From: Bradyrhizobium genosp. L
GTDB lineage: Bacteria; Pseudomonadota; Alphaproteobacteria; Rhizobiales; Xanthobacteraceae
Direction: 5' to 3'
Assembly (NCBI RefSeq): GCF_015624485.1
Contig: NZ_CP061378.1
Span: forward strand, 1,798,001-1,862,000
DNA: 64,000 nt
The translations under genes and the position numbers were made by a program. A model generated the notes under the pieces. It was not told where the DNA came from, did no database searches, and saw only the letters and a program-made list of their open reading frames with translations. Positions 1 through 64,000 of this stretch are shown here, piece after piece. The first letter of the stretch is position 1. Each line of letters begins with the position of its first letter.

Positions 1-1
1 C

Positions 2-70
2 ATCGCCAGCGCCCGGGCGTTCGACGATCCCGAACTGATCGGGCTGGTCGCATCGATCATGGCGTGGTGA
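2..70 (+). CDS. C-terminal end of an unidentified protein (partial)
   Basis: An open frame enters from the left edge and stops at TGA 68-70. Its 22 visible codons nearly all end in G or C, which matches genuine genes in this window, so I read it as the tail of a real gene. The visible peptide ends in LVASIMAW. That is too short to name a family. It lies about 100 bases upstream of the DeoR regulator gene and in the same direction. Confidence 0.45.
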   Translation: MASARAFDDPELIGLVASIMAW

Positions 71-171
71 GCGCGCGAGGTTGCTGCGGCGCGGTGCCGT
101 GCCGCGAAGCACGTTGACCTCATTCCCGAACGGTCGCACCATGGGGGAATCGCCGCTTCCAGGGGGCCGCT

Positions 172-1002
172 GTGGCCGGACTGTCCAATCGCCAGACTGA
201 AATCCTCAACATTGCACGCGCGTTCGGCCGGGTCATGGTGGAAGACCTTGCCAAGCGCTTCGAGGTCTCGGCGCAAACCATCCGCAAGGACCTCAACGAT
301 CTCTGCGACCAGCGCTCGCTGACCCGCATCCATGGCGGCGCGATCATCGCCTCCGGCGTCGAGAACCTCGCCTATGAGGCGCGCCGCTTCGTCGCCGCCG
401 ACGAGAAGAAGGCGATCGGCGCCGCGGCTGCCGCGCGAATCCCGAACGGCTGCTCGCTGTTCATCAACATCGGTACCACGACCGAGGAAGTCGCGAGCGC
501 GCTGACCTCGCATGAGGATCTGCTGGTCATCACCAACAACCTCAACGTCGCGATGCTGCTCTACCGCCATCCGCGCATCGAGGTGGTGGTCGCCGGCGGC
601 ACGGTGCGGCGCGCCGACGGTGCCGTGGTCGGTTCGACCGCGACGCAGCTGATCGGCCAGTTCAAGGTCGACTACGCCATCATCGGCGCATCCGCGATCG
701 ATGAGGAGGGCGCCTTGCTCGACTTCGATTATCGCGAGGTGCAGGTCGCGCAGGCGATCATCGCCAATGCGCGCAACGTCATGCTGGTGTCGGACGCCAC
801 CAAACTCCGCCGCAGCGCGCCGGTGCGGATCGCCCATATGAGCCAGATCCAGACCTTCATCACCGATTCGCCGCTGCCGGCCGGCCTCGCCAACATCTGC
901 CACTCGCGCGGCATCGAAGTCGTCGTGGCGATGGACAAGCCGCAAGGCGACATCGACGACACCGGCCCCGAGCCCGCGCCGGTCACGCTGCGCAGCGCGT
1001 AG
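172..1002 (+). CDS. glpR: DeoR-family transcriptional regulator, probable GlpR
   Basis: This is a 276-residue DeoR-family repressor. Residues about 6-60 form the winged helix-turn-helix (RQTEILNIARAFGRV, VSAQTIRKDLNDL, then the family-typical RIHGGA). The remainder is the DeoRC sensor domain with the phosphosugar-binding stretch FINIGTTTEEVA near residue 100. The start is GTG 172, six bases after an AGGGGG ribosome site; the ATG at 141 is out of frame. It lies directly upstream of glpD and the glycerol importer genes in the same orientation. From that context I infer that it is the glycerol-3-phosphate-responsive repressor of this operon. DeoR paralogues are common, so the symbol rests on context. 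Confidence 0.85.
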   Translation: MAGLSNRQTEILNIARAFGRVMVEDLAKRFEVSAQTIRKDLNDLCDQRSLTRIHGGAIIASGVENLAYEARRFVAADEKKAIGAAAAARIPNGCSLFINIGTTTEEVASALTSHEDLLVITNNLNVAMLLYRHPRIEVVVAGGTVRRADGAVVGSTATQLIGQFKVDYAIIGASAIDEEGALLDFDYREVQVAQAIIANARNVMLVSDATKLRRSAPVRIAHMSQIQTFITDSPLPAGLANICHSRGIEVVVAMDKPQGDIDDTGPEPAPVTLRSA

Positions 1003-1029
1003 CGCCGGTACGTTTCCACGTCGTCGGTT

Positions 1030-1133
1030 GTCGTCGCCCGGCTTGACCGGGCGATCCGGTATTCCAGAAACGCTTGTGCTTGAGCCGAGGAGCCGCGGCG
1101 TACTGGATGCCCCGCTTGAAGCGGGGCATGACA
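1030..1133. repeat. Intergenic palindromic repeat, core plus two hairpin arms (copy 1)
   Basis: A conserved core of about 60 bases (compare CAGTACGCCGCGGC on the minus strand) is flanked by two short GC-rich hairpins, one around CCCGG..CCGGG near 1037-1052 and one CCCCGC..GCGGGG near 1110-1126. Copies in the opposite orientation lie at 21129-21250 and 31485-31588. The arms differ in sequence between copies but each stays self-complementary. It sits between glpR and glpD and may attenuate or terminate transcription. Confidence 0.75.
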
Positions 1134-1216
1134 GCTCAGTGAAATGAAGCTGCGCGTTCGACGCTCTAACCGTCCCCCTCCAAGCAAACTCCCAAAAATC
1201 CCTCCGAAGTTCCCCA

Positions 1217-1264
1217 TTTTCGGTTTGCTTTCGTTTTTGCTTGTGATCTAATGCAATCCGAAAG
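1217..1264. promoter_or_regulatory. Candidate GlpR/DeoR operator upstream of glpD
   Basis: TTTCG occurs at 1218-1222 and again at 1229-1233, an 11-base period that puts both on one DNA face. Its inverse CGAAA lies at 1259-1263. TTCG/CGAA half-sites are typical of GlpR and other DeoR-family operators. The location just upstream of the preferred glpD start supports this reading. The assignment is inferred, not proven. Confidence 0.45.
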
Positions 1265-1268
1265 TAAA

Positions 1269-1290
1269 AACCGCCGAAGCGAAGGCGGTT
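1269..1290 (+). promoter_or_regulatory. Hairpin directly upstream of the glpD ribosome site
   Basis: AACCGCC at 1269-1275 is perfectly complementary to GGCGGTT at 1284-1290 around an 8-base loop. It stops immediately before the GGGGGAA ribosome site at 1294-1300. If glpD starts at TTG 1308 this structure lies in the 5' untranslated leader and could affect initiation. Confidence 0.4.
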
Positions 1291-1307
1291 GCCGGGGGAA
1301 GCGTTCT

Positions 1308-2848
1308 TTGGATCGAATTTACGACCTCGCCATCATCGGAGGCGGCGTTAATGGCTGCGGCATCGCGCGTGATGCGGCGGGCCGGGGCAACTCTGTTTTC
1401 CTGTGCGAAATGAATGATTTGGCGAGCGGGACGTCGTCCTGGTCGACCAAGCTCGTGCACGGCGGTCTGCGCTATCTCGAATATTACGAGTTCCGTCTGG
1501 TGCGCGAGGCGCTGATCGAGCGCGAGATCCTCTGGCAGATCGCGCCCCACATCATCCGCCCCTTGCGATTCGTGTTGCCGCACCACGCCGGCCTGCGTCC
1601 GGCCTGGCTGCTGCGGCTCGGCCTCTTCCTCTACGACCATATCGGCGGCCGCCATCTGCTGCCGGCGACGCGTTCGGTCGATCTCACCACCGACGTGGTC
1701 GGCAAGCCCCTGATCGCGGGCCGCTACAGCAAGGGCTTTGAATATTCCGACTGCTTCGTCGACGACGCGCGGCTGGTCGCGCTGACCGCGCGCGATGCAG
1801 CCGATCGCGGCGCCGAAATCCGGACCCGCACCCGCGCGGTCGAGCTCAGACAGGTCGACGGCATCTGGCACGTCACGGTCGAGGACCGCGCCAGCGGCGC
1901 GCGCGAGACGATCAAGTCCCGCGCGCTGGTCAATGCCGGCGGTCCCTGGGTCGAGCAGGTGCTGGCGTCGGGCTCCGGCGTCAATTCGCGCGCCAAGGTG
2001 CGGCTGGTGCAGGGCTCGCACATCGTGGTCAAGAAGCTCTACGACCACGACCGCGCCTACATCTTCCAGAACGCCGACGGCCGCATCATCTTCGTCATTC
2101 CCTACCAGGACGACTTCACCCTGATCGGCACCACCGATCGCGACTATGACGGCGACCCGGCCAAGGTGAAGGCGACGCAGGAAGAGATCAACTATCTCTG
2201 CACCTCCGCGAGCGAGTACCTTGCCAAGCCGATCAAGCCCGAGGACGTGGTTTGGGATTATTCCGGCGTGCGTCCGCTCTATGACGACGGCGCGAGCGAC
2301 GCCAAGGCCGCCACCCGCGACTATGTGTTCGAGCTCGATACGCCCGGCGGCGCGCCGCTGCTGTCGATCTATGGCGGCAAGATCACGACCTATCGCCGCC
2401 TTTCCGAGGAGGCGCTGGAGCGGCTGTCGCCTTATCTTCGCAGCGCCAAGGCAAAAGAGGGCTGGACCGGCAAGGCGCCGCTGCCCGGCGGCGACATGGA
2501 TGTATCCGCAGTGCCGGCGCTGACCGCCGAGTTGATGCGCAGCTATCCTTTCCTCGCGGAGCCGCACGCCAGCCGTCTCGCGCATGCCTACGGCACGCGC
2601 GCTGCCAAATTGCTGGGCAATGCAGCATCCGCTGCCGATCTCGGCCGTTCCTTCGGCGCCACCTTGACGGAGAGCGAAGTCAGGTACCTGATGGCCAACG
2701 AATGGGCTGAGAGCGCGGAAGACGTCGTCTGGCGCCGATCCAAGCTCGGCCTGCGGATGACGGCGAGTGAAATCGCCGCGCTCGACGAGTGGATGGCCGC
2801 CAACCGCGTCTCAGGTGAACGTCCCCTTCGCGAAGCCGGAGGACGGAC

Positions 2849-2852
<4 letters not shown>
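1308..2852 (+). CDS. glpD: Glycerol-3-phosphate dehydrogenase (FAD, quinone-linked)
   Basis: GlpD oxidises sn-glycerol-3-phosphate to dihydroxyacetone phosphate and passes electrons to quinone at the inner membrane. The N-terminus has the FAD Rossmann motif (IIGGGVNGCGIARDAAGRG), followed by SSWSTKLVHGGLRYLE, a hallmark of the family. The frame is open from ATG 1251, but I prefer TTG 1308. Homology begins at RIYDLAIIGGG, GGGGGAA lies 7 bases upstream, and the 19 extra residues look non-coding and overlap operator-like repeats. The protein is then 514 residues, normal for GlpD. The stop overlaps the glpS start by ATGA. No glycerol kinase gene is in the window, so GlpK must be encoded elsewhere. 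Confidence 0.93.
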
Positions 2853-3937
<1,085 letters not shown>

Positions 3938-3949
3938 GGGAGATGCTTC

Positions 3950-5034
3950 ATGGCCCGCATTGACCTCGTCGACCTCGCACAGTCCTACAGCGGCAACGAC
4001 GCGCCGCTGGAATCCTTCGCGCTGAAGCCGGTCACCATGACCTGGCGGCAGGGCGGCGCCTACGCGCTACTCGGCCCCTCCGGCTGCGGCAAGACCACGC
4101 TGCTCAATCTGATCTCCGGCATCGTGACGCCGTCGCGCGGCAAGATCCTGTTCGACGGCCAGGACATCACGCCGCTGTCGACGCAGAAGCGCAATATCGC
4201 GCAGGTGTTCCAGTTCCCGGTCATCTACGACACCATGACGGTGGGCGAGAACCTGGCCTTCCCGCTCAAGAACCGCGGCGTCGCGAAGGCCGAAGTCGAT
4301 GCGCGGGTCAAGCAGATCGCCGATCTGCTCGATCTCACGCCCTATCTCAACCGCAAGGCGACGCGGCTCACCGCGGATGCCAAGCAGAAGATCTCGCTCG
4401 GCCGCGGCCTGGTGCGCAACGATGTCGCCGCCGTGCTGTTCGACGAGCCGCTGACGGTGATCGATCCCGAGTTGAAATGGCAGCTGCGTTCGAAATTGAA
4501 GGCGCTGCATCGCGAGCTCGATCTCACGATGATCTACGTCACCCATGACCAGACCGAGGCGCTGACCTTCGCCGATACCGTCGTCGTGATGCATGACGGC
4601 CGCGTGGTGCAGAGCGGCACGCCGGCGGAGCTGTTCGACAAGCCGGCGCACACCTTCGTCGGCTATTTCATCGGTTCGCCCGGCATGAACATCCTGCCCG
4701 CCGCGGTCTCCGGCCGCGAGGCGCGGATCGACGGCCATGTCATCGGCCTGCGCCGCAACTACGGCGTCCTGCCGGCCGGCAAGAAGATCGAGATCGGCGT
4801 GCGGCCGGAATTCGTCGATGTCGCGGCGCCGGCATCGGACCTGCTGTCGGCCGCGATCGAGCGGATCGACGATCTCGGCCGCATCCAGTTCGCACGCGTC
4901 CGCGTCGGCGACGTCAAGTTCGCCGCCCGCGTGCCGCCGGGCTTCTCGGTCTCCGGTGACACCGCGGGGCTCGTTTTCGATCCGGCGCATGTCCACGTCT
5001 ACGCCGACAGCCAATTGGTCGAGGGGGTCGCCTG

Positions 5035-5035
<1 letters not shown>
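3950..5035 (+). CDS. glpT: Glycerol ABC transporter ATP-binding protein GlpT
   Basis: This is the second ATPase of the importer, 361 residues, with a C-terminal TOBE-like domain. Walker A is canonical (GPSGCGKT, 42-49), as are Walker B (VLFDEP, E166) and the switch histidine (VTHDQTEAL, H199). The ABC signature is degenerate: LTADAKQK at 140-147 replaces LSGGQQQR. Together with GlpS, which keeps LSGGQ but lacks the histidine, this predicts one competent and one degenerate ATP site. The stop and the glpP start share a base (TGATG), indicating translational coupling. Confidence 0.9.
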
Positions 5036-5936
<901 letters not shown>

Positions 5937-5940
<4 letters not shown>

Positions 5941-6746
5941 CGCACTCGATCCCCGGCCGCCGCCTCATCATGGCGCTGTTTTTGATCTTCCTGCTGTTGC
6001 CGATCTACTGGCTCGTCAACATGAGCTTCAAGACCAATACCGAGATCGTCACGTCGATGACGCTGTGGCCGCATACGCCGACCTTGCAGCACTACAAGCG
6101 CATCTTCACCGACGAGAGCTGGTATTCGGGCTACATCAATTCGCTCGAATACGTCGTCATCAACACCGTGATCTCGATCGCGGTCGCGCTGCCGGCGGCC
6201 TATGCGTTCTCGCGCTACCGCTTCCTCGGCGACAAGCATCTGTTCTTCTGGCTGCTGTCGAACCGCATGGCGCCGGCTGCGGTCTATGCACTGCCGTTCT
6301 TCAATCTCTACTCGGCGATCGGCCTGTTCGATACGCCGTGGGCTGTCGCGCTGGCGCACTGCATCTTCAACGTGCCGCTGGCGGTGTGGATCCTCGAGGG
6401 CTTCGTCTCCGGCGTGCCGCGCGAGATCGACGAGACCGCGTTCCTCGACGGCTATTCGTTTCCGCGCTTCTTCGTCAAGATCCTGGTGCCCTTGATCGCG
6501 AGCGGCATCGGCGTCGCCGCGTTCTTCTGCTTCATGTTCTCCTGGGTCGAGCTGCTGCTGGCGCGGACGCTGACTTCGGTCGCGGCCAAGCCGATCTCGG
6601 CGGTGATGACGCGCACGGTGTCGGCCGCCGGCATGGACTGGGGCCTGCTCTCGGCCGCCGGCGTGCTCACCATCATTCCGGGCGCGCTCGTGATCTGGTT
6701 CGTCCGCAACTACATCGCGCGCGGTTTTGCGCTCGGCCGGGTCTAG
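5937..6746 (+). CDS. glpQ: Glycerol ABC transporter permease GlpQ
   Basis: A 269-residue inner-membrane permease of the MalG/UgpE type with about six membrane segments. The EAA loop reads IDETAFLDGYSFPRFFVKI near residues 162-180. The start ATG 5937 overlaps the glpP stop; the much longer upstream frame in this phase overlaps glpT and glpP and is not coding. This name means the permease, not the unrelated E. coli GlpQ phosphodiesterase. Confidence 0.9.
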
Positions 6747-6757
6747 AGGAGGTTTCC

Positions 6758-7087
6758 ATGGACAGCATTGCATGGATGGCCTGGACACCGCCGACCGCGA
6801 TCTTCTTCGTGCTGCTCGCCTGCACGCTCGGCGTGATGACCTGGCTCGGCGCCGCCTATCCCGAGGCCGAGCGCGTCGGCGTGTTGCGCATTCCGACCAC
6901 GCGCGGGGATCGTTTGTTCATTTCGCTGGTGCTTGCCGCCGTCATCCATCTGGTGTGGATCGGCGTCGTCGGCACCGACCCGATCATTTCGCTGCCGATC
7001 GGGGAGAACACCTACGACATTACGAGCCTGTGGCTCGCAACACTGATTTCGCTTGCTTCAGCCGTGGTGATCTTTCGCACCGTCTGA
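6758..7087 (+). CDS. Small membrane protein of the glycerol operon (DUF2160 family)
   Basis: A 109-residue protein with three hydrophobic segments (about residues 8-30, 50-70 and 88-108) and the stretch WLGAAYPEAERVG after the first. An AGAGGAGG ribosome site lies 5 bases before ATG 6758. Genes of this family sit consistently between the permease and binding-protein genes of GlpSTPQV-type operons. I infer an accessory role in transport, but the biochemical function is unknown to me. Confidence 0.8.
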   Translation: MDSIAWMAWTPPTAIFFVLLACTLGVMTWLGAAYPEAERVGVLRIPTTRGDRLFISLVLAAVIHLVWIGVVGTDPIISLPIGENTYDITSLWLATLISLASAVVIFRTV

Positions 7088-7165
7088 GCAGGTCGAAGAA
7101 GAGCAGATCCGGGGTCTACCCGGGCCTGGGGTACTTAGTTTGTCGCTGCAACCGGAGGAATCACC

Positions 7166-8950
7166 ATGCGACACTTGAGAAAGACCAAGGATAGTCTTCT
7201 GACGATGACCAGCGCGCTCGCGCTCGTCGCGGCGTCGGTTGCTATCGCCGCGCCGGCGCGCGCGGACGAGGCCGCCGCCAAGAAGTGGATCGACGGCGGC
7301 GAATTCCAGCCGTCGACCCTCTCCAAGGACGACCAGATGAAGGAAATGGAGTGGTTTATCAAGGCCGCTGCACCCTTCAAGGGCATGGAGATCAACATCG
7401 TCTCCGAAACCCTGACGACGCATGAATATGAATCCCGCACGCTCGCCAAGGCGTTCGAGGAGATCACCGGCATCAAGGTGAAGCACGACGTCATCCAGGA
7501 AGGCGACGTCGTCGAGAAGATCCAGACCCAGATGCAGTCCGGCAAGAACGTCTATGACGGCTGGATCAACGACTCCGACTTCATCGGCACCCACTTCCGC
7601 TACGGCCAGGCGGTCGACCTGACGGAGTGGATGAAGGGCGAAGGCAAGGACGTCACCGACCCGATGCTCGACGTCGACGACTTCATCGGCAAGTCGTTCA
7701 CGACCGCGCCGAACGGCCACCTCTACCAGCTGCCCGACCAGCAGTTCGCCAACCTCTATTGGTTCCGCTACGACTGGTTCACCAACCCCGACTATAAGGC
7801 CAAGTTCAAGGCCAAGTACGGCTACGAGCTCGGCGTGCCCGTGAACTGGTCGGCCTATGAGGACATCGCTGATTTCTTCACCAACGACATCAAGGAAATC
7901 AACGGCGTCAAGGTCTACGGCCATATGGATTATGGCAAGAAGGATCCCTCGCTCGGCTGGCGTTTCACCGACGCCTGGCTGTCGATGGCCGGCAACGGCG
8001 ACAAGGGCATCCCGAACGGCCTGCCGGTCGACGAATGGGGCATCCGCATGGAAGGCTGCCGTCCGGTCGGCTCGTCGGTCGAGCGCGGCGGCGACGTCAA
8101 CGGCCCGGCGGCGGTCTACTCGATCGTCAAGTACCTCGACTGGATGAAGAAGTATGCTCCGCCGCAGGCGCAGGGCATGACCTTCTCCGAATCGGGCCCG
8201 GTGCCCTCGCAGGGCAACATCGCCCAGCAGATCTTCTGGTACACCGCCTTCACCGCCGACATGGTGAAGCCCGGCTTGCCGGTGATGAACGCGGACGGTA
8301 CGCCGAAGTGGCGTATGGCCCCGTCGCCGCACGGCTCGTACTGGAAGGACGGCATGAAACTCGGCTACCAGGATGTGGGCTCGCTCACGCTCCTGAAGTC
8401 GACCCCGGTCGACCGCCGCAAGGCGGCCTGGCTCTATCAGCAGTTCATCGTCTCCAAGACGGTCAGCTTGAAGAAGAGCCATGTCGGTCTCACCTTCATC
8501 CGTGAATCCGACATCTGGGACAAGTCGTTCACCGAGCGTGCGCCGAAGCTCGGCGGCCTGATCGAGTTCTACCGTTCGCCCGCGCGCGTGCAGTGGACCC
8601 CGACCGGCAACAACGTGCCCGACTATCCGAAGCTCGCGCAGCTCTGGTGGCAGAACATCGGCGACGCGTCGTCCGGTGCGAAGACGCCGCAGCAGGCGAT
8701 GGATGCGCTCGCAGCCGCGCAGGACTCGGTGATGGAGCGTCTCGAGAAGTCGGGCGTGCAGGGTGCCTGCGGTCCGAAGCTCAACCCGAAGAAGACCGCC
8801 GAGTACTGGTACGACAAGTCGGCGAAGGACGGCAACATCGCGCCGCAGCGCAAGCTCGCCAACGAGAAGCCGAAGGGCGAAACCATCGACTACGACACCC
8901 TGATCAAGTCGTGGCCGGCCTCGCCCCCGAAGCGCGCAGAGGCGAAGTAA
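7166..8950 (+). CDS. glpV: Glycerol ABC transporter substrate-binding protein GlpV
   Basis: A 594-residue periplasmic solute-binding protein. The signal peptide has a basic start (MRHLRKTKD), a hydrophobic core and a probable cleavage after APARA near residue 33. The mature part is unusually large for the extracellular-solute family 1 but normal for this glycerol-importer subtype. GGAGGAATCACC precedes the ATG. Codon use is strongly biased to C/G endings, suggesting high expression. A strong intrinsic terminator follows 33 bases downstream, so this is the last gene of the operon. Confidence 0.9.
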   Translation: MRHLRKTKDSLLTMTSALALVAASVAIAAPARADEAAAKKWIDGGEFQPSTLSKDDQMKEMEWFIKAAAPFKGMEINIVSETLTTHEYESRTLAKAFEEITGIKVKHDVIQEGDVVEKIQTQMQSGKNVYDGWINDSDFIGTHFRYGQAVDLTEWMKGEGKDVTDPMLDVDDFIGKSFTTAPNGHLYQLPDQQFANLYWFRYDWFTNPDYKAKFKAKYGYELGVPVNWSAYEDIADFFTNDIKEINGVKVYGHMDYGKKDPSLGWRFTDAWLSMAGNGDKGIPNGLPVDEWGIRMEGCRPVGSSVERGGDVNGPAAVYSIVKYLDWMKKYAPPQAQGMTFSESGPVPSQGNIAQQIFWYTAFTADMVKPGLPVMNADGTPKWRMAPSPHGSYWKDGMKLGYQDVGSLTLLKSTPVDRRKAAWLYQQFIVSKTVSLKKSHVGLTFIRESDIWDKSFTERAPKLGGLIEFYRSPARVQWTPTGNNVPDYPKLAQLWWQNIGDASSGAKTPQQAMDALAAAQDSVMERLEKSGVQGACGPKLNPKKTAEYWYDKSAKDGNIAPQRKLANEKPKGETIDYDTLIKSWPASPPKRAEAK

Positions 8951-8982
8951 GGCTCTGTTGCCTACGCCTTCCAAGAAGTGAG

Positions 8983-9010
8983 AAAGGCCGGGAGCAATCC
9001 CGGCCTTTTT
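8983..9010 (+). terminator. Intrinsic terminator of the glycerol operon
   Basis: AAAGGCCGGGA (8983-8993) pairs perfectly with TCCCGGCCTTT (8998-9008) around a GCAA tetraloop and runs into five T. This is a textbook rho-independent terminator. Confidence 0.92.
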
Positions 9011-9088
9011 CGTCATTGCGAGCGCAGCGAAGCAATCCAAATCTCCATTTGCGGCTTTGTGGATTGCTTCGCTCCGCTCGCAATGACG
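9011..9088. repeat. Long inverted repeat, CGTCATTGCGAGCG type
   Basis: CGTCATTGCGAGCGCAGCG.. is followed after about 20 bases by its near-perfect inverse ..CGCTCGCAATGACG. The stem is about 29 bases and lies just behind the glpV terminator. This is one of several dispersed palindrome families in the window. Confidence 0.85.
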
Positions 9089-9134
9089 GCTATCATCGAT
9101 GCAATGTCGGCCGTCTCCGGCCGGGGAGTTCGCC

Positions 9135-9845
9135 ATGCGCATGACGTTCCGTTGCGACCCAAAGCTTGCCGATCATCTGCTGCGGCCCACTCCGGCGCGC
9201 AGCGCGCTGCCCGACTGGTTGCGCGCGATGCCGGCAAAGGCGCATTCCGAGATCCACGGCCGCGACATCCGCACCGTCAAGCAATGCCCGCCCTTCGTCG
9301 ATGCGATGGCCCATGGCGTGATGATCCCGCTGCCCTGCGATATCAGGGTGGAGCGCGGCGCGTTCGCCTGGGACTGGGAGATTCCGGAACCTGCGACAGA
9401 GGGCCATCCGCGCGCGCCGCTCAGCTTCCACCCGGCGGCGCAATTCGAAGGCGCGCCGTTCGCCAACGGGCAGGCCGCGCTCAAGTTCAACAGTTTCTGG
9501 ACCATCGAGCTCGAGCCAGGCTGGTCGCTGTTTGCGACCCATCCGGTCAATCGCGACGATCTGCCGTTCCGGCTGATCTCGGGACTGGTCGATGCCGACC
9601 GGTTTCATGATGGCGGCATCAATTTCCCCGCGGTCTGGACCGAGCCGGAGTTTTCCGGCGTGCTGCCGAAGGGCACGCCGGTCGCGCAATGCTTTGCGGT
9701 GCCGCGCGAGGCCCCCGAATTGGTGTTCGAGGCCTTCGACGCCGCGCACCAGCAATCCTATGCGAAGGTCGTCGGCGAGGTGCTCGCCGCGCCGAACGTC
9801 TACCGCAAGCACTTTCGCGCCAGGCGCGGCCGGCTAACCAGCTAG
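9135..9845 (+). CDS. Conserved hypothetical protein, 236 residues
   Basis: I do not recognise a characterised family. The protein begins MRMTFRCDPKLADHLL and has no signal peptide or membrane segment. It is rich in Pro and aromatic residues (FAWDWEIPEP, FNSFWTIELEPGWSLFATHPVN). The latter stretch resembles uncharacterised proteins with a cupin-like or small-molecule-binding look, but no catalytic motif is evident. ATG 9135 was chosen because GGGGAG lies upstream and similarity to coding composition starts there. Its 3' end overlaps the convergent TPR gene by 12 bases. Confidence 0.75.
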   Translation: MRMTFRCDPKLADHLLRPTPARSALPDWLRAMPAKAHSEIHGRDIRTVKQCPPFVDAMAHGVMIPLPCDIRVERGAFAWDWEIPEPATEGHPRAPLSFHPAAQFEGAPFANGQAALKFNSFWTIELEPGWSLFATHPVNRDDLPFRLISGLVDADRFHDGGINFPAVWTEPEFSGVLPKGTPVAQCFAVPREAPELVFEAFDAAHQQSYAKVVGEVLAAPNVYRKHFRARRGRLTS

Positions 9846-10646
9846 CTTCTTGCGCAGCGCGGCCTCGTCGAGCCAGAGCCGGCCGTGCGAGGCCGAGGTC
9901 AGCGCCATCGCGATCGATCCGAACAGCTGCGGGCGCAGGGCATAGGCTGTCGCGAATGCGCCCATCGCGGCGTCGGCATCGCCGGCCTCCTGCAACGCGA
10001 TGCCGAGATTGAGCGCGGCCTCGGCATGATCGGGCTTGAGCGAAAGCGCCTTGCGATAGGCGTGTGCGGCGCCGACATGGTCGCGCAGATCCTGCCGCGC
10101 CGCGCCGAGATCGAACCAGACCGAGGCCGGCGCATCGCCGGCGGTGGCGCGCGCCAGCAGGGCCACGGCGCCGGCGAGATCGCCGTCCTCGAAGGCCAGC
10201 CGGCCGAGCCGCGCGGCGGCTTCCTGATGCTGGGGGATGACCTTGAGGATGGCCTCCCAGGCCTCGCGCGCCTCCGCCGTCTGGCCGGCCAGATCGAGCG
10301 TGCGCGCCTTCTCGATGAACGCATCGCGCTGCGGCTTCAGCGCCAGCGCGCGGTCGAGATGCATCAGCGCCGCGCCGAAATCCTGCGCGCTGCGCGCGAT
10401 GCGCCCGGCAAGCAGCCGCGCCGCGGCATTGTCGGGACGTCGTGCCAGGCTGGCCTCGATATGAGCCCGGGCCGGCGCGGTCTCGCCTTTGGCAAACAGC
10501 ACGGCAGCCAACAGATGGCTCAGCATCGGCTCGCCGGGTTGTCGCTTCAATCCCCGCTGGCAGAGCTCGATCGCGTCGTCGTGCTGGCCGGCGTTGAACG
10601 CCGCGGTCGCGCGGCGAACGATCTCCTCGGCATTGTCCTTGCTCAT
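9834..10646 (-). CDS. Tetratricopeptide-repeat protein
   Basis: A 270-residue soluble protein starting MSKDNAEEIVRRATAAFNAGQHDDAIELCQRGL. Repeated helix pairs follow TPR spacing throughout (GEPMLSHLLAAVLFAKGE, LLAGRIARSAQDFGAALMHLDRALALKP, HAYRKALSLKPDHAEAALNLGIALQEAGD), about seven repeats. The frame is open far upstream, but the residues before this Met lack TPR character and overlap the divergent promoter region, so I place the start at 10646. TPR proteins mediate protein-protein contacts; the partner is unknown. Confidence 0.85.
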   Translation of the reverse strand: MSKDNAEEIVRRATAAFNAGQHDDAIELCQRGLKRQPGEPMLSHLLAAVLFAKGETAPARAHIEASLARRPDNAAARLLAGRIARSAQDFGAALMHLDRALALKPQRDAFIEKARTLDLAGQTAEAREAWEAILKVIPQHQEAAARLGRLAFEDGDLAGAVALLARATAGDAPASVWFDLGAARQDLRDHVGAAHAYRKALSLKPDHAEAALNLGIALQEAGDADAAMGAFATAYALRPQLFGSIAMALTSASHGRLWLDEAALRKKLAG

Positions 10647-10762
10647 TCCGTCCGCGACCGTCTCAGGCTGGCTTGATGCGCCACACGCTATGCGGCGTTC
10701 GCCGCGATGGCCAGCTTTCACGGCGCGATCAGCCCCGGCTTGACTCGGCCGGGCGGTAAATT

Positions 10763-10804
10763 CATTATCAGCATAATGCAATTGAAGTAATCGTATTCCG
10801 ATTA
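10763..10804. promoter_or_regulatory. Two adjacent inverted repeats upstream of the FAD-oxidase operon
   Basis: CATTAT and ATAATG (10763-10768 / 10773-10778) form one palindrome. TAATCG and CGATTA (10788-10793 / 10799-10804) form a second, 10 bases further on. The stretch is AT-rich in a GC-rich background and lies 50-90 bases before the first operon gene, between divergent genes. Candidate binding sites for the IclR protein encoded at the operon's end. Confidence 0.45.
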
Positions 10805-10854
10805 TTTGGCGACGACGCTGACGGAGCCGATCGGCTCCTATGAGAGGCGGATGG

Positions 10855-12333
10855 ATGGCACTGATCGAGGCGTTCAAGCGGTTGCTGGGCGACGCGGCGG
10901 TTCTGACCCGCGACGCGGATCTCGCCGGGCTCACCGAAGACTGGCGCGGCCGCTTTAACGCGCCTGCGCTCTGCGCCGTGTTGCCGGCAAACACCGAGCA
11001 GGTCGCCGCGATCGTCCGCCTCTGCGCCGAGTCCGGCGTGCCGATGCTGCCGCAGGGCGGCAACACCAGCCTGTGCGGCGGCGCTACGCCGGCCGACGAG
11101 GGCAAGCGGCCCGTGATCGTCGCGCTCCGACGGATGCGCCGGATCCGCTCGATCGATCCGATCAACAACACGATGGAAGTGGATGCCGGCTGCGTGCTGG
11201 CCGAGATCCACGAGGCCGCCGCCGCAGCCGGCCGGCTCTATCCGGTCAGCCTCGGCGCCGAGGGCTCCTGCCAGATCGGCGGCACGATCGGCACCAATGC
11301 CGGCGGCACCGGTGTGCTGCGCTATGGCAACACCCGCGACAACGTGCTCGGCCTCGAGGTCGTGCTGCCCGACGGCTCGATCTGGGACGGCCTCTCAGCG
11401 CTGCGCAAGAACAACACCGGCTACGATCTCAAGCATCTCTTCATCGGCTCGGAAGGCACGCTCGGCATCGTCACGGGCGCGGTGCTGAAGCTGCATCCGC
11501 TGCCGACTGCAGAAGCGGTGGCGTGGCTCGCAGTCGACGGTCCGCAGAAAGCGCTCGACGTGCTCGGCCTGTTCCAGGCCTCTTGCAGTTCGCGGCTCTC
11601 CGCGTTCGAGCTGATGAACGACAATCAGATCCGCCTGGTGCTGGAGCAGGTGCCCGGCCGCCGTTGTCCCGTGGCGCGGATCGATGGTTGGCATGTGCTG
11701 GTCGAACTGTCGGATACCGGGGATGCCGCAGCGCTTGCCGCAACGCTGCAGACGGTGCTGGAGCGCGCGCTCGACGCCGGATTGATCAGCGATGCCATCG
11801 TCGCGTCGAGCGAAGCCCAGCGCAAGGCGATGTGGCTGGTCCGTCACAGCGTGTCGGAAGCCAACAAGAAGGCCGGCGTCGGCCTGACCTCGGATACCGC
11901 AGTGCCGGTGTCGGCGGTGCCCGCCTTCATCGAGCAGGCGGCAGCGGCGGTGCGCGCGCTCGTTCCAGACCTGCCGATGGTGGTGGTCGGCCATATGGGC
12001 GACGGCAACATCCACTTCATTCCGTTCTTCACATTCGAGGCGTGGAGCGCGATCGAGGATCGCGATGTCCTCGCCGAGCGGATCCGCCGCGCCATCGATG
12101 ATGCGGCCGCCGCGTTGCGCGGCACCTTCAGCGCCGAGCACGGCATCGGGCGCACATTGACCGGCGAGATGGCGCGCTACAAGCCGCCGGTCGAGCTCGC
12201 CTTGATGCGCGCGGTCAAGCAGGCGTTCGATCCGCGTGGCCTGTTCAATCCCGGCCGCGTGCTGCCGCCGGCCGCTTCCTATCTGCTTCGCCATCCCATG
12301 CAACCATCAGACAAAGGGAGACCTGAAACGTGA
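10855..12333 (+). CDS. FAD-linked 2-hydroxyacid dehydrogenase (GlcD / D-2-hydroxyglutarate dehydrogenase family)
   Basis: An about 492-residue flavoprotein of the vanillyl-alcohol-oxidase fold. The PCMH-type FAD domain shows MLPQGGNTSLCGGA and GTNAGGTGVLRYGNTRDNVLGLEVVLPDG. The C-terminal FAD-oxidase_C domain shows GHMGDGNIHF (metal-binding His) and GTFSAEHGIGRTLTGEM, all diagnostic. It oxidises a 2-hydroxyacid to a 2-oxoacid, but the exact substrate cannot be read. I chose ATG 10855 over ATG 10840 because AGGCGG lies just upstream. It is coupled to the binding-protein gene by GTGA overlap and heads a transport/aldolase operon. Confidence 0.85.
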   Translation: MALIEAFKRLLGDAAVLTRDADLAGLTEDWRGRFNAPALCAVLPANTEQVAAIVRLCAESGVPMLPQGGNTSLCGGATPADEGKRPVIVALRRMRRIRSIDPINNTMEVDAGCVLAEIHEAAAAAGRLYPVSLGAEGSCQIGGTIGTNAGGTGVLRYGNTRDNVLGLEVVLPDGSIWDGLSALRKNNTGYDLKHLFIGSEGTLGIVTGAVLKLHPLPTAEAVAWLAVDGPQKALDVLGLFQASCSSRLSAFELMNDNQIRLVLEQVPGRRCPVARIDGWHVLVELSDTGDAAALAATLQTVLERALDAGLISDAIVASSEAQRKAMWLVRHSVSEANKKAGVGLTSDTAVPVSAVPAFIEQAAAAVRALVPDLPMVVVGHMGDGNIHFIPFFTFEAWSAIEDRDVLAERIRRAIDDAAAALRGTFSAEHGIGRTLTGEMARYKPPVELALMRAVKQAFDPRGLFNPGRVLPPAASYLLRHPMQPSDKGRPET

Positions 12334-13409
12334 GCACATCTCCGAGCAAAGGCATTTCGCGTCGCAGTCTGCTGCTGGCCACCGGCGCCACCGCGCTGGC
12401 GATGCCTGCAATCTGGTCTCCGTCTCGCGCTGCGGGAAAACGCATCGTGGTGCGCGACGACGGCGGCATCTACACCAAGGCGTATGGTGCGGTGTACTAC
12501 CGTCCCTTCACCCAGGCGACCGGCATCGAGGTCGTTGGCGTGCAGGCGACCGCCGAGCCTGTCGCGCAGATCAAGACCATGGTCGAGACCAAAAATTACA
12601 CCTGGGACATGGCCAAGATCAGCTGGCCCGCGATCCTGCTGCTGACCAGCGGCGCCACGCCCCATCTTGAAAAGCACGGCCTGGAGTCGGAGCCGGTCAT
12701 CAAGACCATCCCGCCGCAATACATGTCGCCCTATGGCGTCGGCACCAACGTCTACTCCACCGTGCTGGCCTATCGCACCGATGCGTTCAAGGGCCGCAAG
12801 GCGCCGCAATCCTGGGCCGATTTCTGGAACGTCACCGAGTTTCCCGGCCGTCGCTCCGTGCGCAAGCATCCGTTCGATACCGTCGAGGAAGCGCTGATGG
12901 GGGCGGGCGTGCCGACCGCGCAGGTCTATCCATGCGACCTCGACAAGGCGTTTGCATCGCTCGACAAGATTAAATCGGCCGTCGCGGTGTGGTGGACCAC
13001 AGGTGCGCAGGTCGAGCAGATGCTGACCTCCGGCGAGATCGACATGATCCCGACCTGGGTGTCCCGCGCACAGGCCGCGCAGGCGGCGGGCGCCCCGGTC
13101 GAGATCATCTGGAACCAGGGCGTCTGGGGAGCCGACAACTGGTCGATCCTGGCGGGCACGCCGAATGCCGACGCATGCCGCGAGTTCATCAAGTTCGCAT
13201 CCGACCCGAAGCGCATGGCCGCGTTGACCGAATACTTCCCGGCCGGCCTGACCCAGCCGGAGGCGTTCAGCTACGTCAAGCCCGACATCGCCAAGAATTG
13301 TCCGACCTATCCGGACAACATCAAGGCCGGGCTGAAGATCGATCCGAAGTTCTGGCTCGACAACCAGGCTGCGGTGATCGAGCGCTTCAACAGCTGGATT
13401 TTGGCCTAA
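12330..13409 (+). CDS. ABC transporter substrate-binding protein (PotD-like)
   Basis: A 359-residue periplasmic binding protein. It has a twin-arginine signal (SRRSLLLATGATALAMPAIW) with probable cleavage near SRA-AGK. The mature part resembles the spermidine/putrescine-type family (YGVGTNVYSTVLAYRTDAF, PQSWADFWNVTEFPGRRSV). GTG 12330 overlaps the upstream stop. Transport of polyamine, amino acid or organic acid is possible; the neighbouring oxidase and aldolase point to a hydroxyacid-like ligand. Confidence 0.87.
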   Translation: MSTSPSKGISRRSLLLATGATALAMPAIWSPSRAAGKRIVVRDDGGIYTKAYGAVYYRPFTQATGIEVVGVQATAEPVAQIKTMVETKNYTWDMAKISWPAILLLTSGATPHLEKHGLESEPVIKTIPPQYMSPYGVGTNVYSTVLAYRTDAFKGRKAPQSWADFWNVTEFPGRRSVRKHPFDTVEEALMGAGVPTAQVYPCDLDKAFASLDKIKSAVAVWWTTGAQVEQMLTSGEIDMIPTWVSRAQAAQAAGAPVEIIWNQGVWGADNWSILAGTPNADACREFIKFASDPKRMAALTEYFPAGLTQPEAFSYVKPDIAKNCPTYPDNIKAGLKIDPKFWLDNQAAVIERFNSWILA

Positions 13410-13424
13410 GCACTCGGAGCGGAC

Positions 13425-14519
13425 ATGGCCTCATCGAGCCTGCGCGTCTCTGGTCTCTGCAAGCGCTATGGCGACTTCGTCGCGCTGGCGCCGACCAGTC
13501 TCGACGTCGCCAAGGGTGAATTCCTCACGCTGCTCGGCCCATCGGGCTCGGGCAAGACGACGCTGCTCAGCCTCATCGCGGGGCTCGCGCAACCGGACGA
13601 GGGTCGTATCCTGGTCGATGACGCCGACGTGACGCGCAGCCCCGCCTATGCGCGCGACATCGGCGTCGTGTTCCAGAACTACGCGCTGTTTCCCCACATG
13701 ACGGTCGAGGACAACATCGCGTTTCCCTTGAAGATGCGGAAAGTCGCCGACGCCGAGGCGCAGAAGCTGACCGCCGCGGCGTTGGAGACGGTGCGGCTGC
13801 CGCATGTCGCAAAGCGCTACCCGCGCGAACTCTCCGGCGGCCAGCAGCAGCGCATCGCGCTGGCGCGCTGCATCGTCTATCGCCCGGCGATCATCCTGAT
13901 GGACGAGCCGCTCGGCGCGCTCGACAAGAAGCTGCGCGACCAGATGCAGCTCGAGATCAAGCGCATCCATCGCGAGCTCGGCACCACCATCATCTACGTG
14001 ACCCACGACCAGGAGGAGGCGATGACGATGTCGGATCGCATCTGCCTGATGAATGCCGGCGCGATCGACCAGCTCGGTACACCCGAGGATCTCTACTTCC
14101 GGCCGCGCTCGGTGTTCGTCGCGGATTTCCTCGGCGAGTCTAATCTGTTCAGTGCCACCGTGCGCGACGTCGACGCTGACGGCCTCGACATCGTGCTGGC
14201 CGACCGGCAGGCACGCGCCGTCGGCAATGGCAGCGCGTTTGTTGCGGGCGAGCCGATCAAGGTGATGGTGCGGCCGCAGAACCTGGTGGTCGCGGATGCC
14301 GCCGCGGCAAGCGGCAAGCTGACCGGCCGCCTCACCGACGTCATGATCAGCGGCAGTCTGACCCGGCTTTATATCGAACCCGAGACCGCGGGCATGGCGC
14401 AGCTCGTCGCCGCCTATCCGACCCGGAGCAGCGCCGCGCCCTATGCGATCGGGCAGTTGCTGTCGCTGGGTTGGAACGCCGCCGATGCGGTTGCGATCCG
14501 CGACGGACAGGGAGTCTGA
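13425..14519 (+). CDS. ABC transporter ATP-binding protein (PotA-like)
   Basis: A 364-residue ATPase with all canonical motifs: Walker A GPSGSGKT, signature LSGGQQQR, Walker B IILMDEP and switch VTHDQEEA, followed by a TOBE_2 domain. It is placed between the binding-protein and permease genes and ends one base before the permease start. It energises uptake through the fused permease. A homodimer is expected, as no second ATPase gene is present. Confidence 0.9.
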   Translation: MASSSLRVSGLCKRYGDFVALAPTSLDVAKGEFLTLLGPSGSGKTTLLSLIAGLAQPDEGRILVDDADVTRSPAYARDIGVVFQNYALFPHMTVEDNIAFPLKMRKVADAEAQKLTAAALETVRLPHVAKRYPRELSGGQQQRIALARCIVYRPAIILMDEPLGALDKKLRDQMQLEIKRIHRELGTTIIYVTHDQEEAMTMSDRICLMNAGAIDQLGTPEDLYFRPRSVFVADFLGESNLFSATVRDVDADGLDIVLADRQARAVGNGSAFVAGEPIKVMVRPQNLVVADAAAASGKLTGRLTDVMISGSLTRLYIEPETAGMAQLVAAYPTRSSAAPYAIGQLLSLGWNAADAVAIRDGQGV

Positions 14520-14520
14520 G

Positions 14521-16296
14521 GTGAAAGCGGGGCTGAGACTGCGCACGCTGCAAGCGGCTCCGCTCTGGAGCTGGGCTGCAATGGGCGCGCCGCTCGTGCT
14601 GCTGCTGGTGTGCTTCCTGGTCTACCCGGTCGGCCAGCTCCTGCTGCTCAGCATCCACAACGATGCCGGCTTCACGCTGGCACAGTATCGCCAATTGTTC
14701 GCCTCGTCGGTCTATGTCGATGTCCTCCTCATCACCCTGAAGATCTCGCTGGCGACGACGCTCCTCTGCGTCATCGCGGGTTATCCGATCGCCTACCTGA
14801 TCTCGATGGTGAGCAAGGAGCGCAAGGCGACATTGCTGTTCTGGGTGCTGCTGTCGTTCTGGACCAGCTTTCTGGTCCGCGCCTTCGCCTGGGTCGTGCT
14901 GCTGGGGCGCAACGGCGTCATCAACAAGCTCTTGCTCTCGCTCGGCATCGTTTCGGCACCGGTCGACCTGCTCTACAGCCTCAGTAGTGTCCTGATCGGC
15001 ATGGTCAACGCGCTGCTGCCGCTCGCCGTCCTGACCATGCTCTCGGTGATGGAGAACATCGATCGCAATCTGCCGCGCGCCGCAGCGACGCTCGGCGCCG
15101 GTCCCGGCATGGCGTTCTGGAAGATCTATTTTCCGCTGTCGCTGCCCGGCGTCGCCGCGGCCGGCATCATGGTGTTCGTCACCGCGATCGGCTTCTTCAT
15201 CGTGCCGGCGCTGCTCGGCGGCCGCCGCGAGACCATGATCACGCAGCTGATCATCGACCAGGTGCAGCAGACCATGAACTGGGGCTTTGCCGGCGCGATC
15301 TCGGTGCTGCTGCTGGCCGTCGTGCTGATCGTCTTCCTGGTCTACGACCGGCTGCTCGGCCTCTCGACCATGACCGGCGCGGCCACGACGGCGCGCGCCC
15401 GGCCGTCGCACGGCGCGGGCTTTTTCGCTGAGATGGGCGACGTCATCCTGACGCTGCTCGGAGCGATCTCCGACCGTATCATCGGCATACTGCCGTCGTG
15501 GCGGCGCGACCGCGGCCCCGATACGCCCGGCTTCGGGTTGCAGGGCTTCGTCTGGATCATGCTGATCGTGATCAGCGCACCGACCTTGCTGATGATCCCG
15601 CTGTCGTTCGGCTCCGGCGGTCTCAACTGGCCGCCGCAGGGATTCACCTTGCACTGGTACCAGGACGTGCTGCAATCGCCGGTGTGGACGCAGGCGGTGA
15701 TACGTTCGCTGCTGGTCGGGCTCGGCACCGGCGCGCTCGCGATGCTGATCGGCACGCCGGCCGCGTTCCTATTGGTGCGCAGCAATCTCCCGGCCAAGGG
15801 CGCCTGGCTCGCCTTCATCCTGTCGCCGATCGTGGTGCCGCGCATGATCATCGCGGTCGGGCTGTTCTATGTGTTCGCGCGCATCGGCCTGGTCGGCAGC
15901 GCCTTCGGCCTGATCCTCGGGCATACCGTCGTCGCGGTGCCCTATGTGGTGATGACCATGATGGCGGTGCTGCGCAATTACGACACGCGGCTCGACCACG
16001 CCGCGCAGAGCCTCGGCGCCGGCCCGTTCGCGACGCTGCGCTACGTCACCTTTCCGATCCTTGGCGCGGGCATGATGTCGTCGTTCCTGTTCGCCTTCGC
16101 GACCTCGTTCGACGAGCTCACCATCGCGCTGTTCGCCACCGGCGGCCTGAATGCGACCTTGCCCAAGCAGTTCTGGGACGAGGTGACGATGCAGGTCTCG
16201 CCTGTGATCGCCGCCGTCTCGACCTGCCTGTTCATCTTCATGGGCATTTTGATCTTCGTCGCCGAACGCCTGCGCCGCCGCGTCGCCGCAAGTTAG
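14521..16296 (+). CDS. Fused two-domain ABC permease (PotB-PotC-like)
   Basis: A 591-residue inner-membrane protein carrying two permease units in one chain. The first spans about residues 20-290 with EAA loop AAATLGAGPGMAFWKIYFPLSLPG. The second spans about 340-585 with EAA loop AAQSLGAGPFATLRYVTFPIL. A cytoplasmic linker (about residues 285-345) joins them. The start is GTG 14521, just after the upstream stop and preceded by AGGGAG. The earlier in-frame codons overlap the ATPase gene. Fusion of the two pore subunits is less common than separate genes and is consistent with a single operon transporter. Confidence 0.87.
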   Translation: MKAGLRLRTLQAAPLWSWAAMGAPLVLLLVCFLVYPVGQLLLLSIHNDAGFTLAQYRQLFASSVYVDVLLITLKISLATTLLCVIAGYPIAYLISMVSKERKATLLFWVLLSFWTSFLVRAFAWVVLLGRNGVINKLLLSLGIVSAPVDLLYSLSSVLIGMVNALLPLAVLTMLSVMENIDRNLPRAAATLGAGPGMAFWKIYFPLSLPGVAAAGIMVFVTAIGFFIVPALLGGRRETMITQLIIDQVQQTMNWGFAGAISVLLLAVVLIVFLVYDRLLGLSTMTGAATTARARPSHGAGFFAEMGDVILTLLGAISDRIIGILPSWRRDRGPDTPGFGLQGFVWIMLIVISAPTLLMIPLSFGSGGLNWPPQGFTLHWYQDVLQSPVWTQAVIRSLLVGLGTGALAMLIGTPAAFLLVRSNLPAKGAWLAFILSPIVVPRMIIAVGLFYVFARIGLVGSAFGLILGHTVVAVPYVVMTMMAVLRNYDTRLDHAAQSLGAGPFATLRYVTFPILGAGMMSSFLFAFATSFDELTIALFATGGLNATLPKQFWDEVTMQVSPVIAAVSTCLFIFMGILIFVAERLRRRVAAS

Positions 16297-16327
16297 CCAT
16301 CCGTCCCGTCAATCAGAGGTTCCGTCA

Positions 16328-17233
16328 ATGCTCAGCTCCACTCACCTCCGCGGCCTGTTCCCCGCGATCCCGACCCCGGTCACGGCCGACGACACCATCG
16401 ACGCTGGCGCGGTCTCTGCGCTGTTCGCCTGGCTCAACAAGCAGGGCATCGACGGCGTGGTGCCGCTCGGCGGCACCGGTGAATATGGCGCGCTGTCGCG
16501 CCGCGAGCGGATCCGGATGGCGAAGCTGTCGGTCGAGGCCATGGCGGGCAAGGGTCCGGTGATCGCGGGCGTGCTCGACACTGGCTTCCACGATGCGCTT
16601 CAGGCCGGCCGCGAATTCGCCGCCGAGGGCGTGGACGGTCTGTTGGTTCTTACGCCATACTACACCAACCCGACTCAGGCGGGCATCCGCGACTATTTCC
16701 TGCGCTATGCCGATGCCTCGCCGGTGCCGCTGCTGATCTACGAGATTCCTTATCGCACCCGGATCGCGATCGAGCCGAAAATCCTGCATGAGCTGTCGCG
16801 GCATCCCAACATCATCGGCATGAAGGCCTGCAATCTCGACATGTATCATTTCCTGCAGGTCGTCGCCGGCGTCGACGAGAGCTTTACGGTGCTGAGCGGC
16901 GAGGACAGCCTGTTTCCGCTTCACCTCGCCGCCGGCGCCAAGGGCGGCATCGTCGTCACCGCGTGCCTGTTGCCGCGGGCCTGGCGGCAGATCTACGAGG
17001 CGGCCACCGCCGGTCGCACCGCCGAGGCGCTCGCGCTGCATCGTCGCCTGATCCCGTTCATGAACATGGCGTTCGCCGAGACCAATCCGGGGCCGATGAA
17101 GGCGGTGATGGATCTCGTCGGCGTCAATGCGCCGCGCACGCTGGCGCCGCTGGTGCAGCCGGCAGCGCCGCTGGTCGCGGCGTTCCGGGCCGAGCTCGGC
17201 CGCCAGCTCGCCGCGACGGAAGGCGTGGGCTGA
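16328..17233 (+). CDS. DapA-family aldolase / dehydratase
   Basis: A 301-residue class I aldolase of the dihydrodipicolinate synthase / N-acetylneuraminate lyase superfamily. Visible are the substrate-carboxylate loop PLGGTGEYGALSRRER (GGTGE), the catalytic tyrosine region LLIYEIPYRT, and the Schiff-base lysine in IIGMKACNLDM. Because it lies in a transporter/oxidase operon with its own regulator, a catabolic role (cleaving or dehydrating a 2-oxoacid) is more likely than lysine biosynthesis. The exact reaction is unresolved. Confidence 0.85.
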   Translation: MLSSTHLRGLFPAIPTPVTADDTIDAGAVSALFAWLNKQGIDGVVPLGGTGEYGALSRRERIRMAKLSVEAMAGKGPVIAGVLDTGFHDALQAGREFAAEGVDGLLVLTPYYTNPTQAGIRDYFLRYADASPVPLLIYEIPYRTRIAIEPKILHELSRHPNIIGMKACNLDMYHFLQVVAGVDESFTVLSGEDSLFPLHLAAGAKGGIVVTACLLPRAWRQIYEAATAGRTAEALALHRRLIPFMNMAFAETNPGPMKAVMDLVGVNAPRTLAPLVQPAAPLVAAFRAELGRQLAATEGVG

Positions 17234-17278
17234 CCATGCGGGCGGGCCGCACCGCTTCGTCGATGGAAGGATGACAGC

Positions 17279-18148
17279 ATGACTGACGACAGTCGGAGCA
17301 TGGCGCGGCCTGCGAAGCGCGGCAAGGCGAGGGCCGGCAACGGGAAGGGCGCCGCCAAGCAGGCGGCGCCGGCGCGTTCGTCGCTGTTCGTCGGCTCCAC
17401 GGAGAAGGCATTCCAGGTGCTGCATGCGTTCGACGGCCCGCGGCGGCACATGACGCTGGCCGACATCGCGCGCGCCGCCGCGCTCGACCGCAGCGCCACG
17501 CAGCGGCTGGTCTACACGCTGGAGACGCTCGGCTACATCAGGCGGATCGAAGGCACCCGCAATTACGGGCTGACCTCGAAGGTACTGCAGTTCTCGCACA
17601 GCTATCTCAAGGCCAACGAGCTAATCGACAGGGCCTCGCCCTATCTGCTCGAGATCAGCCGCAATCTCGGCGAGACCTGCAACATGCACGAGCTCGACGG
17701 CCCCGAGATCGTCTTCGTGGCGCGCTTTCCGGGCCAGCATCTGATCAACATCGACATCGTGATCGGCAGTCGGCTGCCGACCTACTTCACGGCATCGGGC
17801 ACCGCGATCCTGTCGGCGCTATCCGAGGAAGAGCGCGTCGATCTGCTCAAGCGCACGCCGCTCGCGCCGCTGACGCCCTACACGGTGACCGATCCGGACA
17901 GGCTCTTGGAGCGCGTGCGGATCGCGGCCAAGCGCGGCTATGCCGTGATCATGAACGAGACCGTGATGGGCGACATCTCCGTCGCCGCCCCCATCATCGA
18001 CGAGCACGGCCGCGCGGTTGCTGCGATCAACATCTCGGTGCCGACCACGCGCTGGACCATGGAGCGCGCCGAAGCCGAGCTGGTGCAGCACGTCCATGTC
18101 GCCGCGACCTCGATCTCGAAATCGAAGTTCAACCGCTACGCAGCGTGA
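17279..18148 (+). CDS. IclR-family transcriptional regulator
   Basis: A 289-residue regulator. A basic, low-complexity N-terminal extension (about 40 residues, AKRGKARAGNGKGAAKQ) precedes the IclR winged helix (KAFQVLHAFDGPRRHMTLADIARAAALDRSATQRLVYTLETLGYI). The ligand-binding domain shows YFTASGTAILSALSEEE and GDISVAAPIIDEHGRAVAAINIS. AAGGATGACAGC precedes ATG 17279. As the last gene of the FAD-oxidase / transporter / aldolase block, it probably controls that block in response to its substrate. Confidence 0.88.
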   Translation: MTDDSRSMARPAKRGKARAGNGKGAAKQAAPARSSLFVGSTEKAFQVLHAFDGPRRHMTLADIARAAALDRSATQRLVYTLETLGYIRRIEGTRNYGLTSKVLQFSHSYLKANELIDRASPYLLEISRNLGETCNMHELDGPEIVFVARFPGQHLINIDIVIGSRLPTYFTASGTAILSALSEEERVDLLKRTPLAPLTPYTVTDPDRLLERVRIAAKRGYAVIMNETVMGDISVAAPIIDEHGRAVAAINISVPTTRWTMERAEAELVQHVHVAATSISKSKFNRYAA

Positions 18149-18157
18149 CCTCTTACC

Positions 18158-18295
18158 TCGCCCCGCTTGCGGGGAGAGGTCGGCGCATAGCGCCGAGTGA
18201 GGGGGACTCTCCGCGCGCTCACCTCTGTCGAATTTGCGGAGGCAGCCCCTCACCCCAACCTCTCCCCGCGAAGAGCGGGGAGAGGGGGCTGACAG
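18158..18295. repeat. Intergenic repeat with CCCCGC..GCGGGGAGAGG arms
   Basis: CCCCGCTTGCGGGGAGAGG near 18161-18179 and the mirrored CCTCTCCCCGCGAAGAGCGGGGAGAGG near 18259-18286 flank a spacer with GAGTGAGGGGGA and CCCCTCACCCCAACC. A related element lies at 33515-33685. It fills the gap between convergent genes and may act as a bidirectional terminator. Confidence 0.7.
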
Positions 18296-18297
18296 CC

Positions 18298-19398
18298 TTA
18301 CTCCGCCGCCTCTTTCGCCTTCAGCGTCGGATAATCCGTGTAGCCCTTGGCACCGCCACCATAGAACGTGTTCTTGTCCCATTCGTTGAGCGGGGCGCCG
18401 GCCTTCAGCCGCTCGACCAGGTCGGGGTTGGAGATGAACGGCTTGCCGAACGCGATCATGTCGGCGGCGCCCGCCTCCAGCACCTTGTTGGCCAGTGCGA
18501 AGTCGTAGCCGTTGTTGGCGATGTAGGCCTGCTTGAAGCGCTTGCGCAGCGACGTGTAATCGAACGGCGCGATGTCACGCGGGCCGCCGGTCGCGCCCTC
18601 GATGACGTGGATATAGGTCAGCTTCAGTGCGTTGAGGTGGTCGACGATAAAGTCGAACAACGGCTGCGGATTGCTATCGGACGCGTCATTGGCCGGCGTC
18701 ACCGGCGAGATGCGGATGCCGGTGCGCTCGGCGCCGGCCTCGGTGGCCACGGCCCTGGAGACCTCGAGCATCAGCTTGGCGCGGTTCTCGATCGAGCCGC
18801 CATAGGAATCGGTGCGCTTGTTGATGCCGTCGCGGGCGAACTGGTCGAGCAGATAGCCGTTGGCGCCGTGGATCTCGACGCCGTCGAAGCCGGCCGCCAG
18901 CGCATTCGCAGTGCCGCGTTTGAAGTCGTCGAGGATGCCCGGAATTTCGGACAGCTCCAGCGCGCGCGGCTCGGACACGTCGGCGAAGGTGCCGTTGACG
19001 AAGGTCTTGGTCTTGGCCTTGAGCGCGCTCGGCGCGACCGGCGCGCCGCCGTTCGGCTGCAGCGTGACATGCGAGATGCGGCCGACATGCCAGAGCTGGA
19101 TGAAGATGTGGCCGCCGCGCTCATGCACGCGGTCGGTGACCTTGCGCCAGGCCTCGACCTGCTCCCTGGAATAGATGCCGGGCGTATCCTGGTAACCCTG
19201 GCCCTGCTGCGAGACCTGGCTCGCTTCGGTGATCAGGAGGCCGGCGGAGGCACGCTGGCCGTAATAATCCACCGCAAGCGGGCTCGGCACCATGCCAGGC
19301 GGCACCGCGCGGTTGCGCGTCAGGGGCGCCATCGCAAAGCGGTTCGGCAATGTCAGGTGGCCAAGCTTGAAGGGCTCGAAGAGTTTGGATTGGCTCAT
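18298..19398 (-). CDS. NADH:flavin oxidoreductase, Old Yellow Enzyme family
   Basis: A 366-residue FMN-dependent ene-reductase with a TIM barrel. Landmarks include LFEPFKLGHLTLPNRFAMAPLTR, the substrate-binding HVGR region (IFIQLWHVGRISH), the barrel strand GFDGVEIHGANGYLLDQF and the phosphate-binding segment DMIAFGKPFISNPDL. It reduces activated C=C or nitro compounds with NAD(P)H. NemA/XenA/GTN-reductase-like roles are possible, but sequence alone does not fix the substrate. It stands alone between repeats and an SDR gene in the same direction. Confidence 0.9.
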   Translation of the reverse strand: MSQSKLFEPFKLGHLTLPNRFAMAPLTRNRAVPPGMVPSPLAVDYYGQRASAGLLITEASQVSQQGQGYQDTPGIYSREQVEAWRKVTDRVHERGGHIFIQLWHVGRISHVTLQPNGGAPVAPSALKAKTKTFVNGTFADVSEPRALELSEIPGILDDFKRGTANALAAGFDGVEIHGANGYLLDQFARDGINKRTDSYGGSIENRAKLMLEVSRAVATEAGAERTGIRISPVTPANDASDSNPQPLFDFIVDHLNALKLTYIHVIEGATGGPRDIAPFDYTSLRKRFKQAYIANNGYDFALANKVLEAGAADMIAFGKPFISNPDLVERLKAGAPLNEWDKNTFYGGGAKGYTDYPTLKAKEAAE

Positions 19399-19485
19399 GG
19401 GGAAACGTTCCAGGATATGAAGGATGGGGGAGACTTGTGCATTGCCGCGAGAAGCGCAATGGCGGTGCCATTCGCGGCATGCAGA

Positions 19486-20346
19486 CTAGCTGCGCACGAT
19501 CCCGCCCATGTGGCCGGCATCGAGGAACAGCGTGTGCGCGTTGACGTAGGAGGATTCGTTCGAAATCAGGAACAACGCAGTATAGGCGACCTCCCAGCCG
19601 GTGCCCTGGCGGCCGAAAGGCACTGTCACGGCCCGGTCCGAGCGGCGGCGGCTGGCGTCGCGGCCCATCGGCGTGTCGATGAAGCCGGGCGCGATCACGT
19701 TGCAGCGAATGCCTTTGGGTTCACCGGCCCGTGCGATTGCCCGGCCCAGCGCGATCTGCGCCGCCTTGGAGGATTCATAGGCCGGGTTGTGACCGCCGGC
19801 GCGTTGGCTCGCCATCGAGGAGATCAGGATGATCGCGCCGCCCGGCGCCATCACCTCCAGCGCCTTCTGCGCGAACAGCATGTGGCTGCGTACGTTGACG
19901 GCATAGTCCCTGTCCCAGGCCTCGGCTGTCATCTTGGGCAACGACAGGCCGGAGGAGATTCCGACGCTCAGCGCCACCCCGTCGAGCCCGCCGAGCTGTT
20001 GCACGCAGCGCTCCACCGCCGGCGCGATCTGACTGACATCGGCGGCATCGACCACGTCGGTGAAGGCCTTGCCGCCTTCCTTCGTGATCTGCGCGACGGT
20101 GTCGTCGGCCGCGTCCTTGTTGATGTCGAGACATGCGACGGAGGCGCCTTCGCGCGCGAACAGCACGCTCATCGCGCGGCCGTTCCCAACAGGCGGATGC
20201 TCGTCGACGACGTTGCGCTGTCCGGCGCCGACCACGATGATGCGGCGGCCATTGAGCCGGCCGCGGCTCTGCGCCAGCCCCAGCGATTCCGCATGCAGCG
20301 ATGCGGACGGATCGACGGATTTCGGCGCATGGGTGGTGGTCGACAT
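19486..20346 (-). CDS. SDR-family oxidoreductase with an expanded cofactor loop
   Basis: A 286-residue short-chain dehydrogenase. The catalytic set is intact: Ser in LISSMAS, then YESSK (YxxxK), and the PGFIDTPMG segment after the active site. The cofactor loop is atypical: after VVGAGQRN there are about 10 extra residues before GNGRAMSVLF, instead of the compact TGxxxGIG. An N-terminal extension of about 30 residues precedes the first strand. An NAD(P)-dependent alcohol/carbonyl role is expected; the substrate is unknown. It lies 87 bases upstream of the OYE gene in the same direction. Confidence 0.85.
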   Translation of the reverse strand: MSTTTHAPKSVDPSASLHAESLGLAQSRGRLNGRRIIVVGAGQRNVVDEHPPVGNGRAMSVLFAREGASVACLDINKDAADDTVAQITKEGGKAFTDVVDAADVSQIAPAVERCVQQLGGLDGVALSVGISSGLSLPKMTAEAWDRDYAVNVRSHMLFAQKALEVMAPGGAIILISSMASQRAGGHNPAYESSKAAQIALGRAIARAGEPKGIRCNVIAPGFIDTPMGRDASRRRSDRAVTVPFGRQGTGWEVAYTALFLISNESSYVNAHTLFLDAGHMGGIVRS

Positions 20347-20454
20347 GGCGTGCTCCCTGACGTCTTGTTGTTGTCAGGGAGCAGTAGCACGAGACCGCGT
20401 GTGAGGCGAAAATGCCGTGGCGCGGGAATATGCTCGCCTGGCGCGCTTTGCGCG

Positions 20455-20958
20455 TCAGGCAGCGCCGAGGAAATCGCGCTTGCCGATCTCGACACCGTTG
20501 TGGCGCAGGATGCCGTGCGCGGTCACGGCATGGAAATAGAAGTTCGGGAACGAGAAGCCGCTGACGAATTGCTGGCCGCTCAGGGTCATGGTTTTGCCGG
20601 CGCCGATCGGGAAGGTGACCTCCTTGGCGTCGCCGCCTTCGAACTGCGCCGGCGTGAACGATTTCACATAGTCGATCGTCTTGGCCAGCCGCTGCTTTAA
20701 CTCGGCAAAGCTCGTCTCGGTATCCGGCGTCGACGGCACCTCGCTATGCGTCAGCCGCGCGCAGCCGCGGGCGGCGTGATCGCAAACCAGCTGCACCTGC
20801 TTGGTCAGCGGCAGCATGTCGGGATAGAGCCGCGATCCCAGCAGCACCGCCGGCTCGATCTTCTTGGCCTCGCAATGCGCCTCGGCCTTGGTGAGGATGC
20901 CGGTGAGGCTGTTGAGGATCTGGAGGTAGGCGGGGACGACGGCGTCATGAAAGGACAT
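20455..20958 (-). CDS. DUF1993 family protein
   Basis: A 167-residue soluble protein starting MSFHDAVVPAYLQILNSLTGILTKAEAHCEA, a pattern typical of DUF1993, a helical DinB-like family of unknown function. The conserved end region QQFVSGFSFPNFYFHAVTAHGILRHNGVEIGKRDFLG is intact. The start at 20958 was chosen because homology begins with this Met. No operon partner is evident. Confidence 0.85.
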   Translation of the reverse strand: MSFHDAVVPAYLQILNSLTGILTKAEAHCEAKKIEPAVLLGSRLYPDMLPLTKQVQLVCDHAARGCARLTHSEVPSTPDTETSFAELKQRLAKTIDYVKSFTPAQFEGGDAKEVTFPIGAGKTMTLSGQQFVSGFSFPNFYFHAVTAHGILRHNGVEIGKRDFLGAA

Positions 20959-21086
20959 GGGATGCTCTCGCGATGTGAAAATCGGATGTGCCTGATAGCG
21001 ATGCTGCAGATGGGGCGGCGGATAGGCGAATACAACTGCATGGACCGGCAATAGTTGGTCAAATATTCTCGCGCTAGCCATTAGTC

Positions 21087-21289
21087 CCGTCATCCTGAGA
21101 GATGTGAGGCTATCTCCTCATCCCTTCTGTCATCGCCCGGCCTGTGCGCAATCGCGCACATGGACCGGGCGACCCAGTACGCCGCGGCTTCTCTGTTCAA
21201 GCACTGCCGTCTCTGGAATACTGGATCACCCGCATGCGCGGGTGATGACACCGAACAAGCGAAAGTGTCACAAACTCTCAGGGTGACGG
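21087..21289. repeat. Nested intergenic repeats; copy 2 of the core-and-two-arm element (21129-21250)
   Basis: The outer pair CCGTCATCCTGAGAG (21087-21101) and CTCTCAGGGTGACGG (21275-21289) is complementary at 14 of 15 bases. Inside lies copy 2 of the element also found at 1030-1133 and 31485-31588: hairpin arm CCCGG..CCGGG, core with CCAGTACGCCGCGGC, and hairpin arm ACCCGCATGCGCGGGT. Short open frames here are shadows of the repeat. The rest of the 20959-21322 gap holds nothing I can identify. Confidence 0.75.
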
Positions 21290-21322
21290 ATCAATTTGGT
21301 GCGCGTGGCGGATTGAAAGAAT

Positions 21323-22666
21323 CTACCGCATCCCGGGCATCGCCGCTTCCGCCGGCTGTGCACGTGGCCCGCGCATCCGCGCCAAAAGCTCTGCGGTGGG
21401 CCAGGAGTCCGCCGGCAGGCCGTACTTCATCTGCATCGCCTTCACCGCGCTGCGGCTGGCTTGTCCCAGCACGCCGTCGACCTTGCCGACGTCGTAGCCG
21501 GCGCGTGCCAATAAGCCTTGCAGCTCCTTGATCTCGGCAAACGGCAGTTGCGCCACCGCGCCGTGCGGCCGCTGCATCGGCGCAGCCCCCGCGATGCGGC
21601 TGGCGAGATAGCCGGCGGTGGTCGAATAGATCAGCGAGTTATTCCACTCGGTGTAGGCGGCGAAATTCGCGTAGGCCAGGAACGCCGGACCCATCCGGCC
21701 CATCGGCAGCAGCAACGAGGTCGGCATCTCGTCGTTCGGCAACGGCTTGCCATCGGTATAGGTGACGCCGAGCGAGGCCCATTTCGAGCGCGGCAGCTTG
21801 ACCGTGAGGTCGGCCTGGTCCCACGGGAAGTTCGCTTGCTGCGGCACGCGCACCTCCTGCAGCCACGGCTCGCCGCGCCGCCACTTCAACCCGGTGGCAA
21901 TGTAGTTCGCGGTCGAGCCGATCACGTCGGGGCCGCTGCGCAGCAGGTTGCGATGGCCGTCGCCGTCGTAATCGACCGCATAGTTGAAATAGTGCGTCGG
22001 CAAAAATTGCGTCTGGCCGAGCTCGCCAGCCCAGGAGCCGATCATCTCGTCGGGCGACAGATCGCCGCGCTCGATCACCTTCAGCGCTGCGATGGTCTCG
22101 CCCTGGAACATCTCCGAGCGGCGGCAATCGTAAGCCAGCGACACCAGAGATTTCAGCGTCGGCAGATTGCCCATCTGGGCGCCGAAATCGCTTTCCAGTC
22201 CCCAGAACGCGGCGATCACGGCCGGCGGCACGCCGTATTCCTTCTCGGCGCGCGCGAACGCTGCGGCGTAGGTCTTGATGTGCTGCTGGCCCTGCTGCAT
22301 CCGGTAGTTCGCGGCCATGCGGCCGGCGAACTCGGTGAAGATCTGCCCGAACACGCGCTGGCCGCGGTCGCGGTTGACGATGCCCTGGTCGTAGGTGAGG
22401 TAGGGCCCCGCTTCCGCCAGCGTGGCTTGCGAGACGCCGGCTGTGACCGCCTTGGATTTCAGCTCGGCGAGGAAGCGATCAAAGCTCTGCCCGTTGTGGC
22501 AGGACGCCGCTCGCGGTGCGACGGCGGCCGGCCGCGGTCTGGCGGGCAGTGGTTTTACGGGGGGAGGGTCGCCGAACAGCTGTTGTGCCGATGCCATCGG
22601 CGAGAGCGCCAGTGCCGCTGCGACAGCAGCGATCATGATCGGGGCGCGGAGGGCAGAGGCTCGCAT
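21323..22666 (-). CDS. Lytic murein transglycosylase (MltB/SLT_2 family) with peptidoglycan-binding domain
   Basis: A 447-residue periplasmic enzyme that cleaves peptidoglycan to 1,6-anhydromuropeptides. The signal peptide is MRASALRAPIMIAAVAAALALSPMASA. The SLT_2 domain (about residues 55-355) contains the catalytic Glu in AAFWGLESDFGAQMG and the family stretch SWAGELGQTQFLPTHYFNYAVDYDGDGHRNL. A PG_binding_1 domain closes the protein (LQGLLARAGYDVGKVDGVLGQASRSAVKAMQ). The start at 22666 gives a good signal peptide; the longer frame to 22735 does not. It is divergent from the histidine kinase gene. Confidence 0.9.
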   Translation of the reverse strand: MRASALRAPIMIAAVAAALALSPMASAQQLFGDPPPVKPLPARPRPAAVAPRAASCHNGQSFDRFLAELKSKAVTAGVSQATLAEAGPYLTYDQGIVNRDRGQRVFGQIFTEFAGRMAANYRMQQGQQHIKTYAAAFARAEKEYGVPPAVIAAFWGLESDFGAQMGNLPTLKSLVSLAYDCRRSEMFQGETIAALKVIERGDLSPDEMIGSWAGELGQTQFLPTHYFNYAVDYDGDGHRNLLRSGPDVIGSTANYIATGLKWRRGEPWLQEVRVPQQANFPWDQADLTVKLPRSKWASLGVTYTDGKPLPNDEMPTSLLLPMGRMGPAFLAYANFAAYTEWNNSLIYSTTAGYLASRIAGAAPMQRPHGAVAQLPFAEIKELQGLLARAGYDVGKVDGVLGQASRSAVKAMQMKYGLPADSWPTAELLARMRGPRAQPAEAAMPGMR

Positions 22667-22840
22667 CGATGTCACCGGCGTTGCTGGGGCGGAAAAGCGC
22701 AGCTTTGCATACACCAGGGCGGCCCCGGGCAACAACGGGGTGGACCATTTGAGCGTCGGCGGGGAAAGTGCCGGCCGTTATGATCGGCGGATGATTCGCG
22801 GGCAGGGGTGTCCGCGGATCGGCCACGCCCGGAGGGACCC

Positions 22841-24490
22841 ATGTGGAGTTTTCTCGAGCGTCTCCTTGATTATTCGACGCTCTCGCCGCACGGCATTTGT
22901 TTGTTATGGGAGCCGGAGCTGATCTGGCTCCACGTCATTTCCGACGCCATCATTGCCGTTTCCTATTTCTCGATTCCGTTCGCGCTCGCCATCCTGGTGT
23001 CGAAGCGGCGCGATTTCCAGTTCGGATGGATGGCCTGGCCGTTCGCCACCTTCATCCTGGCCTGCGGGCTCACCCATGTGTTCTCGATCTACACGCTGTG
23101 GGTACCGATCTACGGCATCGAAGGCCTGCTCAAGGCGCTGACCGCGATCGCCTCGATCTTCACCGCGGTGCTGCTGTGGCCGCTGATCCCGCGAATCCTG
23201 GCGATCCCGACCGAGCAGCAGCTGCGCGAGGCGCATGTCGCGCTGGCCGAGGAGGGCCGGCAGCGCCAGCGCTCGGAATTCCTGCTGCAGCGCTTTCGCG
23301 AGGCCGAGGCCTATGAGAGCAAGATCCGCCAAGCGCAGAAGATGGAGGCGGTCGGCCAGCTCACCGGCGGCATCGCGCACGACTTCAACAACATCCTCAC
23401 CGTGATCACCGGCACCATCGACATCCTCGCCGATGCGGTCACCCACAACCGGCAGCTCACCGAGATCACCGGCCTGATCCGCGACGCCGCCGACCGCGGC
23501 GCCTCGCTGACCCGGCATTTGCTCGCCTTCGCGCGCAAGCAGCCGCTGCAGCCGACCGATGTCGACGTCAACGCGCTGATGGTCGACACCATCGAACTGT
23601 TGCAGCCGACCATCGGCGACCATGTCGACATCGAGTTTCATCCCGCGCTGACTTTGCCGCGTGCGCTGGTCGATTCCAACCAGCTCGCCACCGCGGTGAT
23701 CAATCTGGCGCTGAACGCGCGCGACGCGATGCCGAAGGGCGGCCGGCTCAGGATCGAGACCCGCATCGCCGAGCTGAAGCCCGCCGATGTGCAGGGCCAT
23801 GACGGCCTCGTCGCCGGCGACTATGTGGCGATCGCGCTGATCGACAACGGCCAGGGCATCGCGGAGGCGGACCTGACGAAGGTATTCGAGCCGTTCTTCA
23901 CCACCAAGGAGGTCGGCAAGGGTACCGGGCTCGGCCTGAGCATGGTCTATGGCTTCGTCAAGCAATCCAACGGTCATATCACGCTCGACAGCGAGATCGA
24001 CCGCGGCACCCGCGTCACGCTGTATTTGCCGCGCGGCGCGGTCAACGCGCAGCCGGTGGTGCTGCCTCGGCGGCAACCGGAACTGCGCGGCGCGAGGGAG
24101 ATCGTGCTGATCGTCGAGGACGACAGGCTGGTGCGCGCCTATGTGCTGACCCAGATCGAAAGCCTGGGCTACACCACGCTGTCGGCAAGCAACGGGCCGG
24201 AGGCGCTGGCGCTGCTCGACAGCGGCGTGCCGGTCGATCTCCTGTTCACCGACGTCATCATGCCGGGCGCGATGAACGGCCGCGAGCTCGCCACCGAAGC
24301 GCGCAGGCGGCGGCCGGCCTTACGCGTGCTGTTCACCTCGGGTTACACCGAGAACGCGATCGACCATGACGGCCGGCTCGACGAGGGCGTCCTGTTCCTG
24401 GCCAAGCCCTACAGCCGCGCCGATCTCGCCAGCATGCTGCGCGTCGCCTTGCGCGAGGACGAAGCGGCCGCGCGCGAGCCGGCGGCGTAG
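22841..24490 (+). CDS. Hybrid histidine kinase with ethylene-receptor-like membrane domain
   Basis: A 549-residue membrane sensor kinase. Residues about 26-122 form three membrane helices that match the ethylene-binding domain of plant ETR1. [14 protein letters not shown] (33-46) and FILACGLTH (71-79) place Asp35, Tyr42, Ile72, Cys75 and His79 exactly ten residues after ETR1 Asp25, Tyr32, Ile62, Cys65 and His69; Cys and His are the copper ligands there. A coiled linker (about 125-165) leads to a HisKA box ([13 protein letters not shown], phospho-His180), an ATPase domain ([23 protein letters not shown]) and a C-terminal receiver (VEDD, phospho-Asp in [10 protein letters not shown]). There is no GAF domain. 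GGAGGGA precedes ATG 22841, chosen over GTG 22808. The partner regulator is not adjacent. Confidence 0.9.
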
Positions 24491-24497
24491 GAAAGTC

Positions 24498-24610
24498 GTA
24501 GGGTGAGCAAAGTGGCGCGTCAGCGCGTAGGGTGGGCAAAGCGAAGCGTGCCCACCATCGCGGGCACGGCGTGGATGGTGGGCACGTCGCTTCGCTCCTT
24601 TGCCCACCCT
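24498..24610. repeat. Inverted repeat, GTAGGGTGGGCAAAG type
   Basis: GTAGGGTGGGCAAAGCGAAG near 24527 is mirrored by CTTCGCTCCTTTGCCCACCC ending at 24610, with a second inner pair (TGCCCACCATC..GATGGTGGGCA). A partial extra copy begins at 24498. Related elements lie at 27588-27670 and 31962-32050. Confidence 0.85.
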
Positions 24611-24617
24611 CCCGATC

Positions 24618-26291
24618 TCATGAAGCCGTCAGCACCACGTCGTCCATCACCAGCGCGTCGATGCCGGACTTGCGGAACGTGACGATGGCATCGTTCGGCG
24701 TGCAGACGATCGGCTCGCTGTCGTTGAAGGAGGTGTTGACGACGATGGGCACGCCGGTCTTGGCATGGAACGCGGAGATCAGCGCGTGAAAGCGCGGATT
24801 TGACTTGCGGCTCACGATCTGGACCCGGGCGCTGCCGTCCTTGTGCAGCACGGCGGGAATCAGGTCGCGCTTGTCGGGCTTCACGGGACAGGCAAACAGC
24901 ATGAACTCATGGCTCGCCGACCGTGCGCCGATCTCGAACCATTCATCGGCGTGCTCGGCCAGCACGCTCGGCGCGAAGGGACGGAAATCCTCGCGGTGCT
25001 TGACCTTCTGGTTGAGGATGTCGCGCATGTCGGGCCGCCTGGGGTCGGCGAGCAGCGAGCGGTTGCCGAGCGCGCGCGGCCCGAACTCCATGCGGCCCTG
25101 AAACCAGGCCACGATCTTGCCGTCGGCGATCATCCTGGCGGCATCGCGCGCCGGCTGCTTGCTTTGCCGCGACTTCAGGCCGGCCGCTTTCACCGCCGCC
25201 AGGATATCGCGTCGCTTGAACGCAGGCCCGAGATACGGCGTGGAAGTGCCGCGCTCGGGTGGACGCTTAGCCTTGGCGCAATGCACCGCCAGCGCCGCGC
25301 CGATCGCGGTGCCCGCGTCATGCGGCGCGGACGGAATGAAGAGGTTGGCGAACTCGTTTGAACGCTTGACCACGTCGTTGGTCACGCAGTTGAGCGCGAC
25401 GCCGCCGGCCAGGCACAGATTGTCCGACGGCACCCGGCGCTTGACGCGGCGCACCGCAGCGGTGACCGCGGCGTCGGTCGCCGCCTGCAGTGCTGCCGCC
25501 ATATCGGCATGCCGCGGCAGGATCTCGCCATCCTCAAAGCGCCCCTCGCCGAAGATCGCTTCCATCCTGGCATAGCGCTCCGGGCTGTTGCCGAGAAATT
25601 CGCGCGCCACGCCGTAGTTCACCTCATCGGCGCGCATGATCGAGAGAAACTGCTCGCGGTAAACCTCGGGATCGCCGTAGGCGGCGAGTCCCATCACCTT
25701 CGAGGCGTCGTAGTGCGAGAAGCCGAGATAGCCGCTGAACACCTCCCACAGGAAGCCGATCGAGTGCGGATACTCGAACACCTCGACGGTCTGGATCTTC
25801 GTGCCGGCAGCCTTCGCGATCGAGGAGGCCGCGGTCTCGCCGATGCCGTCGATGGTGAGGATCGCCGCCTGATCGAAGCCCGACGGGAAATAGGCGGACG
25901 CGGCGTGCGCTATGTGATGCGGCACGAAATGCAGCCGCTGTCCGAGCGCGCGTCCGAGCAACTCGTCGATCGCGCCGGGCACTTGTCCCAGCCGCAGCCG
26001 AAAGGTTTCTTCCGATCGCGGATCCCACCACTCGGCGCGATAGCGCTTCCGGCGCAGCTTGGGATCGAACGAGTAGGCGACGTGATCGATATCCTTAGCG
26101 GTGAGCCCGGCGTGGTTCAGGCAATAGCGGATCGCGCGTTCGGGGAGCTGATGCGGATTGTCGAATTCGGCGGGCTTGCCGTGCTTGATGCGGTTGAACC
26201 GCTCCTCTTCCACGGCCGCGACGAGCTTGCCGTCGACCAGGAGCGCCGCGGCGGACTCGTGATACACTGAATTGATTCCAAGGATGTTCAC
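24618..26291 (-). CDS. Carbamoyltransferase, NodU/CmcH family
   Basis: A 557-residue enzyme predicted to transfer carbamoyl from carbamoyl phosphate to a hydroxyl of a small molecule or sugar. The N-terminal Kae1/ASKHA-like part has the metal-binding motif VPHHIAHAASAYFPSG and DGIGETA. The C-terminal YrdC-like part contains FQGRMEFGPRALGNRSLLADPR, diagnostic of the family. The start is GTG 26291 (VNILGINSVYHESAAALL); the upstream frame runs into a repeat. No antibiotic or nod cluster surrounds it, so the acceptor is unknown. Confidence 0.9.
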   Translation of the reverse strand: MNILGINSVYHESAAALLVDGKLVAAVEEERFNRIKHGKPAEFDNPHQLPERAIRYCLNHAGLTAKDIDHVAYSFDPKLRRKRYRAEWWDPRSEETFRLRLGQVPGAIDELLGRALGQRLHFVPHHIAHAASAYFPSGFDQAAILTIDGIGETAASSIAKAAGTKIQTVEVFEYPHSIGFLWEVFSGYLGFSHYDASKVMGLAAYGDPEVYREQFLSIMRADEVNYGVAREFLGNSPERYARMEAIFGEGRFEDGEILPRHADMAAALQAATDAAVTAAVRRVKRRVPSDNLCLAGGVALNCVTNDVVKRSNEFANLFIPSAPHDAGTAIGAALAVHCAKAKRPPERGTSTPYLGPAFKRRDILAAVKAAGLKSRQSKQPARDAARMIADGKIVAWFQGRMEFGPRALGNRSLLADPRRPDMRDILNQKVKHREDFRPFAPSVLAEHADEWFEIGARSASHEFMLFACPVKPDKRDLIPAVLHKDGSARVQIVSRKSNPRFHALISAFHAKTGVPIVVNTSFNDSEPIVCTPNDAIVTFRKSGIDALVMDDVVLTAS

Positions 26292-26370
26292 CTGCCGCTC
26301 CAGTACACTTGGCTGTCGCGGAATATTATCCAATGTGTCCGGACGTGTCAGGTGCCATCGCGGTCGCATA

Positions 26371-26496
26371 GTGTCGTCCCGGCGAAGGCCGGGACCCATA
26401 ACCACAGGGTTGTGTTGTTGAAGCGCGCTGTGGCCCCAGCGTCGCGCAACAATGACTTTCGGTGGTTATGGGTCCCGGCCTTCGCCGGGACGACAC
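26371..26496. repeat. Long inverted repeat, GTCGTCCCGGC type (copy 1)
   Basis: GTGTCGTCCCGGCGAAGGCC.. and ..GGCCTTCGCCGGGACGACAC are perfectly complementary over more than 30 bases including ACCCATAACCAC / GTGGTTATGGGT, with a loop of about 55 bases. A related element lies at 60427-60545. It separates the carbamoyltransferase and aldo/keto reductase genes. Confidence 0.88.
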
Positions 26497-26526
26497 CGAA
26501 TGTTTGACGCCGAGCGCCGCGTTGTC

Positions 26527-27477
26527 CTACGCACTCGCCGCAGTCAGGCGGTCGGCCTGGTCCTTGGTCAGCTCCAGCCTTGTCGCAGCGACCAGCGTCG
26601 CGACATGCTCGGGCTTGGTCGCGCTGGCAATCGGTGATGCGATCGCCGGCCGCGTCATCAGCCAGGCGAGCGCGATCGCGGCCGGCTCGGCACGGGTTTC
26701 GGCGGCGACCTCGTCGAGACAGGCCAGGATGCGCAGGCCGCGCGGGTTCAGGTACCTTGGAATGCTGCGCGCGCCGCGCGGGCTCTTGCCGAAATCGGCC
26801 TCCGAGCGATATTTGCCGGTGAGGAATCCCGCGGCAAGCGAGAAGAACGTGATCACGCCGACGTCGTTGTCCACGCAGACGCGCTCCAGCGCGCCTTCGT
26901 AGCTGGTGCGCTCGGAGAGGCTGTATTCCGGCTGCATGGTCTCGTAGCGCGGCAGTCCGTTCGCCTTGGCAATGTCGAGCGCGCTCTGCAACCGCTCGGC
27001 GGAGAAGTTCGAGGCGCCGATCGCCCGCACCTTGCCGGCTTTGATCAGTTTGTCGTAGGTCGCCAACGTCTCTTCCTGCGGCGTGGTCTCGTCGTCCTTG
27101 TGCGACTGGTAGAGGTCGATCGTGTCGGTCTGCAGCCGCTTGAGCGAGTCCTCGACCGCGCGGGCGATGTAATCCGGCTTCAGCCCGACATTGCCGTTGC
27201 CCATGTCCATGCCGACCTTGGTGGCGAGGATGACGCTGTTACGGTTGCCGCGCGCCTTCATCCATTTGCCGATGATCGTCTCCGACTCGCCGCCGTGATG
27301 GCCCGGCACCCAGCGCGAATAGACGTCGGCCGTATCGAGAAACGTCAGGCCGTGGTCGAGCACGGTGTCGAGCAGGCGAAACGACGCCGCTTCGTCCACC
27401 GTCCAGCCGAACACATTGCAGCCGAAGCACAGGGGAGGAACGGTGAGGCCGGAACGGCCGAGCGGACGATGCTTCAT
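26527..27477 (-). CDS. Aldo/keto reductase
   Basis: A 316-residue NADPH-dependent reductase with a TIM barrel. The catalytic tetrad is visible: Asp and Tyr in FLDTADVYS, Lys in ILATKVG and His in LYQSHKDDE. The C-terminal cofactor segment is present. The start MKHRPLGRSGLTVPPLCFGCNVFG at 27477 is typical of the YhdN/tas-like subgroup. The longer upstream frame runs into a repeat. The substrate is unknown. Confidence 0.9.
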   Translation of the reverse strand: MKHRPLGRSGLTVPPLCFGCNVFGWTVDEAASFRLLDTVLDHGLTFLDTADVYSRWVPGHHGGESETIIGKWMKARGNRNSVILATKVGMDMGNGNVGLKPDYIARAVEDSLKRLQTDTIDLYQSHKDDETTPQEETLATYDKLIKAGKVRAIGASNFSAERLQSALDIAKANGLPRYETMQPEYSLSERTSYEGALERVCVDNDVGVITFFSLAAGFLTGKYRSEADFGKSPRGARSIPRYLNPRGLRILACLDEVAAETRAEPAAIALAWLMTRPAIASPIASATKPEHVATLVAATRLELTKDQADRLTAASA

Positions 27478-27587
27478 GAGTTTCTTTCGCGTGTTCTTGA
27501 TGGCAGGCGGCGGGACACTGATGCAGATCGGTGCTGTTTGCAAGGCCGACGGGTCCGACATTGCCGTTCGCCACGCGTGGCGGACTC

Positions 27588-27670
27588 GTAGGATGGGTGG
27601 AGCGAAGCGATACCCATCATCTCCCAAACGCACGCAATTGATGGGTATCGCTGCACTCCACCCATCCTAC
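27588..27670. repeat. Inverted repeat, GTAGGATGGGTGGAG type
   Basis: GTAGGATGGGTGGAGCGAAG.. is mirrored by ..CTCCACCCATCCTAC with inner arms GATACCCATCA / TGATGGGTATC. It is a diverged member of the element at 24498-24610 and 31962-32050 and stands between two leftward genes. Confidence 0.82.
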
Positions 27671-27688
27671 GCTTGCCGCTCGCGTGCC

Positions 27689-27892
27689 TTAATTCTCCGC
27701 CTCGTCGCCGTCCTCCGCCTTCGGCCACGCGCCGCGACGGAGCAGCGCCTCGTGGAGCAGCTTTTCGATCTGGCCCTGCCGCGAGCGGAATTCCGCCGCG
27801 GCGAGGCGATCGAGCACCTCGAGCAGCGGGCTGCCGAGCCTGAGCAGGATCGGCTCCTTGTCCGGCCCTTTGGGGCGGCCGCGCTTAGGCAT
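27689..27892 (-). CDS. Small ribbon-helix-helix-like protein
   Basis: A 67-residue protein starting MPKRGRPKGPDKEP. The central stretch ILLRLGSPLLEVLDRLAAAEFRSRQGQIEKLLHEAL fits a CopG/Arc-type ribbon-helix-helix: one strand with alternating polar residues, then two amphipathic helices. The tail is acidic. Its start overlaps the last 8 bases of the SPFH gene, so the two are probably translated together. It could be a DNA-binding autoregulator of the pair. The family assignment is by pattern only. Confidence 0.6.
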   Translation of the reverse strand: MPKRGRPKGPDKEPILLRLGSPLLEVLDRLAAAEFRSRQGQIEKLLHEALLRRGAWPKAEDGDEAEN

Positions 27893-28865
27893 ACAGCGTT
27901 CCGGTGTTGACGACGGGCGTCGCGTCCTTGTCGGACACCAGCACGACCAGGAGGTTCGACACCATCGCGGCCTTGCGCTCGGGATCGAGATCGATGTCGG
28001 TTTCCTCGCGCAGCTTGTCGAGCGCTTCCTTGACGATGTCGACCGCGCCCGACACCACGAGCTTGCGCGCCGCAATCACCGCGCTGGCCTGCTGACGGCG
28101 CAGCATCACCGGCGCGATCTCCGGCGCGTAGGCGAGGTGATTGATCCAGGCCTCGTCGATGGTGACGCCGGCGACCGCGAGGCGGTCGCGCAGCTCGGCA
28201 ATCAGCTCGTTGGTGACCTGGTCGCCGCTTTCGCGCAGCGACAGCGTGCGCGCGGCGATCTGCTCCGACGTCCCGGTCGTCTCGCCGATGGGATGGATGA
28301 CGGCTTCGTCGAAATCATAGGGGTGGCGGCCGGCGATGTAGCGCAGCGCGGATTCGGTCTGCGCGCCGACGAAGTCGGCATAGTCGTTGATCTGGAAGAT
28401 CGCCTTGGCGCAGTCCTCGACCCGCCAGACCACGACGGCGCCGATCTCGATCGGGTTGCCGATCAAGTCGTTGACCTTGAGCTTGCCGCACTCATGGTAA
28501 CGGACGCGCTGCGAGATCTTCTGGGCGCGAAACAGCGGAACGGTCGCGCGCAATCCCGGCGCCGAATCCGTGCCGGCATAGGCCCCGAACAGCGTGAGCA
28601 CCGCACTCTCGTTCGGCTGCAGCGAATAGATCGAGCTGCCGAACAGCAAGGCAATCAGGAAAAGAGTGAGCGCGCCGAGCAGCACAAGCCACTCGACCTG
28701 GCCGTTCCGCGGGAAGGCGCCACAGGCAGTATAGATGGCAAGGACGAGACAGACGAACCCGATCAAAAGCGCGATATAGCCGCTGCCGACGACGATCGCC
28801 GGACGGTCTTCCACCCTGGTGTTGACCCTGATCGTGGACGAACCGGTGGGGGCTTGGATGGTCAT
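27885..28865 (-). CDS. SPFH / Band 7 domain membrane protein
   Basis: A 326-residue protein with two N-terminal membrane helices (IALLIGFVCLVLAIYTACGAF and VLLGALTLFLIALLFGSSIY), followed by an SPFH domain (VLTLFGAYAGTDSAPGLRATVP, KVNDLIGNPIEIGAVVVWRV, LRDRLAVAGVTIDEAWINHLAYAPEIAPVMLRRQQASAVIAARKLVV). Such proteins oligomerise in membrane microdomains. It overlaps a ribbon-helix-helix-like gene and is preceded by two nested inverted repeats. Confidence 0.87.
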   Translation of the reverse strand: MTIQAPTGSSTIRVNTRVEDRPAIVVGSGYIALLIGFVCLVLAIYTACGAFPRNGQVEWLVLLGALTLFLIALLFGSSIYSLQPNESAVLTLFGAYAGTDSAPGLRATVPLFRAQKISQRVRYHECGKLKVNDLIGNPIEIGAVVVWRVEDCAKAIFQINDYADFVGAQTESALRYIAGRHPYDFDEAVIHPIGETTGTSEQIAARTLSLRESGDQVTNELIAELRDRLAVAGVTIDEAWINHLAYAPEIAPVMLRRQQASAVIAARKLVVSGAVDIVKEALDKLREETDIDLDPERKAAMVSNLLVVLVSDKDATPVVNTGTLYA

Positions 28866-28883
28866 GGGAGCAATCCCTGATAC

Positions 28884-28915
28884 TCAGCATAATTGCTGAT
28901 ATTTTTTGATATCAG
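28884..28915. promoter_or_regulatory. Overlapping inverted repeats upstream of the SPFH gene
   Basis: TCAGCA-TAAT-TGCTGA (28884-28899) is a perfect inverted repeat. It overlaps a second one, CTGATA (28896-28901) with TATCAG (28910-28915). The block is AT-rich and lies 19-50 bases before the SPFH start. The arrangement of short overlapping dyads suits a cooperative repressor such as a ribbon-helix-helix protein. Confidence 0.5.
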
Positions 28916-29040
28916 AAAATAGCATGATGTGGAAGAGAGCGCAGGACACGTTCCAGCGAGAACGAATTCCGTCGCTGAAACAGTGAGATATCGACGCGAC
29001 GCAGCACGGAAACCGGCCGGATCAGCTGCGCAAGCGTCAC

Positions 29041-29547
29041 ATGGCTGCAACGATGCGCGCCTACGGCTTCCTGCGCATGTCCCGTGTCGTGTTCCTAGCC
29101 TGCCGATCAGCCTTGCGTGGTGTCATGCTCGTCTTGCGCTCGACGCTTGCCGTCTCGTTTGGTCTTTTCGTGCTGTCAGCCGCGCCGGTCCGCGCTGAGG
29201 AGTTTCGCGCCGCCGATCAGGCACCGCCATCATGGGGGCGGTTCGCCAGGCTGGTGAAAGATCGTTTCGAGGAAAGGGTCGCCGCAGACGACGCGGTGGC
29301 CAACCGTTTCCGCGCCTGGGTCGCCGGGCAGTCCGGCAAGGAGAACGGCCCGCCGCCATCGCTGGTGGTCCGCGCCTGGCTCAATCCGGACGGCACGGTC
29401 GAGAAGGTCGGGTTCGCGGCTCTGGCTGACGCGCACGCGACCGAGGATCTGCGCACCATCCTGACGCGCGGCAATATCGGCGAGGCGCCGCCGCCGGACA
29501 TGCTGCAGCCGCTGAACCTGCGCTTCTCGCTCAATCCCGGGAAATGA
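29041..29547 (+). CDS. Secreted hypothetical protein with TonB-C-like tail
   Basis: Up to 168 residues. A hydrophobic segment (LRSTLAVSFGLFVLSAAPVRA) looks like a signal peptide cleaved before EEFRAAD. The C-terminal part, SLVVRAWLNPDGTVEKVGFAAL followed by LRTILTRGNIGEAPPPDMLQPLNLRFSL, resembles the TonB C-terminal fold in pattern. Starts at 29041, 29053, 29077 and 29125 are all possible and none has a strong ribosome site; 29125 gives the cleanest signal peptide. Function is unknown. Confidence 0.65.
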   Translation: MAATMRAYGFLRMSRVVFLACRSALRGVMLVLRSTLAVSFGLFVLSAAPVRAEEFRAADQAPPSWGRFARLVKDRFEERVAADDAVANRFRAWVAGQSGKENGPPPSLVVRAWLNPDGTVEKVGFAALADAHATEDLRTILTRGNIGEAPPPDMLQPLNLRFSLNPGK

Positions 29548-29569
29548 CGCTGCCAGAGTGCCGCCGCCG

Positions 29570-30079
29570 TCAGCTCGCACACGGCCTGGCGCTGACCCGG
29601 ACGCCCTCGACCTGCCGGGACAGCGCATCGCGCGCATCCGCCTTCAGCTCGCCGAGCGTGAAATAGCCGCGGCCGTAGGTCTCGCTCATCAGGCGTTCGA
29701 TGCGATTGTCGTCGGTGGTGGTCCATGCCTTGATCGCGTAGCGCCGGGCCTCCTCGCCATAGGTTCGTCCGTAGCTCCAGGCGAGCGCGCTGCGCTGCTG
29801 GTAGTAATAGTCGATAGTGCGGATCAGCCGCTCATGGCCCTCGGCGGTGCAATGGCTCGACCAGGGCTGGTCGAGCGCCTCCAGCGCCGCCTTGCGGGTC
29901 AGCTCGCGATGCGGCGCCTGGTATTGCTCGTTGACCATCCAGGAATCCTGGCCCTGCTGGGTCGCGGAGTTGACGATCGGCTTGGCCGGGCCAGGCGTGG
30001 CCGCTGGCGACCAGAAGAAGGTCGCCGTGACGATATTGGCAAGCACGAGGCCGCAGACGATGAACAGGATCGCCCTCAT
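29570..30079 (-). CDS. Hypothetical exported protein
   Basis: A 169-residue protein with an N-terminal hydrophobic segment (AILFIVCGLVLANIVTATFFW) that acts as signal or anchor, then a soluble, mostly helical part rich in Tyr and Arg (IRTIDYYYQQRSALAWSYGRTYGEEARRYAIKAW) ending RVSARPCAS. I recognise no family. It overlaps the upstream hypothetical gene by 4 bases (ATGA), so the pair is an operon and probably acts together. Confidence 0.72.
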   Translation of the reverse strand: MRAILFIVCGLVLANIVTATFFWSPAATPGPAKPIVNSATQQGQDSWMVNEQYQAPHRELTRKAALEALDQPWSSHCTAEGHERLIRTIDYYYQQRSALAWSYGRTYGEEARRYAIKAWTTTDDNRIERLMSETYGRGYFTLGELKADARDALSRQVEGVRVSARPCAS

Positions 30080-30672
30080 TGCCGGCTCGCCTGCTTGCGC
30101 GCGATCAGGCAGGCCTCGGTTGGCTCGGTCGGCGGCGCGCCGGTCCAGCTGAACACGTGGCGGCGGACGCTGTTCGGGAAATCCTCCCGCGAGATGCCGC
30201 CGATCGCGATTGCCTCGCGCAGCGCGCTCTTCACATTGGCGTCGGCCGGCGTCGTGAAGGCGGCAACGGTGGCATCGAACCGCGCGTCGACATTACCCGG
30301 ACAGCCGTCGACGCCGGGCGTGCAGAACGCCATGTCCGCCCACGCCTGGGTGTAGTTCGACAGCGCCTCGATGAAGTTCTGCCGTGTCGTCGATCCGCAG
30401 GGCGACAGCTTGTAGGCGGTTGCCGCCTGCAGCAATTCGCGGCGCAGCCGGTCGCGCTGCGGATTGCCGTCGCCCTGATTGGTCTTGGAGTTGACCCAGT
30501 CCTTGCGCTCACCTTCCTTGACCGCCTGCTCGAAGGTCGGCAGCCGCGGATCCGGCTTCAGCGATACGATCCCGTACGTCATGACCGGGAAGCCCCGCCT
30601 GGCCCAGCTGCCGCCGATGAAGATCAGGGCGAACAGTCCGAGAGCGAGCAGGCCGAACCGAAGATTGCTCAT
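30076..30672 (-). CDS. Hypothetical membrane-anchored protein
   Basis: A 198-residue protein with an N-terminal anchor (FGLLALGLFALIFIGGSW) and a soluble part with four cysteines (LSPCGST, MAFCTPGVDGCPGN, TEACLIA) that could form disulfides in the periplasm. No family is recognised. It is the first gene of a two-gene unit with the exported protein at 29570-30079. Confidence 0.72.
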   Translation of the reverse strand: MSNLRFGLLALGLFALIFIGGSWARRGFPVMTYGIVSLKPDPRLPTFEQAVKEGERKDWVNSKTNQGDGNPQRDRLRRELLQAATAYKLSPCGSTTRQNFIEALSNYTQAWADMAFCTPGVDGCPGNVDARFDATVAAFTTPADANVKSALREAIAIGGISREDFPNSVRRHVFSWTGAPPTEPTEACLIARKQASRQ

Positions 30673-30848
30673 GCCGCGATTCCTGAAGTATTGCGGATGT
30701 TGCTAACACGCGTGGTGTTAAGCGAACGCTGCCAATCGATCCCCGGCGGCCTGGCATCGATTTGTCGTAACCGACTGGTTACGGCGCGAAGATAATTCCG
30801 AGGCATTGCGGGTGGGTGCGCGGCCGCCCCTTTGCGTTCGTCTCACCT

Positions 30849-30954
30849 TGTCATTCCGGGGCATGCGAAGCATGAGCCCGGAATCCATCCTTCCAGCACT
30901 TCTGTGGCCGGATGGATTCCGGGCTCGCGCCAAAAGGCGCGCCCCGGAATGACG
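30849..30954. repeat. Long inverted repeat, GTCATTCCGGGGC type
   Basis: TCATTCCGGGGC..GAGCCCGGAATCCATCC is mirrored by GGATGGATTCCGGGCTC..GCCCCGGAATGA. The first and last arms and the inner arms pair separately, giving a long branched hairpin. It lies in the about 1 kb gene-free stretch 30673-31682. Confidence 0.85.
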
Positions 30955-31210
30955 AGAGTGATGTGCGTGTGACTGCCCGACGGGCAACTCAGTAAAACCT
31001 GTCAATCCTAGCGAACAAAAATACTTCGTTTTATCAGAATGGCAATCTGGTGTATGAATAGCCCGTCTCACCCGATCGAGGGGCGCTTCGCGGTCGTCAT
31101 CAGCGCGGCGTGAGATGCGGTGGACGCGGAGTGTGCGAAGACGTAGCGCGCGCAAGGCGGACGGTGAAGTCGTGCAGGCCTGACGCCCTAGTGGCAGGTG
31201 TTGATTCCTT

Positions 31211-31400
31211 TGAGAAGCTAGCGCTTCTCAGGGATGACGGTGACACAAAAGCCCAGTCTCGCCGGGGCGAGCACGTATAAGCCGTAACCCATCGCGCAGG
31301 GAAAGCCGGGTTGTTTCCGGTTACACCTGTGGTCCTACCCCCGTGCTTTCTTTGTTGCACGGGGCCCATGGGTGCAATCGGCACCCGGCTTTCCCTGCGC
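31211..31400. repeat. Structured intergenic element with nested hairpins
   Basis: GCGCAGGGAAAGCCGGGT (31294-31311) is perfectly complementary to ACCCGGCTTTCCCTGCGC (31383-31400), an 18-base outer stem. Inside it CCCCGTGC (31339-31346) pairs with GCACGGGG (31357-31364). Upstream, GAGAAGC / GCTTCTC forms a further hairpin near 31211-31228. Overlapping short frames on both strands appear to be by-products of the element. I know similar sequence to be frequent in Bradyrhizobium genomes, but its role is undescribed to me. Confidence 0.7.
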
Positions 31401-31484
31401 CCTCTGATCGGAGAGCGGCGAAACGAACAGCAAGACTCGGACAAATCATGTCGCGAGAACGCGGAGCTACATCCCCACCCCTGC

Positions 31485-31588
31485 TGTCATCGCCCGATTT
31501 AATCGGGCGACCCAGTACGCCGCGGCCTCTCTGCTCAAGCACCAGCGTCTCTGGAATACTGGATCACCCGCATGCGCGGGTGACGACA
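31485..31588. repeat. Core-and-two-arm palindromic repeat (copy 3)
   Basis: The same core as at 21129-21250 (CCCAGTACGCCGCGGC..TCTGGAATACTGGATC) is present. Its first hairpin arm is CGCCCGATTTAATCGGGCG, different in sequence from the other copies yet still self-complementary. The second arm is ACCCGCATGCGCGGGT. It lies about 95 bases before the HiPIP gene. Confidence 0.78.
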
Positions 31589-31682
31589 CCACGTGGTGTG
31601 GTGAACGGTGCGCAATTTTCAGTGTCGTCCTGGCCAAGTGCGCAATTGCGCGCCAGGCCGGGACGACGATTGGGTGAATGAC

Positions 31683-31940
31683 ATGGCCAAACAACAATTG
31701 TGCAACTCGCGGCGTGCATTCATCGGGGCCGTGATGACGGGAATTCCGGCCACGGTGCTTCTTCGAACCGCCTCCGCCTCCGACAAGATGACAAAGCCGC
31801 AGGCCGAGTACCAGGACACGCCGAACGGCATCTATTCCTGCGGCCTGTGCACGCTGTTCGTGGCACCGGACGGCTGCAAGGTGGTCGAGGGCGTGATCAG
31901 CAAGGACGGCTGGTGCAAGGCGTTCGCGGCGGTGGATTGA
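31683..31940 (+). CDS. High-potential iron-sulfur protein (HiPIP)
   Basis: An 85-residue periplasmic electron carrier. The N-terminus has a twin-arginine signal (NSRRAFIGAVMTGIPATVL), expected because HiPIP is folded with its [4Fe-4S] cluster before export. The mature end carries the four cysteine ligands: SCGLC, DGC and GWC. ATG 31683 was chosen because upstream codons belong to repeat sequence. HiPIPs accept electrons from the bc1 complex in several proteobacteria; the partner here is not adjacent. Confidence 0.88.
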   Translation: MAKQQLCNSRRAFIGAVMTGIPATVLLRTASASDKMTKPQAEYQDTPNGIYSCGLCTLFVAPDGCKVVEGVISKDGWCKAFAAVD

Positions 31941-31961
31941 ACGGCGGCATTTGCGGATGCC

Positions 31962-32050
31962 GTAGGGTGGGCAAAGGCGCTCTTGCGCCGTGCCCACCAT
32001 CAAGTGTCGTGCTCGTGAAGGTGGGCACGCTGTCGCTTTGCCCACCCTAC
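31962..32050. repeat. Inverted repeat, GTAGGGTGGGCAAAG type
   Basis: GTAGGGTGGGCAAAGGCG.. mirrors ..CGCTTTGCCCACCCTAC, with an inner pair GTGCCCACCATC / GAAGGTGGGCAC. It is the third member of this family in the window and separates the convergent HiPIP and ScfR-type genes, where it could end both transcripts. Confidence 0.85.
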
Positions 32051-32056
32051 GATCTC

Positions 32057-33499
32057 TCACAATTCCCGCGCGTTCGAGAACGCGAACGACGACACCCGCC
32101 GCGTGGTTTCGTCCAGGATCAGGCTGCGCGTGATCGGCGGCTCGGCGCGCTGGCTGCAATTCTCACGCTCGCAGAGCCGGCAGTTGACGCCGATCGGGGT
32201 GCCCTCGGCCTTCTCGAGATCCATCCCGGTGGCATAGACCAGCTTCGACGCGTGGCGGATCTCGCAACCCAATCCGATCGCAAAGCGCGGCTGCGGCTGC
32301 GGGTAGGGCGCGACGGGGCGGCGTACCATCTGCGCGATCGAGAAATATTTGTTGCCGTCAGGCAGCTCGATCACCTGGCTGAGCAGGCGGTCGGGCATGT
32401 CGAAGGTCGAGTGCACGTTCCAGAGCGGGCAGGTGCCGCCGAATTTCGAGAACGGAAACGTGCCCGAGGAAAACCGTTTCGAGACGTTGCCGGCATTGTC
32501 GACCCGCAGCATGAAGAACGGTACGCCGCGCGCGTTCGGCCGCTGCAAGGTGGTGAGGCGGTGGCAGACCTGCTCGAAGCCGGCGTTGAAGCGCTGCGCC
32601 AGCACGTGGACGTCGTAGCTCAAAGCTTCGGCGGCGGAGTGAAACGCCTGATAGGGCATCATCGCGGCTGCGGCGAAATAATTCGCCAGCGTGATGCGGT
32701 AGAGCCTCCGCGCAGTGTCGTCGAGCGGGCCGGCGCGGCCGACGATGGCATCGATCCCGGGCCCGCATTCGGCAAAGCCGATCTGCAGCGCGAGCTGAAA
32801 GCTGCGGCTCGGATTGTCGACCAGCTCGGAGATCAGGAGCTGCCGGCGATGGCGATCGAAGCGGCGCAAGGTCTCGCGCATCACGTCGACCGGCATCACG
32901 CGGGTCACGATCGAATGCTTTTCCCGCAGGCGGCTGGCGAGCGCGGCGAACAGGCCCTCGGCCGGCACGTTGAGCTCGTCGCGCAGGGTTTCCGCCGCGG
33001 TCTCGAGCTCGGGAAAATAATTGCGATTGGCCTCGATCAGGTCGCGCACCCGCTCGATCGGGTTGGCCTCGAACTGCGAGCCTTCGCGGTCGGCCATCTG
33101 CGCCGCCACCAGCGTCTCGCCGCGGCGCGCCTCGGTGTAGGCGGCGTAGAGCCGTTGCAGCGCGTGGGTGACGCCGGGACACAGCTCGGCGAGATCGCGC
33201 AGCTCCTGCTTCGGCAAATCGATCTGGCGGAACAGGGGATCGGAGAAGATCTCGTTGAGCTCGGCGAAGAAGCGGTCCTCGTCGGCGGTGGCGAGATCGC
33301 GCAGGTCGAGGTCGTAGGCCTCGGCCAGCCGCAGCAGGATCTGCGCCGTCACCGGGCGCTGGTTGCGCTCGATCAGGTTGATGTAGGACGGCGAGATGCC
33401 GAGCCCCTCGGCGATCTGGGTCTGCGACAATCCGAGCTGCTGGCGGATCCGCCGGAAGCGCGGCCCGACGAAGAGCTTCTTTCCGGACTCAGAGGGCAT
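32057..33499 (-). CDS. XRE-family regulator with ScfR domain (RamB/MccR-like)
   Basis: A 480-residue regulator. Residues about 12-66 form an HTH_3 DNA-binding domain (RIRQQLGLSQTQIAEGLGISPSYINLIERNQRPVT). An IrrE-like middle region follows, then the ScfR/DUF2083 domain ending in the conserved cysteine cluster CRLCERENCSQRAEPP. Proteins of this architecture sense short-chain acyl-CoA status and control acetate, propionate and glyoxylate-cycle genes. AAGGAG precedes the start at 33499. It is divergent from isocitrate lyase, which makes aceA its likely target. Confidence 0.9.
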   Translation of the reverse strand: MPSESGKKLFVGPRFRRIRQQLGLSQTQIAEGLGISPSYINLIERNQRPVTAQILLRLAEAYDLDLRDLATADEDRFFAELNEIFSDPLFRQIDLPKQELRDLAELCPGVTHALQRLYAAYTEARRGETLVAAQMADREGSQFEANPIERVRDLIEANRNYFPELETAAETLRDELNVPAEGLFAALASRLREKHSIVTRVMPVDVMRETLRRFDRHRRQLLISELVDNPSRSFQLALQIGFAECGPGIDAIVGRAGPLDDTARRLYRITLANYFAAAAMMPYQAFHSAAEALSYDVHVLAQRFNAGFEQVCHRLTTLQRPNARGVPFFMLRVDNAGNVSKRFSSGTFPFSKFGGTCPLWNVHSTFDMPDRLLSQVIELPDGNKYFSIAQMVRRPVAPYPQPQPRFAIGLGCEIRHASKLVYATGMDLEKAEGTPIGVNCRLCERENCSQRAEPPITRSLILDETTRRVSSFAFSNAREL

Positions 33500-33514
33500 C
33501 GGGAACTCCTTCAG

Positions 33515-33685
33515 TCGCCGCTTCGCCTCTCCCCGCATGCGGGGAGACGCCGCGGCGCTCGCCAGAGCGCGGCGGGCGAGGGAACCCTCCACGAGTCCCG
33601 CTGCCGAGAGAGCCCCTCACCCCAACACTCTCAGAGCGAGCTTTGCTCGTCTCGACCCCGTAAGAACGGGGCGAGGGAGCAGAGA
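33515..33685. repeat. Intergenic repeat with CTCTCCCCGC..GCGGGGAG arms
   Basis: CGCCTCTCCCCGCATGCGGGGAGACG near 33526-33547 and CCCCGTAAGAACGGGGCGAGGGAG near 33655-33678 flank AGCCCCTCACCCCAACACTCTC, a string shared with the element at 18158-18295. It lies directly behind the ScfR-gene start, between divergent genes. Confidence 0.68.
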
Positions 33686-33699
33686 GATCGCATCCGGAG

Positions 33700-33929
33700 C
33701 TCGTAACCATGACAGCTTTCCTGACCTATATCGTGACAAAATTTACAAATCGACATTTATTACAAGTATGTATGTTACATGACATCACCATTCAAAAACA
33801 AGCCATCTATACGAACTTTGTTTTCTCGCGTTTATCTCCTGACACGCATTTCGCAATGCACTGTCAAGAATGTCGAGAAGACTGGCGACCAGAGCGCTGA
33901 GTTTTGTCGCCAGCGAAAGGATCAGGACC
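33700..33929. promoter_or_regulatory. AT-rich control region upstream of isocitrate lyase
   Basis: About 200 bases of marked AT-richness in a GC-rich genome. It contains the short dyads TTTACAAA (33742-33749) and ATGTTACAT (near 33772) and the string GAACTTTG (33813-33820). RamB-type regulators recognise short sites containing TTTGCAAA-like or ACTTTG strings. The divergent ScfR-type gene makes this a plausible target region. Site assignment is tentative. Confidence 0.45.
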
Positions 33930-35567
33930 ATGAACTACCAGCCACGCGGACTCAGTGACCAGGCGATCCAGGGACCGGCCTCCTATCTGAGCGAGGTTGC
34001 AGCTGCCCAGGCGCTGCTCGACACCCAGCCGACCTGGAACGGCGTCACCGCCGAGGCCGTGGCGCGGATGCGCCTGCAGAACCGTTTCAAGACCGGCCTC
34101 GACGTCGCCCGCTACACCGCGGCGCTGATGCGCGCCGACATGGCGGCCTATGACGCCGACCCGACCAAGTACACCCAGTCGCTCGGCTGCTGGCATGGCT
34201 TCATCGCCCAGCAGAAGCTGATCTCGGTCAAGAAGCATTTCGGCAAGACCGATCGCCGCTATCTCTATCTCTCGGGCTGGATGATCGCCGCACTGCGCTC
34301 CGAGTTCGGGCCGCTGCCGGATCAGTCGATGCACGAGAAGACCTCGGTGCCGGCGCTGATCGAAGAGCTCTACACCTTCCTGCGTCAGGCCGATTCGCGC
34401 GAGCTCAACGACACCTTCCGCGCGCTCGACGCGGCCCGCAAGGCCGGCGACAAGGCGAAGGAAGCCGCGTTGATCGAGAAGATCGACAACTTCCAGACCC
34501 ACGTCGTGCCCGTGATCGCCGACATCGACGCCGGCTTCGGCAATGCCGAGGCGACCTATCTGCTCGCCAAGAAGATGATCGAGGCGGGTGCCTGCGCGCT
34601 GCAGATCGAGAACCAGGTCTCCGACGAGAAGCAGTGCGGCCACCAGGACGGCAAGGTCACCGTGCCGCATGAGGTGTTCATCGCCAAGATCCGCGCCTGC
34701 CGCCACGCCTTCCTCGAGCTTGGCGTCGAAGACGGCATCGTCGTGACCCGCACCGACTCGCTCGGCGCCGGTCTCACGCAGCAGATCGCCGTCAGCCACA
34801 AGCCGGGCGATATCGGCGACCAGTACAACAGCTTCCTCGATTGCGAGGAAGTGACGGCGGCGAACGCCCGCAACGGCGACGTCATCCTCAGCCAGAACGG
34901 CAAGATGATGCGGCCGAAGCGGCTGGCCAGCAACCTCTACCAGTTCCGTCCGGGCACCGGTGCGGACCGCTGCGTGCTCGACTGCATCACCTCGCTGCAG
35001 AACGGCGCGGACCTGCTGTGGATCGAGACCGAGAAGCCGCATATCGAGCAGATCGCCTCGATGGTCGACCGCATCCGCAAGGTCATCCCGAATGCCAAGC
35101 TCGCCTACAACAACTCGCCCTCGTTCAACTGGACGCTCAACTTCCGTTGGCAGGTCTACGACGCGATGAAGGAAGCCGGCAAGGATGTCAGCAAGTACAA
35201 TCGCGCCGAACTGATGAAGCAGGAATACGACGAGACGCCGCTGGCGATCGAAGCCGACGAGCGCATCCGCACCTTCCAGGCCGATTCAGCCAAGCGTGCC
35301 GGCATCTTCCACCATCTGATCACGCTGCCGACCTATCACACGGCAGCGCTGTCGACCGATAATCTCGCAAAGGAGTATTTCGGCGACCAGGGCATGCTGG
35401 GCTACGTCAAGAACGTGCAGCGCGCGGAGATCCGTCAGGGCATCGCCTGCGCAAAGCATCAGAACATGGCCGGCTCCGATATCGGTGACGAGCATAAGGA
35501 ATACTTCGCCGGCGAGGCCGCGCTGAAGGCGGGCGGCGCCCACAACACGATGAACCAGTTCGGCTAA
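33930..35567 (+). CDS. aceA: Isocitrate lyase
   Basis: This enzyme cleaves isocitrate to glyoxylate and succinate in the glyoxylate bypass, allowing growth on acetate and fatty acids. The 545-residue length and the active-site motif KQCGH (Cys236; KKCGH in the E. coli type) place it in the longer Pseudomonas-like subfamily. Other landmarks are IADIDAGFGNAEA (metal site) and IVVTRTDSLGA. ATG 33930 follows AGGATCAGGA; the extra upstream codons do not match the family. It is divergent from a ScfR/RamB-type regulator and followed by a DUF4170 gene. Confidence 0.95.
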   Translation: MNYQPRGLSDQAIQGPASYLSEVAAAQALLDTQPTWNGVTAEAVARMRLQNRFKTGLDVARYTAALMRADMAAYDADPTKYTQSLGCWHGFIAQQKLISVKKHFGKTDRRYLYLSGWMIAALRSEFGPLPDQSMHEKTSVPALIEELYTFLRQADSRELNDTFRALDAARKAGDKAKEAALIEKIDNFQTHVVPVIADIDAGFGNAEATYLLAKKMIEAGACALQIENQVSDEKQCGHQDGKVTVPHEVFIAKIRACRHAFLELGVEDGIVVTRTDSLGAGLTQQIAVSHKPGDIGDQYNSFLDCEEVTAANARNGDVILSQNGKMMRPKRLASNLYQFRPGTGADRCVLDCITSLQNGADLLWIETEKPHIEQIASMVDRIRKVIPNAKLAYNNSPSFNWTLNFRWQVYDAMKEAGKDVSKYNRAELMKQEYDETPLAIEADERIRTFQADSAKRAGIFHHLITLPTYHTAALSTDNLAKEYFGDQGMLGYVKNVQRAEIRQGIACAKHQNMAGSDIGDEHKEYFAGEAALKAGGAHNTMNQFG

Positions 35568-35613
35568 CAGGCGGCTGAGTAAGGTCAGCGCATATTTCGA
35601 GAGGAGACTGACA

Positions 35614-35823
35614 ATGACCAAAGGCAGCAATTTCTGGGTGATCGGCGGCGAGTTCGGCTCGATGAACTTCCACAAGCTGGTGGAAGGCTCCGCCCAGGTG
35701 CAGGGTCCGTTCAAGACCCGCAAGGAAGCCGAGGATGCCTGGCGCGTGGTCTCGGAAGAGAACCGCCACAAGGCCGGCGTCCGCTTCTCGATCGTCGAGG
35801 AACCCTCGCGGGTCTCGGCCTGA
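35614..35823 (+). CDS. DUF4170 small protein
   Basis: A 69-residue protein (MTKGSNFWVIGGEFGSMNFHKL..) with the DUF4170 pattern GPFKTRKEAEDAWRVVSEENRHKAGVRFSIV. GAGGAGA precedes the ATG. It lies 46 bases behind aceA with a hairpin after it, so it is probably co-transcribed with isocitrate lyase. Function is unknown; the fold resembles small substrate-channel or adaptor proteins only in size. Confidence 0.85.
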   Translation: MTKGSNFWVIGGEFGSMNFHKLVEGSAQVQGPFKTRKEAEDAWRVVSEENRHKAGVRFSIVEEPSRVSA

Positions 35824-35861
35824 CGGCTGCCTTTATCAACTAAGAAACGTCCAAGGACGGC

Positions 35862-35890
35862 GGCCCCATCCGGTTCATCCGGGTGGGGCC
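35862..35890 (+). terminator. Hairpin behind aceA-DUF4170
   Basis: GGCCCCATCCGG (35862-35873) pairs with CCGGGTGGGGCC (35879-35890) around a 5-base loop, with one G-T wobble. No T-run follows, so intrinsic termination is not certain. Confidence 0.6.
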
Positions 35891-36031
35891 GACCGATTTC
35901 GGGGCAGGGGGTTTCAGCTTTGGCTGGGGATAAGTGGCGGCGTAACCCCTTGGGAACCAAGGCCCTTTGCGGAGATCATGGTTGCTGATAGGTTAAAGGC
36001 ATCGAAATCCGTCACTACGAGGCCGCGACGC

Positions 36032-36616
36032 ATGTCCGATCCGCACAACACCGGCAGCGAGGCGCGCGAGATGCGCCCGACGCTGCGTGAGGCGCTGCGG
36101 CGGGCGCGGATCGAGGCGGCCGACCGCACCGGCGTGGTGGTCGAGCTACGCGATGCCGAGGTGGCGCGGCTCGAGATCCTCAACGAGGCGCTCGATCCCT
36201 TGTTCGCGCAGGTGCCGGACAAGGTCGACCTGTTCGACCGCGGCATCAGCCAGGGCGAAACGCCGCGGCTGTGGATCGACGTCGTCGCGCACATCCTGAT
36301 GGGCCGCGACAAGCGGATTTACCGCTTCGTGCAGGACACGCGGCACGGCCGCATCGTGCTCGCCGAATCGCACGACGTGCCCGTGATCGTCGATGCCGTC
36401 ACCGACTATGTCGCGCGCCGCATGATCGAGCGCGAGCATGCGATGGTGGCAACCCCGATGCCGGCGGCCGAGCCGACGGAGGCGCCGCCGCCCGTACCGG
36501 TCCCGGTGGTCGCGCGGAAGCGCCGCGGCGGCTTCGGCATATTCCTGTTCGGCTTCATCATGGGCGCGCTGGCGCTGTTCGCCTTCGCCATGTATGCGAG
36601 CCTGAGGAATCTCTAG
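36032..36616 (+). CDS. Hypothetical protein with C-terminal membrane anchor
   Basis: A 194-residue protein. The soluble N-terminal part (residues 1-135, LREALRRARIEAADRTGVVVELRDAEVARLEILNEAL) is charged and helical. A Pro-rich linker (AEPTEAPPPVPVPVV) leads to one C-terminal transmembrane helix (GIFLFGFIMGALALFAFAMYASL), suggesting a tail-anchored inner-membrane protein. ATG 36032 matches the start of coding composition; an alternative at 35978 would add 18 residues. No family is recognised. It precedes the glycine-rich protein gene by 23 bases. Confidence 0.75.
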   Translation: MSDPHNTGSEAREMRPTLREALRRARIEAADRTGVVVELRDAEVARLEILNEALDPLFAQVPDKVDLFDRGISQGETPRLWIDVVAHILMGRDKRIYRFVQDTRHGRIVLAESHDVPVIVDAVTDYVARRMIEREHAMVATPMPAAEPTEAPPPVPVPVVARKRRGGFGIFLFGFIMGALALFAFAMYASLRNL

Positions 36617-36639
36617 CCGCGGACGGGGGCGGGGACATC

Positions 36640-37428
36640 GTGGTCATAACACCCACCTCGGCGATGATGGGCGTGGTGACGGCGGTCGCGGTGATCGGCA
36701 GCGCGGTGCTGTTCGGCAAGTGGCAGACGCTGCGGCGCGCCGAGTTCATCCGCACCTTCATTTGGCCGCCGGGGCTATTGGCGCGGCTCGAGCAGCGCCA
36801 TCCAGGCTTCGCGCGAAAAGACAGCGCCCTGGTCTCGCGTGGCTTGAGGCAGTTCTTCCTCGCCTATCTGATGAGCGGCAAGCGCTACGTCTCGATGCCC
36901 TCGCAAGTCGCCGACGATCTCTGGCACGAATTCATTCTCTACACCCGCGAGTACGACGCGTTCTGCCGCCGCGCCTTCGGCAGCTTCCTGCATCACATGC
37001 CCGCGGTGGTGCTGGTGAAAGAGCGCCGGCAGAGCAATGAGGGGCTGCGGCGGGTGTGGTGGTATTGCTGCAAATACGAGAACATCGACCCCGTCAGGCC
37101 GACCCGGTTGCCGCTGCTGTTCGCGCTCGATGACAAGCTGAACATCCCGAACGGCTTCGTCTATCACCCCGATTGCGAGGCGCTGCGCCGCATCGGCATC
37201 GGGGGCTCGAGCCCGTATTGCGGCGGCGACTTCGCCGACTCGTCCATCGACGGCTCGTCGGCGGGATTCGGTGACGCCGGCAGCAGCGATAGCGGTGACG
37301 GCGGACATGGCGGTCACGGTGGCGATGGCGGCCACGGCGGTGGCGACAGCGGTGGGGGCGGCGACGGCGGTGGTGATGGTGGCGGAGGTTGCGGCGGCGG
37401 TGGGTGTGGCGGCGGTGGCGGCGATTAG
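36640..37428 (+). CDS. Glycine-rich GRDP-like membrane protein
   Basis: About 262 residues. An N-terminal hydrophobic segment (GVVTAVAVIGSAVLFG) is followed by a domain with YLMSGKRYVSMPSQVADDLWHEFILYTREYDAFC and FGSFLHHMP. This WH..ILYTREY..FC..FG.FLHH pattern resembles the GRDP-like family (DUF1399/PF07173). The last 75 residues are Gly with His, Asp and Cys (GGHGGHGGDGGHGGG to GCGGGGCGGGGGD). GTG 36640 follows a GGGGAC ribosome site; ATG 36664 is an alternative. Metal binding by the His/Cys/Gly tail is possible but not shown. Confidence 0.7.
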   Translation: MVITPTSAMMGVVTAVAVIGSAVLFGKWQTLRRAEFIRTFIWPPGLLARLEQRHPGFARKDSALVSRGLRQFFLAYLMSGKRYVSMPSQVADDLWHEFILYTREYDAFCRRAFGSFLHHMPAVVLVKERRQSNEGLRRVWWYCCKYENIDPVRPTRLPLLFALDDKLNIPNGFVYHPDCEALRRIGIGGSSPYCGGDFADSSIDGSSAGFGDAGSSDSGDGGHGGHGGDGGHGGGDSGGGGDGGGDGGGGCGGGGCGGGGGD

Positions 37429-38315
37429 GACAGCCGTTGCTGCTTCAGCTCGGCAATGCCGTCATGATCGCCAAAGCCGCGCACGGTCTGCTCCAAGCGC
37501 CAGGCATTGCCGTCGCGCTCGATTGCGAACAGATTGTAGGCCGCCGCCGGATAGTGCTTGCGCGCCAGCGCCGACGCCGACGGCACGCCGATCGCGGGGA
37601 TCTTGCGGTCGGGACCGTCGAACCACATCGTCGAATGGATGTGGTCGTGACCGTGCAGCACCAGCTCGACGCCATGCCGCTTGAGCAGCGCCAGCAACTG
37701 GTGCGAATCGGTCAGCCGCTTGGCGCGCCCGTCGGAGTGCAGCGGGTGATGCACCAGCAGCACGCGGAAGGCATCCTCCCGCGAGAGCTGCGCGAGGATC
37801 GTCTCCAGCGCGGCGAGCTGCGCGTGTCCAAGCCAGCCGGTCGCCATCAGCGGGGGCGTCGGCACCGCCGAGGAGACGCCGATCAGCGCCAGCGGCCCGC
37901 GGCGGCGCAGGAACGGAAAGCTCGCCGCAGCGCTCGCGGCATCGCCGCGCAGATAGTCGCCGAACTGGCCCACGAAGCGATGCCGCGTCGCGCGGACATA
38001 GGCGTCGTGATTGCCGGGCACCACGGTGACATCGGCGGGGCGGCCTACGCCCTCCAGCCACTCGCGGGCCGGCTTGAACTCGGCCTCCAGCGCCAGATTG
38101 ACGAGGTCGCCGGTGACGGCGATGTGATCCGGCCGCTGTGCCTGCATGTCCGATACCAGCGCATCGAGCACGTCGCGGCGGTGATATTTGTGGCGGTTGC
38201 GGGTCCAGTTCAAATAGCCGAGGGCGCGCTTGCCGGCGAGATCGCGCAGCCGCGCCGCCGGCAGCGGCGGCAGATGCGGGTCGGACAGATGCGCAAGGTG
38301 GAACGCCGCCATCAT
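37425..38315 (-). CDS. Calcineurin-like metallophosphoesterase
   Basis: A 296-residue enzyme with the dinuclear-metal motifs of the family in order: HLSDPHL (DxH), GDLVN (GDxx), VVPGNHDAYV (GNHD), VLLVHHPLH and VLHGHDHIHS (GHxH). It probably hydrolyses a phosphodiester or phosphomonoester; nothing here identifies the substrate. The start MMAAFHLAHLSDPH at 38315 lies immediately before the first motif. The gene ends 4 bases inside the convergent glycine-rich gene. Confidence 0.9.
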   Translation of the reverse strand: MMAAFHLAHLSDPHLPPLPAARLRDLAGKRALGYLNWTRNRHKYHRRDVLDALVSDMQAQRPDHIAVTGDLVNLALEAEFKPAREWLEGVGRPADVTVVPGNHDAYVRATRHRFVGQFGDYLRGDAASAAASFPFLRRRGPLALIGVSSAVPTPPLMATGWLGHAQLAALETILAQLSREDAFRVLLVHHPLHSDGRAKRLTDSHQLLALLKRHGVELVLHGHDHIHSTMWFDGPDRKIPAIGVPSASALARKHYPAAAYNLFAIERDGNAWRLEQTVRGFGDHDGIAELKQQRLS

Positions 38316-38401
38316 TCGGTCCCGTTCCGGTTGCCTGTGAAAGATGGCCTGCAAATGCCCATGTCGTGCTATCCGGAAAGCTCGCCCTGTATTGGCAAGC
38401 G

Positions 38402-38947
38402 ATGCGCATCCGCGCAAGATTCAAAGCGAGGATCAAACGCGATGATGTCGAGGGTTCAGTGACGGTCCTGGAGGACTTGCGCCAGCGCTTCGAGCCGCAG
38501 ATCAGGAAAGTCTTCCACCTCTACTGGCGGCTGGTGCGCAGCATGACGCTCGGCGCCCGTGCGGTGGTGCTGGATGCCGACAATAAGGTGTTCCTGGTCA
38601 AGCACAGCTACGTCCCCGGCTGGTACCTGCCGGGCGGTGGCGTCGAGGTCGGCGAGACGTTCCTGGACGCGTTGCGGCGCGAGCTGGTCGAGGAGGGGCG
38701 GATCGAGATGACCGGCGAGCCCATCCTGCACGGCATCTTCCACAACAGCCATGTCTCATCGCGGGATCACGTCGCCGTGTACGTGGTCCGGAATTTCCGG
38801 CAGGACCGGCTGCCGGAGCCGAACCGCGAGATCGTGGCCACCGGCTTCTTCGATCCGGCCGCGTTACCCGCCGACACCACGCCCGGCACGCGGCTGCGGA
38901 TAGCGGAGGTACTCGACGGCAAGCCGTTGATCGCGACATGGCGGTAA
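38402..38947 (+). CDS. Nudix hydrolase
   Basis: Up to 181 residues. The Nudix box is intact (GGVEVGETFLDALRRELVEEGRI, fitting GX5EX7REUXEEXGU). It hydrolyses a nucleoside-diphosphate-linked compound; the substrate is not predictable. ATG 38402 is used here. GTG 38459, with GAGGG just upstream, would give a 162-residue protein starting at TVLEDLRQRF and is a realistic alternative. It is divergent from the phosphoesterase gene. A short tandem repeat covers its stop codon. Confidence 0.85.
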   Translation: MRIRARFKARIKRDDVEGSVTVLEDLRQRFEPQIRKVFHLYWRLVRSMTLGARAVVLDADNKVFLVKHSYVPGWYLPGGGVEVGETFLDALRRELVEEGRIEMTGEPILHGIFHNSHVSSRDHVAVYVVRNFRQDRLPEPNREIVATGFFDPAALPADTTPGTRLRIAEVLDGKPLIATWR

Positions 38948-38985
38948 GGACTTGGCGGTAAAGGATTTGGTGGTAAAGGACTTGG
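38939..38985. repeat. Short tandem repeat, about 15-base unit
   Basis: Three consecutive variants of TGGYGGTAAAGGAYT (the first lacks one A) begin at the last codons of the Nudix gene and extend past its TAA stop. It looks like local slippage duplication. Confidence 0.8.
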
Positions 38986-39030
38986 CGACGATGGACCGCG
39001 CGGCCGCCAGATGCTATCTCGCGCCCCACG

Positions 39031-39543
39031 ATGACCGAGCCCTCCCTGACCATCCTGCCGGAAACCCCGAAAGACGCCCAGGCGATCGAGCGCCTGCACG
39101 AGCGCACCTTCGGTCCCGGCCGTTTCGCGCTCAGCGCCTACCGGCTGCGCGAGCATGTCGATCATCTGCTCGACGTTTCCTTCACGGCGCGGATCGGCAC
39201 GCTGCTGGTCGGTTCGGTGCGCCAGCTGCCGGTCACGATCAGCGATACGCCGGCCCTGATGCTCGGGCCGCTCACCGTCGAACCGCCGTTCCGTAGCCGC
39301 GGCGTCGGCCGTGCGCTGCTCGAGCGCGCGATCACCGATGCCCGCGCCAAGGGACACCGGCTGATCGTGCTGGTCGGCGACGCGCCGTATTATTCGCGCG
39401 TCGGCTTCAAGCCGATCCCGAAGGGACGGGCGACGATGCCGGGCCCGGTCGACTATGATCGTCTGCTTGTCATGGAACTGGTCGACGGCGCGTTCGAAGG
39501 CGTCTCCGGGGCGATCCAGCCGGATTGGAGCAAGGCGATCTGA
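39031..39543 (+). CDS. GNAT-family N-acetyltransferase (YhbS-like)
   Basis: A 170-residue acetyl-CoA-dependent acyltransferase. The acetyl-CoA-binding motif A reads LGPLTVEPPFRSRGVGRALLERAI (Q/RxxGxG/A as RSRGVG). The C-terminal half has VLVGDAPYYSRVGFKPIPKG, typical of the YhbS/DUF-acyltransferase subgroup. The acceptor is unknown. It probably forms a short unit with the preceding Nudix gene, 83 bases away. Confidence 0.88.
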   Translation: MTEPSLTILPETPKDAQAIERLHERTFGPGRFALSAYRLREHVDHLLDVSFTARIGTLLVGSVRQLPVTISDTPALMLGPLTVEPPFRSRGVGRALLERAITDARAKGHRLIVLVGDAPYYSRVGFKPIPKGRATMPGPVDYDRLLVMELVDGAFEGVSGAIQPDWSKAI

Positions 39544-39655
39544 CATCCGCGCGAGCCCTCGCCCGGAACGGTTGCGCACCCGGAAAAACTGAAGCACAGT
39601 TGCGATGAAGCGCCGGGATATCACCGGCGCATGTCATATCAAAAGGGAGCGCGCC

Positions 39656-39973
39656 ATGATCAAGGTCAGTGTGATGTATCCAAACAATCCCGGGGCGCGC
39701 TTCGATCACGATTATTACCGCGACAAGCACATGCCACTGGTGCAGGCGCGGCTCGGCGACGCCTGCAAATACTACACCGTCGACAAGGGTATCGCCGGTG
39801 GTGCGCCTGGCGCACCCGCGACCTATGTCGGGATGTGCCACATCTTCTGCGACTCGGTCGAAGCCTTCGCGGCCGGCATGGGGAAACACGCCCAGGAGAT
39901 CATGGGCGATATCCCGAACTACACGGACCTGCAGCCGGTGATCCAGATCAGCGAAGTCGTCGTCGGCCACTGA
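39656..39973 (+). CDS. EthD-family small protein
   Basis: A 105-residue protein of the ferredoxin-like dimeric alpha/beta-barrel class. The pattern KVSVMYPNNPGARFDHDYYRDKHMPLVQARLG is the EthD hallmark. Members act as small-molecule modifiers or accessory proteins in degradation of ethers and other organics. Here no degradation cluster is present. AAAGGGAG precedes ATG 39656, and a strong hairpin follows the stop. Confidence 0.88.
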   Translation: MIKVSVMYPNNPGARFDHDYYRDKHMPLVQARLGDACKYYTVDKGIAGGAPGAPATYVGMCHIFCDSVEAFAAGMGKHAQEIMGDIPNYTDLQPVIQISEVVVGH

Positions 39974-40000
39974 CGGTACGCGGACTCACGGATATTGCGA

Positions 40001-40034
40001 ACGGCGCATGGTGTGTGAGAGCACCATGCGCCGT
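40001..40034. terminator. Bidirectional hairpin between EthD and TonB-receptor genes
   Basis: ACGGCGCATGGTG (40001-40013) and CACCATGCGCCGT (40022-40034) form a perfect 13-base stem with an 8-base loop, midway between two convergent genes. The stem is flanked by short T/A tracts, so it can serve both transcripts. Confidence 0.8.
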
Positions 40035-40042
40035 CGTTTGCG

Positions 40043-42310
40043 TCAGAGCTTCTGCGAGATGCCGAAATAGAAACCGCGGCGCGGCCCGTATTGCGGCGCG
40101 AACACGCCGATGCCGGAGCCGTCCCTGATCTCGTAGATCGTGTCGAACACATTGACGACGTCGAACCGGATCGTGGTGGGCTTGTTCGGCGCGACGATGT
40201 TGAAGTCGTGCGACACGCCGAGATTGACCTGGGTGTAGCCGGGCAGATGATCGGTGTTGGCGAAGCCTGAGCGCAGGCCGCTGCCGTAGATCATCGAGGC
40301 AGAATAGCGCGTGCCATCCCACAGATAGGACGCGCCTGCCGACGCGGTCCAGGTCTGGGCGTGATCGGTGTAGACGTAGTGGCTCGCGATATAGGCGAGC
40401 TCATCCGGATCGAACAGATACTGGTTGGAGACGACATTGGTCGCGATCTGCTTCGCCCAGGCGACGTTGCCATAGGCGTTGAAATTGCCGTTGGTGTACT
40501 TCGCCTTCAGCTCGACGCCGACGTTCTCGCCGCTCTCGTAGTTGAAGCCGGTCAGCACATAGGCCGCGCCGAACTGGCCGTCGTCGAGCAGGTCGCGCGC
40601 GGTCTTGTAGTAGCCGTCGATACCGACCTCGAGGCCGGGGATCGCATGGATCTTCTGGTCGATGCCGACGTCGTAGACGTTGGAGCGCTCCGGCAGCACC
40701 GGGCTGTTGGCGTTGACGCCGGGCTGCAGCGTGCTGCCCTGCACCAGCGCGAGGTTGACGGGCGCCGCGATCACCTGCTCCGGCGGCGTGAAGTTGCGCG
40801 AATAGCCGGCATGGAATGTGGTCCCGTCGTATGGTTTCCAGGTCAGGCTGGCGCGCGGGCTGAGCTGGTTGGCGTCGACATATTGATACATCTGGTCGAA
40901 GCGCAGGCCGACATTGAGGGTCAGCTGGTTGTTGATGCGCCATTCGTCCTGCAGATAGGTGCCGATCAGCCAGCCGGTCTTGGCGTTCGAATCGAAGATC
41001 GAGGTCGGGTTGTCGATCGTACCGGCGGTGGGATCGGTCGGGTCGACCAGCGGCAAGACGGTCGAGAAATTGTTGACCAGCGTTCGCTCCGAGCTCACCG
41101 AGAAGCCGAACCGCAGGGTATGCGCATAGCCGACGCGCCAGGCGGTGTCTTCCTGGATGCCGTTGACCAGGCTCTGGCGGTAGACGTCGGAGGCGACGCC
41201 GTTGAACACGAGATCGCCGATCGTGTCAGGGTAGAAGTGCAGCTGGCTGTAGCGGTTGAAGTAGGACAGCTGCATGTCGAAGTCTTCGAACGACTTCTGA
41301 TAGGCCACGACGTTGAACTGGTTGAACTCCGTCTGGTGCTCGTTCAGGTTCGTGGAATCGAAATCCGAGACGCCGAAAGCCGTGAAGGCCGGCGTCTGCC
41401 CGGGATTGTTCGGGATCTGGTAGGTGCCGTTGGAGACGCCGCCGATATAGGTCAGGCGGCTGGTCGGATCGATCACGGTCGACAGATAGAGGAAGCCCTT
41501 TTCCTGCGACGTGTTGTCGTGGATCGCGGTGTTGGACGGTGTCGGGTTCTCGATGCCGAGGCTGCTGCCGAAATAGCGGCCGGAGATGAAGTACTGGGTC
41601 TGCCCGACGGTGCCGCCATATTCGAAGCTCGGCGTGATGGTGCCGTGGCTGCCGCCATAGACGCTGACCTTGCCGGTGTTTTCGAACGCGTCGGTCTTGG
41701 TCTGGATGTCGATGACCCCGGCGGTGTGGAGGCCATATTGCGCGGGCAGTGCGCCGGTGAGCAGAGCGAGGCTGCCGACGATCCCGGTGTCGAGGATCTG
41801 GCCGAAGGCGCCGACGCCGTCCGGCAGCATGATGCCGTTGATGCGGTACTGCACATTGGCATGTTCATTGCGGACATGCAGGTCGCCGCTGGCCGCGGAA
41901 TCCTGCGTCACGCCGGGGAACTGGAGCAGCACCTTGTCGAGCGGCGCGTCGGCGCCTTGCGGCATCGCCTCGATCGCCTGGTGATTGATCTGATGCGCGG
42001 TGGCGGCGGCCGGCGCGACGATGCTCTGGCGCGCGGCGTCGAACTTGTCGTTGGTGCTGGTCAGGACCTGCGCCGCGGTCGGCGGCGGGGCCTCGGGCGG
42101 AGGTGCCTGGCGATGCGCGGTGACGACACGCTTTTTCGGCGGCCGCGGCTTCTGCGTGTGCTTGGGTTCGACCACCTCGATCTTCGGCAGCGTGGTGGTG
42201 CCTGCGGCCTCCGGCGGCGGACTGCTCTGCGCGCTTGCGGTATGGCCCAGTCCGAGCAGCATCGAGGCCGACGCGGACAGCAGCAGGGAAACTCTCAACG
42301 GAGACTTCAT
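40043..42310 (-). CDS. TonB-dependent outer-membrane receptor, probably zinc-regulated
   Basis: A 755-residue outer-membrane receptor with a signal peptide cleaved near TASA-QSS and a long Pro/Lys-rich periplasmic region (PKHTQKPRPPKKRVV) before the plug. The plug (about residues 105-215) contains LDKVLLQFPGVTQDSAASGDLHVRNEHANVQYRINGIMLPDGV and SLALLTGALPAQYGLHTAGVIDIQT. A 22-strand-type barrel follows. It lies behind DUF2946 and a Zur-type palindrome, so import of zinc or a zinc carrier is the best guess, although siderophore or B12-type substrates are not excluded. AGGA precedes the ATG. Confidence 0.87.
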   Translation of the reverse strand: MKSPLRVSLLLSASASMLLGLGHTASAQSSPPPEAAGTTTLPKIEVVEPKHTQKPRPPKKRVVTAHRQAPPPEAPPPTAAQVLTSTNDKFDAARQSIVAPAAATAHQINHQAIEAMPQGADAPLDKVLLQFPGVTQDSAASGDLHVRNEHANVQYRINGIMLPDGVGAFGQILDTGIVGSLALLTGALPAQYGLHTAGVIDIQTKTDAFENTGKVSVYGGSHGTITPSFEYGGTVGQTQYFISGRYFGSSLGIENPTPSNTAIHDNTSQEKGFLYLSTVIDPTSRLTYIGGVSNGTYQIPNNPGQTPAFTAFGVSDFDSTNLNEHQTEFNQFNVVAYQKSFEDFDMQLSYFNRYSQLHFYPDTIGDLVFNGVASDVYRQSLVNGIQEDTAWRVGYAHTLRFGFSVSSERTLVNNFSTVLPLVDPTDPTAGTIDNPTSIFDSNAKTGWLIGTYLQDEWRINNQLTLNVGLRFDQMYQYVDANQLSPRASLTWKPYDGTTFHAGYSRNFTPPEQVIAAPVNLALVQGSTLQPGVNANSPVLPERSNVYDVGIDQKIHAIPGLEVGIDGYYKTARDLLDDGQFGAAYVLTGFNYESGENVGVELKAKYTNGNFNAYGNVAWAKQIATNVVSNQYLFDPDELAYIASHYVYTDHAQTWTASAGASYLWDGTRYSASMIYGSGLRSGFANTDHLPGYTQVNLGVSHDFNIVAPNKPTTIRFDVVNVFDTIYEIRDGSGIGVFAPQYGPRRGFYFGISQKL

Positions 42311-42457
42311 GATGGGGATCCTGAAGGCCGCCAGCGGATATGTGTCGGTTGAGCTGGCGCAGCCTTGCCGTCATTCGCGACGGACCGATTGAACGATTCT
42401 CCAAGCATCACGCCGCGCGATGCGGACGGATTCCGGAGGCACAGACAGCAATCGATG

Positions 42458-42880
42458 TCAGGACAGGGGAGGACCGCGGGAATGGAACGCGCGGGGCGCC
42501 GCCTTCAGGTGCAGGAATTCGGCGTCGGTGGTGCGGCGGAGAAACTCCACCACCTCGGGCAGCAGCAGCACCGGCGGGGTCGCGACCAGCACGCTGCCGG
42601 CCATCGACATGACCGCGCAGATATCGCAATGGTCAGCCGGTTGCTGGTCGTTGTCACGCTGGGCGGGCGGCTGCGTCTGGACCACCTGAACGGCGAGGTC
42701 CGGCGTCGCCGAGGTCCCGATATAGGTGAAGTCGACCTCGGACAGTCCGGTCTGGACCGCAGGTGCGGCGTGCACCATCGCCAGCGGATGGAAATGGCCG
42801 AACGACAGCATGAACTGCACGGCGAGCGCGAACAGCGCCAGCCGCGAGCCAGTCCTGATGTGTTTGCGGAACCAGTTCAT
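42458..42880 (-). CDS. DUF2946 family membrane-associated protein
   Basis: A 140-residue protein. The N-terminal hydrophobic segment (GSRLALFALAVQFMLSFGHFHPLA) is a signal or anchor. Metal-ligand residues cluster in FGHFHPLAMVH and in the conserved ADHCDICAVMSM (CxxC with His/Asp), the DUF2946 hallmark. Genes of this family are often next to TonB receptors and metal genes. ATG 42880 is preferred, with TTG 42889 possible. It is the first gene downstream of the Zur-type site and 147 bases upstream of the receptor. Confidence 0.78.
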   Translation of the reverse strand: MNWFRKHIRTGSRLALFALAVQFMLSFGHFHPLAMVHAAPAVQTGLSEVDFTYIGTSATPDLAVQVVQTQPPAQRDNDQQPADHCDICAVMSMAGSVLVATPPVLLLPEVVEFLRRTTDAEFLHLKAAPRAFHSRGPPLS

Positions 42881-42928
42881 CCCGATCAATGCCCACCCAT
42901 CGGGACGGCTTCGTCACCCCCGCCGTTC

Positions 42929-42951
42929 CCGATGTTATATTATAACATCGG
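42929..42951. promoter_or_regulatory. Zur-type operator (candidate)
   Basis: CCGATGTTATA (42929-42939) and TATAACATCGG (42941-42951) are perfect 11-base inverted arms around one central T. The core GATGTTATAnTATAACATC matches the pattern of proteobacterial Zur boxes. It lies 49 bases before the DUF2946 start, a normal repressor position. No Zur gene is in the window. Confidence 0.75.
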
Positions 42952-43035
42952 ACGGCTATCGCGATGTCAACCGTAGTTCGGACGAAGTTCGACCGATCGG
43001 CGAAGTGTGTGTGATTGACGCAACGTGCGCAGCCC

Positions 43036-43055
43036 GGTCGCGCAAATGCGCGACC
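43036..43055 (-). terminator. Hairpin behind the membrane-protein operon (candidate)
   Basis: GGTCGCGC (43036-43043) pairs with GCGCGACC (43048-43055) around a 4-base loop, 7 bases past the stop of the leftward operon. There is no strong T-run. Confidence 0.5.
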
Positions 43056-43061
43056 CAGGGA

Positions 43062-45125
43062 TCAGCGTCCCTCGCGCAGCCAGGTCGCCGCGAATGCGCC
43101 GAGCAGGAGCAGCAGGCCGATCACGCCGGCGAACATCGGCAGTACGCCGACGCCCTTGACCACGCTCGCATCGCGCATCCGGACCCCAAGCCAGCCGTCG
43201 CCGCGGAAGATCGAGGACGAATGCACGGGCACGATGCGGGGCATGTCGAGGCTCGCGCCGTCGACGATCCGCCGTGCGTCGCCGCCGGTGGCCTGCGCCA
43301 GCGGCTTCAGCAAGTCGGTCGTCGAGGTGACCTCGGAGAATTCCTTCGGATTGGTCGGGCCGACGTTGATCAGGGCCTTCAGCGTGCCGTCGGTGGCTTG
43401 CCAGAGGCCGAGCTCGTCGGCGGGCAGCGTCGCGCGCCACTCGCCGGGATCGCCGGCGGTCAATGTCAGTTCGTGGGTCGCGCCGCTCGGCGAGGTCACG
43501 GTGACCGGCGAGACGGTGTCGGCCATGGTCTGGCGCACCACCTGGAGGTCCTTGCCCTGCACCTGCATGCGCAGCGCCTCTTCGTCCAGATCAGGCTGCT
43601 TCATCAGCCAGTGCGACATCCGCCGCAGCAGGTCGAGATGCGGGCCGCCGCCCTCATAGCCGCGCGCCCACAGCCAGATATGGTCGGACAGCAGCAGCGC
43701 GACACGGCCTTCGCCGAAGCGAGACAGCAGCAGCAGCGGCTTGCCGTCGGCGCCGGTCATGACCGGCGGGGTGATCGCGTTGCGGGTGTCGACGGTGCGG
43801 AAGAACCGGCTCCAATGCGGCGGCTCGGCGTTCGAGCCTTCCAGCCCGCGCGTCACCGGATGGCGTTTGCCGGCATCGCTCAAATGCGCATAGAACGGCT
43901 TCTCGGTGACGCCGACGGGCTCCGCCGGCAGCACCGAGTCGAGCGGCGTGCGCCAGATGCTGGTGGTCGAGGCATAGTCCGGTCCGGCCGAGACCAGCAC
44001 CGCGCCGCCTGAGCGGACATAGCGCGCGATGTTGTCGAAATAGGCGATCGGCAGCACGCCCTGGCGGGCGTAGCGGTCGAAGATGATCAGCTGGAATTCG
44101 TTGATCTTCTGCTGGAACAGCTCACGGGTCGGAAACGCGATCAGCGACAGCTCGTTGATCGGCGTGCCGTCCTGCTTCTCCGGCGGACGCAGAATGGTGA
44201 AGTGCACCAGATCGACGCTGGGATCGGACTTCAGCAGATTGCGCCAGGTTCGCTCGCCGGAATGCGGCTCGCCGGATACCAGCAGCACGCGCAGCTTGTC
44301 GCGCACGCCGTCAATCGCGACCACGGCGCGGTTGTTGACCGGCGTCAGCTCGTTCTCGAGCGGCGAGGCTTCGATTTCGACGATGTTCTGCCCGGCATGC
44401 TTGATGTCGATGTCGACGCTCGAGGTCTGGCCGCTGGTCATCGCGCGCTCGCTGACCACTTCGCCGTCACGGCGCACGGTGACCTTGGCGCGTTCGCCGG
44501 TGACGCCCTGGTCGTCGAGCCGGAAGGTGATGGTCTGGGTCTGGCCGACGATGCCGAAGCGCGGCGCGGCGGTGATGGCGATGCGGCGGTCGCGCTCGTC
44601 CTTGCGGCCGGTGATCAGTGCGTGCACCGGCGCCTGGAAGCCGAGCGCCTGGGTGTTGGCGGGAATGTCATGCACGCGGCCGTCGGTGATCATGAAGGCG
44701 CCGGCGACGCGCTCGACCGGAACATCCGACAGCGCCGAGGCGAGCGCGCCGAACAGTTTGGTGCCGTCGGTCTCGCCGTCGGCCTGGCCGGCCTCGACGA
44801 CACGGACTTCGAGGCCCTTGATCTGCTTCAGGCTGTTGACCAGCGCTTCCCGGGCCTTCTCGGTCTCCTGGGTGCGGGTGCCGAAATTCTGGCTCGGGCT
44901 CTTGTCGACCACGACGGCGGCGACCGAGGACAACGGCTCGCGGTCCTCGCGCGTGAAGGAGGGATTGGCCAGCGCGAGCAGGATCAGCGCCAGCGCGCCG
45001 ACACGCACCGCCGCGCCGCGCGCGCGCGACAGCAGCAACAAGAGCGCAATGACCACGATCGCGCCGAGCGCGAGCCACAGCACGAGCGAGGGAACCAGCG
45101 GCGTGAACGCGATACCGTAGTTCAT
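43062..45125 (-). CDS. Large membrane protein with glutamine-amidotransferase-like domain
   Basis: A 687-residue inner-membrane protein. Two N-terminal hydrophobic segments (LVLWLALGAIVVIALLLLLS, VGALALILLALANPS) and one C-terminal (PMFAGVIGLLLLLGAFAATWL) frame a periplasmic-facing core. The core has a vWA-like beginning (VAAVVVDKSPSQNFGTRTQE) and a class I GAT-like section (KLRVLLVSGEPHSGERTWRNLLK, YFDNIARYVRSGGAVLVSAG). It is the last gene of the MoxR/DUF58/DUF4159 operon. Such operons are linked to envelope stress and assembly of surface complexes; its biochemical activity is unknown. Confidence 0.8.
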   Translation of the reverse strand: MNYGIAFTPLVPSLVLWLALGAIVVIALLLLLSRARGAAVRVGALALILLALANPSFTREDREPLSSVAAVVVDKSPSQNFGTRTQETEKAREALVNSLKQIKGLEVRVVEAGQADGETDGTKLFGALASALSDVPVERVAGAFMITDGRVHDIPANTQALGFQAPVHALITGRKDERDRRIAITAAPRFGIVGQTQTITFRLDDQGVTGERAKVTVRRDGEVVSERAMTSGQTSSVDIDIKHAGQNIVEIEASPLENELTPVNNRAVVAIDGVRDKLRVLLVSGEPHSGERTWRNLLKSDPSVDLVHFTILRPPEKQDGTPINELSLIAFPTRELFQQKINEFQLIIFDRYARQGVLPIAYFDNIARYVRSGGAVLVSAGPDYASTTSIWRTPLDSVLPAEPVGVTEKPFYAHLSDAGKRHPVTRGLEGSNAEPPHWSRFFRTVDTRNAITPPVMTGADGKPLLLLSRFGEGRVALLLSDHIWLWARGYEGGGPHLDLLRRMSHWLMKQPDLDEEALRMQVQGKDLQVVRQTMADTVSPVTVTSPSGATHELTLTAGDPGEWRATLPADELGLWQATDGTLKALINVGPTNPKEFSEVTSTTDLLKPLAQATGGDARRIVDGASLDMPRIVPVHSSSIFRGDGWLGVRMRDASVVKGVGVLPMFAGVIGLLLLLGAFAATWLREGR

Positions 45126-45129
45126 GTCA

Positions 45130-47979
45130 TCATTGTCCCAGCCGCTCGATCAGGGCAGGCGCGTGCACCTGGTCGGCCTTGTAGTTGCCGGTCAGCGTGT
45201 ACATCACGATGTTGACCCCGGCGCGGAAGGCGAACTCGCGCTGCCGCGGCTCGCCCGGTGTCAGCGGCAGCATCGCCTGGCCGTCGGGGCGAATTGCCCA
45301 GGCGCCGGCGAGATCGTTCGAGGTGATGATGATCGGCGAGACGCCGTCGCCGCCGCGTGCCGGGCGCTTGTCGGCTTCCTCGTCCTCCTCGCGCGGCAGC
45401 GCCTCGACCCAGGTCTGGCCGGAGTTGAAGCGGCCGGGGAAGTCGCGCAGCAGATAGAACGTCTTGGTCAGCACGTGCTCGCGCGGCACCGGTTCGAGCT
45501 CGGGGACGTCGAGGGTGGACAGCAACTCGCGCAGCGTCTGCATCGCCGGCGTCTGCGATGGGCCGTCGTCGCCCGGCGGCGCCTCGACGGCGTCGCGGGT
45601 GTCGAACACCACGGTACCGCCCTGCTTCATGTAGGCGTCGATCTTGTTGATGGCGTCCTGCGGCGGTTTCGGCGCGCCCGGAACGATCGGCCAGTAGATC
45701 AGCGGGAAGAAGGCCAACTCGTCATGCGCGGGATCGATGCCGACGGGATCGCCGGCCTCGAGCGCGGTGCGCTGCGCCAGGAACAGCGTCAGTCCGGACA
45801 TCCCTGCCTTGACGATGGAATCGACGTCGGCATTGCCGGTCACGACATAAGCAAGCCGGGTCTGCGATGTCGCCTTGATGGCGAAGTCGTCGGCGCTGCT
45901 ATTGGCTCCGCTATTGCCGCTGTTGTTGTTGCTGCCCTGGGCATGCGTCGGCGCGGGCGCGAATGCCAACGCCGCGAGCACGACGGCGAACGCCAGCACC
46001 GCGGCTGCGGCCCGCCGCCGCAGCAGCGCGGCAAGGCCGCCGCCGAGCATCGCCACCACGATCGCGTCGACCAGGAACAGCGCCAGCGCCGTCGACAGCA
46101 TGATGCCGCGCAGGTCACGCGGCTCGGTGTTGGTGTAGGTCGCATGCCGCGCGCGCAGGCCCGAGATGTCGAGCGTCGCGATGCGGTCGGAGGCGGCGAG
46201 CGTGTTGACCGCGATCGGGCTCTCGGCCGTGCCGTAGAGACCGGGCGGATGCTCCGCGGTGCCGCGGTCGCGATAATCCGCCGGCATCGGCTTGGCGGTC
46301 GAGGGTGGCGGCCCGAACGCGCCGAATCCGTCGAGCGTGCGCAACGGCGCCACAGTCTCGGCGTTGGGATCGCTGGCGACACCGGGGCCGGGCTTCGAGG
46401 TGTAGCCGGACATGTCGACCAGCCGCCGCAGCATCTCGACGAAGGTGCCGGACATCGGCAAGTCCGACCAGCGCATGTCGGCGCCGACATGGAACAGGCT
46501 GATCACGCCCTTGCCCTGATGCTCGCCGGTGACCAGCGGCGTGCCGTCTTCCAGCGACGCCCAGCTCTTGGTCGCGAGCACGGCGTCGGGCTCGGCCAGC
46601 ACCTGACGATTGACGGTGATGTCCTTCGGCACGGCGAGGCCGGCGAACGGACCGTCGGCCGCGAACGAGGCCATGTGCTGCGGCTTTTCCCAGGTCAGGC
46701 TGCCGCCGAGCGTGCGGCCGCCCTTGCGCAATTTGACCGGCACGAGGTCGTCATCGGCCTGCGCCAAACGAGGGCCGGCGAAGCGCACCAGCACGCCACC
46801 CTGATCGATCCAGGCGTTGAGGCGGTCGCGGATCTCCGGCGACAGCGTGCCGACGTCGGCCATCACGATCATCGGCAGGCGCTGGTCGAGGAACTGGGCG
46901 ATCGCCTGCTGCGGCGCGCCGCGGTCCCCCAACCTGACATCGGCGAATGGCGACAGCGCGCGGGAGAGATAGAAGGTCGAGGCCAGCAGCGGCTGCGCGG
47001 TGTCGGCGCTCGAGCCCGAGACCACGCCGATGGCGCGGCGGCGCCAGCGCCGGTCGAGCAATTGCACGGCGCCGGCCGAATGCTCGCTTGCGATCTCGAG
47101 CCGGGAGATGTCGTTGCGCAGCTCGACCGGAAGATCGAACGCAGCTTCAGTCTCGCGCGCGTCGGGGCCGAATGCGTAGCGCGCCTCGCCGATCGGAGAG
47201 CCCTTGGCGTCGAGCGCGCGCACCGTGCCGGCCGCGATCCCGCCCTCGGTGCGCAGCACCTTGACCGTCATCTTGGCGGCAGCGTTCTCGGCCGCGACGA
47301 GCGCGTGCGCCGGCGGCGCGCCGCCCGCATAGATCGTCAGGTTGCGGCCCTCGATCACCTTGCCGAGTCCTTCGGTGAATTCGCTGCCGCGGCCGGTGTC
47401 GATGCCATCGGACAGCCAGACCACGTCGCAGTCGCCGGTCGATTTCAGGAAACGTCCGAGCGGTGCCAGGGTTTCGACGCGGTCGATCGAGTAGGGTTTT
47501 GGCGCGAGCTGGCGCAGCGCGACCCGTGCGGCGCCGGCCGGCATCAGCGTGATGTCGCGCGCGGGCTCCGACAGCGGCACCAGCGCGACGCCGCGGCGGT
47601 CGCTGTCGGCATCGGTGATCAATTCGTCGGCGGCCCTGATCCGCGCGTCCCAGCTCGACGCGGCGCTCCAGCCGTCATCGAGCAGGATCACCAGCGGCTG
47701 CTTGCTGGCGGCAACGCCGGTCTGCGGATTCCAGATCGGGCCGGCGGCGGCGAGAATGACGAGCGCAGCAGCGGCGAGCCTGAGCAGGGTCAGCCACCAC
47801 GGTGTGCGCTGTGGCGTCTCCTCCTTCGGCGCGATGTCGAACAAGAGCCGAGTCGGCGGGAATTCGACGCGCCGCGGCCGCGGCGGCATGACGCGGAGCA
47901 ACCACCACAGCACCGGCAGGCTGACCAGCCCCAGCAGCAGCAACGGTTCGGCAAACGAGAGGGGAAGGCCCGCGATCAT
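45130..47979 (-). CDS. BatA / DUF4159 domain membrane protein
   Basis: A 949-residue inner-membrane protein. It starts with the BatA-type N-terminus (LSFAEPLLLLGLVSLPVLWWLLRVMPPRPRRVEFPPTRLLFD), followed by a vWA-like segment (PLVILLDDGWSAASSWDARIRAADELI). Central membrane helices lie near residues 615-660. The C-terminal DUF4159 domain runs from RLAYVVTGNADVDSIVKAGMSGL through IYWPIV to GGTVVFDTRDA. It overlaps the DUF58 gene by 4 bases. It belongs to a MoxR-associated operon; the substrate of the system is unknown. Confidence 0.87.
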   Translation of the reverse strand: MIAGLPLSFAEPLLLLGLVSLPVLWWLLRVMPPRPRRVEFPPTRLLFDIAPKEETPQRTPWWLTLLRLAAAALVILAAAGPIWNPQTGVAASKQPLVILLDDGWSAASSWDARIRAADELITDADSDRRGVALVPLSEPARDITLMPAGAARVALRQLAPKPYSIDRVETLAPLGRFLKSTGDCDVVWLSDGIDTGRGSEFTEGLGKVIEGRNLTIYAGGAPPAHALVAAENAAAKMTVKVLRTEGGIAAGTVRALDAKGSPIGEARYAFGPDARETEAAFDLPVELRNDISRLEIASEHSAGAVQLLDRRWRRRAIGVVSGSSADTAQPLLASTFYLSRALSPFADVRLGDRGAPQQAIAQFLDQRLPMIVMADVGTLSPEIRDRLNAWIDQGGVLVRFAGPRLAQADDDLVPVKLRKGGRTLGGSLTWEKPQHMASFAADGPFAGLAVPKDITVNRQVLAEPDAVLATKSWASLEDGTPLVTGEHQGKGVISLFHVGADMRWSDLPMSGTFVEMLRRLVDMSGYTSKPGPGVASDPNAETVAPLRTLDGFGAFGPPPSTAKPMPADYRDRGTAEHPPGLYGTAESPIAVNTLAASDRIATLDISGLRARHATYTNTEPRDLRGIMLSTALALFLVDAIVVAMLGGGLAALLRRRAAAAVLAFAVVLAALAFAPAPTHAQGSNNNSGNSGANSSADDFAIKATSQTRLAYVVTGNADVDSIVKAGMSGLTLFLAQRTALEAGDPVGIDPAHDELAFFPLIYWPIVPGAPKPPQDAINKIDAYMKQGGTVVFDTRDAVEAPPGDDGPSQTPAMQTLRELLSTLDVPELEPVPREHVLTKTFYLLRDFPGRFNSGQTWVEALPREEDEEADKRPARGGDGVSPIIITSNDLAGAWAIRPDGQAMLPLTPGEPRQREFAFRAGVNIVMYTLTGNYKADQVHAPALIERLGQ

Positions 47980-48917
47980 GCGCTGCGTCCCGCCTTGACG
48001 GCCGAGCGGCCGCCCTTGTTCACCATCATGCCGGCATGCAGGAACAGCAGCAGCTCGGCGGCGGAGCGGCTGGTGGTGTGGGTCGAGAACAGCCAGTCGA
48101 GCCGGCCGGTCTCGGCGCGGATCTGGTCGCGATGCAGCGCGACGCGGGCGACATAGTCGGCGGCCCAGCTCTCGGCGCGGCCTGCGGTGATGACGCTGCC
48201 GGCCTCCGGCTCGACGAACTCGACGCGACCGGAATAGGGGAAGGTTTCTTCCGCGGGATCGACGATCTGCACCAGCGTGCCATGCGCGCCCGACGAAGCG
48301 AGCCCGGCCAGCATGGTCTTGATCTCGGGCAACGGCGACCAGAAGTCGGACAGCACGACGATCTCGGCGAGCGACGACGGCACGAAGGAGGGCGGCAGGC
48401 TGGCGCGCGTCGCCTCGTCATGCAGCATCGCCTGCGCCATCTTGTCGATCACGGCGCGGCTGCCGGTCGGATGCATCAGGCCGGGAATGCCGACGCGTTC
48501 GCCGCCGGCGACCAGCAGTTCGGCGAGCGCGAAAGCCGTAATCAGGCCGCGCTCGAGCTTGCTGTCGCGAGCATCGCGGGAAGCAAAGGCCATCGAGGGC
48601 GAGCGGTCGGGCCAGATCCAGACGGTGTGCGCGGCCTCCCATTCCTGCTCGCGGACATAGAGGTGGTCGTCGCGCCCGGAGCGGCGCCAGTCGACGCGCT
48701 GCGCGGGCTCGCCGGAAACGAAGCGGCGATACTGCCAAAAGCTCTCGCCGGCGCCGGCGCGGCGGCGGCCATGCAGGCCGTGGATGACGTTGGCGGCGAT
48801 ACGGCGGGCCTCAAGCACCAGGCGCGGCAGCGACGCGGCGAGCGTTCGGCTCTCGCCATCGGCACGTCGGACCGCAAGGATCTCCTCTTTCAGGTGCCTG
48901 TCTTCGGCGGCCATCAA
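47976..48917 (-). CDS. DUF58 domain protein
   Basis: A 313-residue cytoplasmic protein of the MoxR-associated DUF58 family. The signature GRRRAGAGESFWQYRRFVSGEPAQRVDWRRSGRDDHLYVREQEWEAAHTVWIWPDRSPSM includes the vWA-like MIDAS start (DRSPSM in place of DxSxS). It overlaps its neighbours by 4 bases on each side, showing tight translational coupling. It probably works with the MoxR ATPase in chaperone-like metal insertion or complex maturation. Confidence 0.9.
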   Translation of the reverse strand: MMAAEDRHLKEEILAVRRADGESRTLAASLPRLVLEARRIAANVIHGLHGRRRAGAGESFWQYRRFVSGEPAQRVDWRRSGRDDHLYVREQEWEAAHTVWIWPDRSPSMAFASRDARDSKLERGLITAFALAELLVAGGERVGIPGLMHPTGSRAVIDKMAQAMLHDEATRASLPPSFVPSSLAEIVVLSDFWSPLPEIKTMLAGLASSGAHGTLVQIVDPAEETFPYSGRVEFVEPEAGSVITAGRAESWAADYVARVALHRDQIRAETGRLDWLFSTHTTSRSAAELLLFLHAGMMVNKGGRSAVKAGRSA

Positions 48918-49918
48918 CCGATCCGCGTCTTCAACTGCTTGATCACGTCGGGAATGGTGCGGCCCTCGGCGCGCGCCGCGAAGGTCAGCGCCATGCGGTG
49001 CTTGAGGATGGGTTCGGCGAGATCGAGCACGTCGTCGATCGAGGGCGCGAGCCGGCCGTCGAGCAGTGCGCGGGCGCGCACCGCGAGCATCAGCGACTGG
49101 CTGGCGCGGGGACCCGGTCCCCAGGCGATCAGCTTGCCGGCTTCGCCGCCGTCCGGGCCGGGACGCGCGGCCCGGACCAGCGACAGGATCGCCTCGACCA
49201 CGGAATCGCCGACCGGCAGGCGGCGCACCAGCCGCTGCGCCGCGAGCAGCGTCTCGGCATTCATCGACGGCTTGGCCGAGGTTTCCTCGGCACCGGTGGT
49301 CTCGAACAGGATGCGCCGCTCGGCGTCGCGATCGGGATAGTCGACGTCGATTTCCATCAGGAAGCGGTCGAGCTGCGCTTCGGGCAACGGATAGGTGCCT
49401 TCCTGCTCCAGCGGGTTCTGCGTCGCCAGCACGTGGAATGGCTTTGGCAAATCATGCCGCGCGCCGGCAATGGTGATGTGCTGCTCCTGCATGGCTTGCA
49501 GCAGCGCCGATTGCGTGCGCGGGCTGGCGCGGTTGATCTCGTCGGCCATCAAGAGCTGCGCGAACACCGGACCGGAGAGGAAGCGGAACGAACGCTTGCC
49601 GGCCGAGCTCTCGTCGAGCACCTCGGCGCCGAGAATGTCCGACGGCATCAGGTCGGGCGTGAACTGGATGCGCTTGGCGTCGAGCCCGAGCGTGACGCCG
49701 AGGGTTTCGACCAGCTTTGTCTTCGCAAGGCCGGGGACGCCGATCAGCAGTGCATGACCGCCAGACAGGATCGTGACCAACGTGTTCTCGATCACCTGGT
49801 CCTGGCCGAAGATGACCGTCGACACCGCCTCCTTGGCGGCCCGGATCTGGCCGGCGACCTGCTCGGCCGAACGGACGATCACATCCTCCAGTTTCTCGAC
49901 GCTGTCTGCACCGGCCAT
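48914..49918 (-). CDS. MoxR-family AAA+ ATPase
   Basis: A 334-residue ATPase. Motifs: Walker A-like GVPGLAKTKL, Walker B LLMADEINRASPRTQSALLQAMQE, sensor ATQNPLEQEGTYPLPEAQLDRFLM, which is near-invariant in MoxR. AAGGAG lies 8 bases before ATG 49918; ATG 49966 would add 16 residues and cannot be excluded. As first gene of the operon, it probably acts as the chaperone motor for the DUF58/DUF4159 partners. Confidence 0.93.
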   Translation of the reverse strand: MAGADSVEKLEDVIVRSAEQVAGQIRAAKEAVSTVIFGQDQVIENTLVTILSGGHALLIGVPGLAKTKLVETLGVTLGLDAKRIQFTPDLMPSDILGAEVLDESSAGKRSFRFLSGPVFAQLLMADEINRASPRTQSALLQAMQEQHITIAGARHDLPKPFHVLATQNPLEQEGTYPLPEAQLDRFLMEIDVDYPDRDAERRILFETTGAEETSAKPSMNAETLLAAQRLVRRLPVGDSVVEAILSLVRAARPGPDGGEAGKLIAWGPGPRASQSLMLAVRARALLDGRLAPSIDDVLDLAEPILKHRMALTFAARAEGRTIPDVIKQLKTRIG

Positions 49919-50162
49919 TCGGTCCGCTCCTTCGCGTTGACGGCGCGGATTCTGGCGCGTCGTCATGTCATGGCCCTCATGCTAAACCTGTGCGAAGGCC
50001 GTGTATTCGTTGAATTAAACTATCCCCACCTTATCGGCATTTCAGGGTATGAACGGCATCACGATGTGGCGAGAACGACGTCCCGACCACATCTCGAGAT
50101 ACGTGCACCAAACGTGCCAGATTGCGGGCAGGAAACGTCAAAGCGAAACTTGAAGGCAAACA

Positions 50163-50819
50163 ATGGCGAAGCAAGGGCAAACCGAATCCGCCAGTGAAAC
50201 CACGGGCCTTGGAAACACGGGCCTCGGAAACAAGGGTCTGGAAGGCCTCACCGCTGCCGCCAACCAGGCTGCGACATCGGGTTCGACCGGACGAAAAGGC
50301 CTGCCTCCGGTGCATCTGTGGAATCCGCCGTTCTGCGGCGACCTCGACATGCGAATCGCCTCCGACGGCACCTGGTTCTACATGGGAACGCCGATCGGCC
50401 GGGCAGCACTGGTGCGGCTGTTCTCCACCATCCTGAAGCGCGAGGACGGCAAGCACTTTCTCGTGACGCCGGTGGAGAAGGTCGGCATCCGCGTCGATGA
50501 CGCGCCGTTCCTGGCGGTGGAAATGCAGACGCAGCACGATGCGCGCGGCCGGCTGCTCAGGTTCCGCACCAATGTCGACGACTGGGTCGATTGCGAGCAG
50601 GATCACGGCCTCAGATTCGAGAAAGCCGCCGACGGCGGGCTGACGCCCTATCTGCATGTCCGCGCCGACCTCTGGGCCAAGGTCACCCGTGCGCTCTATT
50701 ACGACCTGGTTGACATGGGCGAGGAGCGGATGGTCGATGGTCAGGAAATGTTCGGAATCGAATCCGGCGGCGCGTTCTTCGCGATGGCGGATGCGCAGCA
50801 GGTGAGGGACGCACGTTGA
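50163..50819 (+). CDS. DUF1285 family protein
   Basis: A 218-residue protein. An N-terminal low-complexity segment (TGLGNTGLGNKGLEGL) precedes the DUF1285 domain (LWNPPFCGDLDMRIASDGTWFYMGTPIGRAALVRLFSTILKREDGKHFLVTPVEKVGIRVDDAPFLAV). Function is unknown. It overlaps the following Nudix gene by 4 bases (TTGA) and starts a run of four coupled genes ending with the CCA-adding enzyme. Confidence 0.88.
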   Translation: MAKQGQTESASETTGLGNTGLGNKGLEGLTAAANQAATSGSTGRKGLPPVHLWNPPFCGDLDMRIASDGTWFYMGTPIGRAALVRLFSTILKREDGKHFLVTPVEKVGIRVDDAPFLAVEMQTQHDARGRLLRFRTNVDDWVDCEQDHGLRFEKAADGGLTPYLHVRADLWAKVTRALYYDLVDMGEERMVDGQEMFGIESGGAFFAMADAQQVRDAR

Positions 50820-51487
50820 ACGAACCGTTGCTGAATGTGAGGCCGGCGACGATCAGCTCGACGGAGTTCTTTGCGCGGGCCCGCGCGCGGCTCGATTTCG
50901 AGGTGCCGCCGGGCCTGTTTGATCCGCATATTATTCCGCGCACCGGGGATTCCGGCAACGACCGCATGCTCGAGATCGTCGCCAAGGAGCAGCCGGTGCG
51001 GCCGGCCGCGGTGCTGATCCCGGTGGTCGATCGTCCCGAGCCGACGGTGCTGCTGACGCAGCGCTCGCCGCATCTGTCGAGCCATGCCGGCCAGATCTCG
51101 TTTCCCGGCGGCAAGATCGACGCCACCGACGCCTCGCCGCTCGATGCCGCGCTGCGCGAGGCCTGCGAAGAGGTCGGGCTGAAGCGGGAGTTCATCGAGC
51201 CGGTCGGCTATCTCGATCTCTACGGCACCGCGTTCGGCTTCCGCATCCTGCCGACGGTCGCCAAGGTGAAGCCGGGCTTCACCTTGAAAATCAACGAGGC
51301 CGAGGTCGTCGACGCCTTCGAGGTGCCGCTGGCATTCCTGATGAATCCGGAGAATCACCAGATCCACACCAAGGAATTCCGCGGCATGGACCGCTCCTAT
51401 TACGCGATGCCGTTCGCCGAGCGCTACATCTGGGGCGCCACCGCGGGCATCCTGCGCGTGCTGTATGAGCGGATCTATCTGTCATGA
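50816..51487 (+). CDS. Nudix hydrolase, CoA pyrophosphatase-like
   Basis: A 223-residue enzyme. The Nudix box is GGKIDATDASPLDAALREACEEVGL, preceded by LLTQRSPHLSSHAGQISFPGG, the NuCoA motif context typical of CoA pyrophosphatases (NudL/YeaB). It is predicted to split coenzyme A into 3',5'-ADP and 4'-phosphopantetheine. The start is TTG 50816, coupled to the DUF1285 stop. Its stop overlaps the next gene by ATGA. Confidence 0.88.
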   Translation: MNEPLLNVRPATISSTEFFARARARLDFEVPPGLFDPHIIPRTGDSGNDRMLEIVAKEQPVRPAAVLIPVVDRPEPTVLLTQRSPHLSSHAGQISFPGGKIDATDASPLDAALREACEEVGLKREFIEPVGYLDLYGTAFGFRILPTVAKVKPGFTLKINEAEVVDAFEVPLAFLMNPENHQIHTKEFRGMDRSYYAMPFAERYIWGATAGILRVLYERIYLS

Positions 51488-51747
51488 TCCGCACGGTATT
51501 GACCGAGATCGGAGTCTTCCTGATCCCATTCGCGGTCTATGCCGTCTTCCTGATCGCGACGCGGTCGGGCGTGACCTTGCCGGCGTCGTGGCCGCTCGAC
51601 ATGCTGACCAAGCTGACGCTCGCTGCGCTGGTGCTGGTCGTCGCAAGCTTCATCCTGCTCGCCGAATACACCGGTGCGCCGCCGAACTCGACCTACGTAC
51701 CTGCCCATATCGAGAACGGCAGGCTGGTGCCGGGAGTTGAGCGATGA
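51484..51747 (+). CDS. Small membrane protein (DUF6111-like)
   Basis: An 87-residue protein with two membrane helices (TEIGVFLIPFAVYAVFLIATR and LTLAALVLVVASFILLAEYTG) and a conserved C-terminus PPNSTYVPAHIENGRLVPGV. It is sandwiched with 4-base overlaps between the CoA pyrophosphatase and CCA-adding enzyme genes. This order is recurrent in Rhizobiales. Function is unknown. Confidence 0.82.
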   Translation: MIRTVLTEIGVFLIPFAVYAVFLIATRSGVTLPASWPLDMLTKLTLAALVLVVASFILLAEYTGAPPNSTYVPAHIENGRLVPGVER

Positions 51748-53000
51748 GCGAGGTGCGCCTGCTGTCCGACGCGCCGTGGCTCGCTGTGGGGCCGGCTTCG
51801 CGCGTGCTCGCGCTGCTCAATGCCGATGGCGAGGAGGCGCGGGTGATCGGCGGCGCGGTGCGCAACGCGTTGATGCGGATTCCGCTCGGCGACATCGACA
51901 TCGCCACCACGGCGCTGCCCGACGAGGTGGTCCGTCGCGCCAAGCGGGCCAACGTCAAGAGCGTGCCGACCGGGATCGAGCACGGCACCGTGACCCTGGT
52001 GGTCGAGGGCCTGCCGTTCGAGGTGACGACCTTGCGCGAGGACACCGAGACCTATGGCCGCAAGGCGAAGGTCACGTTCGGCCGCGACTGGGTGCGCGAC
52101 GCCGAAAGGCGCGATTTCACCATCAACGGCCTGTCGGTCGACGCCGAGGGCGTCGTGCATGATCACGTCGGCGGCCTCGCCGATATCGAGGCGCGGCGGG
52201 TACGCTTCATCGGCGATCCCGCGCAGCGGATCGCCGAGGACTACCTGCGCATCCTGCGCTTCTTCCGTTTCCACGCGGCCTATGGCGAGGGGGCGGCCGA
52301 TCGCGACGGCTATCTCGCCTGCATCGGCGGGCGTGACGGGCTGGCCGAACTCTCGGCCGAGCGCATTCGCATGGAGATGCTCAAGCTCGTGGTCGCCGAT
52401 GGCGCCGCGGCTGCGGCGGTTGCGATGGCCGATGGCGGGCTGCTGCTGCCGCTGTTCGGCGGCGTCGCCTATACCGGGCCGTTCGCGGCGATGATCGAGA
52501 TCGAGCGCTTGATGGAGCTGGCGCCGAGCCCGATGCGCAGGCTCGCGGCACTGACGGTCGCCGTGACCGAGGACGCGCGGCGCATCGCGGGCCGGCTGCG
52601 GCTGTCGAACGCCGAGGCCAAGGCGCTGGACTCGATGGGGCACCGCTGGTGGCGCCTGCCCGGCATGGACGAGGCGCATGCCAAGCGCCGGCTCTACCGG
52701 CTCGACGAGGCGCCCTATCGCGACCGCCTGCTGCTGGCCTGGGCGCGCACCGGGGCGAGCGGTGACGTCGAGCACTGGCGCGCGCTCGCCACGCTGCCGC
52801 AGCGCTGGCGTGCGCCGCATTTTCCGTTGCGGGCGTCGGATTTCATCGCGCGCGGCATCGCCGAAGGACCGGCGCTCGGCCATGTGCTGACCCTGGCCGA
52901 GGATGCCTGGCTTGCGGCGGATTTTCCGCTGGAGCCGAAAATCCTGTCTGACATCGCCGACCAGACCGTCGCGCGTTTCACCCGCGATCATCGGCTCTGA
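51744..53000 (+). CDS. cca: CCA tRNA nucleotidyltransferase / poly(A) polymerase family
   Basis: A 418-residue class II nucleotidyltransferase that adds or repairs the 3' CCA end of tRNA. The head domain shows ARVIGGAVRNALMRIPLGDIDIATTALPDEV (GG..R and DxD metal ligands). The RRDFTINGLSVDAEG motif, EDYLRILRFFRFHAAYG and the tail helices follow. PcnB-type poly(A) polymerases share the fold, but gene context and length favour CCA activity. It is the last gene of a four-gene coupled run. Confidence 0.92.
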   Translation: MSEVRLLSDAPWLAVGPASRVLALLNADGEEARVIGGAVRNALMRIPLGDIDIATTALPDEVVRRAKRANVKSVPTGIEHGTVTLVVEGLPFEVTTLREDTETYGRKAKVTFGRDWVRDAERRDFTINGLSVDAEGVVHDHVGGLADIEARRVRFIGDPAQRIAEDYLRILRFFRFHAAYGEGAADRDGYLACIGGRDGLAELSAERIRMEMLKLVVADGAAAAAVAMADGGLLLPLFGGVAYTGPFAAMIEIERLMELAPSPMRRLAALTVAVTEDARRIAGRLRLSNAEAKALDSMGHRWWRLPGMDEAHAKRRLYRLDEAPYRDRLLLAWARTGASGDVEHWRALATLPQRWRAPHFPLRASDFIARGIAEGPALGHVLTLAEDAWLAADFPLEPKILSDIADQTVARFTRDHRL

Positions 53001-53030
53001 GTTTGCTCACCGGTCGGCAATCGGCCGCAA

Positions 53031-53066
53031 CGATGCTGCCCCGCGCGCACGCGTCAGGCAGCATCG
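53031..53066. terminator. Bidirectional hairpin between cca and the YodC-like gene
   Basis: CGATGCTGCC (53031-53040) pairs perfectly with GGCAGCATCG (53057-53066). It sits between two convergent genes; the loop is 16 bases and no T-run is present. Confidence 0.6.
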
Positions 53067-53078
53067 CGCCGAGGGATA

Positions 53079-53357
53079 TTACGCGGCCTTGCGCTTCTTC
53101 TTGCGGTCGCCGTCGTCGTCTTCGTCCTCGTCGTCCTCTTCTTCCTCGTCGTCATCCTCGTCTTCGTCGTCGTCCTCTTCGTCGTCTTCCGGATCGAGCT
53201 CGGTCGATTCCAGTGCGACGAGCGGCAACGTTTCGCGAAACAGATCGCCGTCGACACCCATCCACAGGCACTCGACGTTCTCTTCGTTGACTTCCACCAC
53301 CGTCAGCGGATGACCGCCGGATTTCAGAATGACGACGTCGCCAGGTTTCAGTTCCAT
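53079..53357 (-). CDS. YodC/DUF2158 protein with long acidic tail
   Basis: A 92-residue protein. The first 50 residues (MELKPGDVVILKSGGHPLTVVE.. VECLWMG) form the small DUF2158 SH3-like barrel. The remainder is almost entirely Asp/Glu (ELDPEDDEEDDDEDED) ended by DRKKKRKAA. The DNA is a long run of GAN codons. Acidic tails occur in chaperone- or nucleic-acid-mimic proteins; here the role is unknown. Confidence 0.8.
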   Translation of the reverse strand: MELKPGDVVILKSGGHPLTVVEVNEENVECLWMGVDGDLFRETLPLVALESTELDPEDDEEDDDEDEDDDEEEEDDEDEDDDGDRKKKRKAA

Positions 53358-53473
53358 GATCTTCCTCCGCGCTTGATGACGCGGGACGGGAAGCTAGCGG
53401 CCTGTGATGACAGCCCGATCACGGCCGACGCTCTGCGCGGCGGATTAAGGTGGAAAACAATCCGCCGGCGGCG

Positions 53474-54214
53474 CTATTTGCGCGGGGCCGGAACCAGTTC
53501 GGTCAGCGAACGGATGATGCGGTCGGGCTTGATCGTCGATCCCTCCGGCAGGCCGACGCCATGCACGTCCATCCAGATCGCATAGATGCCAAGCCGCTGC
53601 GGCGCCACGACTTCCCATTCCAGATTGTCGCCGATCATCCAGGTGTCTTCGGCGGTGACGCCGAGCGCGTCCATGGCGTGCAGATAGGCGCGCTCCTCCG
53701 GCTTGCCGAAGCCGTGCTCGCCCTCGATCTGGATATGGTCGAAGCGATGGCTGAGCGCGAAGCGCTCGACCTTGGCGCGCTGCATGTCGGCGTTGCCATT
53801 GGTGACCAGCGCGAGCTTGACGCCGAGCGCCTTGAACGCGTCGATCGCCTCATGCGCGCCGGGGAAGACGAACATCTCCTCCTCGCGAAACGTCGTAAAG
53901 CGATCGGCGATGCGGTCAGCGAGATCGGCCGGCAGCGCGCGGTGGCCGGCCGCCGCAAGCGCGGCAAATCCGCCCCTGACGGTGAGGCGGCGTGCTTCGG
54001 CGAGCCTGATCCGCCAGATCGGCTCCGCGGTCGACCAGAATTCTCGCGCTGACGCCAGCAGCGCGGTCGCGACCTGATCCGGGGGCAGGGGCGCCAGTTC
54101 AGCGGCGAACTCGGTGGCGATCGCGTTCCAGGCGATCTCGGGGCGGCCATAGGCCGACAGGATGGTGTCATCCATGTCGATCAGCATCGCGCGCGGCAGG
54201 TCGGTCACGGCCAT
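53474..54214 (-). CDS. HAD-superfamily hydrolase
   Basis: A 246-residue phosphatase-like enzyme. Motif I is [12 protein letters not shown] (DxDxT), motif [10 protein letters not shown], and motif [12 protein letters not shown] with the catalytic lysine in [10 protein letters not shown]. The cap is helical. The substrate is unknown. It overlaps hemF by 10 bases and is the last gene of the leftward run trmL-queE-queD-hemF. Confidence 0.88.
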
Positions 54215-55101
54215 TTCACCTCCGGCGGCAGCGACGACAGGATCGAATCCACATTGCCGCCGGTCTTCAGGCCGAAGATGGTGCCGCGATCATAGAGCAG
54301 GTTGAACTCGACATAGCGGCCGCGGCGGATCAGCTGCTCGTCGCGATCCTCGCTCGTCCACGATGTCGCGAAATTGCGCCGAACGAGTTCGGGATAGATC
54401 TTCAGGAAGCTGCGCCCGACGTCCTGGGTGAAGGCGAGATCGGCGTCCCAGTCGCCGCTGTCGTGCCAGTCGTAGAAGATGCCGCCGACGCCGCGCGCTT
54501 CCTTGCGATGCGGCAGATAGAAATACTCGTCGCACCATTTCTTGTACTTGTCGTAATCGGCGACGCCGTTCGGCCCGCTGCACGCGCTCTGCATCGCCGC
54601 ATGGAAGGCGACCGTGTCGGGGTCCTCCTGGGTCCGCCGGCGGTTCAGCACCGGCGTCAGATCGGCGCCGCCGCCGAACCAGGCTTTTGTCGTCACGACG
54701 AAGCGGGTGTTCATGTGCACGGCCGGCACGTTCGGATTGCGCAGATGCGCGATCAGCGAGATGCCCGACGCCCAGAACCTGGGATCGTCGGCGGCGCCGG
54801 GGATCTGCGCGCGGAATTCGGGGGCGAATTCGCCGTGCACGGTCGAGCAGTGTACGCCGACCTTCTCGAACAGCCGGCCCTTCATGATCGACATCACGCC
54901 GCCGCCGCCCGGCTTGCCGGTGTGGTCGGTGCGGTCCCAGGGCGTGCGCGCGAAGCGGCCGGCGTCGCCGGGATAGAGCGAAGCGGGAGCGTCGTCCTCG
55001 AGCCGTTCGAGCGCCGCGCAGATCTCGTTGCGCAAGGTCTCGAACCAGCCTTTGGCACGGGCCTTGCGATCCTCTGTCATGGCGGGGTCTGTTGGCAGCA
55101 T
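54205..55101 (-). CDS. hemF: Oxygen-dependent coproporphyrinogen III oxidase
   Basis: A 298-residue enzyme converting coproporphyrinogen III to protoporphyrinogen IX with O2 in heme synthesis. Diagnostic stretches are [66 protein letters not shown] and [23 protein letters not shown]. The start at 55101 lies 2 bases after the queD stop with AGGG upstream; ATG 55080 is possible. It is translationally linked with queD, an uncommon pairing. Confidence 0.95.
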
Positions 55102-55103
55102 GG

Positions 55104-55469
55104 CTAGCCCTGCGGTCCGTAATAGGTGCAGCTCTCGTTGCAGCTGTCGCGATGGACGGTGATGCGGGTGAGCTTACCCGCATGCTCCAGCCGCTCCCAG
55201 ATGAAGCGCGAGAGGTTCTCCAACGTTGGCAGCCCAAGCGCCTCGATCTTGTTGAGGAATTTGTGGTCGAGCATCTTCTGCACCTCGGCCATGGCGCGCT
55301 CGAGCAGGCCGAGATCGACCACCATGCCCGTCTTCGGATCAGGCGTGCCCCGCACCGTGACTTCGGCGCGGAAGGAGTGGCCGTGGATCTCCTCGCTGTC
55401 GGCCCCAAAGGTCGTTCCGGTCAGCGCATGCGCAGCCTCGAACCGAAACGCTTTCGTCAATTCCCACAT
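55104..55469 (-). CDS. queD: 6-carboxytetrahydropterin synthase (QueD family), atypical active site
   Basis: A 121-residue homologue of the enzyme that makes 6-carboxytetrahydropterin from dihydroneopterin triphosphate for queuosine. The zinc histidines are present in FEAAHAL and EIHGHSF. The Cys usually four residues before HGH (as in KCRNLHGH) is absent: the stretch reads [12 protein letters not shown]. The C-terminus [13 protein letters not shown] carries two cysteines. Placement next to queE supports the pathway. The residue change is reported in the findings. Confidence 0.88.
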
Positions 55470-55502
55470 CTCTTCGCTAATCCAGTTCTCTCAAAGTAAC
55501 GT

Positions 55503-56135
55503 TCATCTGATCCCGAGCGACTTGTGCGTCTGCACGCTGAGCCGCCATTGCGGATGCTTCAGGCAGTAATCGATCGCCCGCTGCGTATTCTCGATCACGT
55601 CCGGGCCGTCCATCGGCTGCAGCGAGAAGCGCTCGAACGAAAGCCCGGCGAAATCCTCCGGCGCATTCTCCAGCTGCGGATAGACCAGCTTGAGCTCGTG
55701 TCCCTTGCGCACCACGAGCCCGGCTGCGGCCTTCGGGCTGACGCAGATCCAGTCGAGCCCGTCGGGCGGCGCGATGGTGCCGTTGGTCTCGATCGCAATC
55801 GCAAAGCCGCGCGCGTGCAGGGCCTCGACCAGGGCGGCGTCGACCTGCAGCAGCGGCTCGCCGCCGGTCAAGACCACATAGCGGTCGGCATCGCCGCCGG
55901 TCCATTGCGCAGCGACGGTGTCGGCGAGCTCGGCCGCCTCCGCATAGCGGCCGCCGAGCGTGCCATCCATGCCGACGAAATCTGTGTCGCAGAACCGGCA
56001 GACCGCGCCGGCGCGGTCCTGCTCGCGGCCGGTCCAGAGGTTGCAGCCGGCGAAGCGGCAGAACACGGAGGCGCGGCCCGCATGGGCGCCTTCGCCCTGC
56101 AGGGTGAGAAAAATCTCCTTGACCGCGTAGCTCAC
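55503..56135 (-). CDS. queE: 7-carboxy-7-deazaguanine synthase, radical SAM
   Basis: A 210-residue radical-SAM enzyme that rearranges 6-carboxytetrahydropterin into 7-carboxy-7-deazaguanine. The cluster motif is the expanded C-X14-C-X2-C type (first Cys in FAGCNLW, last two in VCRFCDTD). This form is known in some QueE enzymes. Other landmarks: EIFLTLQGEG at the start and LTGGEPLLQ. It overlaps trmL by 4 bases and precedes queD by 33 bases. Confidence 0.92.
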   Translation of the reverse strand: MSYAVKEIFLTLQGEGAHAGRASVFCRFAGCNLWTGREQDRAGAVCRFCDTDFVGMDGTLGGRYAEAAELADTVAAQWTGGDADRYVVLTGGEPLLQVDAALVEALHARGFAIAIETNGTIAPPDGLDWICVSPKAAAGLVVRKGHELKLVYPQLENAPEDFAGLSFERFSLQPMDGPDVIENTQRAIDYCLKHPQWRLSVQTHKSLGIR

Positions 56136-56614
56136 AAAAGCCCCTCAGGTTGCCGTGACGGTGACCGGTGTGCCGTCTGGCGCAGTGCTTCGCCAACCGC
56201 CATGGCAGCTGTGACGGCCACATTGAGCGAACGCAAAGACGGTTTGATCGGAATCAGCAGCCGCGCATCGGCGGCAGCCACGACCGCGTCGGTGACACCA
56301 GCGGTCTCCCGCCCGAACAGCAGGATGTCGGAGGCGTTATAGCTGAAATCAAGGTAGGATGTCGCCGCCTTGGTCGTGAACAGGACCAGCCGGCAGCCGC
56401 TCTCGGCCCGCCATTCCTCGAATTTCGACCATGAGACGTGACGCTTCAAGGCGACCTGGTCGAGATAGTCCATCCCCGCGCGGCGGAAATTGCGGTCCGA
56501 GGAGTCGAAGCCCGCCGGTTCGATGATATGGGCCGCGACGTCCAGGCAGGCGCAGAGGCGCAGAATCGTCCCGGTATTTTGGGGGATGTCGGGCTGGAAC
56601 AGCGCGATCTGCAT
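56132..56614 (-). CDS. trmL: tRNA (cytidine/uridine-34-2'-O)-methyltransferase
   Basis: A 160-residue SPOUT-class enzyme that methylates the ribose of wobble base 34 in certain leucine tRNAs. Features are MQIALFQPDIPQNTGTILRLCACLDV, LLFGRETAGVTDAV and the knot segment LIPIKPSLRSLNVAVTAAMAVGEAL. It heads the leftward run with queE and queD, so two wobble-position modification functions are neighbours. Confidence 0.92.
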   Translation of the reverse strand: MQIALFQPDIPQNTGTILRLCACLDVAAHIIEPAGFDSSDRNFRRAGMDYLDQVALKRHVSWSKFEEWRAESGCRLVLFTTKAATSYLDFSYNASDILLFGRETAGVTDAVVAAADARLLIPIKPSLRSLNVAVTAAMAVGEALRQTAHRSPSRQPEGLL

Positions 56615-56890
56615 CGTCGTCGAGGCCTGTGAAAGTGGGATGAAATTGTCTCAATAAAACATCGCCAGCAGCGGATTTCGTGCATTGCACGCTTGCGAGC
56701 CGATAGCGGGCTTGCGCTCGTCCGGCAAGGGTGCCAATAGAACGATTCTGGACTGCTGTTCCGCCGTTTGGGGTGTGGAATGGCGGGTTTCTGCCGCCGC
56801 GGGGGTCGCGGGCGCCGGCAGCCTTTCCTGGGCGCTTCCTGCGTCTTCGGGGCGGTTCCACCGGCTGCGGATATGAAAGGGCTTGGAAAC
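56615..56890. other. Gap between trmL and fbcF (divergent promoters)
   Basis: A 276-base gap between divergent genes. It should hold promoters for the trmL and fbcF transcripts, but I see no convincing sigma-70 pair, inverted repeat or small gene. Short open frames here are not supported by codon bias. Confidence 0.5.
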
Positions 56891-57421
56891 GTGACGACAG
56901 CGTCTTCGGCGGACCATCCGACACGCCGTGATTTCCTTTTTGTTGCAACCGGTGCTGCTGCCGTGGTCGGCGCAGCCGCCACTGTCTGGCCGCTGGTTGC
57001 GCAGATGAACCCGGATGCCGCGACGATCGCGGCCGGCGCACCGATCCAGGTCGATCTGACGCCGATCGCCGAGGGCCAAGACATCAAGGTGTTCTGGCGC
57101 GGTAAGCCGATCTACATCAGCCACCGCACCAAGAAGCAGATCCAGGAGGCCCAGAGCGTGGCGCTCTCGAGCCTGCCCGACCCGCAGCCCGACTCGGCGC
57201 GCGTCAAGGACGGCCACGACCAGTGGCTGGTCGTGATCGGCATCTGCACTCATCTCGGCTGCATCCCGATCGCCCATGAGGGCAATTACGACGGCTTCTT
57301 CTGCCCCTGCCATGGCTCGCAGTACGACTCCTCCGGTCGTATCCGCCAGGGGCCCGCGCCCGCCAACCTGGTGGTGCCGCCCTATGCCTTCCTTTCCGAC
57401 ACCAAAATCCAGATCGGCTAA
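56891..57421 (+). CDS. fbcF: Rieske iron-sulfur subunit of cytochrome bc1
   Basis: A 176-residue Rieske protein with an uncleaved twin-arginine membrane anchor ([24 protein letters not shown]). The [2Fe-2S] ligands are Cys119, His121, Cys138 and His141 (CTHLGC and CPCHGS boxes), with Cys124 and Cys140 available for the disulfide. GTG 56891 ([15 protein letters not shown]) gives the family length; ATG 56873 is possible. It is the first gene of the bc1 operon. Confidence 0.94.
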
Positions 57422-57480
57422 GTCCGGGATCTCCGGGCTTTGGAACCCATCGCGTCGTTTTTCTTCTCAGGATCGCATCA

Positions 57481-59550
57481 ATGAGCGGACCATCCGATTT
57501 CCAACCGAGCAACCCCGCCTTGAAGTGGATCGAGCGGCGCCTACCGATCTTCGGCCTGATCCACTCCTCCTTCGTGGCCTATCCGACGCCGCGCAACCTG
57601 AACTACTGGTGGACCTTCGGCGCCATCCTTTCGATGATGCTGGGGCTGCAGATCCTGACCGGCGTGATCCTGGCGATGCACTACACGCCGAACGCCGACC
57701 TCGCCTTCAAGTCGGTTGAGCTGCTGGTCCGCGACGTCAATTACGGCTGGCTGCTGCGCAACATGCATGCCTGCGGCGCGTCGATGTTCTTCTTCGCGGT
57801 CTACGTCCACATGTTCCGCGGTCTCTATTACGGGTCGTACAAGGAGCCGCGCGAGGTGCTGTGGATCCTCGGCGTCATCATCTACCTCCTGATGATGGCG
57901 ACCGGCTTCATGGGCTACGTGCTGCCGTGGGGCCAGATGAGCTTCTGGGGCGCCACCGTCATCACCAATCTGTTCTCGGCCGTGCCCTATTTCGGCGAGA
58001 GCATCGTGACGCTGCTGTGGGGCGGCTACTCGGTCGGCAACCCGACCCTGAACCGCTTCTTCTCGCTGCACTACCTGCTACCGTTCGTGATCGCTGGCGT
58101 GGTCGTGCTGCACGTCTGGGCGCTGCACGTCGCGGGCCAGAACAATCCGGCCGGCGTCGAGGCCAAGACCGACAAGGACACGGTGCCGTTCACGCCCTAT
58201 GCGACGATCAAGGACATGTTCGGCGTCGCCTGCTTCCTGATCTTCTTCTCCTGGTTCATCTTCTACATGCCGAACTATCTCGGCGACGCCGACAACTACA
58301 TCCCGGCGAACCCCGGCGTGACGCCGGCGCACATCGTGCCCGAATGGTACTATCTGCCGTTCTACGCTATCCTGCGCTCGATCCCGAACAAGCTCGCCGG
58401 CGTGGTGGCGATGTTCTCGGCGATCATCGTCCTGTGCTTCCTGCCCTGGCTCGACAGCGCGCGGACCCGTTCGTCGAAGTACCGTCCGCTGGCCAAGCAG
58501 TTCTTCTGGCTGTTCGTGGCGGTCTGTATCCTGCTCGGCTATCTCGGCTCGCAGCCGCCGGAAGGCATCTATGTGATCGCCGGCCGCATCCTGACGGTCT
58601 GCTATTTCGCCTACTTCCTGATCGTGCTGCCGCTGCTCTCCCGGATCGAGACGCCGCGTCCGGTGCCGAACTCGATCGCCGACGACGTGCTGGCGAAGCG
58701 CAAGGGCAAGATCGCGACCGCGGCCTCCATCGCGCTCGCGCTGGTGGTGGCCGGCGGCGTGCTGGCCGGCAGCGCCCAGAACGCCCGCGCCGAGGAAAAC
58801 GACGCTCCGCCGCAGCAGAAATGGTCGTTCGCCGGCCCTTTCGGCAAGTTTGATCGCGGCTCGCTGCAGCGTGGCCTGAAGGTTTACAAAGAGGTCTGCT
58901 CGGCCTGCCACAGCCTGAACTATGTCGCGTTCCGCAACCTGGCCGATCCCGGCGGACCCGGCTATTCGGTGGCGCAGGCGGCGGCGTTCGCGTCCGACTA
59001 CAAGATCAAGGACGGCCCGAACGACCAGGGCGAGATGTTCGACCGTCCGGGCCGCACCGCGGATTACTTCCCGGCGCCGTTCCCGAACGAGCAGGCTGCG
59101 GCCGCCGCCAATGGCGGCAAGGCGCCGCCGGACCTCTCGCTGATGGCCAAGGCACGGTCCTACGAGCGCGGCTTCCCGCGCTTCCTGATCGACTTCTTCA
59201 CCCAGTATCAGGAGCAGGGACCGGACTACGTCTCGGCGATCCTGCAGGGCTTCGAGGACAAGCCGCCGGCGGGTGTCACCGTCCCTGAAGGCACCTACTA
59301 CAACAAGTACTTCCCGGGCCACGCCATCAAGATGCCGAAGCCGCTGTCCGACGGCCAGGTGACCTTCGACGACGGCTCGCCGGCGACGGTGGCGCAGTAC
59401 GCCCACGACGTCACCACGTTCCTGATGTGGGCGGCCGAGCCGCACATGGAGGAGCGCAAGCGGATCGGCGTGCAGGTGTTCGTGTTCCTGATCATCTTCG
59501 CCTTGCTGATGTACTTCACCAAGCGGAAGGTCTGGGCTGACGCGCACTGA
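57481..59550 (+). CDS. fbcH: Fused cytochrome b / cytochrome c1 precursor
   Basis: A 689-residue polyprotein. Residues about 1-410 are cytochrome b (the heme-histidine region with [25 protein letters not shown], the quinol-site PEWY at [18 protein letters not shown]). A hydrophobic segment acts as signal for the second part, with cleavage expected after NARA (Ala437/Glu438). The remainder is cytochrome c1 with CSACH (Cys473-His477) and a C-terminal anchor. Such a fusion, cleaved after export, is characteristic of Bradyrhizobium. Confidence 0.95.
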
Positions 59551-59577
59551 CGCGGGAAGCCGGTTCTTACGAGATTG

Positions 59578-59604
59578 AAAAAGCCCCCTCCGGGGGGCTT
59601 TTTT
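59578..59604 (+). terminator. Intrinsic terminator of the fbcFH operon
   Basis: AAAAAGCCCCC (59578-59588) pairs with GGGGGGCTTTTTT (59592-59604) around a 3-base loop and ends in a T-run. Confidence 0.93.
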
Positions 59605-59730
59605 GCTTTCGCGAGTGCACTCGCAATCGATGGATGACGACTGCGCGAGGATGCCGCGCGGTGATTGCGTCCGTCATCGAGTGCGGACAGAATGCCGGCC
59701 AATCAGCCGGCAAACCTTGCGGAGGAACTC

Positions 59731-60405
59731 ATGGGTACCATCATCAGCTTCAAGCGCCCCGACGGCAAGGACGCCTCAGGCTATCTCGCCAACGCCGCGC
59801 GCGGCAACGCGCCGGGCGTGGTCGTGATCCAGGAATGGTGGGGCCTGCAGGACCAGATCAAGGGCATGTGCGACCGCTTCGCGCTCGCCGGTTTCGATGC
59901 GCTGGCGCCCGATCTCTACAAGGGCACGGTGGTGCCGTATCACGACACCGACGCCGCCGGTAAAGAGATGAACTCGCTCGACTTCATGGACGCCACCACG
60001 CAGACGGTGCGCGGTGCCGCGCAGTATCTCGCCAAGAACGGCACCAAGGTCGGCCTGACCGGTTTCTGCCTCGGCGGCGCAGTGACGATCATCGGCGCCA
60101 CCAAGATCCCGGAACTGACGGCCGGTGTGGTGTTCTACGGCATCCCGCCGGAGCAGGCTGCCAAGCCGGCGGACGTCAGGATTCCCCTGCAGGGGCATTT
60201 CGCCAACAAGGACGACTGGTGCACGCCGGCGCTGGTCGATGGTTTTGAGAAAGCGATGAAGGCCGCCGGCAAATCGCTGGAACTGTTCCGCTATGATGCC
60301 GAGCACGGTTTTGGCAACGAGCAGCGCCTCTCGGTGCACGACCGGCACTGCGCGGAACTGGCCTGGGGCCGCGCGACGGAGTTTTTCCGGAAGCATCTGG
60401 GGTAA
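59731..60405 (+). CDS. Dienelactone hydrolase family protein
   Basis: A 224-residue alpha/beta hydrolase. The catalytic triad Cys-Asp-His is visible: nucleophile in GLTGFCLGGAV, Asp in FANKDDWCTP and His in DAEHGFGN. VVVIQEWWGL is the conserved early strand. It may hydrolyse lactones such as dienelactone; the real substrate is unknown, and no aromatic-degradation operon is attached. GGAGGAACTC precedes ATG 59731. Confidence 0.9.
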   Translation: MGTIISFKRPDGKDASGYLANAARGNAPGVVVIQEWWGLQDQIKGMCDRFALAGFDALAPDLYKGTVVPYHDTDAAGKEMNSLDFMDATTQTVRGAAQYLAKNGTKVGLTGFCLGGAVTIIGATKIPELTAGVVFYGIPPEQAAKPADVRIPLQGHFANKDDWCTPALVDGFEKAMKAAGKSLELFRYDAEHGFGNEQRLSVHDRHCAELAWGRATEFFRKHLG

Positions 60406-60426
60406 GCGCATGATCCGCAAATGCGA

Positions 60427-60545
60427 TGTCGTCCCTGCGAAAGCAGGGACCCATACGCCGCGGCCGTCGTAACGGGCACTTGGGTAGTCATCTCGCGAGA
60501 CAACTGCGCCCTGTGGTTATGGGTCCCTGCTCTCGCAGGGACGAC
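60427..60545. repeat. Long inverted repeat, GTCGTCCCTGC type (copy 2)
   Basis: GTCGTCCCTGCGAAAGCAGGGAC and its counterpart GTCCCTGCTCTCGCAGGGACGAC form both a long outer stem and two local hairpins, with CCCAT / ATGGG inside. It resembles the element at 26371-26496 and separates two convergent genes. Confidence 0.83.
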
Positions 60546-60553
60546 GGCGAGAT

Positions 60554-61552
60554 TTAACTGTCCGCCTTCACTCCATCCCACCACGGGCACGTCCCCGACA
60601 TCAGCTTGAAATTCCCTTCCATCACCTGCACCGGCGCGCGCTTGCCCTCAGTGGCGGCGCGCATGCGCATGTCGCGGGCGACGGCGCGGTCTTCCGGCGA
60701 CAGCCAGACGCGCTCATGGCCCCACAGGCTCGGGCCGTCATGCATCTCGAACGGCGTCCAGTTCACTGGGTCGATCTCGCGGCCGCCCCAGCCGCACTCC
60801 ACCATGAAGGACGACGGCGACTTGGCGTAGAACGATGTCATCAGATCGTTGGTGTGGCGGCCGAGCGAGACGTTGACGCGCTCCTCCTTCATCGCGACGT
60901 CGTAGGCTTGGCCGACGTCGTCGAGCGAGAACAATTCCACCATCAGATGATGCATGCCGTTCGTGCCGGTCTCGATCAGCGCCAGCGAATGGTGGCGCGC
61001 ATTGACGTGGAAGAAATAGGCGCGGAACGGCTTTTCGATGTAGTCGCTGAGACCGAAGCCGAGCACGTCGACATAGAACGCCATCACGGGCGCGAGGTGC
61101 TCGACCGTCAGCACGGCGTGGCCGAGCCCCTGCGGTCCGGTGCGGAAGCCGGAGATCGAACGCCCCGGCTTGAACGGCGTGTCGTCGATTTCGGCGCCAT
61201 GAAACGCCTCGAGGCGGTTGCCGGCGGGGTCGTGGAAGGAGATCAGGCCGTGCACCCGGCGCGCGTCAGCCAAAGCCTGCGCTTCGGCTATGACGGCCAC
61301 GCCGGCGCGCTCCAGCCGCGCCGCCAGCGCGTCGAGAGCTGCGGCATCCGCCACCTCCCAGCCGAAGAACCTCGTGCCCTCGGCCAGCGCGCGGTCGATC
61401 ACGATGCGTTGCTTGCGGTCGTCCATCCGGAAGGCGAGCAGCGAGTTGCCGCGCTCGACCGCCTGCAAGCCCACCAGGCCGGTGCCGAACTGCCGCCAGT
61501 CGTCGAGCGCGTCCGAGCCGAACCCGGCATATCCGAGACCCAAAATCGCCAT
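60554..61552 (-). CDS. Extradiol-dioxygenase-like VOC protein
   Basis: A 332-residue two-domain VOC protein of the type I extradiol dioxygenase group. Metal ligands are expected in GLGHAVLTVEH (His), RHHSLALIE (His) and SFMVECGWGG (Glu); FMVECG is diagnostic. It cleaves a catechol-type ring next to its hydroxyls. The start MAILGLGYAGFGSDALDDWRQFG at 61552, with GGGAGA upstream, matches the family. No pathway partners lie next to it. Confidence 0.88.
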   Translation of the reverse strand: MAILGLGYAGFGSDALDDWRQFGTGLVGLQAVERGNSLLAFRMDDRKQRIVIDRALAEGTRFFGWEVADAAALDALAARLERAGVAVIAEAQALADARRVHGLISFHDPAGNRLEAFHGAEIDDTPFKPGRSISGFRTGPQGLGHAVLTVEHLAPVMAFYVDVLGFGLSDYIEKPFRAYFFHVNARHHSLALIETGTNGMHHLMVELFSLDDVGQAYDVAMKEERVNVSLGRHTNDLMTSFYAKSPSSFMVECGWGGREIDPVNWTPFEMHDGPSLWGHERVWLSPEDRAVARDMRMRAATEGKRAPVQVMEGNFKLMSGTCPWWDGVKADS

Positions 61553-61683
61553 TGTGCGTCTCCCGGTGTCTGTTTTTTGGGCGGCCGATCGGCCGCCGTG
61601 CCGGCGAAATCCTACGCGGATTCCCGGGCATTCAAACCGGAAAAAAGGCCGTGCCGGTCCGGGGCAGGGCGGCTTGCCATCCC

Positions 61684-61712
61684 TTGACACGGCCTTCGCC
61701 GGATGGTGAGTA
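61684..61712 (+). promoter_or_regulatory. Promoter of the trpL-trpE(G) transcript (candidate)
   Basis: TTGACA (61684-61689) is a consensus -35. A weak -10 (TGAGTA, 61707-61712) follows after 17 bases. Transcription would then begin at or very near the trpL ATG (61719), which lacks a ribosome site, so a leaderless trpL is suggested. Confidence 0.6.
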
Positions 61713-61718
61713 AGCCCC

Positions 61719-61769
61719 ATGAGCACCGTTGCCAGTCCATCCCGTCGTTGGTGGCCCACCTTCCCATAG
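61719..61769 (+). CDS. trpL: trp operon leader peptide TrpL
   Basis: A 16-codon frame reading MSTVASPSRRWWPTFP with tandem Trp codons at positions 11-12, then TAG. It lies 112 bases upstream of trpE(G). Charged or uncharged tRNA-Trp would move or stall the ribosome at the two Trp codons. Two alternative foldings downstream (GGTGGCC near 61770 with the Trp-codon segment; GTCGC / GCGAC near 61808-61826) make transcription attenuation likely. The small size keeps it from standard gene calls. Confidence 0.83.
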   Translation: MSTVASPSRRWWPTFP

Positions 61770-61881
61770 GTGGCCGGTGCGTTTTCATTTCCCAAAAACG
61801 TCGAAGGTCGCCATCGCAGTGCGACGGTACCTTCCCTTGTCCTGTGTGGCGCTCTCCTCCCAAGTCTCGTAAGAGGATCAC
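61770..61881 (+). promoter_or_regulatory. trp attenuator region
   Basis: This untranslated segment follows the trpL stop. GGTGGCC just after the stop can pair, with one bulge, to GGCCCACC inside trpL. It is followed by GGTGCGTTTT, a weak terminator-like end. A second hairpin GTCGC-(9 bases)-GCGAC follows. Competing structures of this sort are expected for Trp attenuation, but I have not computed folding. Confidence 0.55.
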
Positions 61882-64000
61882 ATGAACAGGACAGTCTTTT
61901 CCCTGCCGGCCAAAAGCGAGTATCTGACCAATGGCGGCCTCGCGGTCGCGCGCGTGGTCGAGCAGTTCACCGGCGGCGCCAACCGCCTCGACGATCTGAT
62001 CGCGCTGCTCGACCGCCGCCGCGGCGTGGTGCTGTCGTCGGGCACGACGGTGCCTGGCCGCTACGAGAGTTTTGACCTCGGCTTTGCCGATCCGCCGCTG
62101 GTGCTGGAGACCTCGGGTACCGATTTTTCGCTGTCGGCGTTGAACCCGCGCGGCGAGGTCTTGGTCGCCTTCCTCGGCGACGTGCTGCGCGAGCCCTGTG
62201 TCGTGATCACCGAGCGGAGCGCAACAAAACTCGCCGGCCACATCGTCCGCGGTGCGGCGCCAGTCGAGGAGGACCAGCGCACCCGCCGCGCCAGCGTGAT
62301 GTCGCTGGTGCGCGATATGGTGGCGGCGTTTACCTCCAACGCCGATCCGCTGCTCGGCCTGTTCGGCGCTTTCGCCTATGACCTCGTATTCCAGATCGAG
62401 GACCTCGTGCAGAAGCGCGCCCGCGAGGCCGACCAGCGCGACATCGTGCTCTATGTGCCGGATCGTCTGCTCGCCTACGACCGCGCCACCGGCCGTGGCG
62501 TGCTGCTGAATTACGAGTTCTCGTGGAAGGGCAAGTCCACCACGGGCCTCGCGCATGAGACCGCGCCGAGCCTCTACGCCAAGACCGGGCGGCAGGGTTT
62601 TGCCGATCACGGGCCCGGTGAATACCAGGCAACGGTCGAGACCGCGCGCGCGGCGTTTGCCCGCGGCGACCTGTTCGAGGCGGTGCCTGGACAATTGTTC
62701 GCCGAGCCCTGCGAGCGTTCGCCGGCAGAGGTGTTCCAGCGGCTCTGCCGCATCAACCCGTCGCCCTATGGCGCGCTGATGAATCTCGGCGAGGGTGAAT
62801 TTTTGGTCGCGGCATCGCCGGAGATGTTCGTGCGCTCCGACGGTCGCCGGGTCGAGACCTGCCCGATCTCCGGCACCATCGCGCGTGGTTTGGACTCGAT
62901 CGGCGATGCCGAGCAGATCCGCAAGCTGCTGAACTCTGAGAAGGACGAGTTCGAGCTCAACATGTGCACCGACGTCGACCGCAACGACAAGGCGCGGATC
63001 TGCGTGCCCGGCACCATCAAGGTGCTGGCGCGGCGGCAGATCGAAACCTATTCAAAACTGTTCCACACCGTCGACCATGTCGAGGGCATGCTGCGGCCGG
63101 GGTTCGATGCGCTCGACGCGTTCCTGACCCATGCCTGGGCCGTGACGGTCACCGGCGCGCCGAAATTGTGGGCGATGCAGTTCGTCGAGGACCACGAGCG
63201 CTCGCCGCGGCGCTGGTATGCCGGCGCGATCGGCGCGGTCAATTTCGACGGCAGCATCAACACCGGCCTCACCATCCGCACCATCCGGATGAAGGACGGC
63301 CTGGCCGAGGTGCGGGTCGGCGCGACCTGTTTGTTTGATTCCGATCCGGCGGCCGAAGACCGCGAATGCCAGGTCAAGGCCGCCGCGCTGTTCCAGGCGC
63401 TGCGCGGCGATCCGCCGAAGCCGCTGTCGGATTTCGCGCCCGATGCCACCGGCTCCGGCAAGAACGTGCTGCTGATCGATCACGACGACAGCTTTGTGCA
63501 TATGCTGGCGGATTACTTCCGGCAGGTCGGTGCCAACGTCACGGTCGTCAGGCACATCCATGCCCAGGACATGCTGAAGCGGACGGGTTGGGACCTGCTG
63601 GTGCTGTCGCCCGGGCCGGGCAGGCCTGAGGATTTCGGCATCGCCAAGACCATCGGCACGGCGCTTGCACAGAAGCTGCCGATCTTCGGCGTGTGTCTCG
63701 GGGTGCAGGCGATTGGTGAATATTTCGGCGGTCAGCTCGGCCAGCTCAGCCAGCCGGCCCATGGCCGGCCGGCGCGGGTCCAGATCCGGGGTGGGCGGTT
63801 GATGCGGAATCTGCCCAATGAGATCGTGATCGGCCGTTATCATTCGCTTTACGTCGAACGCGATAGCGTGCCCGACGTGCTTGATGTGACCGCGACCACC
63901 GAGGACGGCGTCGCGATGGTGATCGAGCACAAGACGCTGCCGGTCGCCGGCGTCCAGTTCCACCCGGAGTCGCTGATGTCACTCGGCAACGAGGTGGGCC
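61882..64000 (+). CDS. trpEG: Fused anthranilate synthase TrpE-TrpG (partial at right end)
   Basis: At least 706 residues; the gene runs off the window, probably lacking only its last few codons. The chorismate-binding TrpE part (1 to about 510) contains CPISGTIARG, ELNMCTDVDRNDKARIC and VTVTGAPK. The TrpG part contains LLIDHDDSFVHML, LSPGPGRPEDFG, the nucleophile Cys605 in GVCLGVQ, and His694/Glu696 in GVQFHPESL. The fusion is normal in rhizobia. AAGAGGA precedes ATG 61882. It converts chorismate and glutamine to anthranilate, the first step to tryptophan. Confidence 0.95.
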   Translation, partial: MNRTVFSLPAKSEYLTNGGLAVARVVEQFTGGANRLDDLIALLDRRRGVVLSSGTTVPGRYESFDLGFADPPLVLETSGTDFSLSALNPRGEVLVAFLGDVLREPCVVITERSATKLAGHIVRGAAPVEEDQRTRRASVMSLVRDMVAAFTSNADPLLGLFGAFAYDLVFQIEDLVQKRAREADQRDIVLYVPDRLLAYDRATGRGVLLNYEFSWKGKSTTGLAHETAPSLYAKTGRQGFADHGPGEYQATVETARAAFARGDLFEAVPGQLFAEPCERSPAEVFQRLCRINPSPYGALMNLGEGEFLVAASPEMFVRSDGRRVETCPISGTIARGLDSIGDAEQIRKLLNSEKDEFELNMCTDVDRNDKARICVPGTIKVLARRQIETYSKLFHTVDHVEGMLRPGFDALDAFLTHAWAVTVTGAPKLWAMQFVEDHERSPRRWYAGAIGAVNFDGSINTGLTIRTIRMKDGLAEVRVGATCLFDSDPAAEDRECQVKAAALFQALRGDPPKPLSDFAPDATGSGKNVLLIDHDDSFVHMLADYFRQVGANVTVVRHIHAQDMLKRTGWDLLVLSPGPGRPEDFGIAKTIGTALAQKLPIFGVCLGVQAIGEYFGGQLGQLSQPAHGRPARVQIRGGRLMRNLPNEIVIGRYHSLYVERDSVPDVLDVTATTEDGVAMVIEHKTLPVAGVQFHPESLMSLGNEVG

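Follow-up and report, generated by a model that had tools for sequence, protein, structure and literature searches.

The gene at 22841..24490 (+ strand) of the 64,000-nucleotide stretch of Bradyrhizobium genosp. L DNA analyzed here, which we call the window, probably encodes a bacterial ethylene receptor of the ETR1, SynEtr1 and AzoEtr1 kind, wired as a hybrid kinase. We give this reading of the sequence a probability of about 0.8. An initial annotation of this DNA had already placed the protein among the hybrid kinases with an ethylene-binding domain (EBD), and this family assignment is supported and borne out by a profile match, the ligand residues, the predicted membrane helices and the pattern of selection. 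Ethylene as the natural ligand is assumed from homology.

Architecture and ligand residues

The open reading frame is a genuine gene for a hybrid sensor histidine kinase of 549 aa, with the order EBD, helix, HisKA, HATPase_c and receiver according to the ORF list and Pfam. A Shine-Dalgarno-like GGAGG was read in the sequence (22831..22835, +), 5 nt before the ATG at 22841, and 106 of the best 120 of 1357 homologs are 549-555 aa long. Hence, an in-frame GTG at 22808, 11 codons upstream of this ATG, is unnecessary as a start. The profile search proposed in the initial annotation gave a full-length Pfam match of ETR1_N (PF25487, profile 1-97 of 97) to residues 26-122 (22916..23206, +), with E=5.7e-37 and a score of 126 bits (cut-off 27). 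This value rules out chance, which had been judged hard to invoke, as the source of the resemblance to ETR1. Membership of another 3-TM sensor family, the competing fit named at that stage, was rejected as none matched in Pfam, and no rival Pfam family appeared over the EBD region at E<=1.

Behind the EBD, all on the + strand, a linker with no Pfam match (residues 125-168, 23213..23344) leads from the membrane domain to HisKA, and in an AlphaFold2 model it lies inside a single helix (residues 125-199) that runs from the membrane domain through the start of HisKA. The HisKA dimerization/phospho-acceptor domain (PF00512, E=4.2e-8; residues 172-234, 23354..23542) contains the phospho-acceptor His180 (23378-23380) in the motif AHDFNN, and is followed by the HATPase_c catalytic domain (PF02518, E=7.1e-21; residues 278-398, 23672..24034) and by a C-terminal receiver (Response_reg, PF00072, E=1.7e-16; residues 422-533, 24104..24439) with the phospho-acceptor Asp471 (24251-24253). 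These three Pfam domains, together with intact kinase boxes (H180, N288, D335 and G359-366) and receiver Asp471, agree with the active-looking HisKA/ATPase/receiver described initially; H180 is kept in 119 and D471 in 117 of the best 120 of 1357 homologs. Pfam gave no GAF or PAS at E<=1 and no second sensor domain besides the EBD, so that the direct joining of EBD and kinase without GAF, also claimed at first, holds, with a single modelled helix at this place. The plant ETR1 architecture (EBD-GAF-HK-receiver) was rejected on the same Pfam result. Beyond the four assigned domains, the lone Pfam match at E<=1 was a sub-threshold HPTransfase.

In the AlphaFold2 model, the N-terminus forms helix 1 (residues 25-55, 22913..23005, +) with D35, Y42, I45 and P46, helix 2 (residues 62-87, 23024..23101, +) with I72, C75 and H79, and helix 3 (residues 91-112, 23111..23176, +) with K98, the counterpart of ETR1 K91. 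Three hydrophobic regions coincide with these helices in a Kyte-Doolittle analysis (residues 27 to 55, about 68-90 and about 93-124), and the three N-terminal membrane helices of an ethylene receptor are thus predicted here. The mean pLDDT was 75, with 70-91 by block in the three EBD helices, and the pTM was 0.42, so that the model does not predict the relative arrangement of the domains. No PDB chain matched the membrane domain by sequence at E<=1.

For the ligand site, we aligned the protein to ETR1 and used the list of seven ethylene-binding residues of that receptor. On this alignment, D35, Y42, I45, P46, I72, C75 and H79 pair with ETR1 D25, Y32, I35, P36, I62, C65 and H69, which confirms the positions of the five residues named in the initial annotation (D35, Y42, I72, C75 and H79). 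The constant offset of ten reported there holds through helix 2 and fails beyond it: ETR1 is three residues longer before helix 3, so that its K91 pairs with K98 past a three-residue gap. The two EBDs are identical at 36 of 107 aligned positions. C75 and H79 delimit the motif CGLTH (23063..23077, +) and are the putative Cu(I)-binding Cys and His, a role that is established for this pair in ETR1. Among the best 120 of 1357 homologs, C75 is kept in 120, H79 in 119, and all eight residues (the seven ligand residues plus the Lys) in 118, the two exceptions being one D35N and one H79Q. All eight were also kept in 62 of the 78 distinct EBDs from the fetched loci, ETR1 left out. In PMC11819568, ethylene binding is said to need seven residues; D25, C65 and K91 are named there.

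Relatives and selection on the sensor domain

The 7.40-Mb genome has one EBD match. Across the genus, an EBD was present in 101 of 146 Bradyrhizobium genomes: 82 had a match of at least 120 bits (called canonical-scoring in the genus-wide counts, a label that refers to the score and not to inspected residues), 30 had one of 40-95 bits, and 11 had both. With these genomes and AzoEtr1, the family is already known in bacteria and the window protein is not new in kind. In wider samples, EBD matches were found in 64 of 397 genomes of the order (55 above cut-off) and in 29 of 398 of the phylum (28 above cut-off). The named relatives point to Bradyrhizobium as the genus, and the best named full-length match came from Bradyrhizobium sp. 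LTSP885, with 87%. The sources label the homologs in general terms (‘ATP-binding protein’ or ‘response regulator’, for example). In the open-licence literature, we found no report on this protein, as the initial annotation had supposed of functional work, or on an EBD in Bradyrhizobium. Regarding 20 loci with low ETR1_N scores from other genomes of the order Hyphomicrobiales (L169-L188), 19 could be aligned, the weakest with an unsure alignment, and none of the 19 keeps all eight residues; L185 deviates solely in its copper Cys, which is replaced by Ser. To call a protein an ethylene receptor, a weak ETR1_N match by itself is not enough.

The EBD proteins were sorted into five classes from representatives. 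Class A is the window type, with 11 loci, and class A2 comprises the other EBD-HK-receiver hybrids, 48-51% identical. Class B is EBD-PAS-HK-receiver (two scanned), class D is EBD-PAS-HK with no receiver match (two scanned), and class E has the architecture of class A (three scanned), with 50-57% identity. At ETR1 positions 25, 32, 35, 36, 62, 65, 69 and 91, the 11 distinct sequences of class E read D-F-[TI]-A-[AV]-C-R-K, and L160-L162 are more eroded members of it. This Arg group of Bradyrhizobium EBD hybrids next to the window type (L149-L150, L152-L158, L163 and L051) has Arg for the copper His, Phe for Tyr and Ala for Pro, and keeps Asp, Cys and Lys; it is possibly a repurposed, copper-free sensor.

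In trees built on the part of the protein after the EBD, the 12 class A rows cluster in a single clade (SH-aLRT 99 in one tree; bootstrap 81 and SH-aLRT 99 in the other), which sits inside an A+E group (support 99 and 98/97, respectively). The canonical A2 and B fall outside this group, and for A2 and B together both runs warned of long branches. The best trees place two E rows outside a group of A and the remaining E, which implies for the His either two separate losses or one loss with a later regain in A; a single clade for class E was neither demonstrated nor rejected (p-AU 0.46). As the window's clade lies among Arg proteins in the best trees, a loss of the site followed by its regain in this clade is possible.

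Two further forms were observed. Four Bradyrhizobium genomes have a conserved EBD-HisKA-receiver protein of 358-382 aa (L189:5428-6504, L190:5217-6365, L191:4802-5929 and L192:5361-6509) that lacks the ATPase domain, with nothing that aligns to residues about 246-427 of the window protein; HATPase gave no match in the one ATPase-less form scanned (L019), and full-length nodA was present in the four genomes of L189-L192 (4/4). This form recalls the kinase-defective plant receptors. At L160, a 754-aa ORF (7549-9813) starts a few bases after the eroded EBD kinase on the same strand, which suggests an operon. We tentatively consider, at somewhat less than even odds, that the Bradyrhizobium ethylene receptor radiated into canonical hybrids, an Arg/Phe/Ala group that perhaps senses otherwise without copper, and an ATPase-less form that is perhaps an ethylene-controlled phosphatase or a relay partner.

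Pairwise dN/dS was calculated by the Nei-Gojobori method for the EBD and the kinase, on pairs that share ancestry and hence are not independent. Between the window protein and its nine orthologs, the EBD gave the lower value in 9 of 9. The same was seen in 46 of the 49 usable pairs of class A (medians of 0.14 for the EBD and 0.189 for the kinase) and in 127 of 164 pairs of class B (0.0975 and 0.1405). In the canonical class A2, excess EBD constraint was absent (26 of 55; 0.145 and 0.129), and the EBD was never the lower one in class E, the Arg proteins (0 of 52 usable; 0.2375 and 0.0965), or in the eroded E (0 of 3; 0.617 and 0.199). Pairs with dS outside 0.05-1.2 or not computable were dropped (6/55 in A, 7/171 in B, 3/55 in E and 0/55 in A2), and L141 and L030 were left out of the class-wise values. 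At the level of sequence, the ordering of the classes by EBD constraint follows the ligand residues, and the comparison with relatives devoid of the copper His is the strongest indication, short of experiment, that the window's clade still uses its ligand site. That a canonical clade, A2, lacks excess EBD constraint (26/55) is a point against.

Genomic setting, nodulation and other readings

The kinase gene stands by itself between a divergently oriented lytic transglycosylase gene and, just downstream, a convergent carbamoyltransferase gene (Carbam_trans_N/C in Pfam; 24618-26405, - strand). The neighbors common to the window and the nine close window-type loci are the lytic transglycosylase (9/9), DUF1993 (9), OYE (9), SDR (8) and aldo-keto reductase (8); the first three being shared by the nine close loci, the position looks vertically inherited. 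The more distant class A loci L050 and L141 have none of these neighbors. On the downstream side, six of the nine close loci have a gene that proved to encode an M48 peptidase in the one representative scanned, and the carbamoyltransferase gene is found in 3/9 (window, L049 and L134). We recognized no partner response-regulator gene adjoining the kinase. ACC deaminase is encoded in this genome (584 bits) and is above cut-off in 127 of the 146 Bradyrhizobium genomes, so that its presence here is uninformative.

The initial annotation saw the relevance of the protein in the inhibition of nodulation by ethylene, which the genomes do not bear out. In this genome, nifH gave no match above cut-off (best E 6.1e-5) and there is no full-length NodA, the one NodA-like match scoring 27.6 bits versus 303-340 in the genomes with a full-length protein. 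Over the 146 genomes, with ancestry uncorrected, nodA was present in 46 of 82 with a canonical-scoring EBD versus 38 of 64 without (p=0.74), and nifH in 49 of 82 versus 43 of 64 (p=0.39); genomes with a weak NodA match only (10 of 94, this genome included) were counted as lacking nodA. Low-scoring EBDs gave no significant tie to nodA either (p=0.84), nor did EBD frames of 300-400 aa (nodA in 5/5, p=0.07), 530-600 aa (12/28, p=0.09) or more than 600 aa (30/51, p=0.86). A nodulation link of the canonical EBD is not supported by these counts. A symbiotic role, in which the window-type receptor senses host ethylene to time nodulation, could appeal to the canonical-scoring EBD in 46 of the 84 nodA-bearing genomes and to the close window-type copies of G004, G077, G108, G119 and G139, which come from nodA-bearing genomes. 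Given the lack of full-length NodA and of nifH above cut-off here, the independence of EBD and nodA across the genus, and the close copies of G003, devoid of nodA, and of G109, with a weak nodA match at most, we hold it to be the least credible of the readings.

The domain could also bind Cu(I) at the same site and answer to a different physiological signal, such as the copper level, CO, another olefin or the redox state. The same residues would serve for such a signal, no ethylene-metabolism gene was recognized beside the kinase among the eight window proteins scanned, and the genus-wide distribution of the EBD has no tie to nodA. This reading is nonetheless unlikely, as 118 of the best 120 of 1357 homologs retain the residues for ethylene beyond Cys and His, and two bacterial receptors with an EBD are reported to serve ethylene (PMC11819568). 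We consider it very improbable that the membrane domain is only an anchor or dimerization device whose ligand sensing has been lost. The histidine has disappeared from neighboring proteins that share the architecture, and each of the 19 alignable low-scoring EBDs of the order lacks one or more of the eight residues, so that the fold can persist without the ligand site; against such a loss here, 46 of 49 usable pairs in the window's clade show stronger constraint on the EBD than on the kinase, and the constraint is reversed where the histidine is gone (EBD lower in 0/52 and 0/3 pairs).

Proposed mechanism and comparison with known systems

As an ethylene receptor, the window protein would hold Cu(I) in its dimer at Cys75 and His79, and ethylene would bind to this copper. 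The ethylene-induced change would travel down the helices and the linker and affect autophosphorylation at His180, with a decrease as the probable effect, in line with the view of ETR1. From His180, the phosphate would pass to Asp471 and, since no response-regulator gene was found beside the kinase, probably on to regulators elsewhere by way of a distant Hpt protein. As output, a shift in life style (attachment, metabolism) would be likely, close to roots or in soil that contains ethylene; in this strain it would not be nodulation.

The genus Bradyrhizobium is common in soil, and soybean symbionts belong to it. If the window protein binds ethylene, sensing of a gas-phase hormone would be common in it (82 of 146 genomes with at least 120 bits), and AzoEtr1-type sensing would extend beyond Azospirillum, uncoupled from nodulation. 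The loss of the copper His beside intact copies offers a natural test of the ethylene-sensor residues and of the role of the fold without them.

The best solved match to the kinase core was 5idj_A, named ‘Histidine kinase’ (E=1.3e-44), and the third was 5idm_A, named CckA. CckA and other AHDFNN hybrid kinases match from about residues 126-154 on, leaving the EBD uncovered, and an identity as CckA was rejected, the NCBIfam CckA models giving 345 and 279 bits versus curated cut-offs of 1000. The class B proteins of Bradyrhizobium (L164 and L165 scanned) share the canonical EBD and the kinase type with the window protein, but carry a PAS between EBD and HisKA, absent from the window type, and form a separate clade. 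Plant ETR1 has the same three-helix EBD, identical ligand residues and the same order of kinase and receiver, whereas its GAF and its three additional residues before helix 3 are missing here. The output of plant receptors is mainly independent of the histidine kinase, according to PMC11819568. The initial view that EBDs are known from cyanobacteria and predicted in other organisms no longer holds, since in Azospirillum brasilense the proteobacterial AzoEtr1 has been shown to bind ethylene and influences the colonization of roots; its responses are reported down to 1 ppb, and its disruption leads to constitutive responses (PMC11819568). Like AzoEtr1, the window protein couples a proteobacterial EBD that has the seven residues to a histidine kinase, but AzoEtr1 has a PAS between EBD and kinase, which the window protein lacks, and a response-regulator gene overlaps its end, whereas the window kinase has its own receiver and no adjacent regulator (PMC11819568). 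SynEtr1 (slr1212) of Synechocystis is, according to the same paper, likewise a bacterial EBD kinase and is said to signal by phosphorelay; it also senses light and signals to Slr1213 (PMC11819568), while the window protein has the EBD as its one sensor domain in Pfam.
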